A stretch of DNA of 64,000 bases from Xenophilus sp. Marseille-Q4582 (GTDB taxonomy: Bacteria; Pseudomonadota; Gammaproteobacteria; Burkholderiales; Burkholderiaceae_C), in contig NZ_CAKAKO010000006.1 in the NCBI RefSeq assembly GCF_916700565.1, positions 806,001 to 870,000 of the forward strand, given 5' to 3'. Below the pieces are notes generated by a model that saw nothing but the letters and a program-made list of their open reading frames with translations, ran no database searches and was not told the DNA's origin. Position 1 is the first letter of the stretch, and every line of letters begins with the position of its first letter. Of this stretch, positions 1 to 64,000 are shown piece after piece. Made by a program: the position numbers and the translations under genes.

Positions 1-78
1 CTCCACCTTGAGCCGACGGGCCAGCTCTTGCAGCTTGTCCTGGGTGGGAATCGCCTCGGCGTTCAACCACTTCCAGGC
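1..78 (-). pseudogene. Fragment of a helix-turn-helix regulator cut by an IS3 element
   Basis: Read on the minus strand, these 26 codons are open and encode a piece with the pattern W-K-W-L-N-A-E-A-I-P-T followed by K-L-Q-E-L-A-R-R-L. This resembles the end of an XRE-type helix-turn-helix domain (recognition helix, then a Gly/Ala-Glu-x-x-Pro turn and a Leu-Ala-rich helix). The gene continues beyond the left edge; its N-terminal part should lie to the right, but the reading breaks at the IS3 end at 79. No convincing N-terminal half is visible beyond the far IS end at 1356, so the gene was probably inactivated and partly lost. The family call rests on a short motif only. Confidence 0.4.
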
Positions 79-103
79 TGACCTTGCCTCGTTTTCACGT
101 ACA
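79..103 (+). repeat. IS3 element left inverted repeat
   Basis: Begins TGACCTTGCCTCG and ends TTTCACGTACA. It pairs with 1331-1355 with a single mismatch (T versus A at the fourteenth base). Confidence 0.9.
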
Positions 104-108
104 TCAAG

Positions 109-972
109 TCATGCAGCCAAGCTGGTGCTCTCCCAGATCACCGGGGGCAGGAAGCCGTTAGCCGAGTGCAAGCGCTGGCGGTTGTACCAGCCCTCGATCC
201 AGTCGACGATGTCCAGCCTGGCCTGCGCCCGCGTGTCGTAGCGTACCTGGTAGATGCGCTCGACCTTCAGCGTCTTGAAGAAGCTTTCCATCGGCGCGTT
301 GTCCCAAGCGTTGGCCTTCCTGCTCATGGACATCGTGATGCCCAACTCGGCGACCAGCGCCCGGTAGCGTCCGCTCGCATATTGCGCCCCACGGTCGCTA
401 TGTACCAGCAGGCCCTTGGGCGGCTTGCGCTGCCACCAGGACGACTTCAAGGCAGTACACACCAGCGTGGCGTCGATGGTCTCGGACATCGACCAGCCCA
501 CGATCCGCCGGCCAGCCAGGTCCATCACCGCCGCCAGATACAGCCAGCCCTCGCCGGTGGCCACATACGTTATGTCTGCCACCCACGCCTGATCAGACTG
601 CCAGCCGTCGAAGCGCCGATCCAGCAGATTCGCCGCCACCGGCAGGCAATGTGCTGAGTCGGTGGTCACCACGAACGGCCTTCTGTACACCGGGCGCAGG
701 CCCTGGCGCCGCAGGCTCTTGCGCACTCGCTCGGCGCTGACGACTTCGCCCTGCTGGCGCAGCTTGTGGACGATCCGAGGGCGGCCATAGCTTCGGCGGC
801 TTGCATCGTGGATGGCCGCCACCTTTGCGTCCAAAGCTTGGTTCGCGAGTGTGCCGGCACTGGGCGGGCGCACGCGCCATTGGCAGTAGCCGCTGCGGGA
901 CACCTGCAGCACGCGGCACAGCCGGCTGACGGTGTACTGGTCGCGATGCTCATCGATCCAGGCGTACTTCAT
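109..972 (-). CDS. IS3-family transposase OrfB (DDE integrase domain)
   Basis: 287 residues. Catalytic part of the IS3 transposase, normally made as an OrfAB fusion that cuts and joins the element ends. An N-terminal HTH_21-like region with the S-Y-G-x-P-R-I pattern (about 61-67) precedes an integrase (rve) core. The DDE residues are visible as D133 (A-D-I-T-Y), D193 (H-S-D-R-G-A-Q-Y) and E229 (N-A-P-M-E-S-F), giving the expected DD(35)E spacing. The start ATG overlaps the orfA stop as ATGA, so the downstream frame could be reached by coupled reinitiation or by frameshifting; no obvious A-rich slip site lies at the junction. Complete and apparently functional. Confidence 0.95.
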   Translation of the reverse strand: MKYAWIDEHRDQYTVSRLCRVLQVSRSGYCQWRVRPPSAGTLANQALDAKVAAIHDASRRSYGRPRIVHKLRQQGEVVSAERVRKSLRRQGLRPVYRRPFVVTTDSAHCLPVAANLLDRRFDGWQSDQAWVADITYVATGEGWLYLAAVMDLAGRRIVGWSMSETIDATLVCTALKSSWWQRKPPKGLLVHSDRGAQYASGRYRALVAELGITMSMSRKANAWDNAPMESFFKTLKVERIYQVRYDTRAQARLDIVDWIEGWYNRQRLHSANGFLPPVIWESTSLAA

Positions 973-1322
973 CGCGACCCCCTGGCGAAGTACGCCGTCG
1001 CTTTTCGAAGGACTTCCACGTCCAGCTTCGCGTCGGCCAACTCTCTGCGCAGGCGGCTGTTCTCTGCCTCCAGTTCGCTCACCGGGCGCCGAGTGGGCCC
1101 CTCACTGGGCGGCACAGCCGCGCCGCCAGAGCCGGCCGCTGCAATGCCCTTTCTGGACCAATTGCCCAACGTCGCCACCGGCACCCCAAGACGTCGCGCG
1201 GCCTCGTGCCCGCCGACCGACGCCGCAAGCCTGATAGCCTCGGCCTTGAATTCCTGTGTGTACTGCCTCTTGGGCAGCCTGCCTTCTTTCATCTCGATTC
1301 TCCGTACCTTTGAAGTTTCCAA
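969..1322 (-). CDS. IS3-family transposase OrfA (DNA-binding subunit)
   Basis: 117 residues. Helix-turn-helix of the transposase_8 type: K-R-Q-Y-T-Q-E-F-K-A-E-A-I-R-L-A near residues 18-33, then a basic recognition helix (A-A-R-R-L-G-V-P-V-A-T-L-G-N-W). It ends in a heptad-patterned leucine zipper (S-E-L-E-A-E-N-S-R-L-R-R-E-L) expected to drive multimerisation with OrfB. It is the upstream gene of the element and overlaps orfB by 4 nt. An internal ATG at codon 11 is an alternative start. Confidence 0.93.
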   Translation of the reverse strand: METSKVRRIEMKEGRLPKRQYTQEFKAEAIRLAASVGGHEAARRLGVPVATLGNWSRKGIAAAGSGGAAVPPSEGPTRRPVSELEAENSRLRRELADAKLDVEVLRKATAYFARGSR

Positions 1323-1330
1323 CTTCTTGC

Positions 1331-1355
1331 TGTACGTGAAATCGAGGCAAGGTCA
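1331..1355 (+). repeat. IS3 element right inverted repeat
   Basis: Begins TGTACGTGAAATCGAGG and ends AAGGTCA; the reverse complement of 79-103 except for one base. A short hairpin (ACCTTGC, 6-nt loop, GCAAGGT; 1383-1402) follows 27 bp outside the element. Confidence 0.9.
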
Positions 1356-1473
1356 TCGGCTCGGCCCGCACTTTCTGCACATACCTTGCTCCATCGCAAG
1401 GTGCGCCGCAAGAGCCCGCACCGCCGTGAGGCCTGCGCCTGAGACTGCCATCGGCCTGCGCTAGATTCGAACG

Positions 1474-1501
1474 CTTTTGTGCTGCAATGCAGCAGCAAAA
1501 G
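1474..1501 (+). promoter_or_regulatory. Palindromic operator before the GntP permease, like the phasin operators
   Basis: A near-perfect inverted repeat: CTTTTG at the left and CAAAAG at the right surround a GCTGCA-A-TGCAGC core. The 15-bp core at 1480-1494, TGCTGCAATGCAGCA, fits the same pattern (TGCTGCARYGCARCA) as two copies around the phaP promoter at 60448-60462 and 60508-60522. It ends 20 bp before the permease ATG, where a bound repressor could block transcription or translation. PhaR binding is an inference from the shared motif. Confidence 0.5.
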
Positions 1502-1514
1502 CCTACCCGAATCC

Positions 1515-2912
1515 ATGCTGGCGATCGTCGTTTCTCTCCTCGTGCTGATGCTGCTGGCCTATCGCGGCGTCACGGTGCTGCTGCTGGCCCCTCTCGCAGC
1601 CGCGCTGGCCGTGCTGCTGTCGGGCGATGCGGCGCTGCTGCTGCCGCTGTACACCAGTACCTTCATGGCCGCGCTCAGCGGCTACGTGCTGCAGTACCTG
1701 CCCATCTTCCTGCTGGGCGCGCTGTTCGGCCGGCTGATGGCCGACTCGGGAGCCGCACAGACGCTGGCGCTGTGGATCGTGCGCAACGTGGGCGAGCGCC
1801 ACGCCATCCTCACGGTGGTGCTGGCCTGCGCGCTGCTCACCTATGGCGGCGTGTCGCTGTTCGTCGTGGCCTTCGCCATCTACCCGATCGCTCGCAGCCT
1901 GTTCCAGACGGCCGACATCCCCAAGCGCCTGGTGCCGGCCACCATCGCGCTGGGCTCCTTCACCTTCACGATGACGGCGCTGCCGGGGTCGCCGGCGATC
2001 CAGAATGCGATCCCGATTCCCTACTTCGGCACCAACGCCTTCGCGGCACCGGGCCTGGGCGTGATTGGCGCGGTCTTCATCTTCACGGCCGGCCTGCTGT
2101 GGCTCCAATGGCGCGCCGCCGGGGCCCGACGCGCCGGCGAAGGCTACGGCCGGCACGAGGACGCCGCGGCCCGCGATGACGACCAGGCACTGACCCAGTT
2201 GCAGCAGCAGACCCTGCCGCTGCCCCTGGCACTGCTGCCGCTGCTGCTGGTGGTCGGCGTCAACGCGCTGCTGACCTACGCCGTGTTCCCGCGCGTGGAC
2301 CTGGGATTCATGACCGAGCGCTTCGAATCGCTCGACCCGGCCAGGCTCACGGGCCTGTGGTCGCTGATCATCGCGCTGCTGACGGCCTGCGCGACCCTGA
2401 TCGTGAGCCGCCTGGGCCACTGGCAGGACCTGAAGGAGAGCGTCAACCAGGGCGTGTTCGGCTTCATGCTGCCGCTGTTCAACACGGCCTCCGAAGTGGG
2501 CTACGGCGCCGTCATCGCCAGTCTGGCCGGCTTCGCGCTGATCCGGGACGCGGTGCTCAACGTGTCGCCGGGCAATCCGCTGATCTCCGAGGCCATCGCG
2601 ATGAACGTGCTGTCGGGCATCACGGGCTCGTCCTCGGGCGGCCTGTCGATCGCGCTGCAGACCCTGGGCGTGGACTACCTGCAGATGGCGCAGCAGGCCG
2701 GCATCAGCCCCGAATTGCTGCACCGCGTGGCCGTGATGGCCGCCGGCGGCATGGACACGCTGCCGCATTGCGGCGCCATCATCACCCTACTGTCCATCTG
2801 CAAGCTGACGCACCGCCAGTCGTATGCCGACGTAGCCGCGGTCACCATGCTGTTCCCGCTGCCGGCCCTGGTGCTGGTGATCACCCTCGGCACCCTGTTC
2901 GGCAGTTTCTGA
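1515..2912 (+). CDS. GntP-family H+ symporter (gluconate / 3-hydroxybutyrate type)
   Basis: 465 residues. Inner-membrane permease importing small hydroxy-carboxylates with protons. About 12-13 hydrophobic segments are spread over the whole length. The family region L-P-G-S-P-A-I-Q-N-A-I-P lies near residues 155-170, and the glycine/serine-rich segment G-I-T-G-S-S-S-G-G-L-S lies near 370. The ATG at 1515 fits the family's hydrophobic N-terminus; a GTG at 1479 would add 12 residues lying inside the operator palindrome. The TGA stop is itself the 3-bp target duplicated by the downstream IS5 element, so the protein is intact. The substrate is not determined by sequence; 3-hydroxybutyrate is plausible because the operator resembles the phasin ones. 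Confidence 0.85.
   Translation: MLAIVVSLLVLMLLAYRGVTVLLLAPLAAALAVLLSGDAALLLPLYTSTFMAALSGYVLQYLPIFLLGALFGRLMADSGAAQTLALWIVRNVGERHAILTVVLACALLTYGGVSLFVVAFAIYPIARSLFQTADIPKRLVPATIALGSFTFTMTALPGSPAIQNAIPIPYFGTNAFAAPGLGVIGAVFIFTAGLLWLQWRAAGARRAGEGYGRHEDAAARDDDQALTQLQQQTLPLPLALLPLLLVVGVNALLTYAVFPRVDLGFMTERFESLDPARLTGLWSLIIALLTACATLIVSRLGHWQDLKESVNQGVFGFMLPLFNTASEVGYGAVIASLAGFALIRDAVLNVSPGNPLISEAIAMNVLSGITGSSSGGLSIALQTLGVDYLQMAQQAGISPELLHRVAVMAAGGMDTLPHCGAIITLLSICKLTHRQSYADVAAVTMLFPLPALVLVITLGTLFGSF
2910..2912 (+). repeat. IS5 target-site duplication, left copy (TGA)
   Basis: TGA immediately outside the left inverted repeat, repeated at 3759-3761. It is also the stop codon of the GntP permease. Confidence 0.7.
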
Positions 2913-3758
2913 GAACGTGTTCAAAGTCTCACCCTCTTGATGTGAGAAGCTCGGTGGGTGAGAAAAGGCTACCCCAGCGACATCAAGCGCGAGCAGTTCG
3001 AGGTGATCCGGCCATTGCTGGAGAGTGCGCGCAGAAAGACTGCCCCACGCAAAGTGGAGCTGTACGAGGTGTTTTGCGCCGTGCTTTACCTGCTGCGCAC
3101 GGGCTGTCAGTGGCGGGCACTGCCCAGTGACTTTCCCAAGTGGCGCACCGTGCACTCGTACTTTGCCATCTGGAGCGAGCCACGCGAGGGTGGCAGCCTG
3201 CTGGAGCAGGCATTAAAAAAATCAGGTTGGCGCGGCCCGCGAGAAACTGGGGCGCAACGCCTGCAGCACGCTCTTGATCGTGGACGCGCAGAGCGTGAAG
3301 AACACGGACACGGCGGGCTTGAAGGGCTATGACGCAGGCAAGAAGGTCTCGGGCATCAAGCGCCACATCGCGGTGGACACCCAGGGATTGCCGCATGCGA
3401 TAGCGGTGACCACGGCCGAGGTGACGGACCGCAAAGGCGCACTGCAGGCGCTACAGCGCTGCAAGCCCCGGTTGAGCCGGCTACAAAGCCTGCTGTGCGA
3501 TGCAGGCTACATCGGTCGGCCGTTCGCGCAAGGCGTGCAGCAGATTCTGGGAGGGCATGTGACGGTGCAGATCGCCAAGAGAAGCGAGCTTCACACTTTC
3601 AAGGTGATGCCCAAGCGCTGGGTCGTGGAACGCAGCTTTGCCTGGCTGGACAAGAACAGGAGGCTGTGGAAGAACTGCGAGCGATGGCTCAACACCAGCC
3701 TGCAGTTCGTCCACTTGGCATTCTTGGTGCTCTTGCTCAAGAGACTTTGAACACGCTC
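2913..3758 (+). mobile_element. IS5-family insertion sequence (IS427-like), complete
   Basis: 846 bp, bounded by 18-bp inverted repeats (2913-2930 GAACGTGTTCAAAGTCTC and 3741-3758) with 17 of 18 matches, and flanked by a TGA duplication of the TNA type seen for this group. It carries one transposase gene split between two frames by an A7 run. The exact duplication suggests recent, simple transposition. The element lies between the permease and the convergent RidA gene. Confidence 0.9.
2958..3750 (+). CDS. IS5-family transposase, two frames joined by slippage at an A7 run
   Basis: The first frame starts with GTG at 2958 and runs through the DUF4096-type N-terminal domain (Y-P-S-D-I-K-R-E-Q-F, then L-L-R-T-G-C-Q-W-R-A-L-P). 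At 3215-3221 (seven A) the reading must move to the +1 frame to continue as N-Q-V-G-A-A-R-E-K-L-G-R and the DDE domain, giving about 263 residues. The second part holds D in L-I-V-D-A-Q-S-V, D in L-C-D-A-G-Y, and E in W-V-V-E-R-S-F-A-W-L. IS5/IS427 elements commonly express orfAB by frameshifting; omission of one A by RNA polymerase or a ribosomal +1 shift at the homopolymer would restore the fusion. A disabling mutation is the alternative reading. Confidence 0.85.
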
Positions 3759-3761
3759 TGA
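3759..3761 (+). repeat. IS5 target-site duplication, right copy (TGA)
   Basis: Directly follows the right inverted repeat of the IS5 element and matches 2910-2912. Confidence 0.7.
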
Positions 3762-3770
3762 GCGAAGACC

Positions 3771-3797
3771 GGGGCCGCAGCCTGTGTGGGCGGCCCC
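3771..3797 (+). terminator. Hairpin between the convergent permease/IS5 and RidA genes
   Basis: Perfect 8-bp arms GGGGCCGC and GCGGCCCC with an 11-nt loop, in the short gap before the RidA stop. There is no T-run on either side, so intrinsic termination would be weak. Confidence 0.35.
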
Positions 3798-3813
3798 TAG
3801 CAACGCGGGCCGC

Positions 3814-4197
3814 TCAGCCCTGCTCCAGCATCCCGTACGCCACGATCTCGATCTTCATGCCCGGCACCACCAGCGCGGCCACCGCGGCGCTGGAGCGATT
3901 GGGGTACGGCGCCTCGAAGAACTCGCGATACACGGCGTCGATGGCCGGCATGTCGGTCACGTCGGTCATGTAGATCAGCACCTGCGTCACGTCGGCCAGC
4001 GTGCCGCCGGCGTTTTCCAGCGTGCGGCGCAGGTTCTCGAAGGTCAGGCGCGTCTGCGCCTCGATGGGACCGGTGTCGATGCTGCCGTCCTGGCGCACCG
4101 GGCCGTGCGCGGTGAAGAGCATCGCGCCCGTGGCCTTGACGGCCCACGAGAAGGGTTGCTTCAAGGCCGGCAGGCCAACGTCTATCACTTGCTTCAT
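3814..4197 (-). CDS. RidA/YjgF-family enamine/imine deaminase or relative
   Basis: 127 residues, the usual length for the YjgF/YER057c/UK114 family of small trimeric proteins that hydrolyse reactive enamines and imines from PLP enzymes. The core pattern T-R-L-T-F-E-N-L-R-R-T-L-E-N-A-G (about 50-65) and the C-terminal V-P-G-M-K-I-E-I-V-A-Y are visible. The arginine usual for RidA proper (R-N-L) is not obvious, so it may belong to another subfamily. ATG at 4197 is preferred over one 15 codons upstream: AAGGA sits 9 nt before it and homologs start with this segment. It faces the aminotransferase tyrB, a likely source of such intermediates. Confidence 0.85.
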   Translation of the reverse strand: MKQVIDVGLPALKQPFSWAVKATGAMLFTAHGPVRQDGSIDTGPIEAQTRLTFENLRRTLENAGGTLADVTQVLIYMTDVTDMPAIDAVYREFFEAPYPNRSSAAVAALVVPGMKIEIVAYGMLEQG

Positions 4198-4215
4198 GGG
4201 CTGGAATCCTTGGTT

Positions 4216-4243
4216 TTGTTTCTTTGATGAAACGAGGTACAAA
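4216..4243 (+). promoter_or_regulatory. Candidate sigma-70 promoter for tyrB
   Basis: TTGTTT (4216-4221) and TACAAA (4238-4243) with a 16-bp spacer, in the AT-richest stretch of the gap between divergent RidA and tyrB genes. It would give a leader of about 120 nt for tyrB. Confidence 0.3.
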
Positions 4244-4369
4244 ATAGGGATCAGGCGTTGTGAATAACCGACACCACGCCATTTTTTGCGGTGTTAACTT
4301 CCCCGGCACTCGCCCTCGACAAGCGATTTCCTACAGCCTTCCCTCATTTCCTCTGACACGCGAGCTCCC

Positions 4370-5566
4370 ATGTTCCAGCACGTCCCAGCCTATCCCGGTG
4401 ACCCGATTCTCTCCCTGATGGAGGACTTCCAGGCCGATCCGCGCCCCCACAAGGTCAGCCTGAGCATCGGCATCTACTTCGACGACGAGGGCAAGCTGCC
4501 CGTGATGTCGGCCGTGCGCAAGGCCGAGACCGCGCTGCTGCAGAACATCGGCCCGCGCTCCTACCTGCCCATGGAAGGCATGGCGGCGTATCGCCTGGCC
4601 GTGCAGAAGCTGGTCTTCGGCGCCCAGCACGAAGCCGTGACCAGCGGCCGCATCGCCACCCTGCAGACCCTGGGCGGCTCGGGCGGCCTGAAGGTGGGTG
4701 GCGACTTCCTGCGCCGCTACTTCGGCGGCTCGCAGGTCTGGGTCAGCGACCCGACCTGGGAGAACCACAAGGCCCTGTTCGAAGGCGCCGGCTTCAAGGT
4801 CAACACCTACCCCTACTACGACGAAGCCACGGGCGGCCTGCGCTTCGACGACATGCTGGCCACCTTCAAGCAGTTGCCCAAGCAGAGCATCGTGCTGCTG
4901 CACGCCAGCTGCCACAACCCCACGGGCGTGGACCTGTCGCAGGACCAGTGGCGTACGTTGATCCCCGTGATCGCCGAGCGTGAACTGATCCCTTATGTGG
5001 ACATCGCCTACCAGGGCTTCGGCGACGGCGTGGACGCCGACGCCTTCGCCGTGCGTTCGCTGGCCGATGCCGGTGTGCGCTTTTTCGTCTCCAATTCCTT
5101 TTCCAAGAGCTTCTCGCTGTACGGCGAGCGCTGCGGCGGCCTGTCGGTGGTGTGCAAGGACAAGGAAGAGGCCGACCGCGTGCTGGGCCAGCTCAAGTCG
5201 GCCGTGCGCGCCAACTATTCCAGCCCGCCGACGCACGGCGCCCGCCTGGTGACGCAGGTGCTGGACACCCCCGAACTGCGCGCCGAATGGGAAGCCGAAC
5301 TGGGCCAGATGCGCGCGCGCATCAAGGACATGCGCGAGCGCCTGTACGCCGCGCTGAACGCGCGCTTCGAAGGCCAGCGCGACTTCCGCTACTTCCTGAC
5401 CCAGCGCGGCATGTTCAGCTACACCGGCCTCACGCCCGAGCAGGTGGACCGCCTGCGCGACGAGCACGGCGTGTACCTGGTGCGCTCGGGCCGCATGTGC
5501 ATCGCCGGCCTGTCGACGAAGAACGTGGACCACGTGGCCCAGGCGGTCGCCGCCGTCCTGGCCTGA
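4370..5566 (+). CDS. tyrB: Aromatic amino acid aminotransferase (class I PLP enzyme)
   Basis: 398 residues, matching the TyrB/AspC group, which moves amino groups between aromatic or acidic amino acids and 2-oxoglutarate in the cytoplasm. Visible residues: W130 stacking on PLP, N183 in H-N-P-T-G, D211 and Y214 in D-I-A-Y, the Schiff-base lysine K246 in S-N-S-F-S-K-S, and the substrate carboxylate arginine R375 in S-G-R-M. Tryptophan 2,3-dioxygenase begins 94 bp downstream on the same strand, suggesting a joint role in tryptophan or kynurenine turnover, though no other kynurenine gene is present. Aromatic versus aspartate preference cannot be settled by eye. Confidence 0.9.
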
Positions 5567-5660
5567 GGCTTGCAACGATCGCTTCCCGAGCCCTGCGGCC
5601 GCTGGCGCGCAGGGCTCGCGGAGCCGTTTCCGCGCCGCAAGCGCACGCAGAGGTAACCCC

Positions 5661-6539
5661 ATGACCTGCCCCCACGATCCGAATGCCGGCGCCCGCCGCC
5701 CTGAAGACATCGTCCACGAGGAAAAGGCCCAGCTCGACTTCAGCCAGTCGATGAGCTACGGCGATTACCTGCATCTGGACGAAGTGCTCAACGCCCAGCA
5801 TCCGCTCTCGCCCGCGCACGACGAGATGCTGTTCATCGTGCAGCACCAGACCAGCGAGCTGTGGATGAAGCTGATGCTGCACGAACTGCGTGCCGCCATC
5901 GCCGCCATCGCCAATCCGTCGGAAGACACCAAGCCCGAGGCTTTCAAGACGCTGGCGCGCGTCTCGCGCATCATGGAGCAGCTGGTCAACGCCTGGACCG
6001 TGCTGTCGACCATGACGCCGCCCGAGTACACCGCCATGCGGCCCTACCTGGCCAACTCCAGCGGCTTCCAGAGCGCGCAGTACCGCTGCATCGAGTTCGC
6101 GCTGGGCAACAAGAACGCCGCCATGCTCAAGCCGCATGCGCACCGGCCCGACCTGCTGGCGCAGGTGGAAGCCGCCTGGCGCGCGCCCTCGCTGTACGAC
6201 GAAGCGCTGCGCCTGATGGCGCGCCACGGCCTCGCGGTGCCGGCCGACCGGCTGGAGCGCGACTGGACGCAGCCCTATGTGGCCAGCCCCGGCGTGGAAG
6301 AAGCCTGGCTCACGGTGTACCGCGACCCGCACCGGTACTGGGACCTGTACCAGCTGGGCGAGAAGCTCACCGACATCGAGGACGCCTTCCGCCTGTGGCG
6401 CTTCCGCCATGTGACCACCGTGGAGCGCGTGATCGGCTTCAAGCGCGGCACCGGCGGCACGGGCGGCGTGAGCTACCTGCGCAAGATGCTGGACGTGGTG
6501 CTCTTCCCCGAGATCTGGACGCTGCGCACGGCGCTCTGA
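5661..6539 (+). CDS. kynA: Tryptophan 2,3-dioxygenase
   Basis: 292 residues; cytoplasmic haem enzyme opening the indole ring of L-tryptophan to N-formylkynurenine, the first step of the kynurenine route. It is collinear with characterised bacterial enzymes: distal H62 in V-Q-H-Q-T-S-E-L-W, substrate-binding Y123 and R127 ([10 protein letters not shown]), proximal haem ligand H250 in F-R-H-V-T-T-V, and the G-T-G-G-T-G-G loop at 263-269. The ATG at 5661 follows AGAGGTAACCCC, an acceptable ribosome site. kynB and kynU are not in the window. A perfect palindrome GCCCGGCGCGCCGGGC lies just after the stop (6544-6559), in the gap to the convergent AraC gene. Confidence 0.97.
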
Positions 6540-6589
6540 GCCGGCCCGGCGCGCCGGGCGCCCTGGGTGGGCGCGGCCCACGCGCCCCC

Positions 6590-7654
6590 TCAGGCCGGCA
6601 GCGGCTCGCCGCCCACGCGCACCGGGCGGTGCGCCGGCTCCCCCTTCAACGCGCTCGGCGGCTGGCCGACGATGCGTTTGAAGGCGCGGCTGAAGGAGGC
6701 CTCGGAGTCATAGCCCAGCCGGTTCGCGGCCACGGTCACGCGCATGCCCTCCTGCGCGATCCAGCGCCGGGCCTGGAACATCTTGACCTTGGCCACGTAG
6801 CGCGCCGGGCTCTCGCCCACCGTGCGCGTGAAGGCTTCGGCAAAGCGCGAGCGCGACACGCCCATGAGGTCGGCCAGCGCCGGCACGCGCCAGTCGCGCT
6901 CCGGCTCGGCATGGATGGCGGCAATGACCTGTCCGATGCGCGGGCACTGCACGGCGGCCAGCCAGCCCGTGGCGTCGTTGCAGGCGCACTCCACCCAGGC
7001 GCGGATGATACTTGCCGCCAGCACATCGGCCAGCCGCGCGAGGATGCCGCAGCTGCCGATGCGGTCCATCGCCACCTCGCGCTCCATCGCATCGAGCAAG
7101 GCGGGCACGCCGGGGTTGCGCCGTGCCAGTTCGTCGGCGCGCATCAGTTCGGGCATCAGCGCCAGCAGGGGATGCAGGGGGTCCAGGTTGAAACGCAGGG
7201 TGCCGCAGAACAGCACGTCCGGCGCGGCGGGCGCAGCGCCGGCGCCCTCCTCGCCGCCCCGCCCGGGCCCTGCGCCGCGCACCACGTAGACCTGCTCCGA
7301 CACCGGCACGCGCGGCAGCGCCTGCACGTCGGTAGGCTGCAGCCCAGGCGCACTGGCCAGCACATGGGCACTGCCGCGCGGCAGCAGGACGGCATCGCCC
7401 GGCGCCAGCCGAAGCCAGTCGCCGCCTTCCACGCGGAGCCAGCCGCCGCCGCTGGCGACGAAATGAAAGCGTGCCTCGCGCTGCGCCGGAAAGCGCACCG
7501 CCCAGGGCGCCTGCAGGATGCAGCGCCCGTATTCCACGCCGTCCAGGCGCAGGCCCAGCAGGATCCGGGTCAGCAGATCGCGCCGATCCGGGGGCACGGG
7601 CGGCAGCGTCCCCACCTGCGCAGACGCGGCAAGGCTGGAGGATTGGTCAAGCAT
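6590..7654 (-). CDS. AraC-family transcriptional regulator with cupin_6 sensor domain
   Basis: 354 residues. The N-terminal half is a cupin-like sensor (A-R-F-H-F-V-A-S-G-G-G-W-L near 60-75, then D-W-L-R-L-A-P-G-D-A-V-L-L-P-R-G). The C-terminal 100 residues hold two helix-turn-helix motifs: L-A-D-L-M-G-V-S-R-S-R-F-A-E-A-F and A-N-R-L-G-Y-D-S-E-A-S-F-S-R-A-F-K-R. The reading stays open far upstream, but ATG 7654 sits where the divergent efflux gene's regulatory region begins, and the family starts here. Divergence from the MFS transporter 82 bp away suggests it controls that pump. Confidence 0.9.
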   Translation of the reverse strand: MLDQSSSLAASAQVGTLPPVPPDRRDLLTRILLGLRLDGVEYGRCILQAPWAVRFPAQREARFHFVASGGGWLRVEGGDWLRLAPGDAVLLPRGSAHVLASAPGLQPTDVQALPRVPVSEQVYVVRGAGPGRGGEEGAGAAPAAPDVLFCGTLRFNLDPLHPLLALMPELMRADELARRNPGVPALLDAMEREVAMDRIGSCGILARLADVLAASIIRAWVECACNDATGWLAAVQCPRIGQVIAAIHAEPERDWRVPALADLMGVSRSRFAEAFTRTVGESPARYVAKVKMFQARRWIAQEGMRVTVAANRLGYDSEASFSRAFKRIVGQPPSALKGEPAHRPVRVGGEPLPA

Positions 7655-7736
7655 TTGGTTCTTTATGGCATGGAAACGCCGGTATCCTAGACCTAAGCTG
7701 GGCCCTCCACAGCATGGCCATCCGGTCTCCCTTCTC

Positions 7737-9011
7737 GTGTCCTCCTCTTCGTCCTGCACCTCCTGCCCGTCGCTTCCGGCGACGGCCGCCCTCGATGCCG
7801 CTCCCGCTTCGAGCGGCGTCCCGCCAGCCGCCCAGGCCCCCTCCAGCACCCAGGAGGCGCCGCACTGGCCGGCCGTCGCCGCCCTGTCGCTGGGCGTGTT
7901 CGGGCTGGTCACGGCCGAGTTCCTGCCCGCCAGCCTGCTCACGGCCATGGCGGCCGACCTGCGCGTGAGCGAAGGCACGGCCGGCCAGACCGTGACGGCC
8001 ACCGCCCTGGTCGCCGCCGTGTCCGCGCCGCTGGTGCCGCTGCTCACGCGCCACCTGGACCGTCGCACCGTGATGCTTGCGCTCACGGGGCTGCTGGTCG
8101 CGTCCAACCTGATCACGGTCAGCACCGCCAGCCTGATGGCGTTGCTGGCCGCGCGGCTGCTGCTGGGCATCGCGCTGGGCGGCTTCTGGTCCATGTCGGG
8201 CGCGCTCGCGCTGCGGCTGGTGCCCGCGCATCTGTTCGCGCGTGCGATGGCGCTGATCCTGACCGGCGTGTCCGTCGCCACGGTGTGCGCGGCGCCGCTG
8301 GGGGCCTGGATGGGCGAGCTGTGGGGCTGGCGCAGCGCCTTCCTGGCGGCCGGCGCGGTGAGCCTGCTGACGCTGGCGATCCAGCTCGCCTCCCTGCCGG
8401 CGCTGCCGCCGCGCGACCGGCCCGACCTGCGCGTGCTGGCCCGGCTGCTGGCGCGGGGCGACGTGCGCGTGGCGCTGCTGGCCGTGCTGCTGGTCATTTC
8501 CGGCCATTTCGCCGGTTTCACCTACATCCGGCCGCTGATGGAGAACGTCACGCAGCTCTCGGTGGGGGCGATCACCGGCATCCTGCTGGGTTACGGCATC
8601 GGCGGCTTCTTCGGCAACCTGGTCGGCGGCGCCATCGCCGAGCGCAGCGAGCGGCGCGCCATCGTGGCGGGCGCGGTGCTGATCGCGCTGCTGGCCGCCA
8701 GCCTGCTGGTGGCCGGCACGTCCTTCGCCGTCACGGCCGTGGCGGTGGTGCTGTGGGGTTTCGCCTTCGGCGCCTTCCCGGTCGGTTTCCAGACCTGGAT
8801 CGTGCGTGCGGCGCCCGAGCAGGCGGAAGGCGCCGGCGGCCTGCTGGTGGCCGCCTTCCAGATCGCCATCGCCACGGGCGCGGTGGGCGGCGGGCTGCTG
8901 GTGGACCACATCGGCGCGCGGGGCGGCCCGCTGTTCGCGGCGGTCGCGATGACGCTGGGCGCGCAACTGGTCTGGCGACGCGGCCCGCGCGCGCCTGCCC
9001 AGGCGCGGTAG
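7737..9011 (+). CDS. MFS efflux transporter, DHA1 type (NepI/AraJ-like)
   Basis: About 424 residues with 12 hydrophobic segments, starting with a Ser/Ala/Pro-rich cytoplasmic stretch of about 45 residues. DHA1 signatures: L-T-R-H-L-D-R-R-T-V-M after helix 2, and A-R-L-L-L-G-I-A-L-G-G-F-W-S in helix 4. Such pumps export sugars, nucleosides or drugs by proton antiport. GTG 7737 was chosen because it leaves a regulatory gap from the divergent AraC start at 7654; an ATG near 7669 is possible and would add about 22 residues. It converges with luxI, 10 bp away. Confidence 0.85.
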   Translation: MSSSSSCTSCPSLPATAALDAAPASSGVPPAAQAPSSTQEAPHWPAVAALSLGVFGLVTAEFLPASLLTAMAADLRVSEGTAGQTVTATALVAAVSAPLVPLLTRHLDRRTVMLALTGLLVASNLITVSTASLMALLAARLLLGIALGGFWSMSGALALRLVPAHLFARAMALILTGVSVATVCAAPLGAWMGELWGWRSAFLAAGAVSLLTLAIQLASLPALPPRDRPDLRVLARLLARGDVRVALLAVLLVISGHFAGFTYIRPLMENVTQLSVGAITGILLGYGIGGFFGNLVGGAIAERSERRAIVAGAVLIALLAASLLVAGTSFAVTAVAVVLWGFAFGAFPVGFQTWIVRAAPEQAEGAGGLLVAAFQIAIATGAVGGGLLVDHIGARGGPLFAAVAMTLGAQLVWRRGPRAPAQAR

Positions 9012-9021
9012 GCCGCCGCGC

Positions 9022-9630
9022 TCAGTGCGAGAGCTCGACGCGGTCGCGTTCGAGCTGCGCCAAGCAGGCCGGGTCGGTGGTGTCGATCCAGCAGGCAAAG
9101 ATGGGGTGGCCGCCCATCAGCTGCGGGGGGCCGGCGCGGTGCGAGCGGTAGCCGCCTCGGCGCAGCAGGCGCTCGATGCCCAGCGGCGACACGGTGATCA
9201 CGCGCTCGGCGCCCTGGGCGCGCGCGGCCTCCAGCGAGGCCGCCAGCAGCGAGGCCGCCACGTAGGCCGAAAACTGGCCCATCGCCTGGCCCGTGGGCTT
9301 GGTGAAGTCCACGGCCGCGAAGCGCGACAGCTCCCACACGCGCGGATCCCTGGGCGGTTCGGCGCCAGCCATCAGTTCGGGGAACACCTCGCCCAGCAGG
9401 TAGGGGCGAGTGGTGGGCAGCAGGCGCGCGGTGCCGATGACCGCGCCCGCATCGTCGCGCGCCACCACGTACAGCGTGTCCTCGCGGTCGAACTGGTCGC
9501 GCTCGATGCCGGGCTCGTCGATGAGCAACTCCCACTTGAGCATGTCGACGAAAACCTTGTGGCGGTAGCGGCCGATGTCTTCGAACAGCTGGGGGGCGAT
9601 GTCGCCGCAGCGACCAGTGAGCATCTGCAT
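9022..9630 (-). CDS. luxI: LuxI-family acyl-homoserine-lactone synthase
   Basis: 202 residues. Makes N-acyl-homoserine-lactone signal from S-adenosylmethionine and an acyl-ACP. All invariant LuxI residues are present: R23, F27, W33, D45, D48 (E-R-D-Q-F-D), R69 (T-A-R-L-L-P), F83, E100 and R103 (V-W-E-L-S-R-F). The L-L-P-T-T-R-P-Y-L-L-G stretch places it in the proteobacterial subgroup common in Burkholderiales. ATG 9630 fits the family N-terminus; another ATG lies two codons later and longer starts lack support. A lux box 58 bp upstream predicts positive feedback by the neighbouring LuxR. Acyl chain length cannot be read from sequence. Confidence 0.96.
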   Translation of the reverse strand: MQMLTGRCGDIAPQLFEDIGRYRHKVFVDMLKWELLIDEPGIERDQFDREDTLYVVARDDAGAVIGTARLLPTTRPYLLGEVFPELMAGAEPPRDPRVWELSRFAAVDFTKPTGQAMGQFSAYVAASLLAASLEAARAQGAERVITVSPLGIERLLRRGGYRSHRAGPPQLMGGHPIFACWIDTTDPACLAQLERDRVELSH

Positions 9631-9687
9631 GGGGGTGGATCCGAGTGGTTGTATCCATTCATTGCAGCGCTCCTGGCCCGTAGAAGA

Positions 9688-9707
9688 AACTACCAAGTCT
9701 GATAGCT
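9688..9707 (-). promoter_or_regulatory. lux box upstream of luxI
   Basis: AACTACCAAGTCTGATAGCT on the plus strand. It has the CT-N2-CA-N4-TG-N2-AG dyad of LuxR-type binding sites and shares that frame with the box at 11301-11320. Its centre (9697.5) is 67 bp before the luxI ATG; a class II arrangement would put the transcription start near 9655 and leave a 25-nt leader. Confidence 0.7.
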
Positions 9708-9803
9708 TGCGCTGCGCCCCGCCGCGGACTCCGAAGTGTCAACAGCGTGGCGCGGCCCCGTGGCCGCCGGCTCAAGATAGGGACCCGCACCGGGCCGGCG
9801 TTT

Positions 9804-10199
9804 TCAGTTCACATGGCGTTGGCAGACCGCCTCGAAGGCCGGCGAGATCCAGTCGATGCGGTCGATGAAATCGGCCAGCACCTGGAGGTTGTGCTCCCAG
9901 GGCAGCGGACGCAGGCAGGCGTCCAGGACCTGGATGTTGGTGCGCGGCAGGCCCAGGCGCGCGACCTGCGGCCGCCCCACGCCCGGCAGCAACTGCCAAT
10001 CCCAGCCCAGGGTCAGGGTGGCGGCGTCGGGGCTGATCCATTCGGTGTAGCCGGACATCTGGACCACGCGGCCGCAGCGCCCGGCGGCCACCACGGGCTC
10101 CTCCTCGTCGTCCATGCCGGACATCAGGTGGACCAGGCGCAGCGCCGCCAGCTCCGAGGGGCGCAGATGCAGCAGGCCTTCATGGAAGGACGGGTTCAT
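9804..10199 (-). CDS. RsaM-like quorum-sensing modulator (DUF4902-type)
   Basis: 131 residues. It lies between luxI and luxR, the position of rsaM/tofM genes in Pseudomonas and Burkholderia, whose products damp acyl-homoserine-lactone signalling. The G-Y-T-E-W (50-54) and T-L-G-W-D-W (63-68) motifs fit my recollection of that family, but assignment is by pattern and context. It is somewhat shorter than the roughly 150-170 residues usual for RsaM. ATG 10199 is preferred; upstream codons are Arg/Ala-rich and noncoding in character. An AT-rich stretch (TTGTGA, 16 bp, TACATC on the minus strand; 10342-10369) may be its promoter and overlaps the region before luxR. Confidence 0.65.
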   Translation of the reverse strand: MNPSFHEGLLHLRPSELAALRLVHLMSGMDDEEEPVVAAGRCGRVVQMSGYTEWISPDAATLTLGWDWQLLPGVGRPQVARLGLPRTNIQVLDACLRPLPWEHNLQVLADFIDRIDWISPAFEAVCQRHVN

Positions 10200-10443
10200 G
10201 TCGCGCCTCCTGCCGACGCCACGGGGAAAGGCCGGGAGGCGCGCGGCGGCGCGAACGGCGCCACGACGGCACCCAGGCCTGCGGGCGCCGCCCTCTCGCG
10301 GCAGCGTCGTCCGGGCGGCGACTCGGCAGCAAGAAACATTTGATGTAAATTCATGCTGACGATTCACAATGCGAGGACCGTGGGCGCCGCCGCGCGGCGG
10401 TCTGGCGCTCCCCCTTCATCCGATTCCCTGCAGCAGGCCGTTC

Positions 10444-11157
10444 GTGCACTCCTTTGCCGAGAATCTCCTGGTCGCCCTGGACCGCGCCACCGACGAGGCC
10501 GTGGTCTTCCAGGCCCTGCTGAACGCTGCGCGCGACCTGGGCTTCGACCACTGCGCCTACGGCCTGCGGCTCGCGATCCCGGTCTCGAACCCCAAGGTCA
10601 TCACGCTCAACAACTACTCCGAGCAGTGGCAGCGGCGCTACGCCGAGGCCGGCTACCTGCAGGTCGACCCCAGCGTGCGCCTGGGTCACCTGAGCCAGCA
10701 GCCGCTGGTGTGGACGGACGAGATGTTCGCGGACACGCCGGAATTCTGGGAAGAGGCGCGCGGCCAGGGCCTGTGCGTGGGATGGGCCCAGTCCAGCCTC
10801 GACGGCTTCGGCGTGGGAGGCATGCTCACGCTCTCGCGCGGGGGCGAGCCCTTCTCGGCGCTGGAGCTGCGCGAGAAGGAAACCAAGATGCGCTGGCTGG
10901 TGCAATCGGCGCACCTGTCGCTGTCGCGGCTGATGCAGGCACGCTACGTCCCGCCCCAGGAAGAGGCGCTGACCGCGCGCGAGGTGGAGGTGCTCAAGTG
11001 GACGGCCGACGGCAAGACCGCCGCCGACATCGGCGACATCCTGTCCATCTCGATCCCCACGGTCAATTTCCATATCAAGAACGCGGTGCAGAAGCTGAAG
11101 GTGGCCAACAAGACGGCGGCGGTGGTGCAGGCGTTGATGCGCGGCCTGTTGCACTGA
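10444..11157 (+). CDS. luxR: LuxR-family quorum-sensing receptor/regulator
   Basis: 237 residues from GTG 10444, the normal LuxR length; an ATG at 10369 would add 25 atypical residues and has no ribosome site, whereas AGG lies 8 nt before the GTG. The N-terminal autoinducer domain keeps the ligand residues W62, Y66, D75 and W90, matching TraR W57, Y61, D70 and W85. The C-terminal GerE-type helix-turn-helix runs from L-T-A-R-E-V-E-V-L-K-W (about 177) to K-L-K-V-A-N-K-T-A. Divergent from the RsaM-like gene, with luxI beyond it. Two lux boxes in the locus are its likely targets. Confidence 0.95.
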   Translation: MHSFAENLLVALDRATDEAVVFQALLNAARDLGFDHCAYGLRLAIPVSNPKVITLNNYSEQWQRRYAEAGYLQVDPSVRLGHLSQQPLVWTDEMFADTPEFWEEARGQGLCVGWAQSSLDGFGVGGMLTLSRGGEPFSALELREKETKMRWLVQSAHLSLSRLMQARYVPPQEEALTAREVEVLKWTADGKTAADIGDILSISIPTVNFHIKNAVQKLKVANKTAAVVQALMRGLLH

Positions 11158-11300
11158 CACGCCCCGTCTTCCCGCCCGCCGGGCCGCGCGGCCGCGGGCG
11201 GGCGGCGCGGCTGCGCCGGCCGCCGCGCCGCGGGTCCGTGCCTCGTGTGTGACGTGAATGTCATTGTGCGGTCGCCGCGCCGCCGGCGCACCCTGTGGCC

Positions 11301-11320
11301 ACCTGTCAAAGCTGGTAGGT
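11301..11320 (+). promoter_or_regulatory. Near-consensus lux box before the unknown gene at 11355
   Basis: ACCTGTCAAAGCTGGTAGGT, a dyad with outer ACCT/AGGT and inner CA/TG pairs, close to the classic LuxR-family site. The centre (11310.5) is 44.5 bp before the A of the ATG at 11355. A LuxR bound at the usual -42.5 position would start transcription at about 11353, with TTCAAT (11342-11347) as a possible -10 element. Confidence 0.72.
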
Positions 11321-11354
11321 CACAGAAGGGGCGCCCTCGCGTTCAATCACGCGC

Positions 11355-12125
11355 ATGGATCTCGCCGCTTTCCTCTCCAGCGCGCACATCAGCGTTCACC
11401 TGGCCTCCGACTCGCTGTTGGCCTGTGAAGTGCAGCGCCGCTGCGGCGTGCGCCGGCTGGCCCGGCAGGCCAGCTTTTCCTTCCAGCGCGGTGAACGCTC
11501 GCAGGCCATGCAGCGCCTGGGCGAATGGATCACCGACACGCCTTCGGCGCGCCGCACCCTCGGCTGGGTGATCGGCCCGAGCCAGGCGCAGTATTTCGTG
11601 CTGCCCTGGTCGCCCGAATCGGTGGACCGCACCTTGCGCGACAGCTACGCCCGCGCCCGCTACGAACAGCTGTACGAGGCCGACGCGCGCACCGCCGCGT
11701 TCTTCTTCGCCGCCCCTGCGGCCAGCGGTGAGCAGCTCGTGTCCTGCATCCCGATGTCGCTGCGCGCCGAGCTGCAGTCGCATGCCCGGGCGGCCGGCTG
11801 CTCGCTGCACAGCATCAAGCCCTCGCTGTCCGCCGTGTGGGAGCGCTTCCGCCACGTGCTGGAAGCCGAGCGCGGCACGCTGTGCCTGGTGGAGGACGAC
11901 CAGGAGGCCATCGTGCGCCACGATCGCCGGCGCATCGAGCACGTGGAGGTGGCGCGCCGCCGGCCGGACGCCGCCGCGCAGCGCGAGGGCGGCGCGGGCG
12001 TGCTGCGCCGCTTCTCGAACACCGAGGCGCCGCAGGCCGCCACCGACCTGCGCCTGCCGCGCTGGCACGGCGCGGGCGAGGCGCAGGATTCGCGCTACGC
12101 CTTCGCCCTTTGCGGCGCGTTCTGA
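11355..12125 (+). CDS. Protein of unknown function, predicted quorum-sensing target
   Basis: 256 residues; no family recognised with confidence. No signal peptide or membrane segment. The order of segments recalls the actin-like fold of PilM/GspL-type pilus and secretion proteins: an opening strand pair (V-H-L-A-S-D-S-L-L-A-C-E-V), L-G-W-V-I-G-P-S-Q-A-Q-Y-F-V-L-P-W near 68-84, a helix with Y-A-R-A-R-Y-E-Q-L-Y, and A-G-C-S-L-H-S-I-K-P-S-L-S-A-V-W near 146-161. The C-terminal 60 residues are Arg/Ala-rich and poorly structured. The start ATG has no ribosome site nearby, and the lux box position predicts a nearly leaderless message. It stands alone: luxR lies upstream on the same strand and the next gene is convergent. 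Confidence 0.75.
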   Translation: MDLAAFLSSAHISVHLASDSLLACEVQRRCGVRRLARQASFSFQRGERSQAMQRLGEWITDTPSARRTLGWVIGPSQAQYFVLPWSPESVDRTLRDSYARARYEQLYEADARTAAFFFAAPAASGEQLVSCIPMSLRAELQSHARAAGCSLHSIKPSLSAVWERFRHVLEAERGTLCLVEDDQEAIVRHDRRRIEHVEVARRRPDAAAQREGGAGVLRRFSNTEAPQAATDLRLPRWHGAGEAQDSRYAFALCGAF

Positions 12126-12179
12126 ACGCGGCCCGGCGGGGCAGCCGCGGCCCGAGCCGCTTGGCGCGGCTGCGCCGGT

Positions 12180-13379
12180 TCAGCCGGCGTAGAGCCAGGG
12201 CACGTCCAGCACGCGTGCGCCGCCCAGGCGCATCGCCCAGTCCCGGCCCCACCGCAGCAAGCCCGTGGCATGGAAGATGCGCGCGTTGCGCCGCGCCCGC
12301 GCCTGCACGCGCGCGTTCCGGGCCCAGCGCTGGGCAGCGTACTGCGCGAAGGCCGCCGGCAGCTGCCCGGCGTCCACGCCGGCCAGCACCTCGGCCAGGG
12401 TGGCCGCGTCCTCGATCGCCATGCCGGCGCCCTGCGCCAGGTAGGGCAGCATGGGGTGCGCGGCATCGCCCAGCAGCGCAATGCGCGCCTGCGCCATCTG
12501 CGCGGGCCCTTGCAGCGGCGGGCGGTCATGCAGGGTCCAGGCGCGCCAGGCGGGCACGGCGTCGAGCAGCGCGCGCAGCCCGGCGCCCGCCTGCCGCGTG
12601 GCCTGCCGCAGGGTGTCGAGGCTGGCCTCCTGGTCCCAGCCGCGCGCGTCCAGCCCGGCGCCCTCGGGCGGCGCGGCCTCGGCCAGCACCACCACGTTGA
12701 GGAAGTCGCCGGCCCGCACCGGGTAGGCCACCACATGCACGCGCGCGCCCAGCCAGATCTGGATGCGGTCGCTGCGCAGGGCCTGCGGCAGCGCGGCCTG
12801 CGCCAGCAAGGCACGCCAGGCCGTGTGGCCGGTGCGGTGCGGCGGGGCGTCGTGTTCGATCACGCGCGCGCGCGTCGCGCCCCACAGGCCGTCCGCGCCC
12901 ACCAGGCCGTCGGCCTCCCACGCGCGCGTGTCGTCGGCGGCCGCGCACACGGCTTCGCCGCCACGGGTGGCGATGCGCGAGACGCGCGCGCCCGTGTGCA
13001 GGCTCAGCCGCGACGGCCCCTGCGCTTTCAGCGCACCGAGCAGCACCGCATGCAGGTCGGCGCGGTGCACGCACAGGTAGGGCGCGCCATAGCGCCGCAC
13101 GCGCGCGGCGTCGAAGACCATGCGCGCCAGCTCGTCGCCGCCCTGGACGCTGCGCACGCTCAGGCGCGTGGGGCGCGCGGCCACGTCCTGCAGCGCGGGC
13201 TCCACGCCCAGCGCGCGCAGCCGGCGCACCACGTTCGGCCCCAGCTGGATCCCGGCGCCGAATTCCTCGAAGCGCGCGGCCTGCTCCAGCACGTCCACCC
13301 GGTGGCCGCCCCGGCCCAGCGCCAGCGCAGCCGCCAGCCCGCCGATGCCGCCACCGACGATCAGAAGTTGCAGACTCAT
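12180..13379 (-). CDS. FAD-dependent aromatic monooxygenase (salicylate hydroxylase-like)
   Basis: 399 residues of the PHBH-fold flavin hydroxylases, which use NAD(P)H and O2 to hydroxylate aromatic acids. The FAD-binding G-G-G-I-G-G (9-14) opens the protein. E-F-G-A-G-I-Q-L-G-P-N near 40-50 and the second FAD motif G-D-A-A-H-P-M with Q-G-A-G-M-A-I-E-D about 285-310 are typical of the salicylate / 3-hydroxybenzoate 6-hydroxylase branch. ATG 13379 puts the FAD motif at the expected distance. It stands alone between a convergent unknown gene and acnA, so the substrate cannot be inferred. A 6-bp hairpin (12155-12171) lies in the convergent gap. Confidence 0.87.
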   Translation of the reverse strand: MSLQLLIVGGGIGGLAAALALGRGGHRVDVLEQAARFEEFGAGIQLGPNVVRRLRALGVEPALQDVAARPTRLSVRSVQGGDELARMVFDAARVRRYGAPYLCVHRADLHAVLLGALKAQGPSRLSLHTGARVSRIATRGGEAVCAAADDTRAWEADGLVGADGLWGATRARVIEHDAPPHRTGHTAWRALLAQAALPQALRSDRIQIWLGARVHVVAYPVRAGDFLNVVVLAEAAPPEGAGLDARGWDQEASLDTLRQATRQAGAGLRALLDAVPAWRAWTLHDRPPLQGPAQMAQARIALLGDAAHPMLPYLAQGAGMAIEDAATLAEVLAGVDAGQLPAAFAQYAAQRWARNARVQARARRNARIFHATGLLRWGRDWAMRLGGARVLDVPWLYAG

Positions 13380-13488
13380 GCGCCGATCATGCCGCAAGGC
13401 GCGGGCCCGGCCGGCGGCTGCAAGCGCAGGGCTTGCGCCGGACCAGGCCGCGCGCAGCGGCGTTTTCCGCCGTCTCCTGGAGCGGTTC

Positions 13489-16284
<2,796 letters not shown>

Positions 16285-16322
16285 GGAAATCGCGCTCCTT
16301 GTTCAGTCGTGGTGGGGGCCAC

Positions 16323-16337
16323 GCGGTGTGACACCGC
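16323..16337 (-). promoter_or_regulatory. 15-bp palindrome in the acnA promoter region
   Basis: GCGGTGTGACACCGC: perfect 7-bp arms around one base, 39 bp upstream of the acnA ATG. On the minus strand TATCTT (16341-16346) just upstream could be a -10 element, which would place the palindrome over the transcription start. The GTGTGACAC core resembles GntR/FadR-type operators; the binding protein is unknown. Confidence 0.45.
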
Positions 16338-16461
16338 CACAAGATAGCAGGCTTCCATGGCGAACGCGGTAGGCGCGCGGCGCGCCCTGCCGCGCCTGTC
16401 GGTTATGGCGGCGAAGGTGAGGCGCGGGGTGTGCGCACCGCGGCCGCCGCCGGCGCCCGCG

Positions 16462-16878
16462 TCAGGCGGCCGCGACCTGCGGCGTGCGGGTGGCACGCAG
16501 CCCCATCCATTGGGCCTCGCCCAGCAGCACCACGGTCAGGGCCTGCGCCAGCAGCCAGGCCATGCCCAGCCCCGTGAGCGCGAAGGGCCCGGCCGCCATC
16601 AGCAGCGCGCAACCCGCGGCCCAGCCGAAGTTGCCCACGGCGATCAGCCCGATCAGCGTGCGCGGCACCGGCTGCCGGCCCGCGACCCAGGCGGCGACGG
16701 CCGCATAGGCCAACAGGAACACGCCCGTGCCCGTGAGCAGCCCGGCGGGCAGGCCCGTGAGCCGGGCCAGGGTGTCGGTCAGGCCCAGCTGAAGGGCGCC
16801 GGTCAGCGCGCAGGAGGCGGCGTCGAGCGCCATGACACGGGGCAGGAAGCGGGGCGAGGCAAGAAAAGAAGAGGACAT
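16462..16878 (-). CDS. Small four-helix inner-membrane protein of unknown function
   Basis: 138 residues with four hydrophobic segments (about 15-35, 45-65, 75-95 and 100-122) and short loops; no family recognised. The start ATG 16878 has a strong ribosome site (AAGGAG, 7 nt upstream). It is divergent from an XRE regulator, with a 132-bp gap that holds a 21-bp palindrome; in such pairs the membrane protein is usually the regulated target. Reading continues open upstream in this frame only because of GC bias. Its 3' end is followed by the acnA upstream region. Confidence 0.75.
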   Translation of the reverse strand: MSSSFLASPRFLPRVMALDAASCALTGALQLGLTDTLARLTGLPAGLLTGTGVFLLAYAAVAAWVAGRQPVPRTLIGLIAVGNFGWAAGCALLMAAGPFALTGLGMAWLLAQALTVVLLGEAQWMGLRATRTPQVAAA

Positions 16879-16958
16879 GGTGGACTCCTTGGGAAGTTGG
16901 CGCGGCATCCACGGCGGGCCGTGCTGGGTCGCATCGTGTCGCGGCGGCCGCAGCGGGT

Positions 16959-16979
16959 CCATGACCTCGGAGGTCATGG
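16959..16979. promoter_or_regulatory. 21-bp perfect palindrome between XRE regulator and membrane protein
   Basis: Arms CCATGACCT and AGGTCATGG around CGG. It lies 31 bp before the regulator ATG and 80 bp before the divergent membrane-protein ATG. Size and placement fit the operator of the dimeric XRE/MmyB-type regulator encoded next door. Confidence 0.65.
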
Positions 16980-17010
16980 CCGTGCGCCCCTTCGGCGCCA
17001 GAATGCCGCC

Positions 17011-17901
17011 ATGACTTCCGCCCGCACCGCCTCTTCCTCGCTGGCCGGCCTCGCCGGCCCCGCACCGGCCGCGCGCCCCGGCCCCGGCGCCCGCGACCCC
17101 TTCGGCGCCCACCTGCGCCACTGGCGGCAGCACCGACGCCTGAGCCAGATGGACCTGGCGCAGGACGCGGACATCTCCACGCGCCACCTGAGCTATGTGG
17201 AAACCGGCCGTGCCGCGCCCAGCCGCGAGATGGTGCTGCGGCTGGCCGAGCGCCTGCAGGTGCCGCTGCGCGAGCGCAACACCCTGCTGGTGGCGGCCGG
17301 CTTCGCGCCCATGTACCGCCAGCGCAGCCTGGACGATCCGGCCATGGCTGCGGCACGGCAGGCGGTGCAGCGCGTGCTCCAGGGGCACGAGCCCTACCCC
17401 GCGCTGGCCGTGGACCGGCACTGGAACCTGCTGGCGCACAACGCGCAGGTGCCGCTGCTGATGGCGGGCAGCGCGGCCGAGCTGCTGGCGCCGCCGGTCA
17501 ACGTCCTGCGCCTGTCGCTGCACCCGCAGGGCGTGGCGCCGCGCATCGCCAACCTGCGCCAGTGGCGCGAGCACCTGCTGGAGCGCCTGCAGCAGCAGAT
17601 CGCCGCCACCGGCGACGCGCAACTGCAGGCGCTGCATGACGAACTGGCGGCCTACCCCTGCCCTTGCGACGGCACGCAGGCGCCCGCCGCGGGCGGCGAG
17701 CTGGCCGGCGTGGTGGTGCCCCTGCAGCTGCGCACCGAAGCGGGCCTGCTGAGCTTCATCAGCACCACCACGCTGTTCGGCACCCCGATGGACGTCACTT
17801 TGCAGGAGCTGGCCGTGGAATCCTTCTTTCCGGCCGATGCGGCGACGGCGCAGGCGCTGCAGGCGCTGAGGCCCGCGTCCCCGCCGCAGCCGCACGCGTG
17901 A
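17011..17901 (+). CDS. XRE-family regulator with MmyB-like ligand-binding domain
   Basis: 296 residues. The HTH_3 domain at about 30-90 has the R-R-L-S-Q-M-D-L-A-Q-D-A-D-I-S-T-R-H-L-S pattern. It is followed by an MmyB-like (MLTR) PAS-type domain from about 105 with P-Y-P-A-L-A-V-D-R-H-W-N-L-L-A-H-N and, near the end, L-F-G-T-P-M-D-V-T-L-Q-E-L-A-V-E-S-F-F-P. These regulators bind a fatty-acid-like ligand and usually control a divergent neighbour, here the small membrane protein. Upstream coding-like sequence is GC bias; ATG 17011 fits the family. The last 107 nt overlap the convergent fadE. Confidence 0.92.
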   Translation: MTSARTASSSLAGLAGPAPAARPGPGARDPFGAHLRHWRQHRRLSQMDLAQDADISTRHLSYVETGRAAPSREMVLRLAERLQVPLRERNTLLVAAGFAPMYRQRSLDDPAMAAARQAVQRVLQGHEPYPALAVDRHWNLLAHNAQVPLLMAGSAAELLAPPVNVLRLSLHPQGVAPRIANLRQWREHLLERLQQQIAATGDAQLQALHDELAAYPCPCDGTQAPAAGGELAGVVVPLQLRTEAGLLSFISTTTLFGTPMDVTLQELAVESFFPADAATAQALQALRPASPPQPHA

Positions 17902-20059
17902 GCGCAGCGCGCGCCTCGTCGCGCGGGCCGGGGCTGTCGTCCACCTGGATCACGCGGTCCACCGCCTGCAGGTAGGCGCGCGCCAGCGCCGGATCGCGCG
18001 CGCCCTGGCAGGCGGCGGCGACGGAGCCTGTCTGCCGCCAGGCCTTCTGCAGCGCCTGGGCCTCGGGGCCCAGCCGTTGCGCGAGCTCCAGCGCCTCCAT
18101 CAGGTCGAGCAGGCCCCCGGCGGCGGGCCGCTGCAGATCGGGCAGCAGTTGCGCGAGCAGCACGGGCTCTTGCGCCAGCGATTCGGCCAGGTCCAGCCAG
18201 CATGCGTCGGGCACCGCCGCCGGCGCGCGCCCGGCCGTCAGGGCGCCCAGCCAGCGCGCGCCGGCCTGTGGCAGGTTGGCGTAGAAGCCCTGCAGCGCCT
18301 GCGCACCCGCCTGCAGCTGGGCCTGGATGGCCGCGCGCGCCAGCGGCAGCAGCGCCGGCGCCTGCGCCGCCTCGGCATGGAAGCGCCACACGCAGGCGCT
18401 GGCCAGGTACAGGTGGGAAAGCACATCGCCCAGGCGGGCCGACAGCAGCTCCATGCGCTTGAGCCGGCCGCCCAGCAGGCCCATGGCCAGGTCCGCCGCG
18501 AAGGCCAGGCGCGCACTCAGCCGCGCAATGGCGAGGGCCTCGCGCAGCAGGCCGTCGGGCACGGTGCCCCGCAGCGGCGCGCCCCACAGGCTGCGGCCGA
18601 AGTTGCGCAGCACATGCCGGGCATGGGCCAGCAGCGCGCGGCCCAGCGCTTCGTCGTCGCCGGACTGCACGGCCTTCATCTCGTCCCGCACATGCGGATG
18701 GCAGCGCACCGCGCCCTGGCCAAAGACGATGAGCGCGCGCGTCAGCAGGTTCGCGCCTTCCACCGTGATGGCGATGGGGGCCTGCCGGTAGGCATTGCCC
18801 AGCAGGTTGGCCGGGCCGGCGATGATGCCCTTGCCGCCCAGGATGTCCATGCCGTGGTTGACGGCGCGCCGTCCGGCCTCGGTGAGCTGCACCTTGAGCA
18901 GGGCGCCGGCCACGCTGGGCCGCTCGCCCGCATCGAGCACCACGGCCGTGTAGCGCCGCGCGGCATCGGTGGCATACAGTTCGGCCGCCATGCGCGCGGT
19001 CAGGTCGGCCACGGCATGGAAGCGGCCGATGGGCAGCCCGAACTGCTCGCGCACGCGGCCGTAGCCCTGCGCCACGAAGAGCGCGGTCTGCTGCATGGCC
19101 GAGCCCAGCGCGGGCAGCGACAGGGCGCGGCCCGCGGCGAGGCATTCCATCAGCATGCGCCAGCCCTGCCCCACCTGGGCCTCGCCGCCGATCACCCAGT
19201 CCAGCGGCACGAAAACCTGCCGCCCGCGGATCGGGCCGTTCATGAAGGCCGAGGCCATGGGCCGGTGGCGGCGGCCGATCTGCAGGCCCGGCTGCGGCAC
19301 CGGGATCAGCGCGCAGGTGATGCCCAGGTCGCGCTCGCCTTCGGGCCGGCTGGGGTCGTGCGCCTGGAAGGCCAGCCCGACCACGGTGGCCACGGGCGCC
19401 AGCGTGATGTAGCGCTTGTCGAAATCGACCAGGAAGCCGCGCGTCATGCGGCCTTCGAACTCGCGCTCGACCAGCACGCCGCGGTCCGGGATCGACGCCG
19501 CGTCGGAGCCGGCGTAGGGCGAAGTGAGGGCGAAGCAGGGCAGCTCGCGGCCGTCGGCCAGCCGCGGCAGCCAGTGCGCCTGCTGCTCGGGCGTGCCGTA
19601 GCGCAGCAGCAGCTCGGCCGGGCCCAGCGAATTGGGCACCATCACCGTGACGGCCGCCGCCACGTTCACCGTCGCGATGCGCGCCACCACCGTGGCATGC
19701 GCCTGGTGGCTGAAGCCCAGGCCGCCATGCTGCTCGGGAATGACCAGGCCGAAGAAGCGCTCGTCGCGCAGCCAGCGCCAGACCTCCTGCGGCAGGTCGC
19801 CGGCCTCGTCGATGGCATGGTCGTCCAGCATGCGGCAAAGGCGGCGCACCGGGTGGTCGAGGAAGGCCTGCTCGCGCTGCGTCAGCCCCATCGGCCCGGT
19901 GCGCGCCAGCGCATTGAAATCGGGCCGGCCCGCGAAGAGCTGGCCTTCGAAGCCCACGCTGCCGGCTTCCAGCGCGATGCGCTCGGTGTCTCCCAAGGCC
20001 GGCAGGGCTTTCGCCAGCACCGGGCGCGCCCGGCGCCCCAACCACGCTGCGACCGTCAT
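17795..20059 (-). CDS. fadE: Large acyl-CoA dehydrogenase, FadE type
   Basis: 754 residues; first step of fatty-acid beta-oxidation, forming trans-2-enoyl-CoA with FAD. The catalytic domains cover about 40-480: L-P-C-F-A-L-T-S-P-Y-A-G-S-D for substrate and flavin contact, G-R-A-L-S-L-P-A-L in the C-terminal helical part, and G-G-K-G-I-I. A DUF1974-type tail follows. FadE proteins usually run 750-815 residues. ATG 20059 has AGGAG 8 nt upstream. The last 47 residues are Pro/Arg/Ala-rich, carry no family signal and contain the whole overlap with the convergent XRE gene. Confidence 0.92.
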   Translation of the reverse strand: MTVAAWLGRRARPVLAKALPALGDTERIALEAGSVGFEGQLFAGRPDFNALARTGPMGLTQREQAFLDHPVRRLCRMLDDHAIDEAGDLPQEVWRWLRDERFFGLVIPEQHGGLGFSHQAHATVVARIATVNVAAAVTVMVPNSLGPAELLLRYGTPEQQAHWLPRLADGRELPCFALTSPYAGSDAASIPDRGVLVEREFEGRMTRGFLVDFDKRYITLAPVATVVGLAFQAHDPSRPEGERDLGITCALIPVPQPGLQIGRRHRPMASAFMNGPIRGRQVFVPLDWVIGGEAQVGQGWRMLMECLAAGRALSLPALGSAMQQTALFVAQGYGRVREQFGLPIGRFHAVADLTARMAAELYATDAARRYTAVVLDAGERPSVAGALLKVQLTEAGRRAVNHGMDILGGKGIIAGPANLLGNAYRQAPIAITVEGANLLTRALIVFGQGAVRCHPHVRDEMKAVQSGDDEALGRALLAHARHVLRNFGRSLWGAPLRGTVPDGLLREALAIARLSARLAFAADLAMGLLGGRLKRMELLSARLGDVLSHLYLASACVWRFHAEAAQAPALLPLARAAIQAQLQAGAQALQGFYANLPQAGARWLGALTAGRAPAAVPDACWLDLAESLAQEPVLLAQLLPDLQRPAAGGLLDLMEALELAQRLGPEAQALQKAWRQTGSVAAACQGARDPALARAYLQAVDRVIQVDDSPGPRDEARAALTRAAAAGTRASAPAAPAPSPHRPERRIPRPAPAK

Positions 20060-20279
20060 GCATGAACTCCTGTGAAGCGATGCCCGGGCCGGCACCGGGT
20101 GCCCGCGCACGCGGGGCCGGCGATGGCCGTCATGAAGGGCGAAGGCCAGCCCGCCGGCCGGGCCCTGCATGCAGTCCCGAAGCATGGCGCCGCCGGCCCT
20201 TGCGCGGCGCGGGACCAGCGCGCCGGCGGATGTCGGACAGGGGCCGAAGCCCGAGCGGCTGCGGCCGGCGGCGCCGGGC

Positions 20280-21176
20280 TCAGCCCGGGGGCGCTGCGTG
20301 GCCGATCAGCAGCTCCCGGAAAGCCGCGACGGCGGGCGAAGGCGAGTTGCCCGGCGCACGCAGCAGCGTGAGCATGCGCGCGAGCTGCGGACGGCCCACA
20401 CGGCGCACTTGCAGCCCATGCCAGTGGGCCATCGGCCGCAGCGCCAGGGTGACGACGGCCACGCCCAGGCCTTCGCGTGCCAGGCCCATCATGGTCCAGG
20501 GCAGCGCGATCTCGAAGGCGTAGTTCAGCCGGATGCCGCGCTCGGCCAGCTTTTCCTCCAGCAGGCTGCGCACGGGGTTGCCCGGCAGGTAGCCGATGAC
20601 GGGCTGGCGCGCCACCTGCTGCCACTCCAGCGTGCGGCGTGCGGCGAGCGGGGACTCGGGCGCCATCACGGCGATGAACTGGTCGGCATAGAGCGGCGTG
20701 GCGACCAGGTCGCTGCGCGCGTCGGTCTGGGTGGCGATGCCGAGGTCGGCCGCGCCGCTGCGCACCAGCGCGTGCACCTCGTGCTCGGGCACGTCGTGCA
20801 GCTGCACGCGCACGCCGGGGTAGCGTTCGCTGAAGGCCCGCACCACGGGCGGCAGCAGCAGCGCGCATTGCGCGTTGGGCGCGGCCACGCTCACGCGGCC
20901 ACGCGCGTTGCGGCCGAAGTCCTGGGCATCGGCCACCAGGTGTTCCCAGTCGGCCACCAGGCGCTGGGCCGCGGGCAGCAGGGCCATGCCCGCGTCGGTG
21001 AGGCGGCAGGCGCGCGTGTGGCGGTCGAACAGGCGCGTGCCCAGCAGCCGCTCCAGCTTGCCCAGCGCCGCGCTCAGCGAGGACTGGGACATGCCCAGGC
21101 GATCCGCGGCCCGCGTGAAGTGGCCGCTTTCCGCCAAGGCCAGGAAAACCCTGAGTTCGGGCAGAGAGGACTTCAT
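20280..21176 (-). CDS. LysR-family regulator of the adjacent purine permease
   Basis: 298 residues. N-terminal winged helix-turn-helix (L-R-V-F-L-A-L-A-E-S-G-H-F-T-R-A-A-D-R-L-G-M-S-Q-S-S-L-S, 8-35) followed by a periplasmic-binding-protein-like effector domain from about 90. Divergent from the NCS2 permease, 117 bp apart with a LysR-type box between. ATG 21176 gives the standard length. The effector is probably a purine or a breakdown product, judged only from the neighbour. Confidence 0.92.
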   Translation of the reverse strand: MKSSLPELRVFLALAESGHFTRAADRLGMSQSSLSAALGKLERLLGTRLFDRHTRACRLTDAGMALLPAAQRLVADWEHLVADAQDFGRNARGRVSVAAPNAQCALLLPPVVRAFSERYPGVRVQLHDVPEHEVHALVRSGAADLGIATQTDARSDLVATPLYADQFIAVMAPESPLAARRTLEWQQVARQPVIGYLPGNPVRSLLEEKLAERGIRLNYAFEIALPWTMMGLAREGLGVAVVTLALRPMAHWHGLQVRRVGRPQLARMLTLLRAPGNSPSPAVAAFRELLIGHAAPPG

Positions 21177-21200
21177 GCTCAAGGGAAAAGTCCCTCTTTG

Positions 21201-21215
21201 ATCGTGAAAGACGAT
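21201..21215. promoter_or_regulatory. LysR-type operator between the LysR gene and the purine permease
   Basis: ATCGTGAAAGACGAT: perfect 5-bp arms and the T-N11-A core of LysR sites, centred 32 bp from the lysR ATG and 86 bp from the permease ATG. Confidence 0.6.
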
Positions 21216-21293
21216 TGATTTATTGGATTGTGCGCCTTTTTCGATGCAGGCCCGGCTCCTATTCTTGCGCCGCATCCTGCAAGGAGACAGCGC

Positions 21294-22790
21294 ATGAACA
21301 CCCCCACTCCGGCCGCTTCGTCCGGCATCCATCCGGTCGACCAGCACCTGCCCCTGGGCAAGCTTTCGGCCCTCGGCCTGCAGCACGTGCTGGTCATGTA
21401 CGCCGGCGCCGTGGCCGTGCCGCTGATCGTCGGCCGCGCCCTCAAGCTCAGCCCCGACGAGGTGGCGCTGCTGATCAGCGCCGACCTGTTCTGCTGCGGC
21501 ATCGTCACGCTGATCCAGGCGCTGGGCGCCACGCAATGGTTCGGTATCCGGCTGCCCGTGATGATGGGCGTGACCTTCGCGTCGGTGGCGCCCATGGTGG
21601 CCATTGCCAACGCCAACCCGGGCCAGGCCGGGGCCCAGCTGCTGTTCGGCTCCATCATCGGGGCGGGCATCATCTCGATCCTGATCGCGCCGCTGATCAG
21701 CCGCATGCTGCGCTTCTTCCCGCCCGTGGTCACGGGCACCATCATCGCGGTGATCGGCATCACGCTCATGCGCGTGGGCATCAACTGGATCTTCGGCAAC
21801 CCGGTCGGGCCCACGGCGCCCAACGTGGTGGACCCGGTGCATGCCAAGTGGCTGGCCAGCCTGACGGCGCCCGGCTCCACGCTGCCGCCCGTGCCCCAGG
21901 GCCTGGCCATCCTGCCCACGATGCCCAACCCCAAGTACGCCGACCTGACGGGCGTGGGCATCTCGGCCCTGGTGCTGGTGTCCATCCTGCTGATCGTCAA
22001 GTTCGCCAAGGGCTTCGTGGCCAACATCTCGGTGCTGCTGGGCATCGTGATCGGCGGCATCGCGGCCGCCGCCATGGGCCTGATGACCTTCGAGAAGGTG
22101 GGCAACGCGGCCTGGGTGGACGTGGTGCTGCCCTTCCACTTCGGCATGCCCAAGTTCGATCCGTTGCTGATCCTGACCATGACGCTGGTGATGATCGTGG
22201 TGATGATCGAATCGACCGGCATGTTCCTCGCGCTGGGCGAGATGACCGAACGCAAGGTGAACCAGCAGGATCTGGCGCGCGGCCTGCGCACCGACGGCCT
22301 GGGCACGCTGATCGGCGGCATCTTCAACACCTTCCCGTACACCAGCTTCTCGCAGAACGTGGGCCTGGTGGCCGTGACCGGGGTGAAGAGCCGCTTCGTC
22401 TGCGTGGCCGGCGGCGTGATCCTGATCGTGCTGGGCCTGCTGCCCAAGATGGCGGCGCTGGTCGAATCGCTGCCCACCGTGGTGCTGGGCGGCGCCGGCA
22501 TCGTGATGTTCGGCATGGTGCTGGCCACCGGCATCCGCATCCTGGGCAACGTGGACTTCAAAGGCAACCGCCACAACGCCATGATCGTGGCCGTGTCCAT
22601 CGGCATCGGCATGATTCCGCTGCTGGCGCCCAACTTCAAGCAGTGGATGCCGCATGGCCTGCATGCGCTGATCGAGTCGGGCATCCTGCTGACCTCGATC
22701 TCGGCGGTGCTGCTCAACATCTTCCTGAACGGCACGCGGCACGACGAAGCCGCCATGATCGCGGCCGCGCGGCAGGCCGAGGCGCACTGA
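21294..22790 (+). CDS. NCS2-family purine (xanthine/uric acid type) permease
   Basis: 498 residues with about 14 membrane segments: proton-coupled nucleobase import. The NCS2 signatures are F-P-Y-T-S-F-S-Q-N-V-G-L-V-A-V-T-G-V near 345-362, with the Q-N-x-G motif of the xanthine/urate branch, and the substrate-binding E-S-T-G-M in helix 8. AAGGAG lies 7 nt before the ATG at 21294. It is divergent from a LysR regulator. The exact purine (xanthine, urate or hypoxanthine) cannot be read by eye; uracil transporters of the same superfamily differ at these motifs. Confidence 0.9.
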   Translation: MNTPTPAASSGIHPVDQHLPLGKLSALGLQHVLVMYAGAVAVPLIVGRALKLSPDEVALLISADLFCCGIVTLIQALGATQWFGIRLPVMMGVTFASVAPMVAIANANPGQAGAQLLFGSIIGAGIISILIAPLISRMLRFFPPVVTGTIIAVIGITLMRVGINWIFGNPVGPTAPNVVDPVHAKWLASLTAPGSTLPPVPQGLAILPTMPNPKYADLTGVGISALVLVSILLIVKFAKGFVANISVLLGIVIGGIAAAAMGLMTFEKVGNAAWVDVVLPFHFGMPKFDPLLILTMTLVMIVVMIESTGMFLALGEMTERKVNQQDLARGLRTDGLGTLIGGIFNTFPYTSFSQNVGLVAVTGVKSRFVCVAGGVILIVLGLLPKMAALVESLPTVVLGGAGIVMFGMVLATGIRILGNVDFKGNRHNAMIVAVSIGIGMIPLLAPNFKQWMPHGLHALIESGILLTSISAVLLNIFLNGTRHDEAAMIAAARQAEAH

Positions 22791-22945
22791 AGCCCGCCCT
22801 GCCCGGCCCGGGGCCGGCGCCCGGTTCAGGTCCCGGGCGCCTGGGCGCGGCCGCTCGTCCGTCGCCAGCCGCCGCCCGGCGCCTACAGGCGCCGTGGGTT
22901 CCTTTGCGCGCGCCGGCACCGGCGTCGGCTACAGTGCCGACCATC

Positions 22946-24028
22946 ATGAACACACCCCAAGTCCAGCGCGGCTTCTTCCTGTTGCTGCTCGTGGCCGTCA
23001 CGGCAGCCTTCTTCTGGATCCTGCAGCCCTTCTTCGGGGCCGTGCTCTGGGGCGTGGCGCTGGCCATCCTGTTCACGCCGCTCTACAAGCGCTTGCTGCA
23101 GGCCTTCGGCAAGAAGCGGCCCACGCTGGCGGCGCTGGCCACGCTGACCATCGTGCTGGTGATCGTGATCCTGCCGCTGACCATGATCGCCGCCACGCTG
23201 GTCAGCGACGTGGTGGCACTCACGCAACGCATCCGCTCGGGGGAGCTGAGCTTCGTCGCCTACTTCCAGCAGATCGTCGCCGCCTTGCCCGACTGGCTGA
23301 TGGGCATCCTGGACCGCTTCGGCCTGGGCAACTTCGAGGCGCTGATGGCCAAGCTGTCGGAAGGCGCTGCGCAGGGCAGCCAGGTCATCGCGCAGCAGGC
23401 GCTGAACATCGGGCAGAACACCTTCGACTTCGTCATCGGCTTCTTCGTGATGCTGTACCTGCTGTTCTTCCTGCTGCGCGACGGCGCCTCGCTGTCGCGC
23501 AAGGTGCGCGAGTCGGTGCCGCTGGCGCGCGGCCACACGCACTACCTGCTCAACAAGTTCACCACCGTGATCCGCGCCACCGTGAAAGGCAACGTGGTGG
23601 TCGCCGCGGTGCAGGGCACGCTGGGCGGCGTGGCCTTCGCGCTGCTGGGCGTGCAGGGCGCGCTGCTGTGGGGCGTGGTGATGGCTTTCCTGTCGCTGCT
23701 GCCCGCGGTGGGTGCGGCGCTGATCTGGGCCCCGGTGGCGGTGTACTTCCTGGCCACCGGCGCCATCGCCAAGGGCCTGATCCTGAGCTTCGTCGGCGTG
23801 TTCGTCATCGGCCTGGTCGACAACATCCTGCGCCCGCTGCTGGTGGGCAAGGACACGCAGATGCCCGACTACGTGGTGCTGATCTCCACCATCGGCGGCA
23901 TGGCGCTGTTCGGCATCAACGGCTTCGTGATCGGGCCGGTGATCGCGGCCCTGTTCATGGCGGTGTGGTCGCTGTTCAGCGACCCGGTGTCGCCCGAGCA
24001 CGACGACGCGCAGGCGCCGCCGCATTGA
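22946..24028 (+). CDS. AI-2E-family transporter (PerM/YdgG type)
   Basis: 360 residues, eight hydrophobic segments with a polar cytoplasmic region at about 85-150, the layout of the AI-2E superfamily. Members export autoinducer-2 or act as ion or peptide exporters; the role here is unknown. The C-terminal half shows the conserved L-S-L-L-P-A-V-G-A-A-L-I-W-A-P-V and I-G-L-V-D-N-I-L-R-P-L-L-V motifs. ATG 22946 opens the first membrane helix at the normal distance. It converges with speD, 9 bp away. Confidence 0.9.
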   Translation: MNTPQVQRGFFLLLLVAVTAAFFWILQPFFGAVLWGVALAILFTPLYKRLLQAFGKKRPTLAALATLTIVLVIVILPLTMIAATLVSDVVALTQRIRSGELSFVAYFQQIVAALPDWLMGILDRFGLGNFEALMAKLSEGAAQGSQVIAQQALNIGQNTFDFVIGFFVMLYLLFFLLRDGASLSRKVRESVPLARGHTHYLLNKFTTVIRATVKGNVVVAAVQGTLGGVAFALLGVQGALLWGVVMAFLSLLPAVGAALIWAPVAVYFLATGAIAKGLILSFVGVFVIGLVDNILRPLLVGKDTQMPDYVVLISTIGGMALFGINGFVIGPVIAALFMAVWSLFSDPVSPEHDDAQAPPH

Positions 24029-24037
24029 GCGGCCGGT

Positions 24038-24436
24038 TCACCGCGGGGCGGTGGCCGAAGCGTCCAGCGCGCCGCGCAGCAGCCGGTTCACCTGCCGGCG
24101 CTGCGGCGCGAAGGCCGCCACCAGCGCGTGCATGAGCTGCTCGGCCCGCTGCGTGTTGTCGGCCGCGTAGTTGCACACGTACACGTCCAGCGTCACATGG
24201 CCCAGCTCGGGCCAGGTGTGGACGGCCAGGTGCGACTCGGCCAGCAGCAGCGTGCCGGTCACGCCGCCCGGCCGGCCGTTCTGCGACGGGAAGCTGAACC
24301 ACTTCTCGCCCACCACGGTGAGCCCGGCGGCCTGTGTGTGCGTGCGGCACAGCGGCGCCAGCGCCGCCTCGCTGACCAGCAGCGGCGGTGCGCACTGGCA
24401 GTCGTAGAGGTCCGCCGTCAGATGCAAGCCGTGCAT
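24038..24436 (-). CDS. speD: S-adenosylmethionine decarboxylase proenzyme
   Basis: 132 residues, the small self-cleaving prokaryotic type. It decarboxylates SAM to supply aminopropyl groups for spermidine. Cleavage is expected between E67 and S68 in L-A-E-S-H-L-A-V-H-T-W-P-E, turning S68 into the pyruvoyl group; H73 and C88 are the usual processing and proton-donor residues. The ATG at 24436 gives the family N-terminus (G-L-H-L-T-A-D-L-Y-D-C). No spermidine synthase gene is adjacent; it stands alone between convergent and same-strand neighbours. Confidence 0.93.
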   Translation of the reverse strand: MHGLHLTADLYDCQCAPPLLVSEAALAPLCRTHTQAAGLTVVGEKWFSFPSQNGRPGGVTGTLLLAESHLAVHTWPELGHVTLDVYVCNYAADNTQRAEQLMHALVAAFAPQRRQVNRLLRGALDASATAPR

Positions 24437-24524
24437 CGTTGATCGCCCTTCGCCATCGAACGCAAAGCGCCGATGGTAGGGCCTGCACGGCGGGCGGCCC
24501 GGCCCCTCACCGGAAGGCGGCGGC

Positions 24525-25427
24525 TCAGCGGCCCCACCATTCACCCGCGAAATGCTCGTGCAGGAAGGCCATGAAGGCCGTCACCTTGGCCGGCACCAGC
24601 TGCGGCGAGGGGAAGACGGCGTGGATCTCCTGCTCCACCATCGCGTGGCCGCCCAGCACTTCCACCACGCGGCCGCTCGCCAGCGATTCGTGCGCCACGT
24701 AGCGCGGCATGAGCGCGATGCCCATCCCCGCGCGCGCGGCGGCCAGCACGGCCGACAGGTTGTTGGAGCGGAAGCGCCCCGACACCGGCACACTCAGCGG
24801 CGCGCCCTGCGGCCCGCGCAGGCGCCACACGTCGTCGCCCACCACGCTGCTGTAGATGAGGGCCGCATGGCCCGACAGGTCGCGCGCCTGCTTCGGCGTG
24901 CCGTGCTTCTTGAGATAAGCCGGCGACGCCACCATCGCCCACGGATTGACGCCCAGGAAGCGCGCGCCCAGCGAGGAATCGGCCAGTTGCCCCATGCGGA
25001 TCGCGACGTCGATGCCCTGCGCGACCAGGTCCACGTACCGGTCCTCGAAGCTCAGGTCCAGCCGCAGTTGCGGGTGGCGCTTCATGTACTCCAGCGCCAG
25101 CGGCACGATCACGCGGCGGCCGAAGGCGACCGAGGTGCCCACGCGCAGCAGGCCCTGCGGCTCGGCCTGGCGCCCGCGCACCACGCTGTCGGCCTCTTCC
25201 ACCTCGCGCACGATGGCCTTGCATTTCTCGTAGTAGAGGGCGCCGGCCTCGGTCAGGCTCACGCCGCGCGTGTTGCGGTTGAGCAGCCGCACCTTGAGCC
25301 GCGCTTCGGTGGCGGCCACCTGCTTGGTCACGGTGGGCTGCGTGCTGCCCAGGTCGCGCGCGGCGCGCGAGAAGCTGCCGGTTTCCACCACGCGCACGAA
25401 CATCTCCATGGCCTGCAGCCGATCCAT
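24525..25427 (-). CDS. LysR-family regulator of the glyoxylate (gcl) operon
   Basis: 300 residues with the LysR HTH at 1-60 ([18 protein letters not shown]) and an effector domain of the CrgA-like branch from about 90. Divergent from gcl with a 144-bp gap containing a perfect palindrome of LysR type. Its stop is 88 bp from the speD start on the same strand. Regulation of gcl-hyi-glxR by a glyoxylate-pathway metabolite is an inference from position. Confidence 0.92.
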
Positions 25428-25478
25428 GTCTCCTCCAGGTCCGTGGCCCGAACGCGGCCCGCCCCTCGCGCACCGGCC

Positions 25479-25493
25479 ATTCCGCCACGGAAT
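25479..25493. promoter_or_regulatory. LysR-type operator between lysR and gcl
   Basis: ATTCCGCCACGGAAT: perfect 6-bp arms around CCA, containing T-N11-A. It is 52 bp from the lysR ATG and 79 bp from the gcl ATG, the usual place for a LysR recognition site near -65. Confidence 0.62.
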
Positions 25494-25571
25494 AGATCTT
25501 ATGGCCCGCGCGGTCGTTCCCGGTTGGCGAGCCCCTTCCTAAAGTCGTGGCCATCACCAGGAGAACCCCAG

Positions 25572-27365
<1,794 letters not shown>

Positions 27366-27377
27366 GGAGTTCCACCC

Positions 27378-28163
27378 ATGCCCCGCTTTGCCGCCAACCT
27401 CACGATGCTCTTCACCGAGCATGCCTTCCTGGACCGCTTCGAGGCCGCCGCGCGCGCCGGCTTCCAGGCCGTCGAGTACCTCTTTCCATATGCCTACGAG
27501 CGGCATGAGTTGCTGGCCCGGCTGCGTGCCAACGGCCTGCGCCAGGTGCTGCACAACCTGCCGGCGGGCGACTGGGAGGCCGGCGAACGCGGCATCGCCT
27601 GCGACCCGGAGCGCGTGGCCGAGTTCCGCGAAGGCGTGACGCAGGCGATCGCCTACGCCGCCGCGCTGGACTGCCCGCGCGTGAACTGCCTGGCCGGCAG
27701 GCAGCCGGCCGGCGTGAGCGCCGAGCAGGCGCAAGCCACGCTGGTGGAGAACCTGCGCTTCGCCGCGCAGGCCCTGCAGAAAGAAGGCATCGAGCTGCTG
27801 GTCGAGCCCATCAACCACTTCGACATTCCCGGCTTCTTCCTGCACCGCACCGATCAGGCGCTCGCGCTGCTCGATGCGGTGGACTCGCCCAATCTGCGCA
27901 TCCAGTACGACATCTACCACGCCCAGCGCACCGAAGGCGAGATCGGCCGGACACTGGCGCAGCACCTGCCGCGCATCGGCCACATCCAGCTGGCCGACAA
28001 CCCCGGCCGCGGCGAGCCCGGCACGGGCGAACTCAACTATGCCTGGCTGTTCGAGCACATCGACGCCATCGGCTATGACGGCTGGATCGGCTGCGAATAC
28101 AAGCCGCGCGGCCGCACCGAGGACGGCCTGGGCTGGCGCGAAGCGCTGACCCGTCGCGCCTGA
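27378..28163 (+). CDS. hyi: Hydroxypyruvate isomerase
   Basis: 261 residues, TIM barrel of the AP_endonuc_2 type; interconverts hydroxypyruvate and tartronate semialdehyde. The two metal/catalytic glutamates E143 (L-V-E-P-I-N) and E240 (G-C-E-Y-K-P) are at the same numbers as in the E. coli protein. GAGG lies 8 nt before the ATG. Second gene of the glyoxylate operon, 53 bp before glxR. Confidence 0.96.
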   Translation: MPRFAANLTMLFTEHAFLDRFEAAARAGFQAVEYLFPYAYERHELLARLRANGLRQVLHNLPAGDWEAGERGIACDPERVAEFREGVTQAIAYAAALDCPRVNCLAGRQPAGVSAEQAQATLVENLRFAAQALQKEGIELLVEPINHFDIPGFFLHRTDQALALLDAVDSPNLRIQYDIYHAQRTEGEIGRTLAQHLPRIGHIQLADNPGRGEPGTGELNYAWLFEHIDAIGYDGWIGCEYKPRGRTEDGLGWREALTRRA

Positions 28164-28216
28164 CACGGCCCCGCCCCAAGACTCCCTCACTTTTCGAATT
28201 CAGGAGCATCCCGCAC

Positions 28217-29122
28217 ATGAGCACCTCAGCCCTCAAGATCGGCTTCATCGGCCTCGGCATCATGGGCACGCCCATGGCCACCCACCTGCTGAACGCCGGC
28301 CACACCCTCTTCGTCCACACGCACGGCCGCGTGCCGCCCGCGCTGGCCGAAAGCGGTGCCACGGTCTGCACCCATGGCAAGGGCGTGGCCGAACGCGCCG
28401 ACATCGTCTTCCTCATGGTCCCCGACACGCCCGACGTGGAGGCCGTGCTCTTCGGCGACAACGGCGTGGCGCAGGGCCTGAGCGCCGGCAAGACGGTGGT
28501 GGACTGCAGCTCCATCGACCCGATCGCCACCAAGGACTTCGCGCGCCGCATCCGCGCCCTGGGTTGCGACTACCTCGACGCGCCGGTCTCCGGCGGCGAG
28601 GTGGGCGCCAAGGCCGCGAGCCTCACGATCATGGTGGGCGGCGAGCCCGCCGTCTTCGAGCGGGTGAAGCCGCTGTTCGACCTCATGGGCAAGAACGTGA
28701 CCCTGGTCGGCGGCAACGGCGACGGCCAGACCACCAAGGTGGCGAACCAGATCATCGTCGCGCTCAACATCGCTGCCGTGGGCGAGGCGCTGGTCTTCGC
28801 GAGCAAGGCCGGGGCGGACCCCGCCAAGGTGCGACAGGCACTGATGGGCGGCTTCGCGTCTTCGCGCATTCTCGAAGTGCATGGCGAGCGCATGATCCAG
28901 CGCAGCTTCGCGCCCGGCTTTCGCATCGCCCTGCACCAGAAGGACCTGAACCTCGCAATGCAGAGCGCGCGCGCCCTGGGCGTGGCGCTGCCGCAGACCG
29001 CGGGCGCGGCGCAGCTCATGAATGCCTGCAATGCGCAAGGGCATGGGCAGCTGGACCACTCGGCCCTCGTGCGGGCCCTGGAAGCCTTGGCCAATCACCC
29101 GGTCGCGCCGGAAGCCGCCTGA
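28217..29122 (+). CDS. glxR: Tartronate-semialdehyde (2-hydroxy-3-oxopropionate) reductase
   Basis: 301 residues of the beta-hydroxyacid dehydrogenase family; reduces tartronate semialdehyde to D-glycerate with NAD(P)H. Rossmann motif G-F-I-G-L-G-I-M-G (9-17), substrate loop D-A-P-V-S-G-G (121-127), catalytic K174 in T-T-K-V-A-N-Q. CAGGAG lies 13 nt before the ATG. It completes the route from glyoxylate to glycerate; no glycerate kinase gene follows, so the last step is encoded elsewhere. Confidence 0.96.
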   Translation: MSTSALKIGFIGLGIMGTPMATHLLNAGHTLFVHTHGRVPPALAESGATVCTHGKGVAERADIVFLMVPDTPDVEAVLFGDNGVAQGLSAGKTVVDCSSIDPIATKDFARRIRALGCDYLDAPVSGGEVGAKAASLTIMVGGEPAVFERVKPLFDLMGKNVTLVGGNGDGQTTKVANQIIVALNIAAVGEALVFASKAGADPAKVRQALMGGFASSRILEVHGERMIQRSFAPGFRIALHQKDLNLAMQSARALGVALPQTAGAAQLMNACNAQGHGQLDHSALVRALEALANHPVAPEAA

Positions 29123-29322
29123 TGCACACCTGATGCGCGCCTGAAGTGCGCGGATGCGGACAGGAGTGCGTGCCGCGGTGCAAGCCGGCGCGCCTTCTGT
29201 TCCATGCATGGATCAATGCGAGGTCGCGCTGCGTTTCGTAGTTCCACGAGGGACTTCGCCTGCGGCTTTGGGGTAGCCTCGGCCTCTCTCGTCGGACTGA
29301 ACGACTCTCGAAGGAAGGCCTC

Positions 29323-31620
29323 ATGAGCCACACGCTCTCCCCCGCTGAACAAGCCCTGCGCGATGCTGCGCGCGAATACCACCGCGCCGGCGTGCGCGGC
29401 AAGATCGCCGTCACTCCCACCAAGCCGCTGGTCAACCAGCGCGACCTGTCGCTGGCCTATTCGCCCGGCGTGGCCTATCCCTGCCTGGACATCCAGGCCG
29501 ACCCGAGCAAGGCCGCCGAATTCACGGCGCGCGGCAACCTGGTGGGCGTAGTGACCAACGGCACCGCCGTGCTGGGCCTGGGCGACATCGGCCCGCTGGC
29601 CGGCAAGCCCGTGATGGAAGGCAAGGGGTGCCTGTTCAAGAAGTTCGCCGGCATCGACGTGTTCGACATCGAACTGGCCGAGCGCGACCCCGACAAGCTG
29701 GTCGACATCATCGCGGCGCTGGAGCCCACGCTGGGCGGCATCAACCTCGAGGACATCAAGGCGCCCGAGTGCTTCTACATCGAGAAGAAGCTGCGCGAGC
29801 GCATGAACATTCCGGTCTTCCACGACGACCAGCACGGCACGGCCATCATCTCGGCCGCGGCGCTGCTCAACGGCCTGGAACTGGTGGGCAAGAAGATCGA
29901 AGACGTGAAGATCGCCGTCTCGGGCGCGGGCGCCGCGGCCATCGCCTGCCTCGACGTGATGGTCGGTCTGGGCGCAAAGACGGCCAACATCTTCGCCTGC
30001 GATTCCAAGGGCCTGATCTACGAAGGCCGCGCGGGCGGCTTCGACGAATCGAAGGCGCGCTACGCGCAGCCCGACACCGGCGCGCGCGCACTGGCCGACG
30101 TGGTCAAGGATGCCGACGTGTTCCTGGGTTGCTCGGCCCCCGGCGTGCTGACGGCCGAGATGGTCAAGACCATGGGCCCCAGCCCCATCATCCTGGCGCT
30201 GGCCAACCCCGAGCCCGAGATCCGCCCCGAGCTGGCCAAGGCCGTGCGGCCGGACTGCATCATCGCCACGGGCCGCTCGGACTATCCGAACCAGGTCAAC
30301 AACGTGCTGTGCTTCCCCTACATCTTCCGCGGCGCGCTCGATTGCGGCGCGACCAAGATCACGGAAGAGATGAAGCTGGCCTGCGTGCGCGAGATTGCCG
30401 ACCTGACCAAGGCCGACATCAGCGAGGAAGTGGCCACCGCCTACGCGGGCCAGGAACTGGTCTTCGGCCCCGACTACATCATTCCCAAGCCCTTCGATTC
30501 GCGCCTGATCCTGCGCATCGCGCCCGCCGTCGCCAAGGCGGCGGCCGCCTCCGGCGTGGCCACGCGGCCGATCGAGGACATGGACGCGTACCGCCAGCAG
30601 CTCACGCGCTTCGTCTACCAGACCGGCATGTTCATGCGCCCCGTCTTCAGCGCCGCCAAGATCGCGGCGAAGAAGCGCGTGGCCTACGCCGAAGGGGAGG
30701 ACGACCGCGTGCTGCGCGCCGCGCAACTGGCCGTCGACGAGGGGATCGCCTTCCCGATCCTCATCGGCCGCCCCGAGATCATCCAGATGCGCGTGAAGAA
30801 GGCCGGCCTGCGCCTGCGCCTGGGCGAGGAAGCGGAGATCGTCGACCCCGAGAACGATCCGCGCTTTCGCACGTACTGGGAGGCCTACCACAAGCTCATG
30901 GGCCGCCGCGGCATCACGCCCGAAGCCGCCAAGGCGATGGTGCGGCGCTCCAACACCACCATCGCTGCGCTGATGGTGCACCTGGGCGATGCCGACGCGA
31001 TGCTGTGCGGCCTGGTCGGCCGCTTCGACAGCCACCTGAAGATCCTCGACCAGCTGCTGGGCAGCAAGCGCAGCGCGCCGGGCTTCGCCGCGCTCAACGC
31101 GCTGACACTGGACCGCGGCACGCTCTTCATCGCCGACACGCACGTCAACGAAGACCCGAGCGCCGAGCTGCTCGCGCACATCGCCGTGATGGCGGCCGAG
31201 GAGGTGCGCCGCTTCGGCCTGCCGCCGAAGGTGGCCTTCCTCTCGCATTCCAACTTCGGCAGCTCGGAGCGGGCTTCGGCGCGCAAGATGCGCCTGGCGG
31301 CGGAGCTGTTCAAGCAGATGGCGCCGGACGTCGAATGCGACGGCGAGATGCACGGCGATTCGGCCTTGAGCGAGGACATCCGCCGCACGGCCATGCCCGA
31401 GACCACGCTCAGCGGCGAGGCCAACCTGCTGATCTGCCCGAACATCGACTCGGCCAACATCCTCTACAACGTGCTCAAGATGACGGGCGCGGGCGGGGTC
31501 ACGGTGGGCCCGATCATGCTGGGCGCCTCCAAGCCGGCCCATGTGCTGACCTCGTCGGCCACGATGCGCCGGGTGCTCAACATGACGGCGCTGGCCGTCG
31601 CGGACGCCAACATCCGCTGA
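29323..31620 (+). CDS. maeB: NADP-dependent malic enzyme, MaeB type with PTA-like domain
   Basis: 765 residues; oxidative decarboxylation of malate to pyruvate, supplying NADPH. The malic N-terminal domain carries the tyrosine loop [10 protein letters not shown] and lysine motif G-K-G-C-L-F-K-K. Metal ligands lie in [10 protein letters not shown] near 165-175, then the NADP-binding domain to about 420. The last 330 residues resemble phosphotransacetylase; in MaeB proteins this part has no PTA activity but binds acetyl-CoA as an effector. GAAGGAAGG lies just before the ATG. The 200-bp gap from glxR holds no gene. Confidence 0.97.
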
Positions 31621-31698
31621 GAGTGGCCGCGCCCCGGGCGCGGCACCTGCGTCCCTGGCCGCGCGGCCGGGGCGCCTTTCCTGCCAGGACCTTGCTTC

Positions 31699-32145
31699 AT
31701 GACCTCTGCCGAGACGCCCCGCCCCGACCGTGACGAACTGAACGCCTTCCTGCGCCGCGAATTCCCGCAGAACGACTGCCGCGTGGAGCGCGTGGGCGAG
31801 CGCGGCGCCACGGTGCGCAAGCCCATCAGCGTGGCCGACCTGCGGCCCGGCGGCACGGTCTCGGGGCCGACCATGATGGCGGTGGCCGACGTGGCGCTCT
31901 ACGTCGCGCTGCTCGGCGAGATCGGCATCGTGCCGCTGGCCGTGACCACCAGCCTGAACACCAACTTCCTGCGCAAGCCGGCGGCCGACCGTGACATCGT
32001 CGGCGTGTGCCGCCTGCTCAAGGTGGGCCGCACGCTGGCCATCGGCGAGGTCTTCCTGTACTCCGAAGGCCAGGACGAGCCCATCGCGCATGCGACGGGC
32101 ACCTATGCGATCCCGCCCGCGCGCGAGGCCGGCTTGGTGGCCTGA
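31699..32145 (+). CDS. Hotdog-fold thioesterase, PaaI-like
   Basis: 148 residues with a single hotdog domain: P-G-G-T-V-S-G-P-T-M-M-A-V-A-D-V-A-L-Y near 50-68, then T-T-S-L-N-T-N-F-L-R-K-P (about 86-97), the PaaI/YdiI layout. It likely hydrolyses an acyl-CoA. It starts 78 bp after maeB on the same strand and ends at the shared bidirectional terminator with fumC; whether it is in the maeB transcript is open. Confidence 0.88.
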   Translation: MTSAETPRPDRDELNAFLRREFPQNDCRVERVGERGATVRKPISVADLRPGGTVSGPTMMAVADVALYVALLGEIGIVPLAVTTSLNTNFLRKPAADRDIVGVCRLLKVGRTLAIGEVFLYSEGQDEPIAHATGTYAIPPAREAGLVA

Positions 32146-32167
32146 CCCGGAAGCGGAACCGGCACGA

Positions 32168-32191
32168 AAAAGGGGCCGCGGGGCCCCTTTT
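32168..32191. terminator. Bidirectional intrinsic terminator between thioesterase and fumC
   Basis: 10-bp stem AAAAGGGGCC / GGCCCCTTTT with loop GCGG. The A-run on one side and T-run on the other give a proper U-tract for both converging transcripts. Confidence 0.85.
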
Positions 32192-32213
32192 CTGCTTCGG
32201 CGTCGGCGGTGCC

Positions 32214-33608
<1,395 letters not shown>

Positions 33609-33738
33609 GGGCAAGGCCTGGATGCGGATGTCGTGAAAACCCGAGTATCCAACAAACGAGAAATATTCTCATTCTGTCGAGATCGCCGCCTCGCGCCCAT
33701 GCCGAAGGGCCGGCCTTCGACCGCCCGCGAGTACCGCT

Positions 33739-34698
33739 TCAGCGTTGCCATGCGGGCGGCCCGGCGCGCGACAGCAGGAGGCTGCCGCCGCCCAGCTTGA
33801 AGCGGATGGTGGGCGCGGTGAAGTCGCTGAGCGGTGCGCCCAAGGCGATCTCGCCGCTGCCGTGCAGCACGCATTCCTCACGCCGCAGGGCGATCTCGGT
33901 GTCGGTGCCTCCGTCGCCGGCATGCAGGCGCACCCACGTGCCGTAGGTGCTGACGTCCACCAGCACGCAGCGCCCGTTGCGCGACTCCAGCCGCGCGTGC
34001 ATGCGCGACACGCGGGGGTCGTTCACCACGAAATCGACGTCGCCCACGCGGCCCAGGTGGATGGGCAGCTGCCCGACGCCGAACAGGGAACGCATGTCCA
34101 GCCAGGCCAGCTCGATCTGGCCGAAATCCGAATCCGGCGCCGCGGCGGGCAGCGTCAGCAGCGGTGAAGGCCGGGTCAGCAGTTCGCTGGCTTCTTCCTG
34201 CCAGTCGATGCAATAGACCACAGGCGCGTCCTGCCGCCCGCGGATGTGGATGGCGCCCAGGTTGCGGTGCTCGGCATGCCCTTCGTGCAACTGGGCGATC
34301 ACGGTCTCGGTGGCCCAGATCTGCCGTGGCCCGGCCAGGTCGCTCAGGCGCGAGGCCACGTTGACCGCATCGCCGTAGGTGTCGCCGTCGACCTCCACCA
34401 CTTCGCCGCTGGCCACGCCGATCTGCAGTTCCATGCGCAGCGCCAACGGCCAGGACTGCAGCCGCTTGGCATGGCCGCGCTGCAGTTCCTGCACGGCCGC
34501 CACGGCGCCGGGGCCGCCGGGGAACACGGCCAGCACGCCATCGCCCAGGAGCTTGACCACGCGGCCACGGTGCGCCTCGCACACGCGGCCCACCCACTGG
34601 GTGATCTGCGTGACCGTGTCGGTCGCGCGCGCGTTGCCCATGGCTTCGAAGACCCGCGTGCTGCCGGTGAGGTCTGCAAAGACAACTGTGGTGGTCAT
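33739..34698 (-). CDS. Class III adenylate cyclase fused to an FHA domain
   Basis: 319 residues, no membrane segment. The cyclase domain at about 1-165 has every expected catalytic residue: metal-binding D9 (F-A-D-L-T-G-S-T) and D53 (L-G-D-G), ATP-specifying pair K49 and D106, and transition-state N113 and R117 (A-V-N-V-A-S-R). After a linker, an FHA domain (about 195-300) shows L-G-R (215-217), S231-x-x-H234 and S-T-Y-G-T. It probably makes cAMP as a homodimer under control of a phosphothreonine partner; the FHA ligand is unknown. ATG 34698 starts directly before the first strand. Its upstream gap (34699-34992, 294 bp) holds no clear gene. Confidence 0.9.
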   Translation of the reverse strand: MTTTVVFADLTGSTRVFEAMGNARATDTVTQITQWVGRVCEAHRGRVVKLLGDGVLAVFPGGPGAVAAVQELQRGHAKRLQSWPLALRMELQIGVASGEVVEVDGDTYGDAVNVASRLSDLAGPRQIWATETVIAQLHEGHAEHRNLGAIHIRGRQDAPVVYCIDWQEEASELLTRPSPLLTLPAAAPDSDFGQIELAWLDMRSLFGVGQLPIHLGRVGDVDFVVNDPRVSRMHARLESRNGRCVLVDVSTYGTWVRLHAGDGGTDTEIALRREECVLHGSGEIALGAPLSDFTAPTIRFKLGGGSLLLSRAGPPAWQR

Positions 34699-34992
34699 TC
34701 CCGTGCGCGCGCCCTTTGGATTGATTATTGCAAACGCGTTTGTGGTGTTGATTGCGCGCAACGCCCGCAAGGCCGGTCGCGCCGCGCCGCCGTCGCAGCC
34801 CGGTCATGCATTTGCGGTATTGGCAACAGCTTGGCAGACCTAGAACCAAGGTATCCATTCTGCGCCGGCCTCGGCGAAAAACGAGCCAGAGTGTTGTTCT
34901 GACACAAGAAATTCGCACGTCCGACTTGCCGCTGTCGAATGGGGGACTTATCGTGAGAAACATTCAAAAACATTTACTCCGTCTCCGGCACC

Positions 34993-35334
34993 ATGGTTTC
35001 GCGCAGCAGTTTGTTACGTCTTCTTGCCTTTGGCCGGGCCGCCGAAGCGACGAGCGAGCGTGACCGGCTGGGCATGGAGCGCGTGCGGGCCCGGATGCTG
35101 CAGTTGCTGGCGCGCCACGAGGGCGCCGCCTTCTACCGCGTGGCCGAGCGCATCCGCTACGCGGATGAAATGGAAAGCCTCTGGTACCTGCGCCAGGACC
35201 TGATGGCCGCGCTGAGCGAGGTGCATGGCGAGGTGGCCGCCCGCGACGCCGTGGAACCGCTGCATGCGCTGTTCAAGGGCCTGCTGCCGGCCGCCCTGAC
35301 GGCCGCGCCGGCCCGGCCTCGGGTGCCGTCCTGA
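34993..35334 (+). CDS. Small helical protein of unknown function
   Basis: 113 residues, mainly alpha-helical by composition, with charged heptads (R-V-R-A-R-M-L-Q-L-L-A-R-H-E near 29-42, M-E-S-L-W-Y-L-R-Q-D-L-M-A-A-L near 60-74) and a Pro/Ala-rich tail. No signal peptide, membrane segment or recognised motif. Divergent from the cyclase-FHA gene. GC3 is high as in neighbouring genes, supporting real coding. Alternative starts exist; no strong ribosome site before the ATG. Confidence 0.6.
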   Translation: MVSRSSLLRLLAFGRAAEATSERDRLGMERVRARMLQLLARHEGAAFYRVAERIRYADEMESLWYLRQDLMAALSEVHGEVAARDAVEPLHALFKGLLPAALTAAPARPRVPS

Positions 35335-35443
35335 TCGGCATCGCGGCCGCGCTCATGCAGCGGCCACGCCGCGGGTGCGGCGGGGGGCGGAGCCCGCAGG
35401 CCGGTTCGCCGCCAGGCGGCGCGGTGCTGCTTCCTTGTTCAGT

Positions 35444-36436
35444 TCAATGCGAGTGCCCGTGGCCATGGCCGTGCTCGTGGCCATGGGCAGGGCCGTGGCC
35501 GTGCGCATGCCCGGCAGCCGCGGCATGGCCCCAGACCATGAACACCTCGCGCTCCTGCCGGGCCATTTCCACGGTCGCGCCCACGGGCAGCAGCACCTTG
35601 GTCGGCACGTGGCCGAAAGGCAGGCCGGTGAGCAGCGGCACCTTGAGCTGGGTGCGCAGGCGGTCGACGACGGTCTGTAGCTTGAAGCCGCGGTCGTGCG
35701 GCACGGCGCGGAAATTGGTGAACTGGCCCAGCACGATGGCCCGCTGGCGGCCCAGCACGCCAGCCAGGCGCAACTGCTCCAGCATGCGCTCCAGGCGGTA
35801 CGGGTGCTCGCCCACGTCCTCGAGGAAGAGCACGCCCTTGTCGATCTGCGGGAAGTACGGCGTGCCGAGCAGGCTGCTCAGCACGCACAGGTTGCCGCCC
35901 CACAGCGTGGCGCCACGTACGGGCTTGAGGGCCACCTCGGCGTCGCGCGCGGGCAGGCGCCAGCCGGTGCCCTCGCCCTGGCCATGCAGCAGGTCGTCGA
36001 AGCAGGCTTCCATGATGTCGTCGGGGCCGGCTTCGGCCCCGAAGTCCTCGCCCAGGGCCGGCCCGGCCCAGGTGACGGCGCCGGTCCTGGCCAGCACGGC
36101 CAGCTGGAAGGCCGTGAAATCGCTCAGGCCCACGAAGGCCGTGCCCCGGTCCACGGCCCGGGCGATGGCCTTGTACGGCAGGCGGTCCAGGATGCGCGTG
36201 AGGCCGTAGCCGCCGCGGGAGATCAGTGCCACATCGGCCCCGCTGGCGGCTGCGCGCGAGATGGCGGCCAGCCGCGTCTCGTCGTCGCCCGCGAAGCGCT
36301 GGTGGCTCTTGAGCGCCGCCTCGTCGATGTGCACGTCGTGGCCCAGCGCCTGGAGGCGCGCCACGCCGCGGCGGAAGGCCGCCTTGTCGCGCACCGCGCC
36401 GGAGGGGGAATAGATGTAGATGTTCTTGCTGTTCAC
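35444..36436 (-). CDS. ldcA: LD-carboxypeptidase (peptidase S66) with histidine-rich C-tail
   Basis: 330 residues. Cytoplasmic serine peptidase of the LdcA/MccF group that removes the terminal D-alanine from muropeptide tetrapeptides during cell-wall recycling. Catalytic triad by alignment of motifs: S105 (V-G-L-S-D-F-T), E206 (L-F-L-E-D-V-G-E) and H276 (P-F-G-H-V-P-T). Start is GTG 36436, giving the family's opening strand (I-Y-I-Y-S-P-S-G-A). The last 27 residues (304-330) carry 11 histidines in H-G-H and A-H-G-H repeats, absent from ordinary LdcA and likely metal-binding. tadA lies 31 bp upstream on the same strand. Confidence 0.92.
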   Translation of the reverse strand: MNSKNIYIYSPSGAVRDKAAFRRGVARLQALGHDVHIDEAALKSHQRFAGDDETRLAAISRAAASGADVALISRGGYGLTRILDRLPYKAIARAVDRGTAFVGLSDFTAFQLAVLARTGAVTWAGPALGEDFGAEAGPDDIMEACFDDLLHGQGEGTGWRLPARDAEVALKPVRGATLWGGNLCVLSSLLGTPYFPQIDKGVLFLEDVGEHPYRLERMLEQLRLAGVLGRQRAIVLGQFTNFRAVPHDRGFKLQTVVDRLRTQLKVPLLTGLPFGHVPTKVLLPVGATVEMARQEREVFMVWGHAAAAGHAHGHGPAHGHEHGHGHGHSH

Positions 36437-36467
36437 GGGCGGCAGTATCCCATCGCAGCGCGGGCGC

Positions 36468-37601
36468 TCAGCGCGGCGCGGGCGCGCCGAGCGCCTGCGC
36501 CAGGGCGGCCAGGCCCTCGGGCGTGAGCTGCACCGTCGCCGCCGGCTGCGCCGGGCCCCAGGCGCGCAGCGCGGCGCGGTGGCCGGCGTCGGGGAAGGGC
36601 GCGTCCAGCCAGGCGGGCGCGGGCCCGTCGCGCCAGGCATCCGGCGGCAGCGGCAGCCAGGGCGCGGCGCGCCCCGAGCGCTCGGCCAGCGCGTGGACCA
36701 CGGCGGCCATGGAAGGCGGCGCCACGACCTCGACCGCGCCGACCGCCAGGGCCCGCAGCCATTCGTCCAGCACCTGCGCATGCCAGGCCGGCGACAGGAG
36801 CGTGCCCTTCTTCGGCTTGTCGCTGCGGCCATGGCCGATCAGGTCGGGCACGAGCAGGCGGCGTCCGCCCGCCAGCGGCCACAGGGCGCGGTACAGCTCG
36901 CCCCACTGGCCGGGCCCGTGCAGGCCCAGCAGCGCCGGCGCCCCGGGCCCCGCCGGCTGTCCGTTGTCCAGCCAGGCCAGGCGCAGGCCGGCCAGCGCCG
37001 GCAGCTCGGCGGTCCACTGCAAGGCGGCAGGGGGCGGATAGGCCTCGAAGCGCGCGGCCGGCGTTCGCAGCGCGTCGTCGCGCAGCGGCTGCGCCAGCGC
37101 GCGGGCCTGTGCACGCCGGGCCCGGAAGAAGGCCTGCAGCGGCCGCGCGCATGCCTCCCCCAGCACGCCGCCGCGCACGCGGGTGTGGTGGTTCAGGGCC
37201 GGCTGCGCGAACAGGTCCACCACGGAGCCGGCCGCGCCGGTGCGCGGGTCGGCCGCGCCGAACACCACGCGCGCCAGCCGCGCCTGCAGCAAGGCGCCGG
37301 CGCACATGGGGCAAGGCTCCAGCGTCACGAACAGCTCGCAGCCCTCGAGCCGGTAGTTGCCCAGCGCCGCGGCCGCCGCGCGCAAGGCGTTGATCTCGGC
37401 ATGGCCGCTCGGATCATGCGCGGCCACCGGGTTGTTGCGGCCGGTGGCCAGCAGCTGCCCCTGGCGCACGACCACCGCGCCGACGGGCACCTCGCCGGCC
37501 TCGGCGGCGGCCTGCGCCTGCGCCAGCGCAAGGCGCATCCAGTGCACATCGTCGGGCGGCGCGGCCGACGCGGGCGCGGCGGAAGACGAAGGAGGGACCA
37601 T
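36468..37601 (-). CDS. tadA: TadA tRNA adenosine deaminase fused to an alpha/beta-hydrolase-like domain
   Basis: 377 residues. The first 170 form a complete TadA, which converts A34 to inosine in tRNA-Arg(ACG). Zinc ligands are H67, C97 and C100, the catalytic proton carrier is E69 (H-A-E-I), and L-E-P-C-P-M-C is intact. Residues about 175-377 look like an alpha/beta hydrolase: oxyanion segment L-L-G-L-H-G-P-G, P-D-L-I-G-H-G-R-S-D-K-P, and a late P-D-A-G-H. The nucleophile elbow is P-P-S-M-A instead of G-x-S-x-G, so activity is doubtful. ATG 37601 gives a short Ser/Ala/Pro leader. The reading frame is continuous through the join. Confidence 0.88.
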   Translation of the reverse strand: MVPPSSSAAPASAAPPDDVHWMRLALAQAQAAAEAGEVPVGAVVVRQGQLLATGRNNPVAAHDPSGHAEINALRAAAAALGNYRLEGCELFVTLEPCPMCAGALLQARLARVVFGAADPRTGAAGSVVDLFAQPALNHHTRVRGGVLGEACARPLQAFFRARRAQARALAQPLRDDALRTPAARFEAYPPPAALQWTAELPALAGLRLAWLDNGQPAGPGAPALLGLHGPGQWGELYRALWPLAGGRRLLVPDLIGHGRSDKPKKGTLLSPAWHAQVLDEWLRALAVGAVEVVAPPSMAAVVHALAERSGRAAPWLPLPPDAWRDGPAPAWLDAPFPDAGHRAALRAWGPAQPAATVQLTPEGLAALAQALGAPAPR

Positions 37602-37660
37602 CGCCGAATTGTCGGCCACGCGCCGGGGCCGCAGCCGGCGCTCCACAATGGCGTGCAGCC

Positions 37661-38767
37661 ATGCCCTCTTCCCTTCCGAACGCCCGCCAGGATTCTCTGT
37701 TCGACGATCCGCTGCCGCTGCCCGCCGAGGCACCGGCGCCCTCGCCCGCAGCGCCCGCAGCGCCGGCCGTGCCGGCCCCGCCGCGCACGCGCCGGCCCCG
37801 CGCCACGCCGGTCGCGCCCGCCCAGGCCGACCCGGCCGCCGCGGCGCTGGCCGAGCGCCTGCCGCCGCGCCTGCACCTGGGCACCTCGTCCTGGCATTTC
37901 CCGGGCTGGCAGGGCCTGGTGTGGGAAGGCGCGCATGCGCAGCCCACGCTCTCCAGGCAGGGGCTGGCCGCCTATGCGCAGCATCCGCTCCTGCGCTGCG
38001 TCAGCCTGGACCGCGCCTTCTACCGGCCGCTCACGGCCAGCCAGTACGCCCACTACGCGGCACAAGTGCCGCCCGGCTTCCGCTTCGTGGTGAAAGGGCC
38101 CAGCCTGGTCTGCGATGCCCTGGTGCGCGACGAGGATGGGCGGGGCATGCAGCCCAACCCGGCCTTCCTGGACCCGGCCCTGGCCATCGACACCTTCGTG
38201 CGCCCGGCGCTGGAAGGCCTGGGCGAGCGGCTGGGCGCGCTGGTGTTCCAGATCAGCCCGCTGCCGGCCGGCTTGCTGGGCGACGTCGACGGCCTGCTGC
38301 AGCGGCTGCGCGCGCTGCTGCAGGCCCTGCTGCCGCTGCGGCCTGCGGCGCCCGACGCCGTGGTGGCGGTGGAAGTGCGGGATGCGGCCTGGCTCACGCC
38401 CGATTTCGTGCGCGTGCTGCGCGCATGCGGCGCCACCTACGGCCTGGGCCTGCATCCGCGGCTGCCGCCGATCGCGCAGCAGCTGCCCCTGCTGCGCGCA
38501 CTGTGGCCCGGCCCGCTGGTGTGCCGCTGGAACCTGCACCGGCGCCACGGCGCGTACGGCTACGAAGGCGCCAAGGGCCTGTACGAACCCTTCGACCGGC
38601 TGGTGGACCCCGACCCCGAGACGCGCGGCTTCCTGGCACGCGTGGCCGGCGCGACGGCCGCCGCCGGGCACCCGGCCTATGTCTGCATCAACAACAAGGC
38701 CGAAGGCAGCGCGCCGCTGAGCGTGCGCGCGCTGGCCGAAGAGCTGGTGCGGCAGCGCGCAGGCTGA
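37661..38767 (+). CDS. DUF72 (YecE-like) protein
   Basis: 368 residues. A Pro/Ala-rich N-terminal stretch of about 60 residues precedes a TIM-barrel-like DUF72 domain: L-H-L-G-T-S-S-W-H-F-P-G-W (71-83), V-K-G-P-S-L-V, V-A-V-E-V-R-D-A-A-W-L, and C-I-N-N-K-A-E-G-S-A near 340. The biochemical role of the family is unknown. Divergent from tadA, 59 bp apart. The Ala/Pro leader may be overstated if a later start is used. Confidence 0.87.
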   Translation: MPSSLPNARQDSLFDDPLPLPAEAPAPSPAAPAAPAVPAPPRTRRPRATPVAPAQADPAAAALAERLPPRLHLGTSSWHFPGWQGLVWEGAHAQPTLSRQGLAAYAQHPLLRCVSLDRAFYRPLTASQYAHYAAQVPPGFRFVVKGPSLVCDALVRDEDGRGMQPNPAFLDPALAIDTFVRPALEGLGERLGALVFQISPLPAGLLGDVDGLLQRLRALLQALLPLRPAAPDAVVAVEVRDAAWLTPDFVRVLRACGATYGLGLHPRLPPIAQQLPLLRALWPGPLVCRWNLHRRHGAYGYEGAKGLYEPFDRLVDPDPETRGFLARVAGATAAAGHPAYVCINNKAEGSAPLSVRALAEELVRQRAG

Positions 38768-38799
38768 GCCCCGGCGCGCCTGCGGCCCCTGGAATGCCG

Positions 38800-38835
38800 C
38801 GGCCCCGGCGCCGCGACATGCAGCGGCCGGGGCCG
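38800..38835. terminator. GC-rich hairpin between convergent DUF72 and MHS transporter genes
   Basis: Perfect 10-bp arms CGGCCCCGGC / GCCGGGGCCG with a 16-nt loop, midway in a 93-bp convergent gap. No T-run, so any termination would be weak or factor-assisted. Confidence 0.4.
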
Positions 38836-38860
38836 GCGGGGAGCCTGCCCAGGAAGTGGA

Positions 38861-40195
38861 TCAGTCGTCCCGCGTCTCCAGCGCGCGGTTCAGCATGAGC
38901 GCCGCCAGCGTGCAGGCCGCGCCCGAAAGCAGGTAGACGCTGACGTAGCCCAGCCCGAAATGGGCCGACAGCCCCAGCGCCACCAGCGGCGCGAAAGCGG
39001 CCCCCACCAGCCAGGCGATGTCGGAGGTGAGCGCCGCGCCGGTGTAGCGGTAGCGCGGCGCGAAGTTGGAGGTGACCGTGCCCGACGCCTGGCCATAGGA
39101 CAGGCCCAGCAGCACGAAGCCCAGCAGGATGAACACGTCCTGGCCCAGGTTGCCGCCGTCCAGCAGCGTGGGGGCGAAGCCGCTGAACACGGCGATCATG
39201 GCGGCCAGGGTGCCCAGGGTGCGGCGGCGGCCATAGCGGTCGGCCAGCCAGCCCGAGGCGACGATGGCGCCCGCGCACAGGAAGCCCCCCACGATCTGGA
39301 TCAGCAGGAAGCCGGTGATGGACTGCTGCGAGAACAGCTGGATCCAGGACAGCGGGAACACCGTCACCAGGTGGAACAGCGCATAGCTGGCCAGCGCGGC
39401 GAAGGCGCCGATGAACACGTTGTAGCCCTGGTTGCCCAGCAGCTCGCGCGTGCTCACGGGCTCCAGTTCACGCTGGGTCAGCAGGTCCTCGTACTCCTGC
39501 GCCGCCACCAGGCGCAGCCGCGCGAACAGGGCCACGACGTTGATGGCGAAGGCGACGAAGAAGGGATAGCGCCAGCCCCAGTCGAGGAAGTCCTCCGGCG
39601 ACAGGCTGGCGTACAGGTAGGCGAACAGGGCGCTGGCCAGGATGAAGCCCACGGGCGCGCCCAGCTGGCCCACCATCGAGTAGAAGCCGCGGCGGCCTTC
39701 GGGCGCATTCATCGCGAGCAGCGAAGGCAGCCCGTCCCACGAAGCGCCGAGCGCCAGCCCCTGGCCCAGGCGGAACAGCGCCAGCAGCCAGACGGCGACC
39801 ATGCCGAGGCTCTGGTAGCCCGGCAGGAAGGCCATGCCGGCCGTGCAGCTGCCCAGCAGGAAGAGCGCCAGGGTGAGCTTGGTGGCCCGGCCCCAGCGCC
39901 GCTGGATGGCCATGGACAGCACCGTGCCCACCGGCCGGGCGATGAAGGCCAGCGCGAAGATCGCGAAGGACCACAGCGTGCCGTTCAGGCGCTGCTCCAG
40001 CGGAAAGAACACCGCCGGGAAGACCAGCACCGCGGCAATGCCGAAGACGAAGAAATCGAAGTACTCGGAAGTGCGACCGATGACCACGCCGACGGCGATG
40101 TCGCCGGGAGCGACATGGTGTTCGCTCTCCGGCGCCCGCGCGCCATGGGGATCCAGGGAGGCGCCGTGGGGGGCAGCGTAGCTGATGCTCGACAT
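38861..40195 (-). CDS. MFS transporter, metabolite:H+ symporter (MHS) group
   Basis: 444 residues with 12 membrane segments. MHS features: a first helix with G-R-T-S-E-Y-F-D-F-F-V-F-G, I-A-R-P-V-G in helix 3 (F-A-L-A-F-I-A-R-P-V-G-T-V), the L-G-A-S-W-D-G segment, and W-G-W-R-Y-P-F-F after helix 6. Members import organic acids, betaines or sugar acids; substrate not predictable here. AGGAGA lies 10 nt before the ATG. It is divergent from the cyo operon, sharing a 202-bp upstream region. Confidence 0.9.
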   Translation of the reverse strand: MSSISYAAPHGASLDPHGARAPESEHHVAPGDIAVGVVIGRTSEYFDFFVFGIAAVLVFPAVFFPLEQRLNGTLWSFAIFALAFIARPVGTVLSMAIQRRWGRATKLTLALFLLGSCTAGMAFLPGYQSLGMVAVWLLALFRLGQGLALGASWDGLPSLLAMNAPEGRRGFYSMVGQLGAPVGFILASALFAYLYASLSPEDFLDWGWRYPFFVAFAINVVALFARLRLVAAQEYEDLLTQRELEPVSTRELLGNQGYNVFIGAFAALASYALFHLVTVFPLSWIQLFSQQSITGFLLIQIVGGFLCAGAIVASGWLADRYGRRRTLGTLAAMIAVFSGFAPTLLDGGNLGQDVFILLGFVLLGLSYGQASGTVTSNFAPRYRYTGAALTSDIAWLVGAAFAPLVALGLSAHFGLGYVSVYLLSGAACTLAALMLNRALETRDD

Positions 40196-40336
40196 CGTTC
40201 AATCTCTCCTCGTATTGCGATGGGCTGGCCGCAAAAGGGTCGCTGCGGAACACTATATATCCTGCCCAGGGCCGCTTCGGGTGGACATGGGACAAAACGT
40301 CCAATCGATTCAGGACGGTGCTGGCGTTACATTTCC

Positions 40337-40349
40337 TGCACTTTGTGCA
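40337..40349. promoter_or_regulatory. Palindrome in the cyo upstream region
   Basis: TGCACTTTGTGCA: perfect 5-bp arms around TTT, 49 bp before the cyoA ATG. A second short dyad GGAC-N5-GTCC lies near 40291-40303. No FNR box (TTGAT-N4-ATCAA) is seen. Function and binding protein unknown. Confidence 0.3.
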
Positions 40350-40397
40350 AACCGGGTTTTCACCGGGTGCACGCGGTCGATCCTCACCCCTCGCTCT

Positions 40398-41396
40398 ATG
40401 CGCCCTCTGAACCTCCTCCGCGCACCGCTGTTGCTCGCCTCTGCCGCCCTGATGGCCGGCTGCAGCGAGCTCGTCGTGCTCAACCCCGCCGGCGACGTCG
40501 CCGCCCAGCAAGGCAGGCTGGTCGTCATCGCCACCGTTCTCATGCTGCTGATCATCGTGCCGGTGATCTTCCTGACGCTGCTGTTTGCCTGGCGCTACCG
40601 CCAGAACAGCAAGCATTCGGACGAGGAATACGCGCCCGACTGGCACCACTCCACCAAGCTGGAGCTGGTGATCTGGTCGGCGCCGCTGGTCATCATCATC
40701 GCGCTGGGCGCGCTGACCTGGATCACCACGCACAAGCTGGACCCGTACCGCCCGCTGGACCGCATCGCGGCCGGCCAGCCGATCCCGGAAGGCGTGAAGC
40801 CGCTGGAAGTGCAGGTGGTGTCGCTGGACTGGAAGTGGCTGTTTTTCTACCCCGAACAGGGCATCGCCACCGTCAATGAAGTGGCCGCCCCGGTGGACCG
40901 CCCCATCCTGTTCAAGCTGACTTCCAGCCACACGATGAACGCGTTCTACATCCCCGACCTGGCCGGCATGATCTACACCATGCCCGGCATGCAGACCGAG
41001 CTGAACGCCGTGATCAACAAGCCCGGCGAATACAAGGGCATGTCCTCGCACTACAGCGGCGCGGGCTTCTCGGGCATGAATTTCAAGTTCAAGGGCCTGT
41101 CGAACGAGGACTTCGACAAGTGGATCGCCCAGGCCAGGACCGAAGGCCAGCCGCTCACGCGCGACGCCTACCGCGAACTGGCCAAGCCCAGCGAACGCAA
41201 CCCCGTGGCGCGCTTCGCCAGCGTGGAGCAAGGCCTCTACAACCGCGTGCTGAACCTGTGCGTCGAAGACGGCCAGCCCTGCATGCATGAAGTCATGGCC
41301 AAGGACGCCATGCGCAACCGGGCACACCACACCGAACGCGCGCTGAACACGGCTGCCGCGCAGTCGATCTGCACGCCCGAGACCCTTATCGAGTGA
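40398..41396 (+). CDS. cyoA: Cytochrome bo ubiquinol oxidase subunit II
   Basis: 332 residues. Lipoprotein signal with lipobox L-M-A-G-C (cysteine about 22), two membrane helices (about 40-65 and 85-105), then a periplasmic cupredoxin-like domain. The CuA ligands of cytochrome c oxidases are absent ([16 protein letters not shown]), so this is a quinol oxidase. First gene of cyoABCD; its stop is 5 nt from the cyoB start. Confidence 0.96.
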
Positions 41397-41401
41397 CCCC
41401 C

Positions 41402-43417
41402 ATGTCCGTAGCTCAACACACTTCTGCGCCGACCGAAGCCCACTGGCTGCTCGGGCGCATCACCTGGGATTCGATCCCGATGGCGCACGAGCCCATCGTG
41501 CTCGCCACCTTCATCGCCGTGGTGCTCGGCGGCCTGGCCCTGCTGGGCGTGATCACCAAGTTCCGGCTCTGGGGCCCGCTGTGGCGCGACTGGTTCTGCA
41601 GCATCGACCACAAGAAGATCGGCATCATGTACATGGTGCTGGGCATCGTGATGCTGCTGCGCGGCTTCGCCGACGCCATCATGATGCGCCTGCACCAGGC
41701 CATGGCCTTCGGCGACAACATGGGCTATTTGCCGCCGCACCACTACGACCAGATTTTCACCGCCCACGGCGTGATCATGATCTTCTTCGTGGCGATGCCG
41801 CTGGTCACGGGCCTGATGAACTACCTCGTGCCGCTGCAGATCGGCGCGCGCGACGTGGCCTTCCCCTTCCTGAACAACTTCAGCTTCTGGATGACCACGG
41901 CCGGCGCCGTGCTGGTGATGGTCTCGCTGTTCCTGGGCGAGTTCTCCACCTCGGGCTGGCTGGCGCTGTCGAACCTGGGCCACCAGAACCCCGGCGTGGG
42001 CCTGGACTACTACATCTGGGCGCTGCAGATCGCGGGGGTGGGCACCACACTCTCGGGCATCAACCTGCTGGTCACCATCGTCAAGATGCGCGCGCCCGGC
42101 ATGGACCTGATGAAGATGCCCGTCTTCGTGTGGACCTCGCTGTGCACCAACGCGCTGATCGTGGCCTCCTTCCCCGTGCTCACGGCCGCGCTGGTGCTGA
42201 TGTCGCTGGACCGCTACGTCGGCACGAACTTCTTCACGAACACGCTGGGCGGCAACCCCATGCTGTACGTGAACCTGATCTGGATCTGGGGGCACCCCGA
42301 GGTCTACATCCTGGTGCTGCCCGCCTTCGGCATCTTCTCGGAAGTCGTGGCCACCTTCAGCCGCAAGCGCCTGTTCGGCTACACCTCGATGGTCTACGCC
42401 ACGGTGTGCATCACCATCCTGTCGTACATCGTCTGGCTGCACCACTTCTTCACCATGGGCTCGGGCGCCAGCGTGAACGCCTTCTTCGGCATCACGACCA
42501 TGATCATCTCGATCCCCACGGGTGCGAAGATCTTCAACTGGCTGTTCACCATGTACCGCGGCCGCATCAAGTTCGAAGTGCCGATGCTGTGGACCGTGGG
42601 CTTCATGGTCACCTTCGTGGTGGGCGGCATGACGGGCGTGCTGCTGGCCGTGCCGCCGGCCGACTTCGTGCTGCACAACTCGCTGTTCCTGATCGCCCAC
42701 TTCCACAACGTGATCATCGGCGGCGTGGTGTTCGGCCTGTTCGCCGCCATGACCTACTGGTACCCGAAGGCTTTCGGCTACAAGCTCGACAGCTTCTGGG
42801 GCAAGATGTCCTTCTGGTTCTGGCTGGCCGGCTACTGGTTCGCCTTCACGCCGCTGTACGTGCTGGGCCTGATGGGCGTGACGCGCCGCGTCAGCCACTT
42901 CGAGGACCCCTCGCTGCAGATCTGGTTCCAGATCGCCCTCTTCGGCGCCGTGCTGGTCGCCATCGGCATTGCCAGCTTCCTGATCTGCATCTTCGTGAGC
43001 TACCTCCGGCGCGACCAGCTGCGCGACCACACGGGCGACCCGTGGGGCGGCCGCACGCTGGAATGGGCGACCTCCTCGCCGCCGCCGGCCTACAACTTCG
43101 CGTTCACGCCCGTGGTGCATGACATCGACGCCTGGTGGGACATGAAGCGCCATGGCTACCAGCGTCCGCTGGAAGGCTTCCAGGCCATCCACATGCCGCT
43201 GAACACCGGCGCCGGCGTGGTGCTGTCCGTGCTGTCGCTGGTCTGGGGCTTCGCGCTGATCTGGCACATGTGGCCGCTGGCCGTCGCGTCCTTTGCGGCC
43301 ATCGTGATCGGCTCGATCATCCACACCTTCAACTACAAGCGCGACTACCACATCCCGGCGTCCGAAGTGATCGCCACGGAAAACGCACGCACCCAACTGC
43401 TGGCACAGCACGCTTGA
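41402..43417 (+). CDS. cyoB: Cytochrome bo ubiquinol oxidase subunit I
   Basis: 671 residues, about 15 membrane helices; catalytic haem-copper subunit reducing O2 to water and pumping protons. Haem and CuB ligands are visible in [20 protein letters not shown] (H and Y of the cross-link), V-W-L-H-H-F-F and [13 protein letters not shown] 41402 is preferred over a GTG overlapping the cyoA stop. Length and motifs match CyoB rather than aa3 subunits. Confidence 0.98.
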
Positions 43418-43429
43418 GCCCACGCTGAC

Positions 43430-44059
43430 ATGACTTCCATTGCTCACCCCGCCGGCGCCGCCGGCACCCCGGCGCGCGAGTACCACCTCGCGCACGAACC
43501 GCATCCGGAGAACGGCACCGCGCTGGGCTTCTGGCTCTACCTGATGAGCGACTGCCTCATCTTCGCCGCGCTGTTCGCCACCTACGGCGTGCTGGGCCGC
43601 AGCTACGCCGGCGGTCCCGGCGGCGCCGAGCTGTTCGATCTCAAGCTGGTGGCCATCAACACGGCCTTCCTGCTGCTGTCGTCCATCACCTTCGGCTTCG
43701 CCATGCTGCGCAAGCAGCTGAACGACAAGGCCGGCACGCTGCTGTGGCTGGCCGTCACGGGCCTGTTCGGCCTGGCCTTCCTGGCCGTGGAGCTCTACGA
43801 GTTTCACCACCTGATCCACGTCGGCGCCACGCCGCAGAGCAGCGCCGCCATGTCGGCCTTCTTCACGCTGGTCGGCACCCACGGCCTGCACGTCACCTTC
43901 GGCCTGATCTGGCTGGTGGTGCTGATGATCCAGATCGGCAAGCACGGCCTGATCCGCGAGAACAAGCGCCGCCTGATGTGCCTGTCCATGTTCTGGCACT
44001 TCCTGGACGTGGTCTGGATCGGCGTCTTCACCTTTGTCTACCTGATGGGAGTGCTGTGA
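43430..44059 (+). CDS. cyoC: Cytochrome bo ubiquinol oxidase subunit III
   Basis: 209 residues with five membrane helices, supporting assembly and stability of the oxidase. Typical G-F-W-L-Y-L-M-S-D-C-L-I-F-A motif near 33-46 and a conserved glutamate in V-E-L-Y-E-F. The stop overlaps the cyoD start (TGATG), indicating translational coupling. Confidence 0.96.
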   Translation: MTSIAHPAGAAGTPAREYHLAHEPHPENGTALGFWLYLMSDCLIFAALFATYGVLGRSYAGGPGGAELFDLKLVAINTAFLLLSSITFGFAMLRKQLNDKAGTLLWLAVTGLFGLAFLAVELYEFHHLIHVGATPQSSAAMSAFFTLVGTHGLHVTFGLIWLVVLMIQIGKHGLIRENKRRLMCLSMFWHFLDVVWIGVFTFVYLMGVL

Positions 44060-44472
44060 TGAGCACGCACGCTTCGCACGACACGCACGCACACCACGGT
44101 CACCATGACGCCCATGGCGACCACCACGACGACCATGACGTGGGCCCGCACAGCAGCCTGAAGGAATACGTGATCGGCTTCGTGCTGTCCGTGATCCTGA
44201 CGGCCATCCCCTTCTGGCTGGTCATGGCCAACGTCATCACCGACCGCACCACCGCCGTGCTGGTGCTGGGCGGCCTGGCCGTGGTGCAGATCGTGGTCCA
44301 CATGGTCTTCTTCCTGCACATGAACGGCAAGGTGGAAGGCGGCTGGACCCTGCTGTCCACCATCTTCACCATCGTGTTCGTGGCCATCGCCATCGCGGGC
44401 ACGCTGTGGGTGATGTTCCACATGAACACCAACATGATGCCCACGCATCTGCACTCCACGATGGGCTCCTGA
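44059..44472 (+). CDS. cyoD: Cytochrome bo ubiquinol oxidase subunit IV with histidine-rich N-terminus
   Basis: 137 residues with three membrane helices (about 40-62, 68-90 and 100-122) after the family motif S-L-K-E-Y-V-I-G-F-V-L-S. The first 31 residues contain 12 histidines among Asp, Ala and Gly. The extension faces the cytoplasm in this topology and could bind metal. The ATG overlaps the cyoC stop; SURF1 starts 6 nt after its end. Confidence 0.95.
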   Translation: MSTHASHDTHAHHGHHDAHGDHHDDHDVGPHSSLKEYVIGFVLSVILTAIPFWLVMANVITDRTTAVLVLGGLAVVQIVVHMVFFLHMNGKVEGGWTLLSTIFTIVFVAIAIAGTLWVMFHMNTNMMPTHLHSTMGS

Positions 44473-44477
44473 CGCCC

Positions 44478-45272
44478 ATGCCGGAAGCACGCTCCGGCAC
44501 GGCAGGCCGCACTCCCCGCCGCACGCTGCGCCTGAGCGTGTTGGCGGTCGGTGCGGCCTTGCTCATGGTGCTGTTCGTTTCACTGGGCACCTGGCAGGTG
44601 CAGCGCCTGGCCTGGAAGCGCGACCTCATCGCGCGCGTGGATGCGCGCGTGCACGCGGCGCCCGTGCCTGCGCCGCCTGCCGCGCAATGGCCCGCCGTCA
44701 CGCCGGCCTCGCACGAATACCTGCGCATCGCGCTGCGGGGCCGCTACCTGCACGACAAGGAAGCGCTGGTGCAGGCCACCACGGCGCTCGGCAGCGGCTT
44801 CTGGGTGCTCACGCCGCTGCAGCAGGACGACGGCAGCGTGGTGATCGTCAACCGCGGCTTCGTGCCGCCGCCCGCGCGCGACCCCGTGCAGCGCGGCCTG
44901 GCCGCCCCGGAGGGGACGGTGCGCGTTGAAGGCCTGCTGCGCATCAGCGAGCCCAAGGGCGGCTTCCTGCGCAGCAATGACCCGGCCGGCGACCGCTGGT
45001 TCTCGCGCGACGTCTCCGCCATCGCCGCGGCACGCGGCCTGCCTGCGGCGCAGGTGGCGCCCTACTTCATCGATGCCGACGACACGCCCGGCCGCGCCGC
45101 CAACGCCTGGCCCGCGGGCGGCATGACGGTGATCCGCTTCCCCAACAGCCATCTGGTCTACGCCATCACCTGGTATGCGCTGGCGCTGATGGTGCTGGCG
45201 GGCACCGTCTACATCTGGCGCCACGAGCCCTCGCACCGGACCCGCGGCGCGGCCCGGTCCGACGCGCCCTGA
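44478..45272 (+). CDS. SURF1-family oxidase assembly protein
   Basis: 264 residues with two membrane helices, one N-terminal (about 20-40, ending in L-G-T-W-Q-V-Q-R-L-A-W-K) and one C-terminal (about 225-245), and a periplasmic domain between them: the SURF1 layout. SURF1 helps insert haem a or o into terminal oxidases. Known mainly for cytochrome c oxidase, here it ends the cyo quinol-oxidase operon, 5 bp after cyoD, so it likely serves the bo enzyme. cyoE (haem O synthase) is not present. Confidence 0.93.
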   Translation: MPEARSGTAGRTPRRTLRLSVLAVGAALLMVLFVSLGTWQVQRLAWKRDLIARVDARVHAAPVPAPPAAQWPAVTPASHEYLRIALRGRYLHDKEALVQATTALGSGFWVLTPLQQDDGSVVIVNRGFVPPPARDPVQRGLAAPEGTVRVEGLLRISEPKGGFLRSNDPAGDRWFSRDVSAIAAARGLPAAQVAPYFIDADDTPGRAANAWPAGGMTVIRFPNSHLVYAITWYALALMVLAGTVYIWRHEPSHRTRGAARSDAP

Positions 45273-45308
45273 AGAAGGCGAGGCGACACATGCCCTCTGC
45301 TGCCCGCC

Positions 45309-46655
45309 ATGGCTCCTTCTGACACCCGAACGCCCGCCGCGACGGTGCAGGCCACCCAGGCCGCCTCCGGCCTCGATGCCGTCACGGGCCTCAAGAACCT
45401 GCAGCAGCTGATCCAGCTGCGCTGGATCGCCGTCTTCGGCCAGATCGTCACCATCGAGGTCGTGCACTACGGCTTCGGCATCGCCATCCCGGTGCAGCAA
45501 ATGCTGGCCGTGCTGGCCGCGCTGGTGGCGTTCAACGCCCTGAGCCTGCTGCGCTGGCGCACCCGGCGGCCCGTGACCAGTGCCGAACTGCTGTTCGCGC
45601 TGCTCGTGGACGTGGGCATGCTCACGGCCCAGCTCTACCTGAGCGGCGGCGCGGCCAACCCTTTCGTCTTCCTGTACCTGCTGCAGGTGATCCTGGCGGC
45701 GGTGCTGCTGCCCGCCTGGGCCACCTGGACGCTGGTCGGTGTCACGTCGCTGTGCTTCGCGGGCCTGGCCATCTTCGGCCAGCCGCTGCCGCTGCAAAAC
45801 CACACGCCGCGCGGGCTGGCCAGCCCCTACATGCTGGGCCTGCTGGTGTGCTTCGCGCTCAACGCCACGCTGCTGGTGACCTTCATCACCCGCATCGTCG
45901 CCAACCTGCGCGAGCGCGACACGCGCCTGGCCGCGCTGCGCCAGCGTGCCGCGGAAGAGGAACACATCGTGCGCATGGGCCTGCTGGCCTCGGGCGCGGC
46001 GCACGAGCTGGGCACGCCGCTGTCCACGCTGGCCGTGATCCTGGGCGACTGGCAGCACCTGCCGCATTTCAGCTCCGAGCCCGAACTGGCCGAGGACGTG
46101 GCCGAGATGCAGGCGCAGGTGGCGCGTTGCAAGTCCATCGTGAGCGGCATCCTGCTGTCGGCCGGCGAGGCGCGCGGCGAGAACTCCGCCGAGACCACGG
46201 TCTGCACCTTCCTCGACGAGGTGGTGCGCGACTGGCGCGCACGCCGGCCCGAAAACCGCCTGCGTTACAGCAACCGCTTCGGCCAGGACCTGCCCATGGT
46301 CTCCGACTCGGCGCTCAAGCAGATGATCGGCAACGTGCTGGACAACGCCTTCGAGGCTTCGCCGCAGGCGCAGTCGCTGGAGGCCTCCCACACCGAGGAC
46401 CAGCTGGTGCTCACGGTGCAGGACGAAGGCCCGGGCTTCGCGCCGGCCATGCTGAACCAGCTCGGCAAGCCGTACCAGTCGAGCAAGGGCCGCCCGGGCG
46501 GCGGGCTCGGCCTGTTCCTGGTCGTGAACGTGGCGCGCACACTGGGCGGCAGCGTGTCGGCGCGCAACCGCCCGGAGGGCGGCGCCGAAGTCCGAATCAC
46601 CCTGCCGCTGACAGCGATCGTGCTGTCCGACGAAGATATTGCCCATGACGCCTGA
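45309..46655 (+). CDS. regB: RegB/PrrB-type redox-sensing histidine kinase
   Basis: 448 residues. About six membrane helices (35-200) with the quinone-binding G-G-A-A-N-P-F (113-119) of RegB kinases. Phospho-accepting H232 lies in A-H-E-L-G-T-P-L. A cysteine at 274 (V-A-R-C-K-S) sits close to where redox-active Cys265 of Rhodobacter RegB would fall. The ATPase domain has N-V-L-D-N-A-F-E-A and G-G-G-L-G-L-F. It overlaps regA by 11 nt and follows the cyo-SURF1 genes, so it probably senses the quinone pool that the oxidase drains. Confidence 0.94.
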   Translation: MAPSDTRTPAATVQATQAASGLDAVTGLKNLQQLIQLRWIAVFGQIVTIEVVHYGFGIAIPVQQMLAVLAALVAFNALSLLRWRTRRPVTSAELLFALLVDVGMLTAQLYLSGGAANPFVFLYLLQVILAAVLLPAWATWTLVGVTSLCFAGLAIFGQPLPLQNHTPRGLASPYMLGLLVCFALNATLLVTFITRIVANLRERDTRLAALRQRAAEEEHIVRMGLLASGAAHELGTPLSTLAVILGDWQHLPHFSSEPELAEDVAEMQAQVARCKSIVSGILLSAGEARGENSAETTVCTFLDEVVRDWRARRPENRLRYSNRFGQDLPMVSDSALKQMIGNVLDNAFEASPQAQSLEASHTEDQLVLTVQDEGPGFAPAMLNQLGKPYQSSKGRPGGGLGLFLVVNVARTLGGSVSARNRPEGGAEVRITLPLTAIVLSDEDIAHDA

Positions 46656-47202
46656 CACCGCCGCCCCCGCCGCACCGCCGCAGCTGCTCATCGTCGAGGA
46701 CGACGGCGCCTTCGCGCGCACGCTGGCGCGCTCCTTCGAGCGCCGCGGCTACACGGTGCGCGTGGCCAACGGGCTGGAAGAACTGCAGGCGCAATTGCGC
46801 ACCTTTGCGCCCACGCATGCGGTGGTCGATCTCAAGCTCGCAGGCGAGGCCTCGGGCCTGGCCTGCGTGCAGGCGCTGCACGCGCATGACGACGCGATGC
46901 TGATCGTGGTGCTCACGGGATTCGCCAGCATCGCCACCGCGGTCGAGGCCATCAAGCTGGGCGCCTGCCACTACCTGGCCAAGCCCTCCAACACCGACGA
47001 CATCGAGGCCGCCTTCGGCATGGCCGAAGGCACGACCGAGGTGGAGCTCACCAACCGCACCAGCTCCATCAAGACGCTGGAGTGGGAGCGCATCCACGAG
47101 ACCCTGGCCGAGACCGGCTTCAACATTTCCGAGACCGCGCGCCGCCTGGGCATGCACCGGCGCACGCTGGCGCGCAAGCTGGGCAAGCAGCAGGTCAAGT
47201 GA
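46645..47202 (+). CDS. regA: RegA/PrrA-type response regulator
   Basis: 185 residues: receiver domain (acidic pair D19/D20, phospho-acceptor D62 in V-V-D-L-K-L-A, T91, K113), then a short linker and a Fis-like helix-turn-helix (I-S-E-T-A-R-R-L-G-M-H-R-R-T-L-A-R-K-L), the compact PrrA/RegA plan. ATG 46645 lies inside the end of regB, indicating coupled translation. Known homologs control oxidases, nitrogen and carbon fixation genes in response to oxygen. Confidence 0.94.
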   Translation: MTPDTAAPAAPPQLLIVEDDGAFARTLARSFERRGYTVRVANGLEELQAQLRTFAPTHAVVDLKLAGEASGLACVQALHAHDDAMLIVVLTGFASIATAVEAIKLGACHYLAKPSNTDDIEAAFGMAEGTTEVELTNRTSSIKTLEWERIHETLAETGFNISETARRLGMHRRTLARKLGKQQVK

Positions 47203-47432
47203 GCCGCGGCGGCCGGCGGGCGCGGCGCCTCGCCGCCACCGCTCAGCCCACGCGTTCCCGCCCCTGGTTGAAGGCCGTGGCGTCGGCCTGGCCCGTCCGC
47301 GCGACCTCGGCCGCGACCTGGCGACCTGGGACGAAGAAGCCCGCTGCGGTGCGTGCCGGCAAATCGGCAGAGCATGCTGGACCCGCAGGGCGGATAGGAA
47401 GACGAGGGGGGCGCGCGTGACAGCGAGCCGGC

Positions 47433-48419
47433 TTACTCCAGCGTCACGTTGGCCTTCCTGACCAGCGCCGCGTAGCGCTCCTGCTCGCTCTTGAGAAAAC
47501 GCGCCGCCTCCTCGGGCGTGCCGAGGATCGTGAAATCGTCGCGCTTGGCGAAGCCGGCCTTGACCTCGGGGTCGTTGAAGGCGGCCACGAAGGCATCGTG
47601 CAGGCGCTTGACCTGCGCGGCGGGCAGACCCTTGGGCCCCACGGCAGCGAACCAGCCCGCGATGTCGACGTGGGGGAAGCCCTGTTCGGCGATGGTGGGC
47701 ACGTCCGGCAGCGAAGCCAGGCGGTCCTTGCCCATCACGCCGATGGGCCGCAAAGAGCCCGCCTTGATCTGGCCCTGCACCGCCGCCGTGGCCGCCACAC
47801 CCATCTCGACCTGGCCGGCCATGATGTCGGTGATCATGGGGCCCATGCCCTTGTACGGGATGTGGCGCGCGCTGACGCCGGCTTCGGACACGAACAGCTC
47901 GCCCGCCAGATGGATGATGGTGCCGTTGCCCGACGAGGCGTAGTTGAAGTCGCCGGGCTTGGCCTTCATGGCCGCCTGCAGCTCCTTGGCGTTCTTCGCG
48001 GTCACCTTGGCCGGGTTGACCACCAGCACGAAGGGCGAGCCGCCGACGATGGTGATGGGCGTGATATCGCCCAGGCTGTCGTAGGGCAGCTTCTTGAACA
48101 CGCTCGGGTTCACGGCGTGGTTGTTGGAGACGACGGCGATCGTGTTGCCATCGGGCGCGGCCTTGATCAGGGCCTGCGTGCCGGTGATGCCGCCGGCGCC
48201 CGGCAGGTTCTCAATCACCACGGCTTGCCCGCCCAGCGCCTTCGACAGCGCCGTCTGGGCCGAACGCACGATCACGTCCACGCCCGAGCCTGCGCCCACG
48301 GGCAGGATCACGCGCAGCGGGGCATGGTTCTGCGCATGCACGAGGGCCGTGAAACCGCTGGCCAGTGCGGCCGTGGCCAGCGCCAGCATGGTGCGGCGGC
48401 GGAAAGTCTGGAAGTTCAT
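47433..48419 (-). CDS. Bug/TctC-family periplasmic solute-binding protein
   Basis: 328 residues; signal peptide with twin-arginine-like R-R-R-T-M and cleavage near V-H-A-Q (about 29). Family motifs: I-L-P-V-G-A-G-S-G-V-D, I-E-N-L-P-G-A-G-G-I-T-G, Y-D-S-L-G-D-I-T-P-I, and I-P-Y-K-G-M-G-P. It binds a carboxylate for tripartite tricarboxylate transport; no TctA/TctB genes are near, as is usual for orphan Bug proteins. Last gene of a minus-strand run after the HMG-CoA-lyase-like and CaiB genes, so its ligand may be their substrate. Confidence 0.94.
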   Translation of the reverse strand: MNFQTFRRRTMLALATAALASGFTALVHAQNHAPLRVILPVGAGSGVDVIVRSAQTALSKALGGQAVVIENLPGAGGITGTQALIKAAPDGNTIAVVSNNHAVNPSVFKKLPYDSLGDITPITIVGGSPFVLVVNPAKVTAKNAKELQAAMKAKPGDFNYASSGNGTIIHLAGELFVSEAGVSARHIPYKGMGPMITDIMAGQVEMGVAATAAVQGQIKAGSLRPIGVMGKDRLASLPDVPTIAEQGFPHVDIAGWFAAVGPKGLPAAQVKRLHDAFVAAFNDPEVKAGFAKRDDFTILGTPEEAARFLKSEQERYAALVRKANVTLE

Positions 48420-48479
48420 GGTTCTTGTCTCCTGTTGGGTCCGTGTGGGGATTCGGGTCAGTCGACGCAGGCGCCCTCT

Positions 48480-49652
48480 TCAGGTCTCCTGTACCGCCTG
48501 CGCCGCCTGGCGGCTGGGCAGTCCCGCCAGCACCTCGTCGGTGTGCTCGCCGACCTGGGGCAGCGGCATGCGCACGCCGGGGCGGCGCCCGCCCAAGGTC
48601 AGCGGCAGCAGCACGACGTCGGTGCGGCCGCCGTCCTCGGTCTGCATGGGCACCAGGCCGCCGCTCTGCTTCAGATGCGGGTCGTTCACCAGCTGCTCGG
48701 GGCGCGAGATCGGCGCATAGGGAATGCCGGCCGCTTCCAGCTGCGGTGCCAGATCGGCGATGCGGTGCTGCGCGAGGATGCCGCCCAGTTCGGCCAGCAG
48801 CTGCGGCCGCACGGCCACGCGCGCCGCGTTGTCCACGTACTCGGGGCGATCCAGCAGGTCGGTGCGCTGCAGCACGCGGCACAGGGTGTTGAACTGCTTG
48901 TCGCTCACGGCGCCGATGAACAGCTGCTCGCCTTCGGCCAGCGTGAACACGTCGTACACGCTCCAGGCCGACACGCGCGACGGCATGGGCGGCGGCGGCT
49001 CGCCGGTCATCAGGAACTGCTGCATGTGCTGCGAAGACAGGAAGACGCAGTTCTCGAACAGCGCGCTCTGCACTTCCTGGCCGATGCCGGTGCGCTCGCG
49101 CTCGCGCAGCGCAGCCAGCACGCCGATGGCGCCGAACATGCCGCCCATGATGTCATTCACGCTGGTGCCGGCGCGCAGCGGCCGGCCCTGCGGCCCGGTC
49201 ATGTACGACAGACCGCCCATCATCTGCACCACCTCGTCGAGCGCCAGGCGCTTCTCGTACGGGCCGGGCAGGAAGCCCTTGTGGCTCACATAGATCAGGT
49301 GCGGCGCGCGGCGCGACAGCGTCGCGTAGTCCAGGCCCAGCTCGCTCATCAGGCCGGGGCGGAAGTTCTCCAGCACCACGTCGCAGCGGGCCGCCAGCTC
49401 GGCGGCCGTCGCGCGGCCTTCCTCGCTCGTGATGTCGAGCACGATGCTCTTCTTGTTGCGGTTGAAGCTGCGGAAGAAACCAATGCCCAGGCCCGGCAGC
49501 TTGCGCGTCTTGTCGCCGCCGGGCGGCTCGACCTTGATGACGTCAGCGCCCAGGTCCGCGAGGATCATTCCGCAGGTGGGTCCCATCACCATGTGCGTGA
49601 ATTCGAGGACGCGGATGCCGGCCAGCGGCAGCGTGGAGTCTTGGGTCGTCAT
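48480..49652 (-). CDS. CaiB/BaiF-family (type III) CoA-transferase
   Basis: 390 residues. N-terminal Rossmann-like part (L-A-G-I-R-V-L-E-F-T-H-M-V-M-G-P, 10-25) and the catalytic aspartate D167 in S-V-N-D-I-M-G-G, expected to form the acyl-enzyme anhydride. Members move CoA between organic acids; the human relative SUGCT accepts glutarate and related diacids. Between the HMG-CoA-lyase-like gene (91 bp upstream) and tctC (60 bp downstream), it likely activates the acid that the lyase cleaves. Confidence 0.93.
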   Translation of the reverse strand: MTTQDSTLPLAGIRVLEFTHMVMGPTCGMILADLGADVIKVEPPGGDKTRKLPGLGIGFFRSFNRNKKSIVLDITSEEGRATAAELAARCDVVLENFRPGLMSELGLDYATLSRRAPHLIYVSHKGFLPGPYEKRLALDEVVQMMGGLSYMTGPQGRPLRAGTSVNDIMGGMFGAIGVLAALRERERTGIGQEVQSALFENCVFLSSQHMQQFLMTGEPPPPMPSRVSAWSVYDVFTLAEGEQLFIGAVSDKQFNTLCRVLQRTDLLDRPEYVDNAARVAVRPQLLAELGGILAQHRIADLAPQLEAAGIPYAPISRPEQLVNDPHLKQSGGLVPMQTEDGGRTDVVLLPLTLGGRRPGVRMPLPQVGEHTDEVLAGLPSRQAAQAVQET

Positions 49653-49666
49653 GACATGCCCATGCA

Positions 49667-49696
49667 GGAGGAAGGAGGAAGGAGGAAGGAGGAAGG
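49667..49696. repeat. Heptanucleotide tandem repeat (GGAGGAA)4
   Basis: Four perfect copies of GGAGGAA plus GG, in the 91-bp gap between the lyase-like and CaiB genes. On the transcribed strand it reads as a pyrimidine run (TTCCTCC)4 just before the CaiB ATG at 49652. Copy number may vary between isolates. Confidence 0.85.
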
Positions 49697-49743
49697 CCCG
49701 GAGCGAAGCGCCCCGGAGCCTGGAAGGCCAGTGACGCCGCCGC

Positions 49744-50697
49744 TCAGGCGGCAGCAGCCACCGCAGCCGGTGCCACGAAGGTCTTGGGCAGGCCCGCGCG
49801 CCACAGCGCACCGTGCGTGGGCTCGCCGTCGATCCAGCCCGCCACCTTGGCGCGCAGCGCGAGCAGTGCCTCGATGTCCAGGCCAGTGTCCACGCCCATG
49901 GCGGCCAGCATGAAGGCCAGGTCTTCGGTCGACGCATTGCCGCTGGCGCCGGGCGCGTGCGGGCAGCCGCCGATGCCAGCCAGCGAGGCGTCGAAACGGT
50001 CCACGCCCAGTTGCAGCGCGGCATGCACGTTGACCAGCGCCAGGCCGCGCGTGTCGTGGAAGTGTCCACAGCAGAAGCGCTCGCCCGCGATCTTCAGTGC
50101 CTTCTCGAACAGGCGGCGGACCGCGCCCGGGTCGGCATAGCCCACCGTATCGGCCAGGCTCACGCGGTCGGCGCCGGCATCGAGCAGGGCCTGCATCAGG
50201 CGCAGCACTTCGCTTTCCTCGACCCGGCCCTGGATCGTGCAGCCGAAGGCCGTGCCCACACCGCCTTCGATCAAGGTCTTGCGGCCCGAAGCGTCGCGCG
50301 CGGCGCGGATGCGCGCCAGCTCGGCCACCACGTCGTCGGGCGTCTTGCGCAGGTTGGCCAGGCTGTGGGCATGGCTGGCCGACAGCGGCAGGATCATGAG
50401 GTCGGCATCGCCGTCCAGTGCGCGCTCGGCGCCACGCAGGTTGGGCACCAGCACCGAGGCGCGCAGACCCGGCAGCGTCTTGGCGAAGGCCAGCACCTGC
50501 CCGGTGTCGGCCAATTGGGGCATGAGCCTGGGCGGCACGAAGGATCCCACTTCGATCTCGCGCTGGCCGGCCGCCACGGCATCGCGGATCCATTCGAACT
50601 TGCGCTCGGTGGGCACGAGGGTGGCGATGCTCTGCAGGCCGTCGCGCAGGCCGACTTCGCGGATCGTGACCCGACGTGGAAAGGCAGGAAGGCTCAT
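49744..50697 (-). CDS. Hydroxymethylglutaryl-CoA lyase family enzyme
   Basis: 317 residues; TIM-barrel lyase cleaving 3-hydroxy-3-methylglutaryl-CoA or a close analogue to acetyl-CoA plus a ketoacid. Family residues: R18 and D19 in G-L-R-D-G-L-Q, metal ligands H212 and H214 in C-G-H-F-H-D-T-R-G, and catalytic C245 in G-I-G-G-C-P-H-A-P-G-A-S-G-N. First gene of the lyase-CaiB-TctC run, divergent from a LysR gene. Lacking leucine-catabolism neighbours, it may act on HMG, citramalyl- or a related acyl-CoA. Confidence 0.93.
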   Translation of the reverse strand: MSLPAFPRRVTIREVGLRDGLQSIATLVPTERKFEWIRDAVAAGQREIEVGSFVPPRLMPQLADTGQVLAFAKTLPGLRASVLVPNLRGAERALDGDADLMILPLSASHAHSLANLRKTPDDVVAELARIRAARDASGRKTLIEGGVGTAFGCTIQGRVEESEVLRLMQALLDAGADRVSLADTVGYADPGAVRRLFEKALKIAGERFCCGHFHDTRGLALVNVHAALQLGVDRFDASLAGIGGCPHAPGASGNASTEDLAFMLAAMGVDTGLDIEALLALRAKVAGWIDGEPTHGALWRAGLPKTFVAPAAVAAAA

Positions 50698-50740
50698 GGT
50701 CGTCTCCGTGGGAACGGGCTGAACTTTAGGGATTCCGATT

Positions 50741-50755
50741 TCGCGCATGAAGCGA
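50741..50755. promoter_or_regulatory. Candidate LysR operator between lyase-like gene and LysR
   Basis: TCGCGCATGAAGCGA: 4-bp arms TCGC/GCGA around seven bases, in the 84-bp divergent gap, 44 bp from the lyase ATG and 27 bp from the lysR ATG. Weaker symmetry than the two other LysR boxes in the window. Confidence 0.35.
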
Positions 50756-50781
50756 TAATTTTTCGCCCCAGCGATTCCCAA

Positions 50782-51738
50782 ATGGAACTCCTGACCATGC
50801 ACGACCTGGACCTGACCACCCTGCGCCTGTTCGTCGCGGCCTGCGAGCAGCGCAACATCGCGCGCGCCGGCGAGCAGCAGCACATCGGCGGCTCGGCCAT
50901 CAGCAAGCGGCTGGCCCAGCTGGAAGCCCAAGTGCAGGCGCCGCTGCTGGAGCGGCACCGGCGCGGCGTGGTGCCCACGGCGGCCGGCGAGATCCTGCTG
51001 GAGCATGCGCGCGCCATGCTGGCCACGGCCGACCGCATCGCGCGCGACATGTCGGCCTACCGCCACGGCGTGAAGGGGCAGGTGCGGGTGCTGGCCTCGG
51101 TCTCGTCCATCACCGAATCGCTGCCCGACGACATCGCCGCCTTCCTGAGCCTGCCGGAACACGCGCAGATCCGCGTGGACATCGAGGAGCGCAACAGCGC
51201 CGCGCTGGTGAGCGCCTTGCGCGAAGGGCTGGCGCCCGTGGGCATCTGCTGGGACGCGGCCGACCTGGCCGGCCTGCAGACGCGGCCCTACCGCGGCGAC
51301 GAGCTGGCCGTGGTGGTGCCGGCCGGGCACCCGCTGGCCAGGCTGCGCAGTTGCAGCTTCGCGCAGACCCTGGCCCACGACCATGTGGGGCTGCCCGCCA
51401 ACACGGCCGTGCATGTGATGCTGGCGCGTGCGGCGGCGGTGATCGGCCAGCCGCTGTACTACCGCGCCGTGGTCTCCACCTTCGATGCCGCGCTGCGCTG
51501 CGTGCGCGCGGGCCTGGGGCTGGCCATCGTGCCGCGGCAGATCGCGGCGGCTTCGGGCCATGGCGCGGGCCATGACGCGAGGAATCGCGCGGAGGATCGC
51601 GCGGGCGTGCGCATCGTCGCGCTGAAAGAGCCCTGGGCGCAGCGGCGCTTCGCCATCTGCTTTCGCCATGCGGACCAGCTCTCGCCCGCGGCGCGGCTGC
51701 TGGTCGATCACCTGGCGCAGGCGGGCACACCCCCGTGA
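50782..51738 (+). CDS. LysR-family regulator divergent from the lyase-CaiB-TctC genes
   Basis: 318 residues; HTH at about 6-65 (L-T-T-L-R-L-F-V-A-A-C-E-Q-R-N-I-A-R-A-G-E-Q) and an effector-binding domain from about 95. The N-terminal pattern with N-I-A-R-A is typical of LysR proteins found beside CoA-transferase/tricarboxylate genes in Burkholderiales. An ATG at 50797 is an equally possible start. The C-terminal part has an Ala/Gly/His insert (S-G-H-G-A-G-H-D) before the last strands. Confidence 0.92.
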   Translation: MELLTMHDLDLTTLRLFVAACEQRNIARAGEQQHIGGSAISKRLAQLEAQVQAPLLERHRRGVVPTAAGEILLEHARAMLATADRIARDMSAYRHGVKGQVRVLASVSSITESLPDDIAAFLSLPEHAQIRVDIEERNSAALVSALREGLAPVGICWDAADLAGLQTRPYRGDELAVVVPAGHPLARLRSCSFAQTLAHDHVGLPANTAVHVMLARAAAVIGQPLYYRAVVSTFDAALRCVRAGLGLAIVPRQIAAASGHGAGHDARNRAEDRAGVRIVALKEPWAQRRFAICFRHADQLSPAARLLVDHLAQAGTPP

Positions 51739-51798
51739 GGCCACGGCGCTGCGCAGGGGCGCTGTCCGCCGGCCGCGATCCGGCCTTAGCATCCACGC

Positions 51799-52347
51799 AT
51801 GCTGTTCCTCTGTCCGCTCGCCATGGCTGCCCTGCTCTTGCTGACCAGCGCTGCCGGGCAGGCGCAGGAGGTGCACCGCTGTGGCAACCGCTACAGCGAC
51901 ACCCCGTGCGGGGCCGGCCAGCTGGTGGACGTGTCGCCCGCCGTGCGCAACCTGGACAGTGCGGGCACGGCCCAGGTCTTCCTGTGCGTGAGCCACGGGG
52001 GCGGCCGCTTCTGGTCTTCGATGCATTGCCGCCAGAGAAACGCCCTGGTGGAGCGCATCGAGTCGGTGCCGGCCGGGCTGCCGTGGGAGCAGCAGGTGGA
52101 AATCGCCGACCAGCAGACCCGCCAGGGCTATGCCACGCAGCGCCGGCAGATGCAGGTGCGCGGAGCCGGCACGGCGGGGGAGATCGGCGCCGGCAACCCC
52201 GGCACGCGCCAGAACTGCGCCCGCTGGAGCGAGCAGGTCGCGCAGTACGACGCCATGGCCCGCCAGCCGAACAGTGCCGCCATGCAGGGCTGGATCGCCG
52301 AGCGCCGCAAGCAAGCGCGCGACGCCCAGTTCCGCGCCGGCTGCTGA
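51799..52347 (+). CDS. Exported cysteine-containing protein of unknown function
   Basis: 182 residues with a clear Sec signal peptide (hydrophobic 2-20, cleavage near G-Q-A-Q, about 22). The mature start V-H-R-C-G-N-R-Y-S-D-T-P-C recalls DUF4124-type periplasmic domains (aromatic, then D-T-P). Six cysteines lie in the mature part, which probably form disulfides. The rest is polar, Gln/Arg/Ala-rich helix. Function unknown; it stands alone after the LysR gene and converges with an MFS gene. Confidence 0.8.
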   Translation: MLFLCPLAMAALLLLTSAAGQAQEVHRCGNRYSDTPCGAGQLVDVSPAVRNLDSAGTAQVFLCVSHGGGRFWSSMHCRQRNALVERIESVPAGLPWEQQVEIADQQTRQGYATQRRQMQVRGAGTAGEIGAGNPGTRQNCARWSEQVAQYDAMARQPNSAAMQGWIAERRKQARDAQFRAGC

Positions 52348-52359
52348 GCGCCGCCCCGC

Positions 52360-53601
52360 TCAGCGGCCCGGCAGCCCCAGCCGCCACACGGCGCGCGAGC
52401 CCAGCAGCACCGTGCCGCCCACCACCCAGAACACGCCCGCGATGCCGATCAGCGCACCCAGCGAGCCGAAGAGCATGGGCATGGCCACGCTGGACGCATT
52501 GATGGTCATCAGCCGCAGGCCCAGCGCCTCGCCGTGCCGGTGGTGCGGCGTGATCTGGTGCAGCAGGCTCATCACCATGGGCTGCACGCTGCCCAGCGAG
52601 AAGCCCAGCACCACCGAGCACAGCCCCATGAGCCAGGGCGCGTGCAGCAGCGGGTAGACCATGAACACGGCCGCCGTGACCAGGGTGGACACGAAGATCA
52701 CGCCCCGCTCGGTGGTGCGCGAGGCCAGCAGCGGCAGCAGGATGCGGATGGCCGCCGCCGCGATGGCGAACGCGCCGAGGATGGTGCCAATCACGGCCGC
52801 GCTCATGCCGCGGTCGTGGCCCAGCACGGGCAGCACGAAGGCATGCACGTCCCAACTGGAGGACTGCAGCCAGTTCACGAACAGCAGGCGCCGGAACAGC
52901 GGCTCGCGCAGCAGGTCCCACGCCCGCGTGGGGCCGGCGCCCGCGGGCGGTGTGCTGCGCGGCTCCTCCCGCGCACGCCGCACCAGCGCCCAGCTGGTCA
53001 GCGGCAGCAGGGCCAGGGCGGCGAAGCAGATGCGGTAGGCCAGCAGGTCGGCGGCGGCGCCGCCGAAAGGAATGCTCGCGTGGTCGACCAGCAGGCCCGC
53101 GCCGAAGGGCCCGAGGAAGTTCGCCGCCGCCGGCGCGATGGCCAGCCAGCTGAACACGCGCTTGAGCTGCCCCGGGTCGGTGGCCGCGCGGCCCACGTGC
53201 CGCTGCAGCGCGATCACGGTCGCGCCCGTGGCCCCGCCCGTGAGCAGCGCCGACACGCACAGCACCGGGAACGCCGGCCAGGCCAGGGCGATGGCCGCGC
53301 CCGCCGTGGCCGCGACGACCGACAGCACCAGCGGCCGCTTCAACCCGTGCCGGTCGGCGAAACGGCCGGCGGGCAATGCGAGGAACACCTGCGTGAGCGC
53401 GAACAGCGCGATCAGCACGCCCACCGCCGCCGCGCTGTAGCCCTGCTGAAGCGCCAGCAGCGGCGCGGCCAGGCGCATGCCGGCCATGGTGGCGTGCAGA
53501 CAGACCTGGGCCGCGATGAGGCGCAGCAGCTCGGCGCCGCTCACGGCCGCCCCCCGCGTGCCCCCAGGCGACGCCGGCCCGGCCGGCCGCAGCGGCGGCA
53601 C
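52360..53601 (-). CDS. MFS transporter (DHA1-like)
   Basis: Up to 413 residues, 12 membrane segments; motif A equivalent L-P-A-G-R-F-A-D-R-H-G-L-K-R-P after helix 2. Substrate unknown. GTG 53601 is the most upstream start and adds a Pro/Gly-rich leader; GTG 53544 (394 residues) begins closer to the first helix and may be the true one. Located 25 bp after rmuC on the same strand. Confidence 0.87.
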   Translation of the reverse strand: MPPLRPAGPASPGGTRGAAVSGAELLRLIAAQVCLHATMAGMRLAAPLLALQQGYSAAAVGVLIALFALTQVFLALPAGRFADRHGLKRPLVLSVVAATAGAAIALAWPAFPVLCVSALLTGGATGATVIALQRHVGRAATDPGQLKRVFSWLAIAPAAANFLGPFGAGLLVDHASIPFGGAAADLLAYRICFAALALLPLTSWALVRRAREEPRSTPPAGAGPTRAWDLLREPLFRRLLFVNWLQSSSWDVHAFVLPVLGHDRGMSAAVIGTILGAFAIAAAAIRILLPLLASRTTERGVIFVSTLVTAAVFMVYPLLHAPWLMGLCSVVLGFSLGSVQPMVMSLLHQITPHHRHGEALGLRLMTINASSVAMPMLFGSLGALIGIAGVFWVVGGTVLLGSRAVWRLGLPGR

Positions 53602-53626
53602 AGGCGGGCGCCTTCCGGACAGGCCC

Positions 53627-55291
53627 TCATGGTGCGTCGTCGTCCGCTGTGCTGCCGGGCTCGGCGTCCAGGCCCGGCAGCAGGCCCTTCGCCGCGCCTT
53701 CGGGCAATGCTTCCACCTCGCGCAGCCGGCGGTTCAGCACGTTGGTGCGGGTCTGCGCCTTGTCCAGCGTGTTGAGCACGGTCTGCGTCTGGCGTTTCAC
53801 GTCGGCCAGCACGCTCCCGAACTTCATGAACTCGGACTTCACGGCGCCCAGCACCTGCCACACCTCGCTGCTGCGCTTTTCCAGCGCCAGCGTGCGAAAG
53901 CCCATCTGCAGCGAATTGAGCATGGCCAGCAAGGTGGTGGGGCCGGCCAGCGTCACGCGGTGCTCGCGCTGCAGCGCTTCCATCAGGCCCGGCCGGCGCA
54001 GCACTTCGGCATACAGGCCTTCGGTGGGCAGGAACAGGATCGCGAAGTCGGTGGTGTGTGGCGGCTCGACGTACTTGTCGGCAATGCCGCGCGCCTCCAG
54101 GCGGATGCGCGCCTCCAGGGCGCGCGCGGCGGCCTCCGCCGCCACCGCGTCGGCACGCTGCTGCGCGTCGAGCAGGCGTTCGTAGTCCTCGTTGGGGAAC
54201 TTGGCGTCGATGGGCAGCCAGACCGGCTGGCCGTCTTCGGCGCGACCGGGCAGGCGGATCGCGAAATCCACCGGGTTGCGCGTGCCGGGCCGCGTCACGA
54301 CCTGGGCCGCATACTGCTCGGGCGCCAGCACATGCTCCAGCAGCGCGGCGAGCTGCGCCTCGCCGAACATGCCGCGCGTCTTCACGTTGGTCAGCAGGTG
54401 CTTGAGGTCGCCCACGCCCTGCGCCAGCGTCTGCATCTCGCCCAGGCCCTTGTAGACCTGCTCCAGCCGCTCGGCCACCTGGCGGAAGCTCTCGCCCAGG
54501 CGCGCTTCCAGCGTGCTTTGCAGCTTCTCGTCGACCACCTGACGCATCTCGTCGAGCTTGGCGGCGTTGCTGGCCTGCAGCTGCGCCAGTTGCTGCTCCA
54601 TGGTCGCGCGCACCTCGGCGATGCGGCGGGCATTGGTTTCGGTCAAGGACTGCAGCTGCGTGTGCAGCGCCTCGGCCAGCGACTGGCGCAGCGCGTCGAT
54701 CTGCCGCGCGAAGGCGTCCAGCCGCTCGGCCTGCGCCTGCGCCGCGTGCGTGCCCTGCTGCACCAGCGCCGACTGGAAGGCTGCCAGGCCTTCGGCCTGT
54801 TCGCGCCGCGCGGCCTGGGTGGACAGCGTCACCTCTTCCAGCTTGCCGGCGTGCGTCTGCTGCAGTTGCCCCAGAAGCTGTTCGGTGGTGGCGCGCACCT
54901 CGGCCAGCCGGCGCGCATTGGACTCGGTCAGCCCATGCAGCTGCGTGTTCAGCGTCTCGCCCAGCTGGCCCTGCATGCGTGCGAGTTGCTGCGCGAAGGC
55001 GTCAATCTGCGCGTTCTGCGTGCGGGCCGTCTCGGCGCCCTGCGCCAGCAGCGCCTGCTGGAAGGTGGCGAGCTGCTGCGCCCCTTCCTGCCGGCTGGCG
55101 CGGGCGGCCTCGGCCACTTCCTGGCGCAGGCCGCGCTCGGTCTTGTCCAGGGCCGCGGCCAGCACGGCCGCCATCGCCGCCGTGCCGGTCGCCGGCGGCC
55201 TGCGCAACAGCAGCACCACCAGCAGCACGCCATTGACCAGGCCCAGGGCCAGCAGCAGCCAGCCTTCGGGCGAGAGCAGCGGCAGGGTCAC
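53627..55291 (-). CDS. rmuC: RmuC-family DNA recombination-limiting protein
   Basis: 554 residues: N-terminal membrane anchor (about 8-27), a long coiled-coil with two repeated blocks (L-A-E-V-R-A-T-T-E-Q-L-L and I-A-E-V-R-A-T-M-E-Q-Q-L, about 100-270), then the RmuC domain with a PD-(D/E)xK-like nuclease core (P-V-D-F-A-I-R-L, then I-D-A-K-F-P-N-E-D-Y). In E. coli, RmuC limits inversions at short repeats. GTG 55291 overlaps the upstream dehydrogenase stop (GTGA), fixing the start. Confidence 0.93.
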   Translation of the reverse strand: MTLPLLSPEGWLLLALGLVNGVLLVVLLLRRPPATGTAAMAAVLAAALDKTERGLRQEVAEAARASRQEGAQQLATFQQALLAQGAETARTQNAQIDAFAQQLARMQGQLGETLNTQLHGLTESNARRLAEVRATTEQLLGQLQQTHAGKLEEVTLSTQAARREQAEGLAAFQSALVQQGTHAAQAQAERLDAFARQIDALRQSLAEALHTQLQSLTETNARRIAEVRATMEQQLAQLQASNAAKLDEMRQVVDEKLQSTLEARLGESFRQVAERLEQVYKGLGEMQTLAQGVGDLKHLLTNVKTRGMFGEAQLAALLEHVLAPEQYAAQVVTRPGTRNPVDFAIRLPGRAEDGQPVWLPIDAKFPNEDYERLLDAQQRADAVAAEAAARALEARIRLEARGIADKYVEPPHTTDFAILFLPTEGLYAEVLRRPGLMEALQREHRVTLAGPTTLLAMLNSLQMGFRTLALEKRSSEVWQVLGAVKSEFMKFGSVLADVKRQTQTVLNTLDKAQTRTNVLNRRLREVEALPEGAAKGLLPGLDAEPGSTADDDAP

Positions 55292-56274
55292 CGCGCGCCG
55301 ATGACCGAGGGGTTCAGCGGCGTCAGCGGCTGGCCGTTGACCAGGTACCCGATCAGGTTGTCGGCCGCCAAGTCCGCCATGGCGCGCCGCGTGGGCACGG
55401 TGGCGCTGGCGATGTGCGGCGTGAGCACGACATTGGGCACGGTGAGCAGTTCGGGGTGGACCTTCGGCTCGCCTTCGAACACGTCCAGGCCCGCGGCGGC
55501 GATGCGCCTTTCCTTCAATGCCACGGCCAGCGCCGCGTCGTCCACGATGCCGCCGCGCGCGATGTTGATCAGCGTGGCGGTGGGCTTCATCAGCGCCAGC
55601 TCGGCCGCGCCGATGGTGTGGTGCGAGGCCGGTGTGTAGGGCACGACCAGCACCACGTGATCGGCGGTCTTCAGCAGCTCTTCCTTGCCCACGTAGCGGG
55701 CCTTGCATTCGGCTTCCAGCTCGGGGGAAAGGCGCGAGCGGTTGTGATAGACCACCTTCATGCCGAAGCCATGCGCCCCGCGCTTGGCGACGCCCTGCCC
55801 GATGCGGCCCATGCCGATGATGCCCAGCGTGCTGCCATGCACCTCGGCGCCCGCGAACATGTCGTAGCTCCATTTCTTCCACTGGCCGGCGCGCAGGAAA
55901 TGCTCGCTCTCGCTGATGCGGCGGGCCGTCGCCATGAGCAGCGCGAAACCGAAGTCGGCCGTGGTCTCGGTCAGCACGTCGGGCGCGTTGGTGGCCAGCA
56001 CGCCGCGCGCGGTCATGGCTTCGACGTCGAAGTTGTTGTAGCCCACCGCCATGTTGGCGCAGATGCGCAGTTGCGGGCAGGCGGCCAGCAGCTCGGCGTC
56101 GATGCGCTCGGAGCCCGTGGTGAACACGCCGGCCTTGCCCTGCAGCTTCTGGATCAGCTGCGCGCGGTCCCAGCTCTCGTCGCTCTGGTTGGATTCCACT
56201 TCGAAATGCCGGGCAAGCCGCTCGAGTGTTTCGGGGAAGACGGCGCGGGCAACGAGGATCCGGGGCTGGGTCAT
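55288..56274 (-). CDS. D-isomer 2-hydroxyacid dehydrogenase (glyoxylate/hydroxypyruvate reductase-like)
   Basis: 328 residues. NAD(P)-binding G-M-G-R-I-G-Q-G (about 153-160), then the catalytic trio Arg in N-I-A-R-G-G (about 236), Glu in F-E-G-E-P (about 265) and His in T-P-H-I-A-S-A (about 283). Closest in feel to GhrB/GyaR, which reduce glyoxylate or hydroxypyruvate, so it could join the gcl pathway. Its stop overlaps rmuC by GTGA. Confidence 0.92.
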   Translation of the reverse strand: MTQPRILVARAVFPETLERLARHFEVESNQSDESWDRAQLIQKLQGKAGVFTTGSERIDAELLAACPQLRICANMAVGYNNFDVEAMTARGVLATNAPDVLTETTADFGFALLMATARRISESEHFLRAGQWKKWSYDMFAGAEVHGSTLGIIGMGRIGQGVAKRGAHGFGMKVVYHNRSRLSPELEAECKARYVGKEELLKTADHVVLVVPYTPASHHTIGAAELALMKPTATLINIARGGIVDDAALAVALKERRIAAAGLDVFEGEPKVHPELLTVPNVVLTPHIASATVPTRRAMADLAADNLIGYLVNGQPLTPLNPSVIGAR

Positions 56275-56284
56275 GGTTTGGCGT

Positions 56285-57697
56285 TCAGCGGAAGAAGACG
56301 AAGGTGAGCACCACGAACAGTGGCACGAGGACGGCACAGGACCAGGCCATGTAGCCGAAGAAGCTGGGCATGCGCACGCCGCGGTCTTCGGCGATGGCCT
56401 TGACCATGAGGTTGGGTGCGTTGCCGATGTAGCTGTTGGCGCCCATGAAGACGGCGCCGGCCGAGATGGCGGCCAGCGTGGGCGCCAGCGCGGTCATAAG
56501 CACCTGCGGGTCGCCGCCCGCGGTGTTGAAGAACACGAGGTAGGTGGGCGCGTTGTCCAGGAAGGAGCTCAAGAGGCCCGTGGCCCAGAAGTACATGGCC
56601 GGCAGCGGCGCGCCGTCCGGGCCCGTGACCAGGGAGACCACCGCGCCGAAGGGGCCGCTGGCGCCGGCGCGCAGCATCGCGATCACCGGCACGATGGTCA
56701 GGAAGATGCCGGCGAAGAGCTTGGCCACCTCGGCCATCGGCGCCCAGCTAAACTGGTTGGCGGCGTGCACCTCGCGCGACGTGATGCGCAGCGACAGCAG
56801 GGTGACGCCGACCAGGCCCGCGTCGCGCACCAGGCCCGGCAGGCCCACCGGCGTGCCGTACACGTCGAAGGACACGCCCGACTTCCACAGCCCGCTCATC
56901 AGCACCAGCGCCACGATGGCGCCCAGCAGCCAGAAGTTGTGCGCGCCCTCGAAGGCGATGCCGCGCGTGTCGGGCGTCGGGTCCACGGGCAGCACGCCCT
57001 CCTCCTTGAAGATGAAGCGGTCCAGCACGTAGAAGACGGCGAGCAGCGCTGCCAGCATGAAGCCGGTTTCCATCCAAAGGTGCTGCACCGTCCAGCCGAA
57101 GCTCACGCCCTTGAGGAAGCCCAGGAACAGCGGCGGATCGCCCAGCGGCGTGAGCGAGCCGCCGATGTTGGAGACGATGAAGATGAAGAAGACCACCACA
57201 TGCGCCTTGTGCCTGCGGTTGTCGTTGGCGCGGATCAGCGGTCGGATCAGCAGCATCGACGCGCCCGTGGTGCCCATGAAGCTGGCCAGCACGGCACCCG
57301 TGGCCAGCAGGCCCGTGTTGAGCGCCGGCGAGCCGTGCAGGTTGCCGCGGATGTAGATGCCGCCCGCCACCGTGAACAGGGCCGTGAGCAGGATGATGAA
57401 GGGGATGTACTCGGCCACGAGCGCGTGCACGAGCTGCGCGCCGGCCATCGGCACACCGAAGGTCGCCGCGAAGGGCAGCAAAAAGGCCAGCGCCCAGCCC
57501 GCCGCCACCTTGCCGAAATGGTGGTGCCAGAAGGCAGGCGCCAGCATCGGCATCAGCGCGATGGACAGCAGGATGCCGGCGAAGGGAACGGCCCACAGGG
57601 GCGAGAGCGAGGCGCCGTCGAAGTCGGCCGCCTGGGCCATGGCCGGCAGCGCCAGCAGCAGCGCGGCCAGCGCCGCGCGCGCGCGGATCGGATGCAT
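56285..57697 (-). CDS. Sodium:proton antiporter of the CitMHS/NhaD-like superfamily
   Basis: 470 residues, 12-13 membrane segments after a signal-like N-terminus (L-P-A-M-A-Q-A-A). Signature segments are T-G-A-S-M-L-L-I-R-P-L-I-R-A-N, G-G-S-L-T-P-L-G-D-P-P-L-F-L-G-F, and F-L-D-N-A-P-T-Y-L-V-F-F-N. The last resembles the re-entrant D-N motif of ion transporters. The transported ion is inferred from family. It lies 10 bp after the 3' end of pncB, and the next gene follows 10 bp after its own stop, so these three or four genes may be one transcript. Confidence 0.87.
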   Translation of the reverse strand: MHPIRARAALAALLLALPAMAQAADFDGASLSPLWAVPFAGILLSIALMPMLAPAFWHHHFGKVAAGWALAFLLPFAATFGVPMAGAQLVHALVAEYIPFIILLTALFTVAGGIYIRGNLHGSPALNTGLLATGAVLASFMGTTGASMLLIRPLIRANDNRRHKAHVVVFFIFIVSNIGGSLTPLGDPPLFLGFLKGVSFGWTVQHLWMETGFMLAALLAVFYVLDRFIFKEEGVLPVDPTPDTRGIAFEGAHNFWLLGAIVALVLMSGLWKSGVSFDVYGTPVGLPGLVRDAGLVGVTLLSLRITSREVHAANQFSWAPMAEVAKLFAGIFLTIVPVIAMLRAGASGPFGAVVSLVTGPDGAPLPAMYFWATGLLSSFLDNAPTYLVFFNTAGGDPQVLMTALAPTLAAISAGAVFMGANSYIGNAPNLMVKAIAEDRGVRMPSFFGYMAWSCAVLVPLFVVLTFVFFR

Positions 57698-57706
57698 GCG
57701 GCCCCC

Positions 57707-58936
57707 TCAGCCTGCGGCGGCCGCCGCAGGGGCCGGAATCTCGAACACCTGGCGCAGATAGGCCAGGTACTTCTCGTCCTCGCACATGTTCTTGGAGGGC
57801 GTATCCGACAGCTTGGCCACCGGCTGGCCGTTGCAGCGGATCATCTTGATCACGATCTGCAGCGGCTCGTAGCCCAGGTCGTTGGTGAGGTTGGTGCCGA
57901 TGCCGAAGGCCAGCTGGCAGCGGCCGCGGAACTGGCGGTACAGCTCGATGGTGCGCGGCATGGTCAGGCCGTCGCTGAAGATCAGCGTCTTGGTCAGCGG
58001 GTCCACGCGGTTGGCGTGGTAATGGGCGATCATGCGCTCGCCCCAGTGGAAGGGGTCGCCGCTGTCGTGGCGCGCGCCGTCGAAGAGCTTGCAGAAATAC
58101 AGGTCGAAGTCGCGCAGGAAGGCGCTCATGCCGTAGACGTCGGACAGCGCGATGCCCAGGTCGCCGCGGTATTCGCGCGCCCACATCTCGAAGCCGTAGA
58201 TCTGGCTGTCGCGCAGCCGAGGGCCCAGCGCCTGGCAGGCCTGCAGGTATTCGTGCGCCATGGTGCCCAGCGGGATCAGGCCCAGCTTCATCGCATACAG
58301 CACGTTGCTGGTGCCGGCCAGTTGCGGCATGCGGTCGGGCTCGCTCGGGCTGCCGGCCACGCCCACGGCGCCCAGGCGCGTGCTCAGGGTGCGCAGCACT
58401 TCCTCGTGCCATTGCTGCGAGAAGCGGCGGCGCGTGCCGTAGTCGGCGATCTTCAGCTCTTCCAGGCCGGCGGCCTGCAGCTCGGCGATCTTGGTGTCGA
58501 GCCGGCGGCGGCCCTCGGCCAGGTCGGGCTGCGGCTGCGTGTTGCGGAAGTAGACCTCGTTGACGATCGCCAGCACCGGGATCTCGAACAGGATCGTGTG
58601 CAGCCACGGCCCGCGGATGTGGATCTCGATCTCGCCCGAAGGCAAGGGCGTGATGTCGATGTACTTCTCGTTCAGGCGGAAAAGGCCCAGGAAGTCGACG
58701 AAGTCGCTCTTGATGAAGCGCAGCGAACGCAGGTAGGCCAGTTCGGCCTCCTTGAACTGCAGGTTGCACAGGCCCCGCACTTCCTCGCGGATCTCGTTGG
58801 CGAAACGCGCCAGGTTCACGCCGGGATTGCGGCACTTGAAGCGGTACTCCACCTTGGCGCCCGGAAAGTGGTGCAGCACCACCTGCATCATCGTGAACTT
58901 GTAGAGGTCGGTATCAAGAAGGCTCTGGATGATCAT
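57707..58936 (-). CDS. pncB: Nicotinate phosphoribosyltransferase
   Basis: 409 residues; Preiss-Handler salvage of nicotinate to NaMN using PRPP and ATP. The opening [15 protein letters not shown], the autophosphorylated H228 (G-T-M-A-H-E-Y), and [10 protein letters not shown] near 340 match the E. coli type. ATG 58936 gives the family start. First of a minus-strand run with the antiporter, 2-hydroxyacid dehydrogenase and rmuC. Confidence 0.96.
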
Positions 58937-59008
58937 GGTGCGCGGGCGCTTGTCTCGGCGGGATGGCGGCGGTGTCCGGGCCATTATCACGGGCCCCGTC
59001 GGCCTGTG

Positions 59009-59039
59009 CCTACGGTCCCTTTTTCGAGCGTCCTACCGT
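59009..59039 (+). repeat. Two direct repeats CCTAC(G/C)GT before csbD-like gene
   Basis: CCTACGGT (59009-59016) and CCTACCGT (59032-59039), 23 bp apart in phase (about two helical turns), around a T-run, 83 bp before the CsbD ATG. Possible activator or alternative sigma-factor site; unassigned. Confidence 0.35.
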
Positions 59040-59121
59040 GTGCAGACCGGGCACGCACGAGAGTTCGGGGCACGGTGCAGCAACCCGCTGCCGCCGAATC
59101 ACGGAACCCAAGGAGATTCGC

Positions 59122-59355
59122 ATGAACAAGGACATCATCGAAGGCAACTGGAAGCAGCTCAAGGGCAAGGTCAAGGAGCAGTGGGGCAAGCTCACCGACG
59201 ACGACTTCGATGTGATCGCTGGCAAGCGCGACCAGCTGCTGGGCCGCATCCAGGAGCGCCATGGCGTGAGCCGCGACGAAGCGGAAAAGCAGGTGCAGCA
59301 GTGGGAGAACGCGGAAGGCCGCACGCCGGCGGCCCTGTGGTTCGAGAAGTACTGA
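59122..59355 (+). CDS. CsbD-family stress protein
   Basis: 77 residues, rich in charged helix: N-W-K-Q-L-K-G-K-V-K-E-Q-W-G-K-L-T-D-D-D (9-28) followed by I-A-G-K-R-D-Q-L-L-G-R-I-Q-E-R, the CsbD pattern. Such small proteins are made under general stress; their mechanism is unknown. AAGGAG lies 6 nt before the ATG. A small exported protein follows after 74 bp on the same strand. Confidence 0.95.
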   Translation: MNKDIIEGNWKQLKGKVKEQWGKLTDDDFDVIAGKRDQLLGRIQERHGVSRDEAEKQVQQWENAEGRTPAALWFEKY

Positions 59356-59429
59356 GCGCCGCCGCCCCGGACCGGCACGTTCGTGCATCCCCTTCCCTCA
59401 TCCTCACACAACATCCCAAGGAAAAGATC

Positions 59430-59828
59430 ATGAAGAAGCAACTGCTGATGATGGCCCTCGCATCGGGCCTGCTCGTGGCCACGCAGGCCAACGCGATGAC
59501 CCGCGACGAATACAAGGCGGCCAGCGACCGCATCGAAGCCGACTACAAGGCCGCCAAGGCGCAGTGCGACGCGCTCAAGGACAACGCCAAGGACGTGTGC
59601 GAGAAGGAAGCCAAGGGCAAGCAGAACGTCGCCAAGGCTGAACTGGAGCACAGCTACAAGCCCAGCCCGGCGGCCGCGCGCAAGGTGGCCGAAGAGAAGG
59701 TCAAGGCGGAATACGAAGTCGCCAAGGAAAAGTGCGACGACATGAAGGGCGACGCCAAGAACGCCTGCGAGAAGGAGGCCAAGGCCGCCGAAGCACGGGG
59801 CAAGGCCGAAGTGCGCGCGATGAAGTAA
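59430..59828 (+). CDS. Exported protein with two cysteine-paired helical repeats
   Basis: 132 residues; Sec signal peptide (cleavage near A-N-A, about 22). The mature protein is Lys/Glu/Ala-rich helix containing two copies of a unit of about 38 residues. Each has an x-Y-x-x-A-K-x-x-C-D helix, then A-K-x-x-C-E-K-E-A-K, so the two cysteines are 11 positions apart. Similar proteins occur beside CsbD genes in Burkholderiales, by my recollection; function unknown, possibly envelope stress. AAGGA lies 7 nt before the ATG. An intrinsic terminator ends the pair. Confidence 0.85.
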   Translation: MKKQLLMMALASGLLVATQANAMTRDEYKAASDRIEADYKAAKAQCDALKDNAKDVCEKEAKGKQNVAKAELEHSYKPSPAAARKVAEEKVKAEYEVAKEKCDDMKGDAKNACEKEAKAAEARGKAEVRAMK

Positions 59829-59862
59829 GTGCCGCGTGAAGGGCTCGGGCCCGAACGGCAGG

Positions 59863-59892
59863 GCGGCGTCCCCAGGGGCGCCGCTTTTTTTC
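59863..59892 (+). terminator. Intrinsic terminator after the stress-gene pair
   Basis: GCGGCG-T-CCCC paired with GGGG-CGCCGC (one bulged T, short loop), followed by eight T residues (59885-59891 and beyond). It serves the plus strand; the thioesterase gene converges from the right. Confidence 0.8.
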
Positions 59893-59900
59893 GGCCCGGC

Positions 59901-60338
59901 TCAGGCGCGCAGTTTGCCGATCACCGCCTGCAAGGCGGCCGGCAGCGGCACGGGCCGCTGGGTGGCGCGGTCCACGTACACATGGACGAAATGGCCTTGT
60001 GCCGCCGCGCTGTCGCTGCCCTGGGCGAACAGGCCGATCTCGTAGCGCACGCTCGAACTGCCGGCATGCGCGACGCGGATGCCGGCCTGCACCACCTGCG
60101 GAAAGGCCAGCGGCGCAAAGTAGTTGCACTGCGTCTCGACCACGAAGCCGATGGTCTGGCCGCCGTGGATGTCCAGCGCGCCCTCCTCGATCAGCAGCGT
60201 GTTCACCGCCGTGTCGAACCAGCTGTAGTAGACGACGTTGTTGACGTGGCCGTAGACGTCGTTGTCCATCCAGCGGGTGGGAATGTCGCGAAAGGCCCGG
60301 TAGCTGCTGCGGGCCTGGGGGGAAGGACGGCTGCTCAT
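59901..60338 (-). CDS. YbgC/4HBT-type acyl-CoA thioesterase
   Basis: 145 residues, one hotdog domain. The active-site loop R-W-M-D-N-D-V-Y-G-H-V-N-N-V-V-Y-Y (about 22-38) has the catalytic aspartate (D-N-D) of the 4-hydroxybenzoyl-CoA thioesterase/YbgC group. Likely cleaves short-chain or aromatic acyl-CoA; substrate unknown. ATG 60338 fits the family length. Divergent from phaP. Confidence 0.9.
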   Translation of the reverse strand: MSSRPSPQARSSYRAFRDIPTRWMDNDVYGHVNNVVYYSWFDTAVNTLLIEEGALDIHGGQTIGFVVETQCNYFAPLAFPQVVQAGIRVAHAGSSSVRYEIGLFAQGSDSAAAQGHFVHVYVDRATQRPVPLPAALQAVIGKLRA

Positions 60339-60445
60339 GGGCCGGGATTCTGCCAGCCGGCCCCGGCCTCCCCGCCACGCACGCGACACCGCCGGGCGCG
60401 CCGCGGGCCGCGGGCCGCGGCCGTTTCTAGGCTGCGACCTCTAAT

Positions 60446-60463
60446 ATGCTGCAACGCAACAAA
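60446..60463. promoter_or_regulatory. Operator-like repeat 1 upstream of the phaP promoter
   Basis: ATGCTGCAACGCAACAAA, matching 60506-60523 at 16 of 18 positions and exactly 60 bp from it. Located just upstream of the -35 element. Dyad core TGCTGCA...TGCA-like; candidate PhaR site. Confidence 0.6.
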
Positions 60464-60469
60464 AATGTC

Positions 60470-60498
60470 TTGTGGGCGTCCACAGCGCTTCCTATACT
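60470..60498 (+). promoter_or_regulatory. Sigma-70 promoter of phaP
   Basis: TTGTGG (60470-60475), 17-bp spacer, TATACT (60493-60498). Predicted start near 60505, inside the second operator repeat, leaving a leader of about 67 nt before the phaP ATG. Confidence 0.7.
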
Positions 60499-60505
60499 TC
60501 CTTCC

Positions 60506-60523
60506 ATGCTGCAGTGCAACAAA
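60506..60523. promoter_or_regulatory. Operator-like repeat 2 over the phaP transcription start
   Basis: ATGCTGCAGTGCAACAAA. With repeat 1 it brackets the promoter, the layout expected for a repressor such as PhaR that leaves DNA when polymer granules form. The CTGCAG centre is palindromic. Confidence 0.6.
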
Positions 60524-60571
60524 CCCGTTGGTGCAGCACCCCTGCAACCTTTACCTCGAACGGAGTTCTCC

Positions 60572-61129
60572 ATGGCACTGACCGCTGACCAACTGCTCGC
60601 CGCCCACAAGGCCAACGTCGAAGCCCTTTTCGGCCTGACCACCAAGGCCTTCGAAGGCGTCGAGAAGATCATCGAACTGAACGTGACGGCCTCCAAGGCC
60701 GCCCTGAACGAGGCTTCGGAAACGGCCCAGGCCGTGCTGAGCGCCAAGGACGCGCAGGAGTTGCTGGCCCTGCAAGCCAGCCTGATGCAGCCCCTGGCCG
60801 AGAAGACCGCCGCCTACAGCCGCCACCTGTTCGAAATCGCCCAGGGCACGAGCAACGAGTTCTCCAAGGCTTTCGAAGCCAAGGCCAGCGAAGCTCAGCA
60901 AAGCTTCGCCAACCTGGTCGACAGCGCCGCCAAGAACGCGCCCGCCGGCTCCGAAACAGCGGTGGCCATGTTCAAGAGCGCTCTTTCGGCCGCCAACAAC
61001 GCCTACGAATCCATGCAGAAGGCCGTGAAGCAGGCTTCCGACGTGGCCGAAGCCAACTTCAACGCCGTGCAATCGCAGGCCGTGGCTGCCGCCAAGAGCG
61101 CCACCAAGACTGCCGCCGCCAAGCGCTGA
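60572..61129 (+). CDS. phaP: Phasin (PHA granule-associated protein)
   Basis: 185 residues of Ala/Lys-rich amphipathic helix without signal peptide. The phasin_2 pattern is seen in [19 protein letters not shown] (about 19-37) and later S-R-H-L-F-E-I-A-Q. It coats polyhydroxyalkanoate granules and limits their size. CGGAG lies 9 nt before the ATG. The strong promoter with two flanking repeats and a downstream terminator indicate a well-expressed single gene. Confidence 0.95.
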
Positions 61130-61204
61130 GCCGTCCTGCAGGCGGCCGGCCCGTGGGACCGTCCGCCCTCCGGTTGTCTCCTTGGGTCCCCGGACCCAAT
61201 TCAG

Positions 61205-61232
61205 GCCCCGTCCCCGTGACGGGGCTTTTTTT
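61205..61232 (+). terminator. Intrinsic terminator after phaP
   Basis: GCCCCGT / ACGGGGC 7-bp stem with a 7-nt loop, followed by seven T residues, 75 bp after the phaP stop. Confidence 0.85.
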
Positions 61233-61325
61233 CGCCTGTTCCGCCGGCCGGGGCGGGGAAGGCCGGCCCGGGCACCCTGCCTCTCTATCATCGCGGCTTT
61301 CCAATCACGCGAGAGAGACAGCAAG

Positions 61326-62084
61326 ATGCAGATCCAAGGCAAGGTATTCATCGTCACGGGCGGCGCTTCGGGCCTGGGCGAAGGCACGGCGCGCATGCTG
61401 GCCGAGAACGGCGCCAAGGTCGTGATCGCCGACATGCAGGCCGACAAGGGCGAAGCGGTGGCCCAGTCCATCGGCGGCGTGTTCGTGAAATGCGACGTGA
61501 GCCAGGAGGCCGACGGCCAGGCCGTGGTGGCGGCGGCCCAGAAGCTGGGCAAGCTGGTGGGCCTGGTCAACTGCGCCGGCATCGCGCCGGCCGAGAAGAC
61601 CGTGGGCAAGAACGGCCCGCATGCGCTGGCCACCTTCGAGAAGACGCTGCGCGTGAACCTGCTGGGCAGCTTCAACATGATCCGCCTGGCCGCGGCCGCC
61701 ATGTCGGCCAACGAGCCCGAGCCCACGGGCGAGCGCGGGGTGCTGATCTCCACCGCCTCGGTCGCGGCCTACGACGGCCAGATCGGCCAGGCCGCGTACA
61801 GCGCCAGCAAGGGCGGCGTGGTCGGCATGACGCTGCCCATCGCGCGCGACCTGGCGCGCAACGGCATCCGCAACATGACCATCGCGCCCGGCATCTTCGG
61901 CACGCCCATGCTCTTCGGCATGCCGCAGGAGGTGCAGGACGCGCTGGCCGCCAGCGTGCCCTTCCCCTCGCGCCTGGGCACGCCGGCCGACTATGCCAAG
62001 CTGGCCAAGCACATCATCGAGAACGACATGCTCAACGGCGAGGTGATCCGCCTGGACGGCGCGATCCGCCTGGCGCCGAAGTAA
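61326..62084 (+). CDS. Short-chain dehydrogenase, 3-hydroxyacyl-CoA dehydrogenase type II-like
   Basis: 252 residues, SDR fold: T-G-G-A-S-G-L-G (11-18) for NAD(H), N-C-A-G (82-85), catalytic S145, Y158 and K162. The [10 protein letters not shown] opening and [14 protein letters not shown] segment are those of HSD10-type 3-hydroxy-2-methylbutyryl-/3-hydroxyacyl-CoA dehydrogenases. It probably works in short-chain or branched acyl-CoA oxidation; neighbouring phaP raises a 3-hydroxybutyryl link but it is not PhaB. GAGAGAC lies before the ATG. Confidence 0.9.
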
Positions 62085-62093
62085 GCCGCTGGC

Positions 62094-63050
62094 TCAGGGC
62101 CCGTCGGAGCGCCGCCTGCTTTTCAGCGCGCGCGCCGCGGTCGCGGCCGTGGTCGCGCTGCGCTCGAGCCGCTCGTACTGCGCGATGACCTGGGCGCCGA
62201 AGAGCAGGAACATGGCGGCGATCTCCAGGCTCAGCAGCACCACGATCGCCGTGGTGAGCGAGCCGTAGACCACGTTGACCTGCGACAGCGTGGAGAAGTA
62301 CCAGACCAGCACGCGCCGCGTCACTTCCCACAGCAGGGTGGCCGTGATGCCGCCCATCAGCGCATGCCGCAGCGACAGGCGGCCCACCGGCATCACGAGG
62401 TAGAGCGAGGTGAGCAGGAACACCTCGCCGCCCAGCCCCAGCAGGTACAGCAGCACGCCCGAGACGCCGCTCAGCGACCAGCTGCGCCCGAACAGCTCCA
62501 CGCTTTCGCGCCCGATCACCTGCAAGGCGCCTGACACCAGCGTGACCAGCAGCAGGCCCACGCACAGGAAGAGGATGTAGAGGTAGGGCATCACGGCCGA
62601 CACCAGGAAATGGCGGCCATGCGTGCGCGCACGGTGGTGGAAGATCACGGCCATGGCGCTTTCGAGCACCGTGAAGGCCAGCGAGCTGAAGAAGATCATC
62701 GTCACCAGCAGCACCGGGCCCAGCAGGTCGCGGTGCTGCAGGAAGTTCGACAGTTCCTCGACGATGGCGCCCGACTGCCCCGGCAGCAGCCAGCCCAGGT
62801 AGCGGCCCACGGTGGTCAGCAGCAGTTCCTGCGGCAGCACGTGCGACAGGGCGATCACGGCCAGGATCAGCAGCGGCACGATGGACAGCAGCGCGTAGTA
62901 CGCCACCGCCCCGGCCAGCAGCAGCCCCTGCTTGGCGCGGAACTCGCGCAGCGCCTGCCACAGGAAGCGCAGCGGATGCCGCCAGAGCGCGAGTTGTCCG
63001 TGCAGGAACGCGTGCAGGGAGGTGGCCAAGGACGAACGGGACTCGGGCAT
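62094..63050 (-). CDS. YihY/UPF0761-family inner-membrane protein
   Basis: 318 residues with six membrane segments after an N-terminal cytoplasmic helix: L-L-A-G-A-V-A-Y-Y-A-L-L-S-I-V-P-L-L (about 45-62), Y-L-Y-I-L-F-L-C-V-G, and V-Y-G-S-L-T-T-A-I-V-V-L-L (about 265-277). Once annotated as ribonuclease BN by mistake; true role unknown. It converges with the dehydrogenase (9 bp) and is divergent from dnaG. ATG 63050 gives the usual N-terminus. Confidence 0.92.
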   Translation of the reverse strand: MPESRSSLATSLHAFLHGQLALWRHPLRFLWQALREFRAKQGLLLAGAVAYYALLSIVPLLILAVIALSHVLPQELLLTTVGRYLGWLLPGQSGAIVEELSNFLQHRDLLGPVLLVTMIFFSSLAFTVLESAMAVIFHHRARTHGRHFLVSAVMPYLYILFLCVGLLLVTLVSGALQVIGRESVELFGRSWSLSGVSGVLLYLLGLGGEVFLLTSLYLVMPVGRLSLRHALMGGITATLLWEVTRRVLVWYFSTLSQVNVVYGSLTTAIVVLLSLEIAAMFLLFGAQVIAQYERLERSATTAATAARALKSRRRSDGP

Positions 63051-63255
63051 CGGAAGGCGAAAGGGCCCGCAGGCCGGAAGCGGCAAGGGCCGCAGTATCC
63101 GATGCGCGAGGGCGCGCGGCGCGGCCATGCCGGCCCCAGGGACGGGGGCTTGGCCCTGCGACCGCAGCCGGGGCCCTGCGTATGATGCGCCCCTTCCCGG
63201 CTGCCGCCCGGCCTCCCGACCTTCGCCGCCCGACCTCCGCCTGCATTGCGCCGCC

Positions 63256-64000
63256 ATGGCGATTCCCCAGTCTTTCATCCAGGAACTGCTCGCCCGCGCC
63301 GACATCGTCGAGATCGTCGGCCGGTACGTGCCGCTGAAGAAAGGCGGGGCCAACTTCATGGGGCTGTGCCCCTTCCACGGGGAGAAGTCGCCCTCCTTCT
63401 CGGTCAGCCCGACCAAGCAGTTCTACCACTGCTTCGGCTGCGGGGCGCACGGCAACGCCATCGGTTTCCTCATGGAGCATGGTGGCATGGGCTTCGTGGA
63501 GGCGGTGCACGACCTGGCCGGCCAGTACGGGCTGCAGGTGCCCGAGGACGATGCCTCGCCCGCCGAGCGCGCGCGTGCCGCGGCCCAGCGCGAGAAGCAG
63601 GCGACGCTGAGCGACGTGCTCGAAAAGGCCGCCGAGGCGTATCGCAAGCTGCTGCGCCAGTCGCCCCGGGCCATCGCGTACTTCAAGGGCCGCGGCGTGT
63701 CGGGCGAGACCGCCAGGGCCTTCGGCCTGGGCTACGCGCCCGAAGGCTGGCGCACGCTGGCGGGCGTGTTCCCGGACTACACCGACCCGCTGCTGGCCGA
63801 AAGCGGCCTCGTGATCGTGGGCGAGGACGGCGAAGACAAGCGCTACGACCGCTTCCGCGACCGCGTGATGTTTCCCATCCGCAACGTCAAGGGCGAGTGC
63901 ATCGGCTTCGGCGGGCGCGTGCTGGGCGACCGTGACGGAACGTCACCTTCCGGTGCCGGGCCCAAGTACCTCAATTCGCCGGAGACGCCGGTGTTCAGCA
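63256..64000 (+). CDS. dnaG: DNA primase, N-terminal part (runs off the window)
   Basis: First 248 codons only. The CHC2 zinc-binding domain has C38, H41, C59 and C62 (L-C-P-F-H, then H-C-F-G-C-G). The catalytic-core N-terminal subdomain follows, with F-G-L-G-Y-A-P-E-G-W and R-V-M-F-P-I-R-N. It makes RNA primers for replication. In many proteobacteria dnaG is followed by rpoD, expected beyond the right edge. ATG 63256 fits the family start M-A-I-P-Q-S-F-I-Q-E-L-L. Confidence 0.96.
   Translation, partial: MAIPQSFIQELLARADIVEIVGRYVPLKKGGANFMGLCPFHGEKSPSFSVSPTKQFYHCFGCGAHGNAIGFLMEHGGMGFVEAVHDLAGQYGLQVPEDDASPAERARAAAQREKQATLSDVLEKAAEAYRKLLRQSPRAIAYFKGRGVSGETARAFGLGYAPEGWRTLAGVFPDYTDPLLAESGLVIVGEDGEDKRYDRFRDRVMFPIRNVKGECIGFGGRVLGDRDGTSPSGAGPKYLNSPETPVFS

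Follow-up and report, generated by a model that had tools for sequence, protein, structure and literature searches.

Promoters of the Vibrio fischeri luxI type carry a lux box at about -42.5 with the half-sites ACCTGT/ACAGGT, and LuxR-type activators generally bind with the box centre at about -42.5, the RNA starting ~7 nt past the -10 hexamer; the generic lux-box consensus is ACCTG-N10-CAGGT. PilM of the type IVa pilus and GspL of the type II secretion system (T2SS) are alike in fold. According to the sections of the sources drawn on here, (i) PilM and the cytoplasmic region of GspL correspond (PMC3815138); (ii) DUF4902 corresponds to RsaM, a family of small quorum-sensing modulators coded beside luxI/luxR, and the review of these loci (PMC10710839) describes a type 1 with the order luxI-rsaM-luxR and puts Xenophilus in its type 6, in which rsaM lies beside luxR and luxI is absent or distant; and (iii) in Burkholderia cenocepacia, 72 primary transcription starts coincide exactly with a start codon and another 42 fall within 10 nt of one, tRNAs making up 24 of the leaderless transcripts (PMC4603805).

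The window analysed here, i.e. the whole 64-kb stretch of DNA, holds a locus akin to type 1 of that review, with rsaM between luxI and luxR and in tandem with luxI (PMC10710839). Unlike the loci in the sections of the review used here, which mention no such gene, it has a fixed fourth gene with a lux box of its own, and unlike type 6, luxI is adjacent in the Xenophilus loci considered here. This fourth gene is called X below. The features are as follows.

luxI, 9022-9630, minus strand: luxI-type acyl-homoserine-lactone (AHL) synthase (PF00765, E 1.8e-28, scored on a longer ORF)
Likely real start of luxI, minus strand: ATG at 9630, predicted by eye from the leaders of relatives
-10-like hexamer of luxI, 9661-9666, minus strand: TGCAAT, 21 nt after the box
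lux box of luxI, 9688-9707, minus strand: AGCTATCAGACTTGGTAGTT, 12 of 12 positions of the local dyad
rsaM, 9804-10199, minus strand: quorum-sensing modulator gene (DUF4902, PF16245, E 2.6e-19), start predicted
luxR, 10369-11157, plus strand: AHL receptor/activator type (PF03472, E 2.1e-32; PF00196, E 2.9e-18)
lux box of X, 11301-11320, plus strand: ACCTGTCAAAGCTGGTAGGT, centre 11310.5, conserved layout
Spacer of X, 11321-11341, plus strand: 21 nt, invariant in length, little conserved in sequence
-10-like hexamer of X, 11342-11347, plus strand: TTCAAT; TTCAAT, TCCAAT or TTGAAT at the same distance in 14 of 14 loci
Predicted transcription start of X, 11353-11355, plus strand: at the A of the ATG or up to 2 nt before it
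Gene X, 11355-12125, plus strand: 256 residues, orphan of the GspL/PilM-slot family (relatives, dN/dS, 41% identity to a slot protein)

The cassette and its fourth gene

A contig scan for X returned 14 loci, two of which (L108 and L109) are identical; with L109 removed and the window added, 14 non-redundant loci are available; profiles, dN/dS values and tree were computed without L109 and the partial L116. In 14 of 14 fetched loci, luxI, rsaM, luxR and X are arranged and oriented as in the window, whereas the outer flanking genes vary from locus to locus (by eye). Within the genus, X was found in 8 of 15 genomes (G009 and G014 apparently being one strain), each time within 1.8 kb of a luxI match, and a less sensitive search gave one X match per genome in these eight. 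A single-sequence search of 60 genomes matched 10, namely the 8 of the genus and 2 remote ones. The notion that X is confined to one genus (1 of the 141 sampled genera) proved wrong, as genomes titled Variovorax carry it. Three further genomes of the genus (G001, G008 and G010; loci L057-L060) have a different luxI-luxR pair, ~43-46% identical, with no match to rsaM or X.

X has the hallmarks of a real gene, since its relatives are 50-77% identical over the matched length, their translations are free of internal stops and dN/dS is 0.09-0.22 in eight pairs. The nearest named relative is from Xenophilus arseniciresistens (77% identity), followed by those in X. aerolatus and Variovorax (50-57%). 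As originally predicted, X belongs to no recognised family: its best Pfam match is far below the cut-off (E 0.13) and NCBIfam gave none. A PDB profile search returned no relative and the PHROGs and phage searches nothing useful, and the titles and abstract openings of the literature searched contain no description of X that we could find, which does not prove its absence elsewhere. Convergent with X in the window is an ORF for an FAD-dependent monooxygenase (12180-13397, minus strand), whose nearest NCBIfam model, 3-hydroxybenzoate 6-monooxygenase, scores under the cut-off; a monooxygenase-like ORF also follows X in L103, and none directly follows X in the other fetched loci (by eye).

Promoter layout and predicted RNA start of X

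According to the original prediction, a near-consensus lux box, ACCTGTCAAAGCTGGTAGGT, occupies 11301-11320 and has its centre 44.5 bp before the start codon of X. Sequence, position and distance were all confirmed, the ATG lying at 11355. Likeness to the textbook consensus proves nothing by itself, since ACCTG-N10-CAGGT with up to two mismatches matches the window 31 times, against 27.8 ± 5.1 times in shuffles, and as proof of the box it was rejected. It is conservation across loci, and not the consensus match, that carries the case for the box. When relatives were checked, the box was found before X in all 14 non-redundant loci, the window included, as a 20-base dyad; the hexamer, TTCAAT, TCCAAT or TTGAAT, comes after exactly 21 further nt. 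In these loci the half-sites carry on average 1.69 bits of information per column and the hexamer 1.79, compared to 0.64 for the spacer and 0.77 for the 25 nt before the box. The most diverged boxes, in L107 and L110, keep the dyad with altered half-site letters. As most rows are close relatives, the 14 loci do not amount to 14 independent trials.

The dyad had also been said to resemble the luxI box, and the likeness extends to the whole layout: in 14 of 14 loci luxI is preceded by a box, 21 nt and then TGAAAT or TGCAAT. We derived the local dyad CTAYCA-N4-TGRTAG from the luxI boxes and the X box, so that a test with it is partly circular because the pattern is drawn from these very boxes, the hexamer distance lying outside the dyad score. 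At 11 or more of 12 positions, the 64 kb contain two sites (4 counting both strands) where 0.07 are expected in simulated windows, and these are the luxI box at 9688-9707 and the X box at 11301-11320. Lowering the threshold to 9 of 12 gives 32 strand-matches in the window against a simulated mean of 38; with the added demand of TNNAAT exactly 21 nt downstream, the luxI and X boxes alone are left, and none of 150 simulated windows had two such sites. The layout, strongly conserved and matching that of the adjacent luxI promoter, agrees with the original proposal that X is a quorum-sensing output and suggests that X is under LuxR control.

Like LuxI/LuxR promoters of the V. fischeri luxI type, that of X has a 20-bp dyad over the -35 position with no -35 hexamer recognised, a -10 element at a fixed distance, and luxI and luxR adjacent; unlike them, it has the half-sites CTAYCA/TGRTAG and an RNA predicted to begin at the target's start codon. 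No sigma-70 promoter pair was found in 8900-12300. With X, the luxI-rsaM-luxR cassette of Xenophilus and Variovorax gains a specific candidate target.

In the genome, the X-box pattern with up to three mismatches has 27 + 16 matches, versus 14 + 20 for the backward control, a scan that misses more diverged boxes. Among 11 box-like sites with readable loci, the hexamer is in place only at luxI and X, so that X may be the main direct target beside luxI. A dyad scan across the genus with at most one mismatch made no wider regulon visible, the dyad being rarer than the backward control in 15 of 15 genomes. Several individual sites with up to two mismatches were considered as members of a regulon and rejected: C1:1082232 and C6:381150 lie inside ORFs read as coding, C4:479246 and C4:479536 overlap the starts of two tRNA-Asp genes, C1:668097 has no hexamer (the one feature checked there), and C6:107044 is an intergenic palindrome with TTCAAT at the wrong spacing. 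The last of these (C6:107044-107063, i.e. L098 2045-2064) is a near-perfect palindrome, GCGACCTACCAATTCTTGTAGGTCGC, similar to the lux box and ~1.2 kb from IS-like transposase ORFs.

The hexamer of X ends at 11347, so that 7 nt further lies 11354; a box centre at -42.5 gives 11353, and the ATG begins at 11355. Because the ATG is found 6-7 nt past the hexamer in 13 of the 14 loci, the RNA should start at the ATG of X. By eye, no Shine-Dalgarno sequence is visible before this ATG, as had been noted at the outset, and X is probably read from a leaderless mRNA, the reading originally put forward. The one locus that departs from the 6-7 nt distance has AAGGAGA and a GTG codon instead: in L110 (Variovorax sp. 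J22R193, 5860-5985) box, gap and hexamer are kept and the apparent GTG start lies 76 nt past the hexamer, giving a leader of ~70 nt with AAGGAGA before the GTG, a natural leadered counterpart of its leaderless relatives. L110 is the first branch within X, which fits, without proving, a loss of the leader in the others. In several X genes of the Variovorax type no later start was seen before the conserved N-terminus (by eye); those of the X. aerolatus type have a further ATG 6 nt, and mostly also one 12 nt, downstream (by eye), which counts against the leaderless reading. X resembles the leaderless genes of B. cenocepacia, as described in the sections of that study used here, in that the start lies at or within 10 nt before the codon and a promoter motif takes the place of the Shine-Dalgarno sequence (PMC4603805). 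The word CepR is absent from the main text of that study, and in the sections used here we saw no lux-box case among its leaderless genes (PMC4603805). The literature searched yielded no paper that joins lux boxes with leaderless genes. In X, the lux box is so placed that activation and leaderless translation would coincide.

For luxI, a start at 9630 is preferred to one at 9696, as the longer ORF (to 9696) opens upstream of the predicted RNA start. In most of L104-L116, the luxI leader has a small hairpin right after the predicted RNA start, e.g. UCCCGA-UACAAC-UCGGGA, followed by the AUG (single-sequence folds); the stems differ and still pair in L107, L110 and L114, whereas both the window (9630-9666, minus strand) and L103 have only a weak form of the hairpin. 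Its position ahead of the luxI AUG likewise suggests the start at 9630.

X and the PilM/GspL slot

Profile searches for relatives of X gave hits in 133 of the 399 genomes sampled from the window's order and in 8 of the 369 of the class sample, both counts including the window's own genome. Outside the cassette, we inspected 18 loci; early hits supplied 11 of them, the class sample 6 and a plasmid 1, and the set is non-random, made up mostly of strong hits. In every one of the 18, the family member is the direct neighbour of a GspE-type ATPase; GspF lies upstream of the two and a secretin downstream. A GspG-type pilin was also found in 17 of them. The one locus scanned with Pfam reads T2SSG, T2SSF, T2SSE with MshEN, the slot gene (no Pfam match), PilN, an unassigned gene in PilO's place, one more gene and Secretin. 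From this gene order, the slot is the place of PilM or of the cytoplasmic region of GspL. Akin to PilM and GspL, members of the slot family thus stand directly after the GspE-type ATPase, and in the Pfam-scanned locus a PilN-type protein follows the slot gene. The tie to pili or secretion that had been suggested for X is supported at the level of sequence, the family occupying the PilM/GspL slot in 18 of 18 loci with one member 41% identical to X.

The homology of X to the slot proteins is strong. In hhalign, X and the slot family align at 99.5% (E 1.3e-22) and 99.7% (E 8.1e-26) over 247-248 columns; the first joint profile of X and slot proteins was built without L046 (a long fused ORF) and the second without the slot hits that have an in-frame TGA (L197, L199 and L204). 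The nearest slot protein, 41% identical to X, is coded on a 1.19-Mb plasmid of Variovorax paradoxus SPNA7 (L220), in a G-F-E-[slot]-N-O-D operon (partly by eye), and the 12.7 kb fetched around its gene contain no matches to luxI, rsaM or luxR. In a tree of 46 rows, rooted at the midpoint and with long branches flagged by the program, X is one clade at 100/99 and the SPNA7 slot protein joins all 13 X rows at 100/100. With this slot protein as sister to all X, X seems to be a former machine component, now separated from the machine. X sits after luxR in 14 of 14 fetched loci, outside any machine operon; gspE, gspF, gspG and pilN of L220 have no match in the window, and no second family member was found in its genome (6 of 96 first-look candidates scored; in an earlier search, all 18 scored). 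X is an orphan homologue and not a working slot gene.

The machine itself, gspG-F-E-[slot]-N-O-D, is common (L039-L049, L211-L216 and L220), with a slot protein that lacks a Pfam or NCBIfam model; its secretin, in the single locus scanned, combines TPR with a Cohesin-like domain. Relatives of the SPNA7 slot protein at 31% identity occur on plasmids NZ_CP049158.1 and NZ_CP049318.1 of Caballeronia SBC1 and SBC2. These loci point to a component family without a Pfam model, of which X would be the quorum-cassette orphan.

The original prediction also saw a vague resemblance of X to PilM/GspL actin-like proteins. The joint profile of X and slot proteins scores 30.0 against GspL, as strongly as does PilM (31.9 in the same test, as comparison pair), and none of 100 column shuffles scored as high (maximum 21.0; reversed profile 14.6). 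For X alone, in contrast, 74 of 100 shuffles scored as high against GspL, i.e. X by itself is at shuffle level, with a null that is possibly slightly off owing to two hhalign errors among these shuffles. Against PilM the joint profile is weak (5 of 100 shuffles as high; slot proteins alone, 26 of 100), and an assignment of X to PilM by direct profile comparison was rejected as not clear of shuffles. From the joint profile, which stands above all shuffles for GspL, a GspL-like actin fold is predicted for X, indirectly and with moderate confidence. Unlike PilM, X stands alone, lacks a DISSSSVKLVEL-type start (by eye) and matches neither PF11104 (PilM) nor PF05134 (GspL) in Pfam. Its 256 residues leave no room for a periplasmic domain of the GspL type. 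By eye, the closing letters of the relatives of X are DAAYAVALCGAL-like (DSRYAFALCGAF in the window), those of PilM e.g. DAPALMIACGLAMRRF. Overall, X appears to be the fixed fourth gene of the luxI/RsaM/LuxR cassette, with its own box, probably leaderless, and an orphan relative of a secretion-platform protein.

Candidate action of X and rival readings

The explanation that we favour, and hold to be probable, is that X is a dedicated, LuxR-activated, leaderless output of the four-gene cassette. The sequences themselves show the cassette, the promoter layout and the homology, whereas the dependence on LuxR, the RNA start and the partner of X are inferred from them. Once cells are dense, LuxR with bound AHL would bind the box at 11301-11320, centred at about -42.5, and touch RNA polymerase on a promoter with a -10-like hexamer and no recognisable -35. 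The RNA of X would start at the ATG or within ~2 nt of it and be translated at quorum as a leaderless mRNA. The product would descend from the slot protein of a gspG-F-E-[slot]-N-O-D machine, one not found in the window's genome. It could then dock, in the manner of a slot protein, on the PilN/GspL-like tail or the GspE/PilB-type ATPase of a resident pilus or T2SS and, once docked, change the assembly of either.

X might instead be a part of the circuit, an RsaM-like feedback modulator that binds LuxR, RsaM or LuxI. We regard this as rather unlikely, if far from negligible: X stays with the cassette in each of the 14 fetched loci even where the surroundings differ, the search of the window's genome gave no machine copy, and RsaM itself, in the parts of the review used here, already exemplifies an additional modulator gene next to luxI/luxR (PMC10710839), but X keeps the length and conserved core of a machine component, and luxI and luxR occur without X in G001, G008 and G010, although that pair is of another type and also lacks rsaM. 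Read-through from luxR as the main source of X, with the box serving luxI only or being a relic, is improbable. X is codirectional with luxR and 197 nt downstream of it (78-230 nt in relatives), and with no terminator found between the two genes the mRNA of X could carry a leader; however, conservation of box and hexamer far exceeds that of the spacer, whose length is exactly 21 nt in all 14 loci, the X box lies ~1.7 kb from the start of luxI, which has its own box, and a luxR-derived mRNA would offer no visible Shine-Dalgarno sequence for X. That the box is a chance dyad before an ordinary gene has the shuffle-level count of textbook-consensus matches in its favour, but it is very improbable, given that all 14 loci conserve the box in its position and that the luxI promoter has a matching layout.

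The window's genome has a type IVa pilus platform (PilM at C4:594853; operon in L217, by eye) and a T2SS with GspL (L101). The PilN-type proteins of slot machines have an LDF- or LDY-like N-terminal tail in 7 of the 11 listed, whereas the resident PilN reads INLLP instead; the resident pilus is for this reason not an obvious fit, and action of X on a resident machine is accordingly graded as possible but clearly short of probable. About as tentative is the specific version in which a platform protein was lifted from its machine and wired as the leaderless output of the cassette, so that quorum would retune a pilus or T2SS through a GspL/PilM-like adaptor or decoy. If X does act on a resident machine, one soluble part, rather than regulation of an operon, would couple cell density to pili or secretion.
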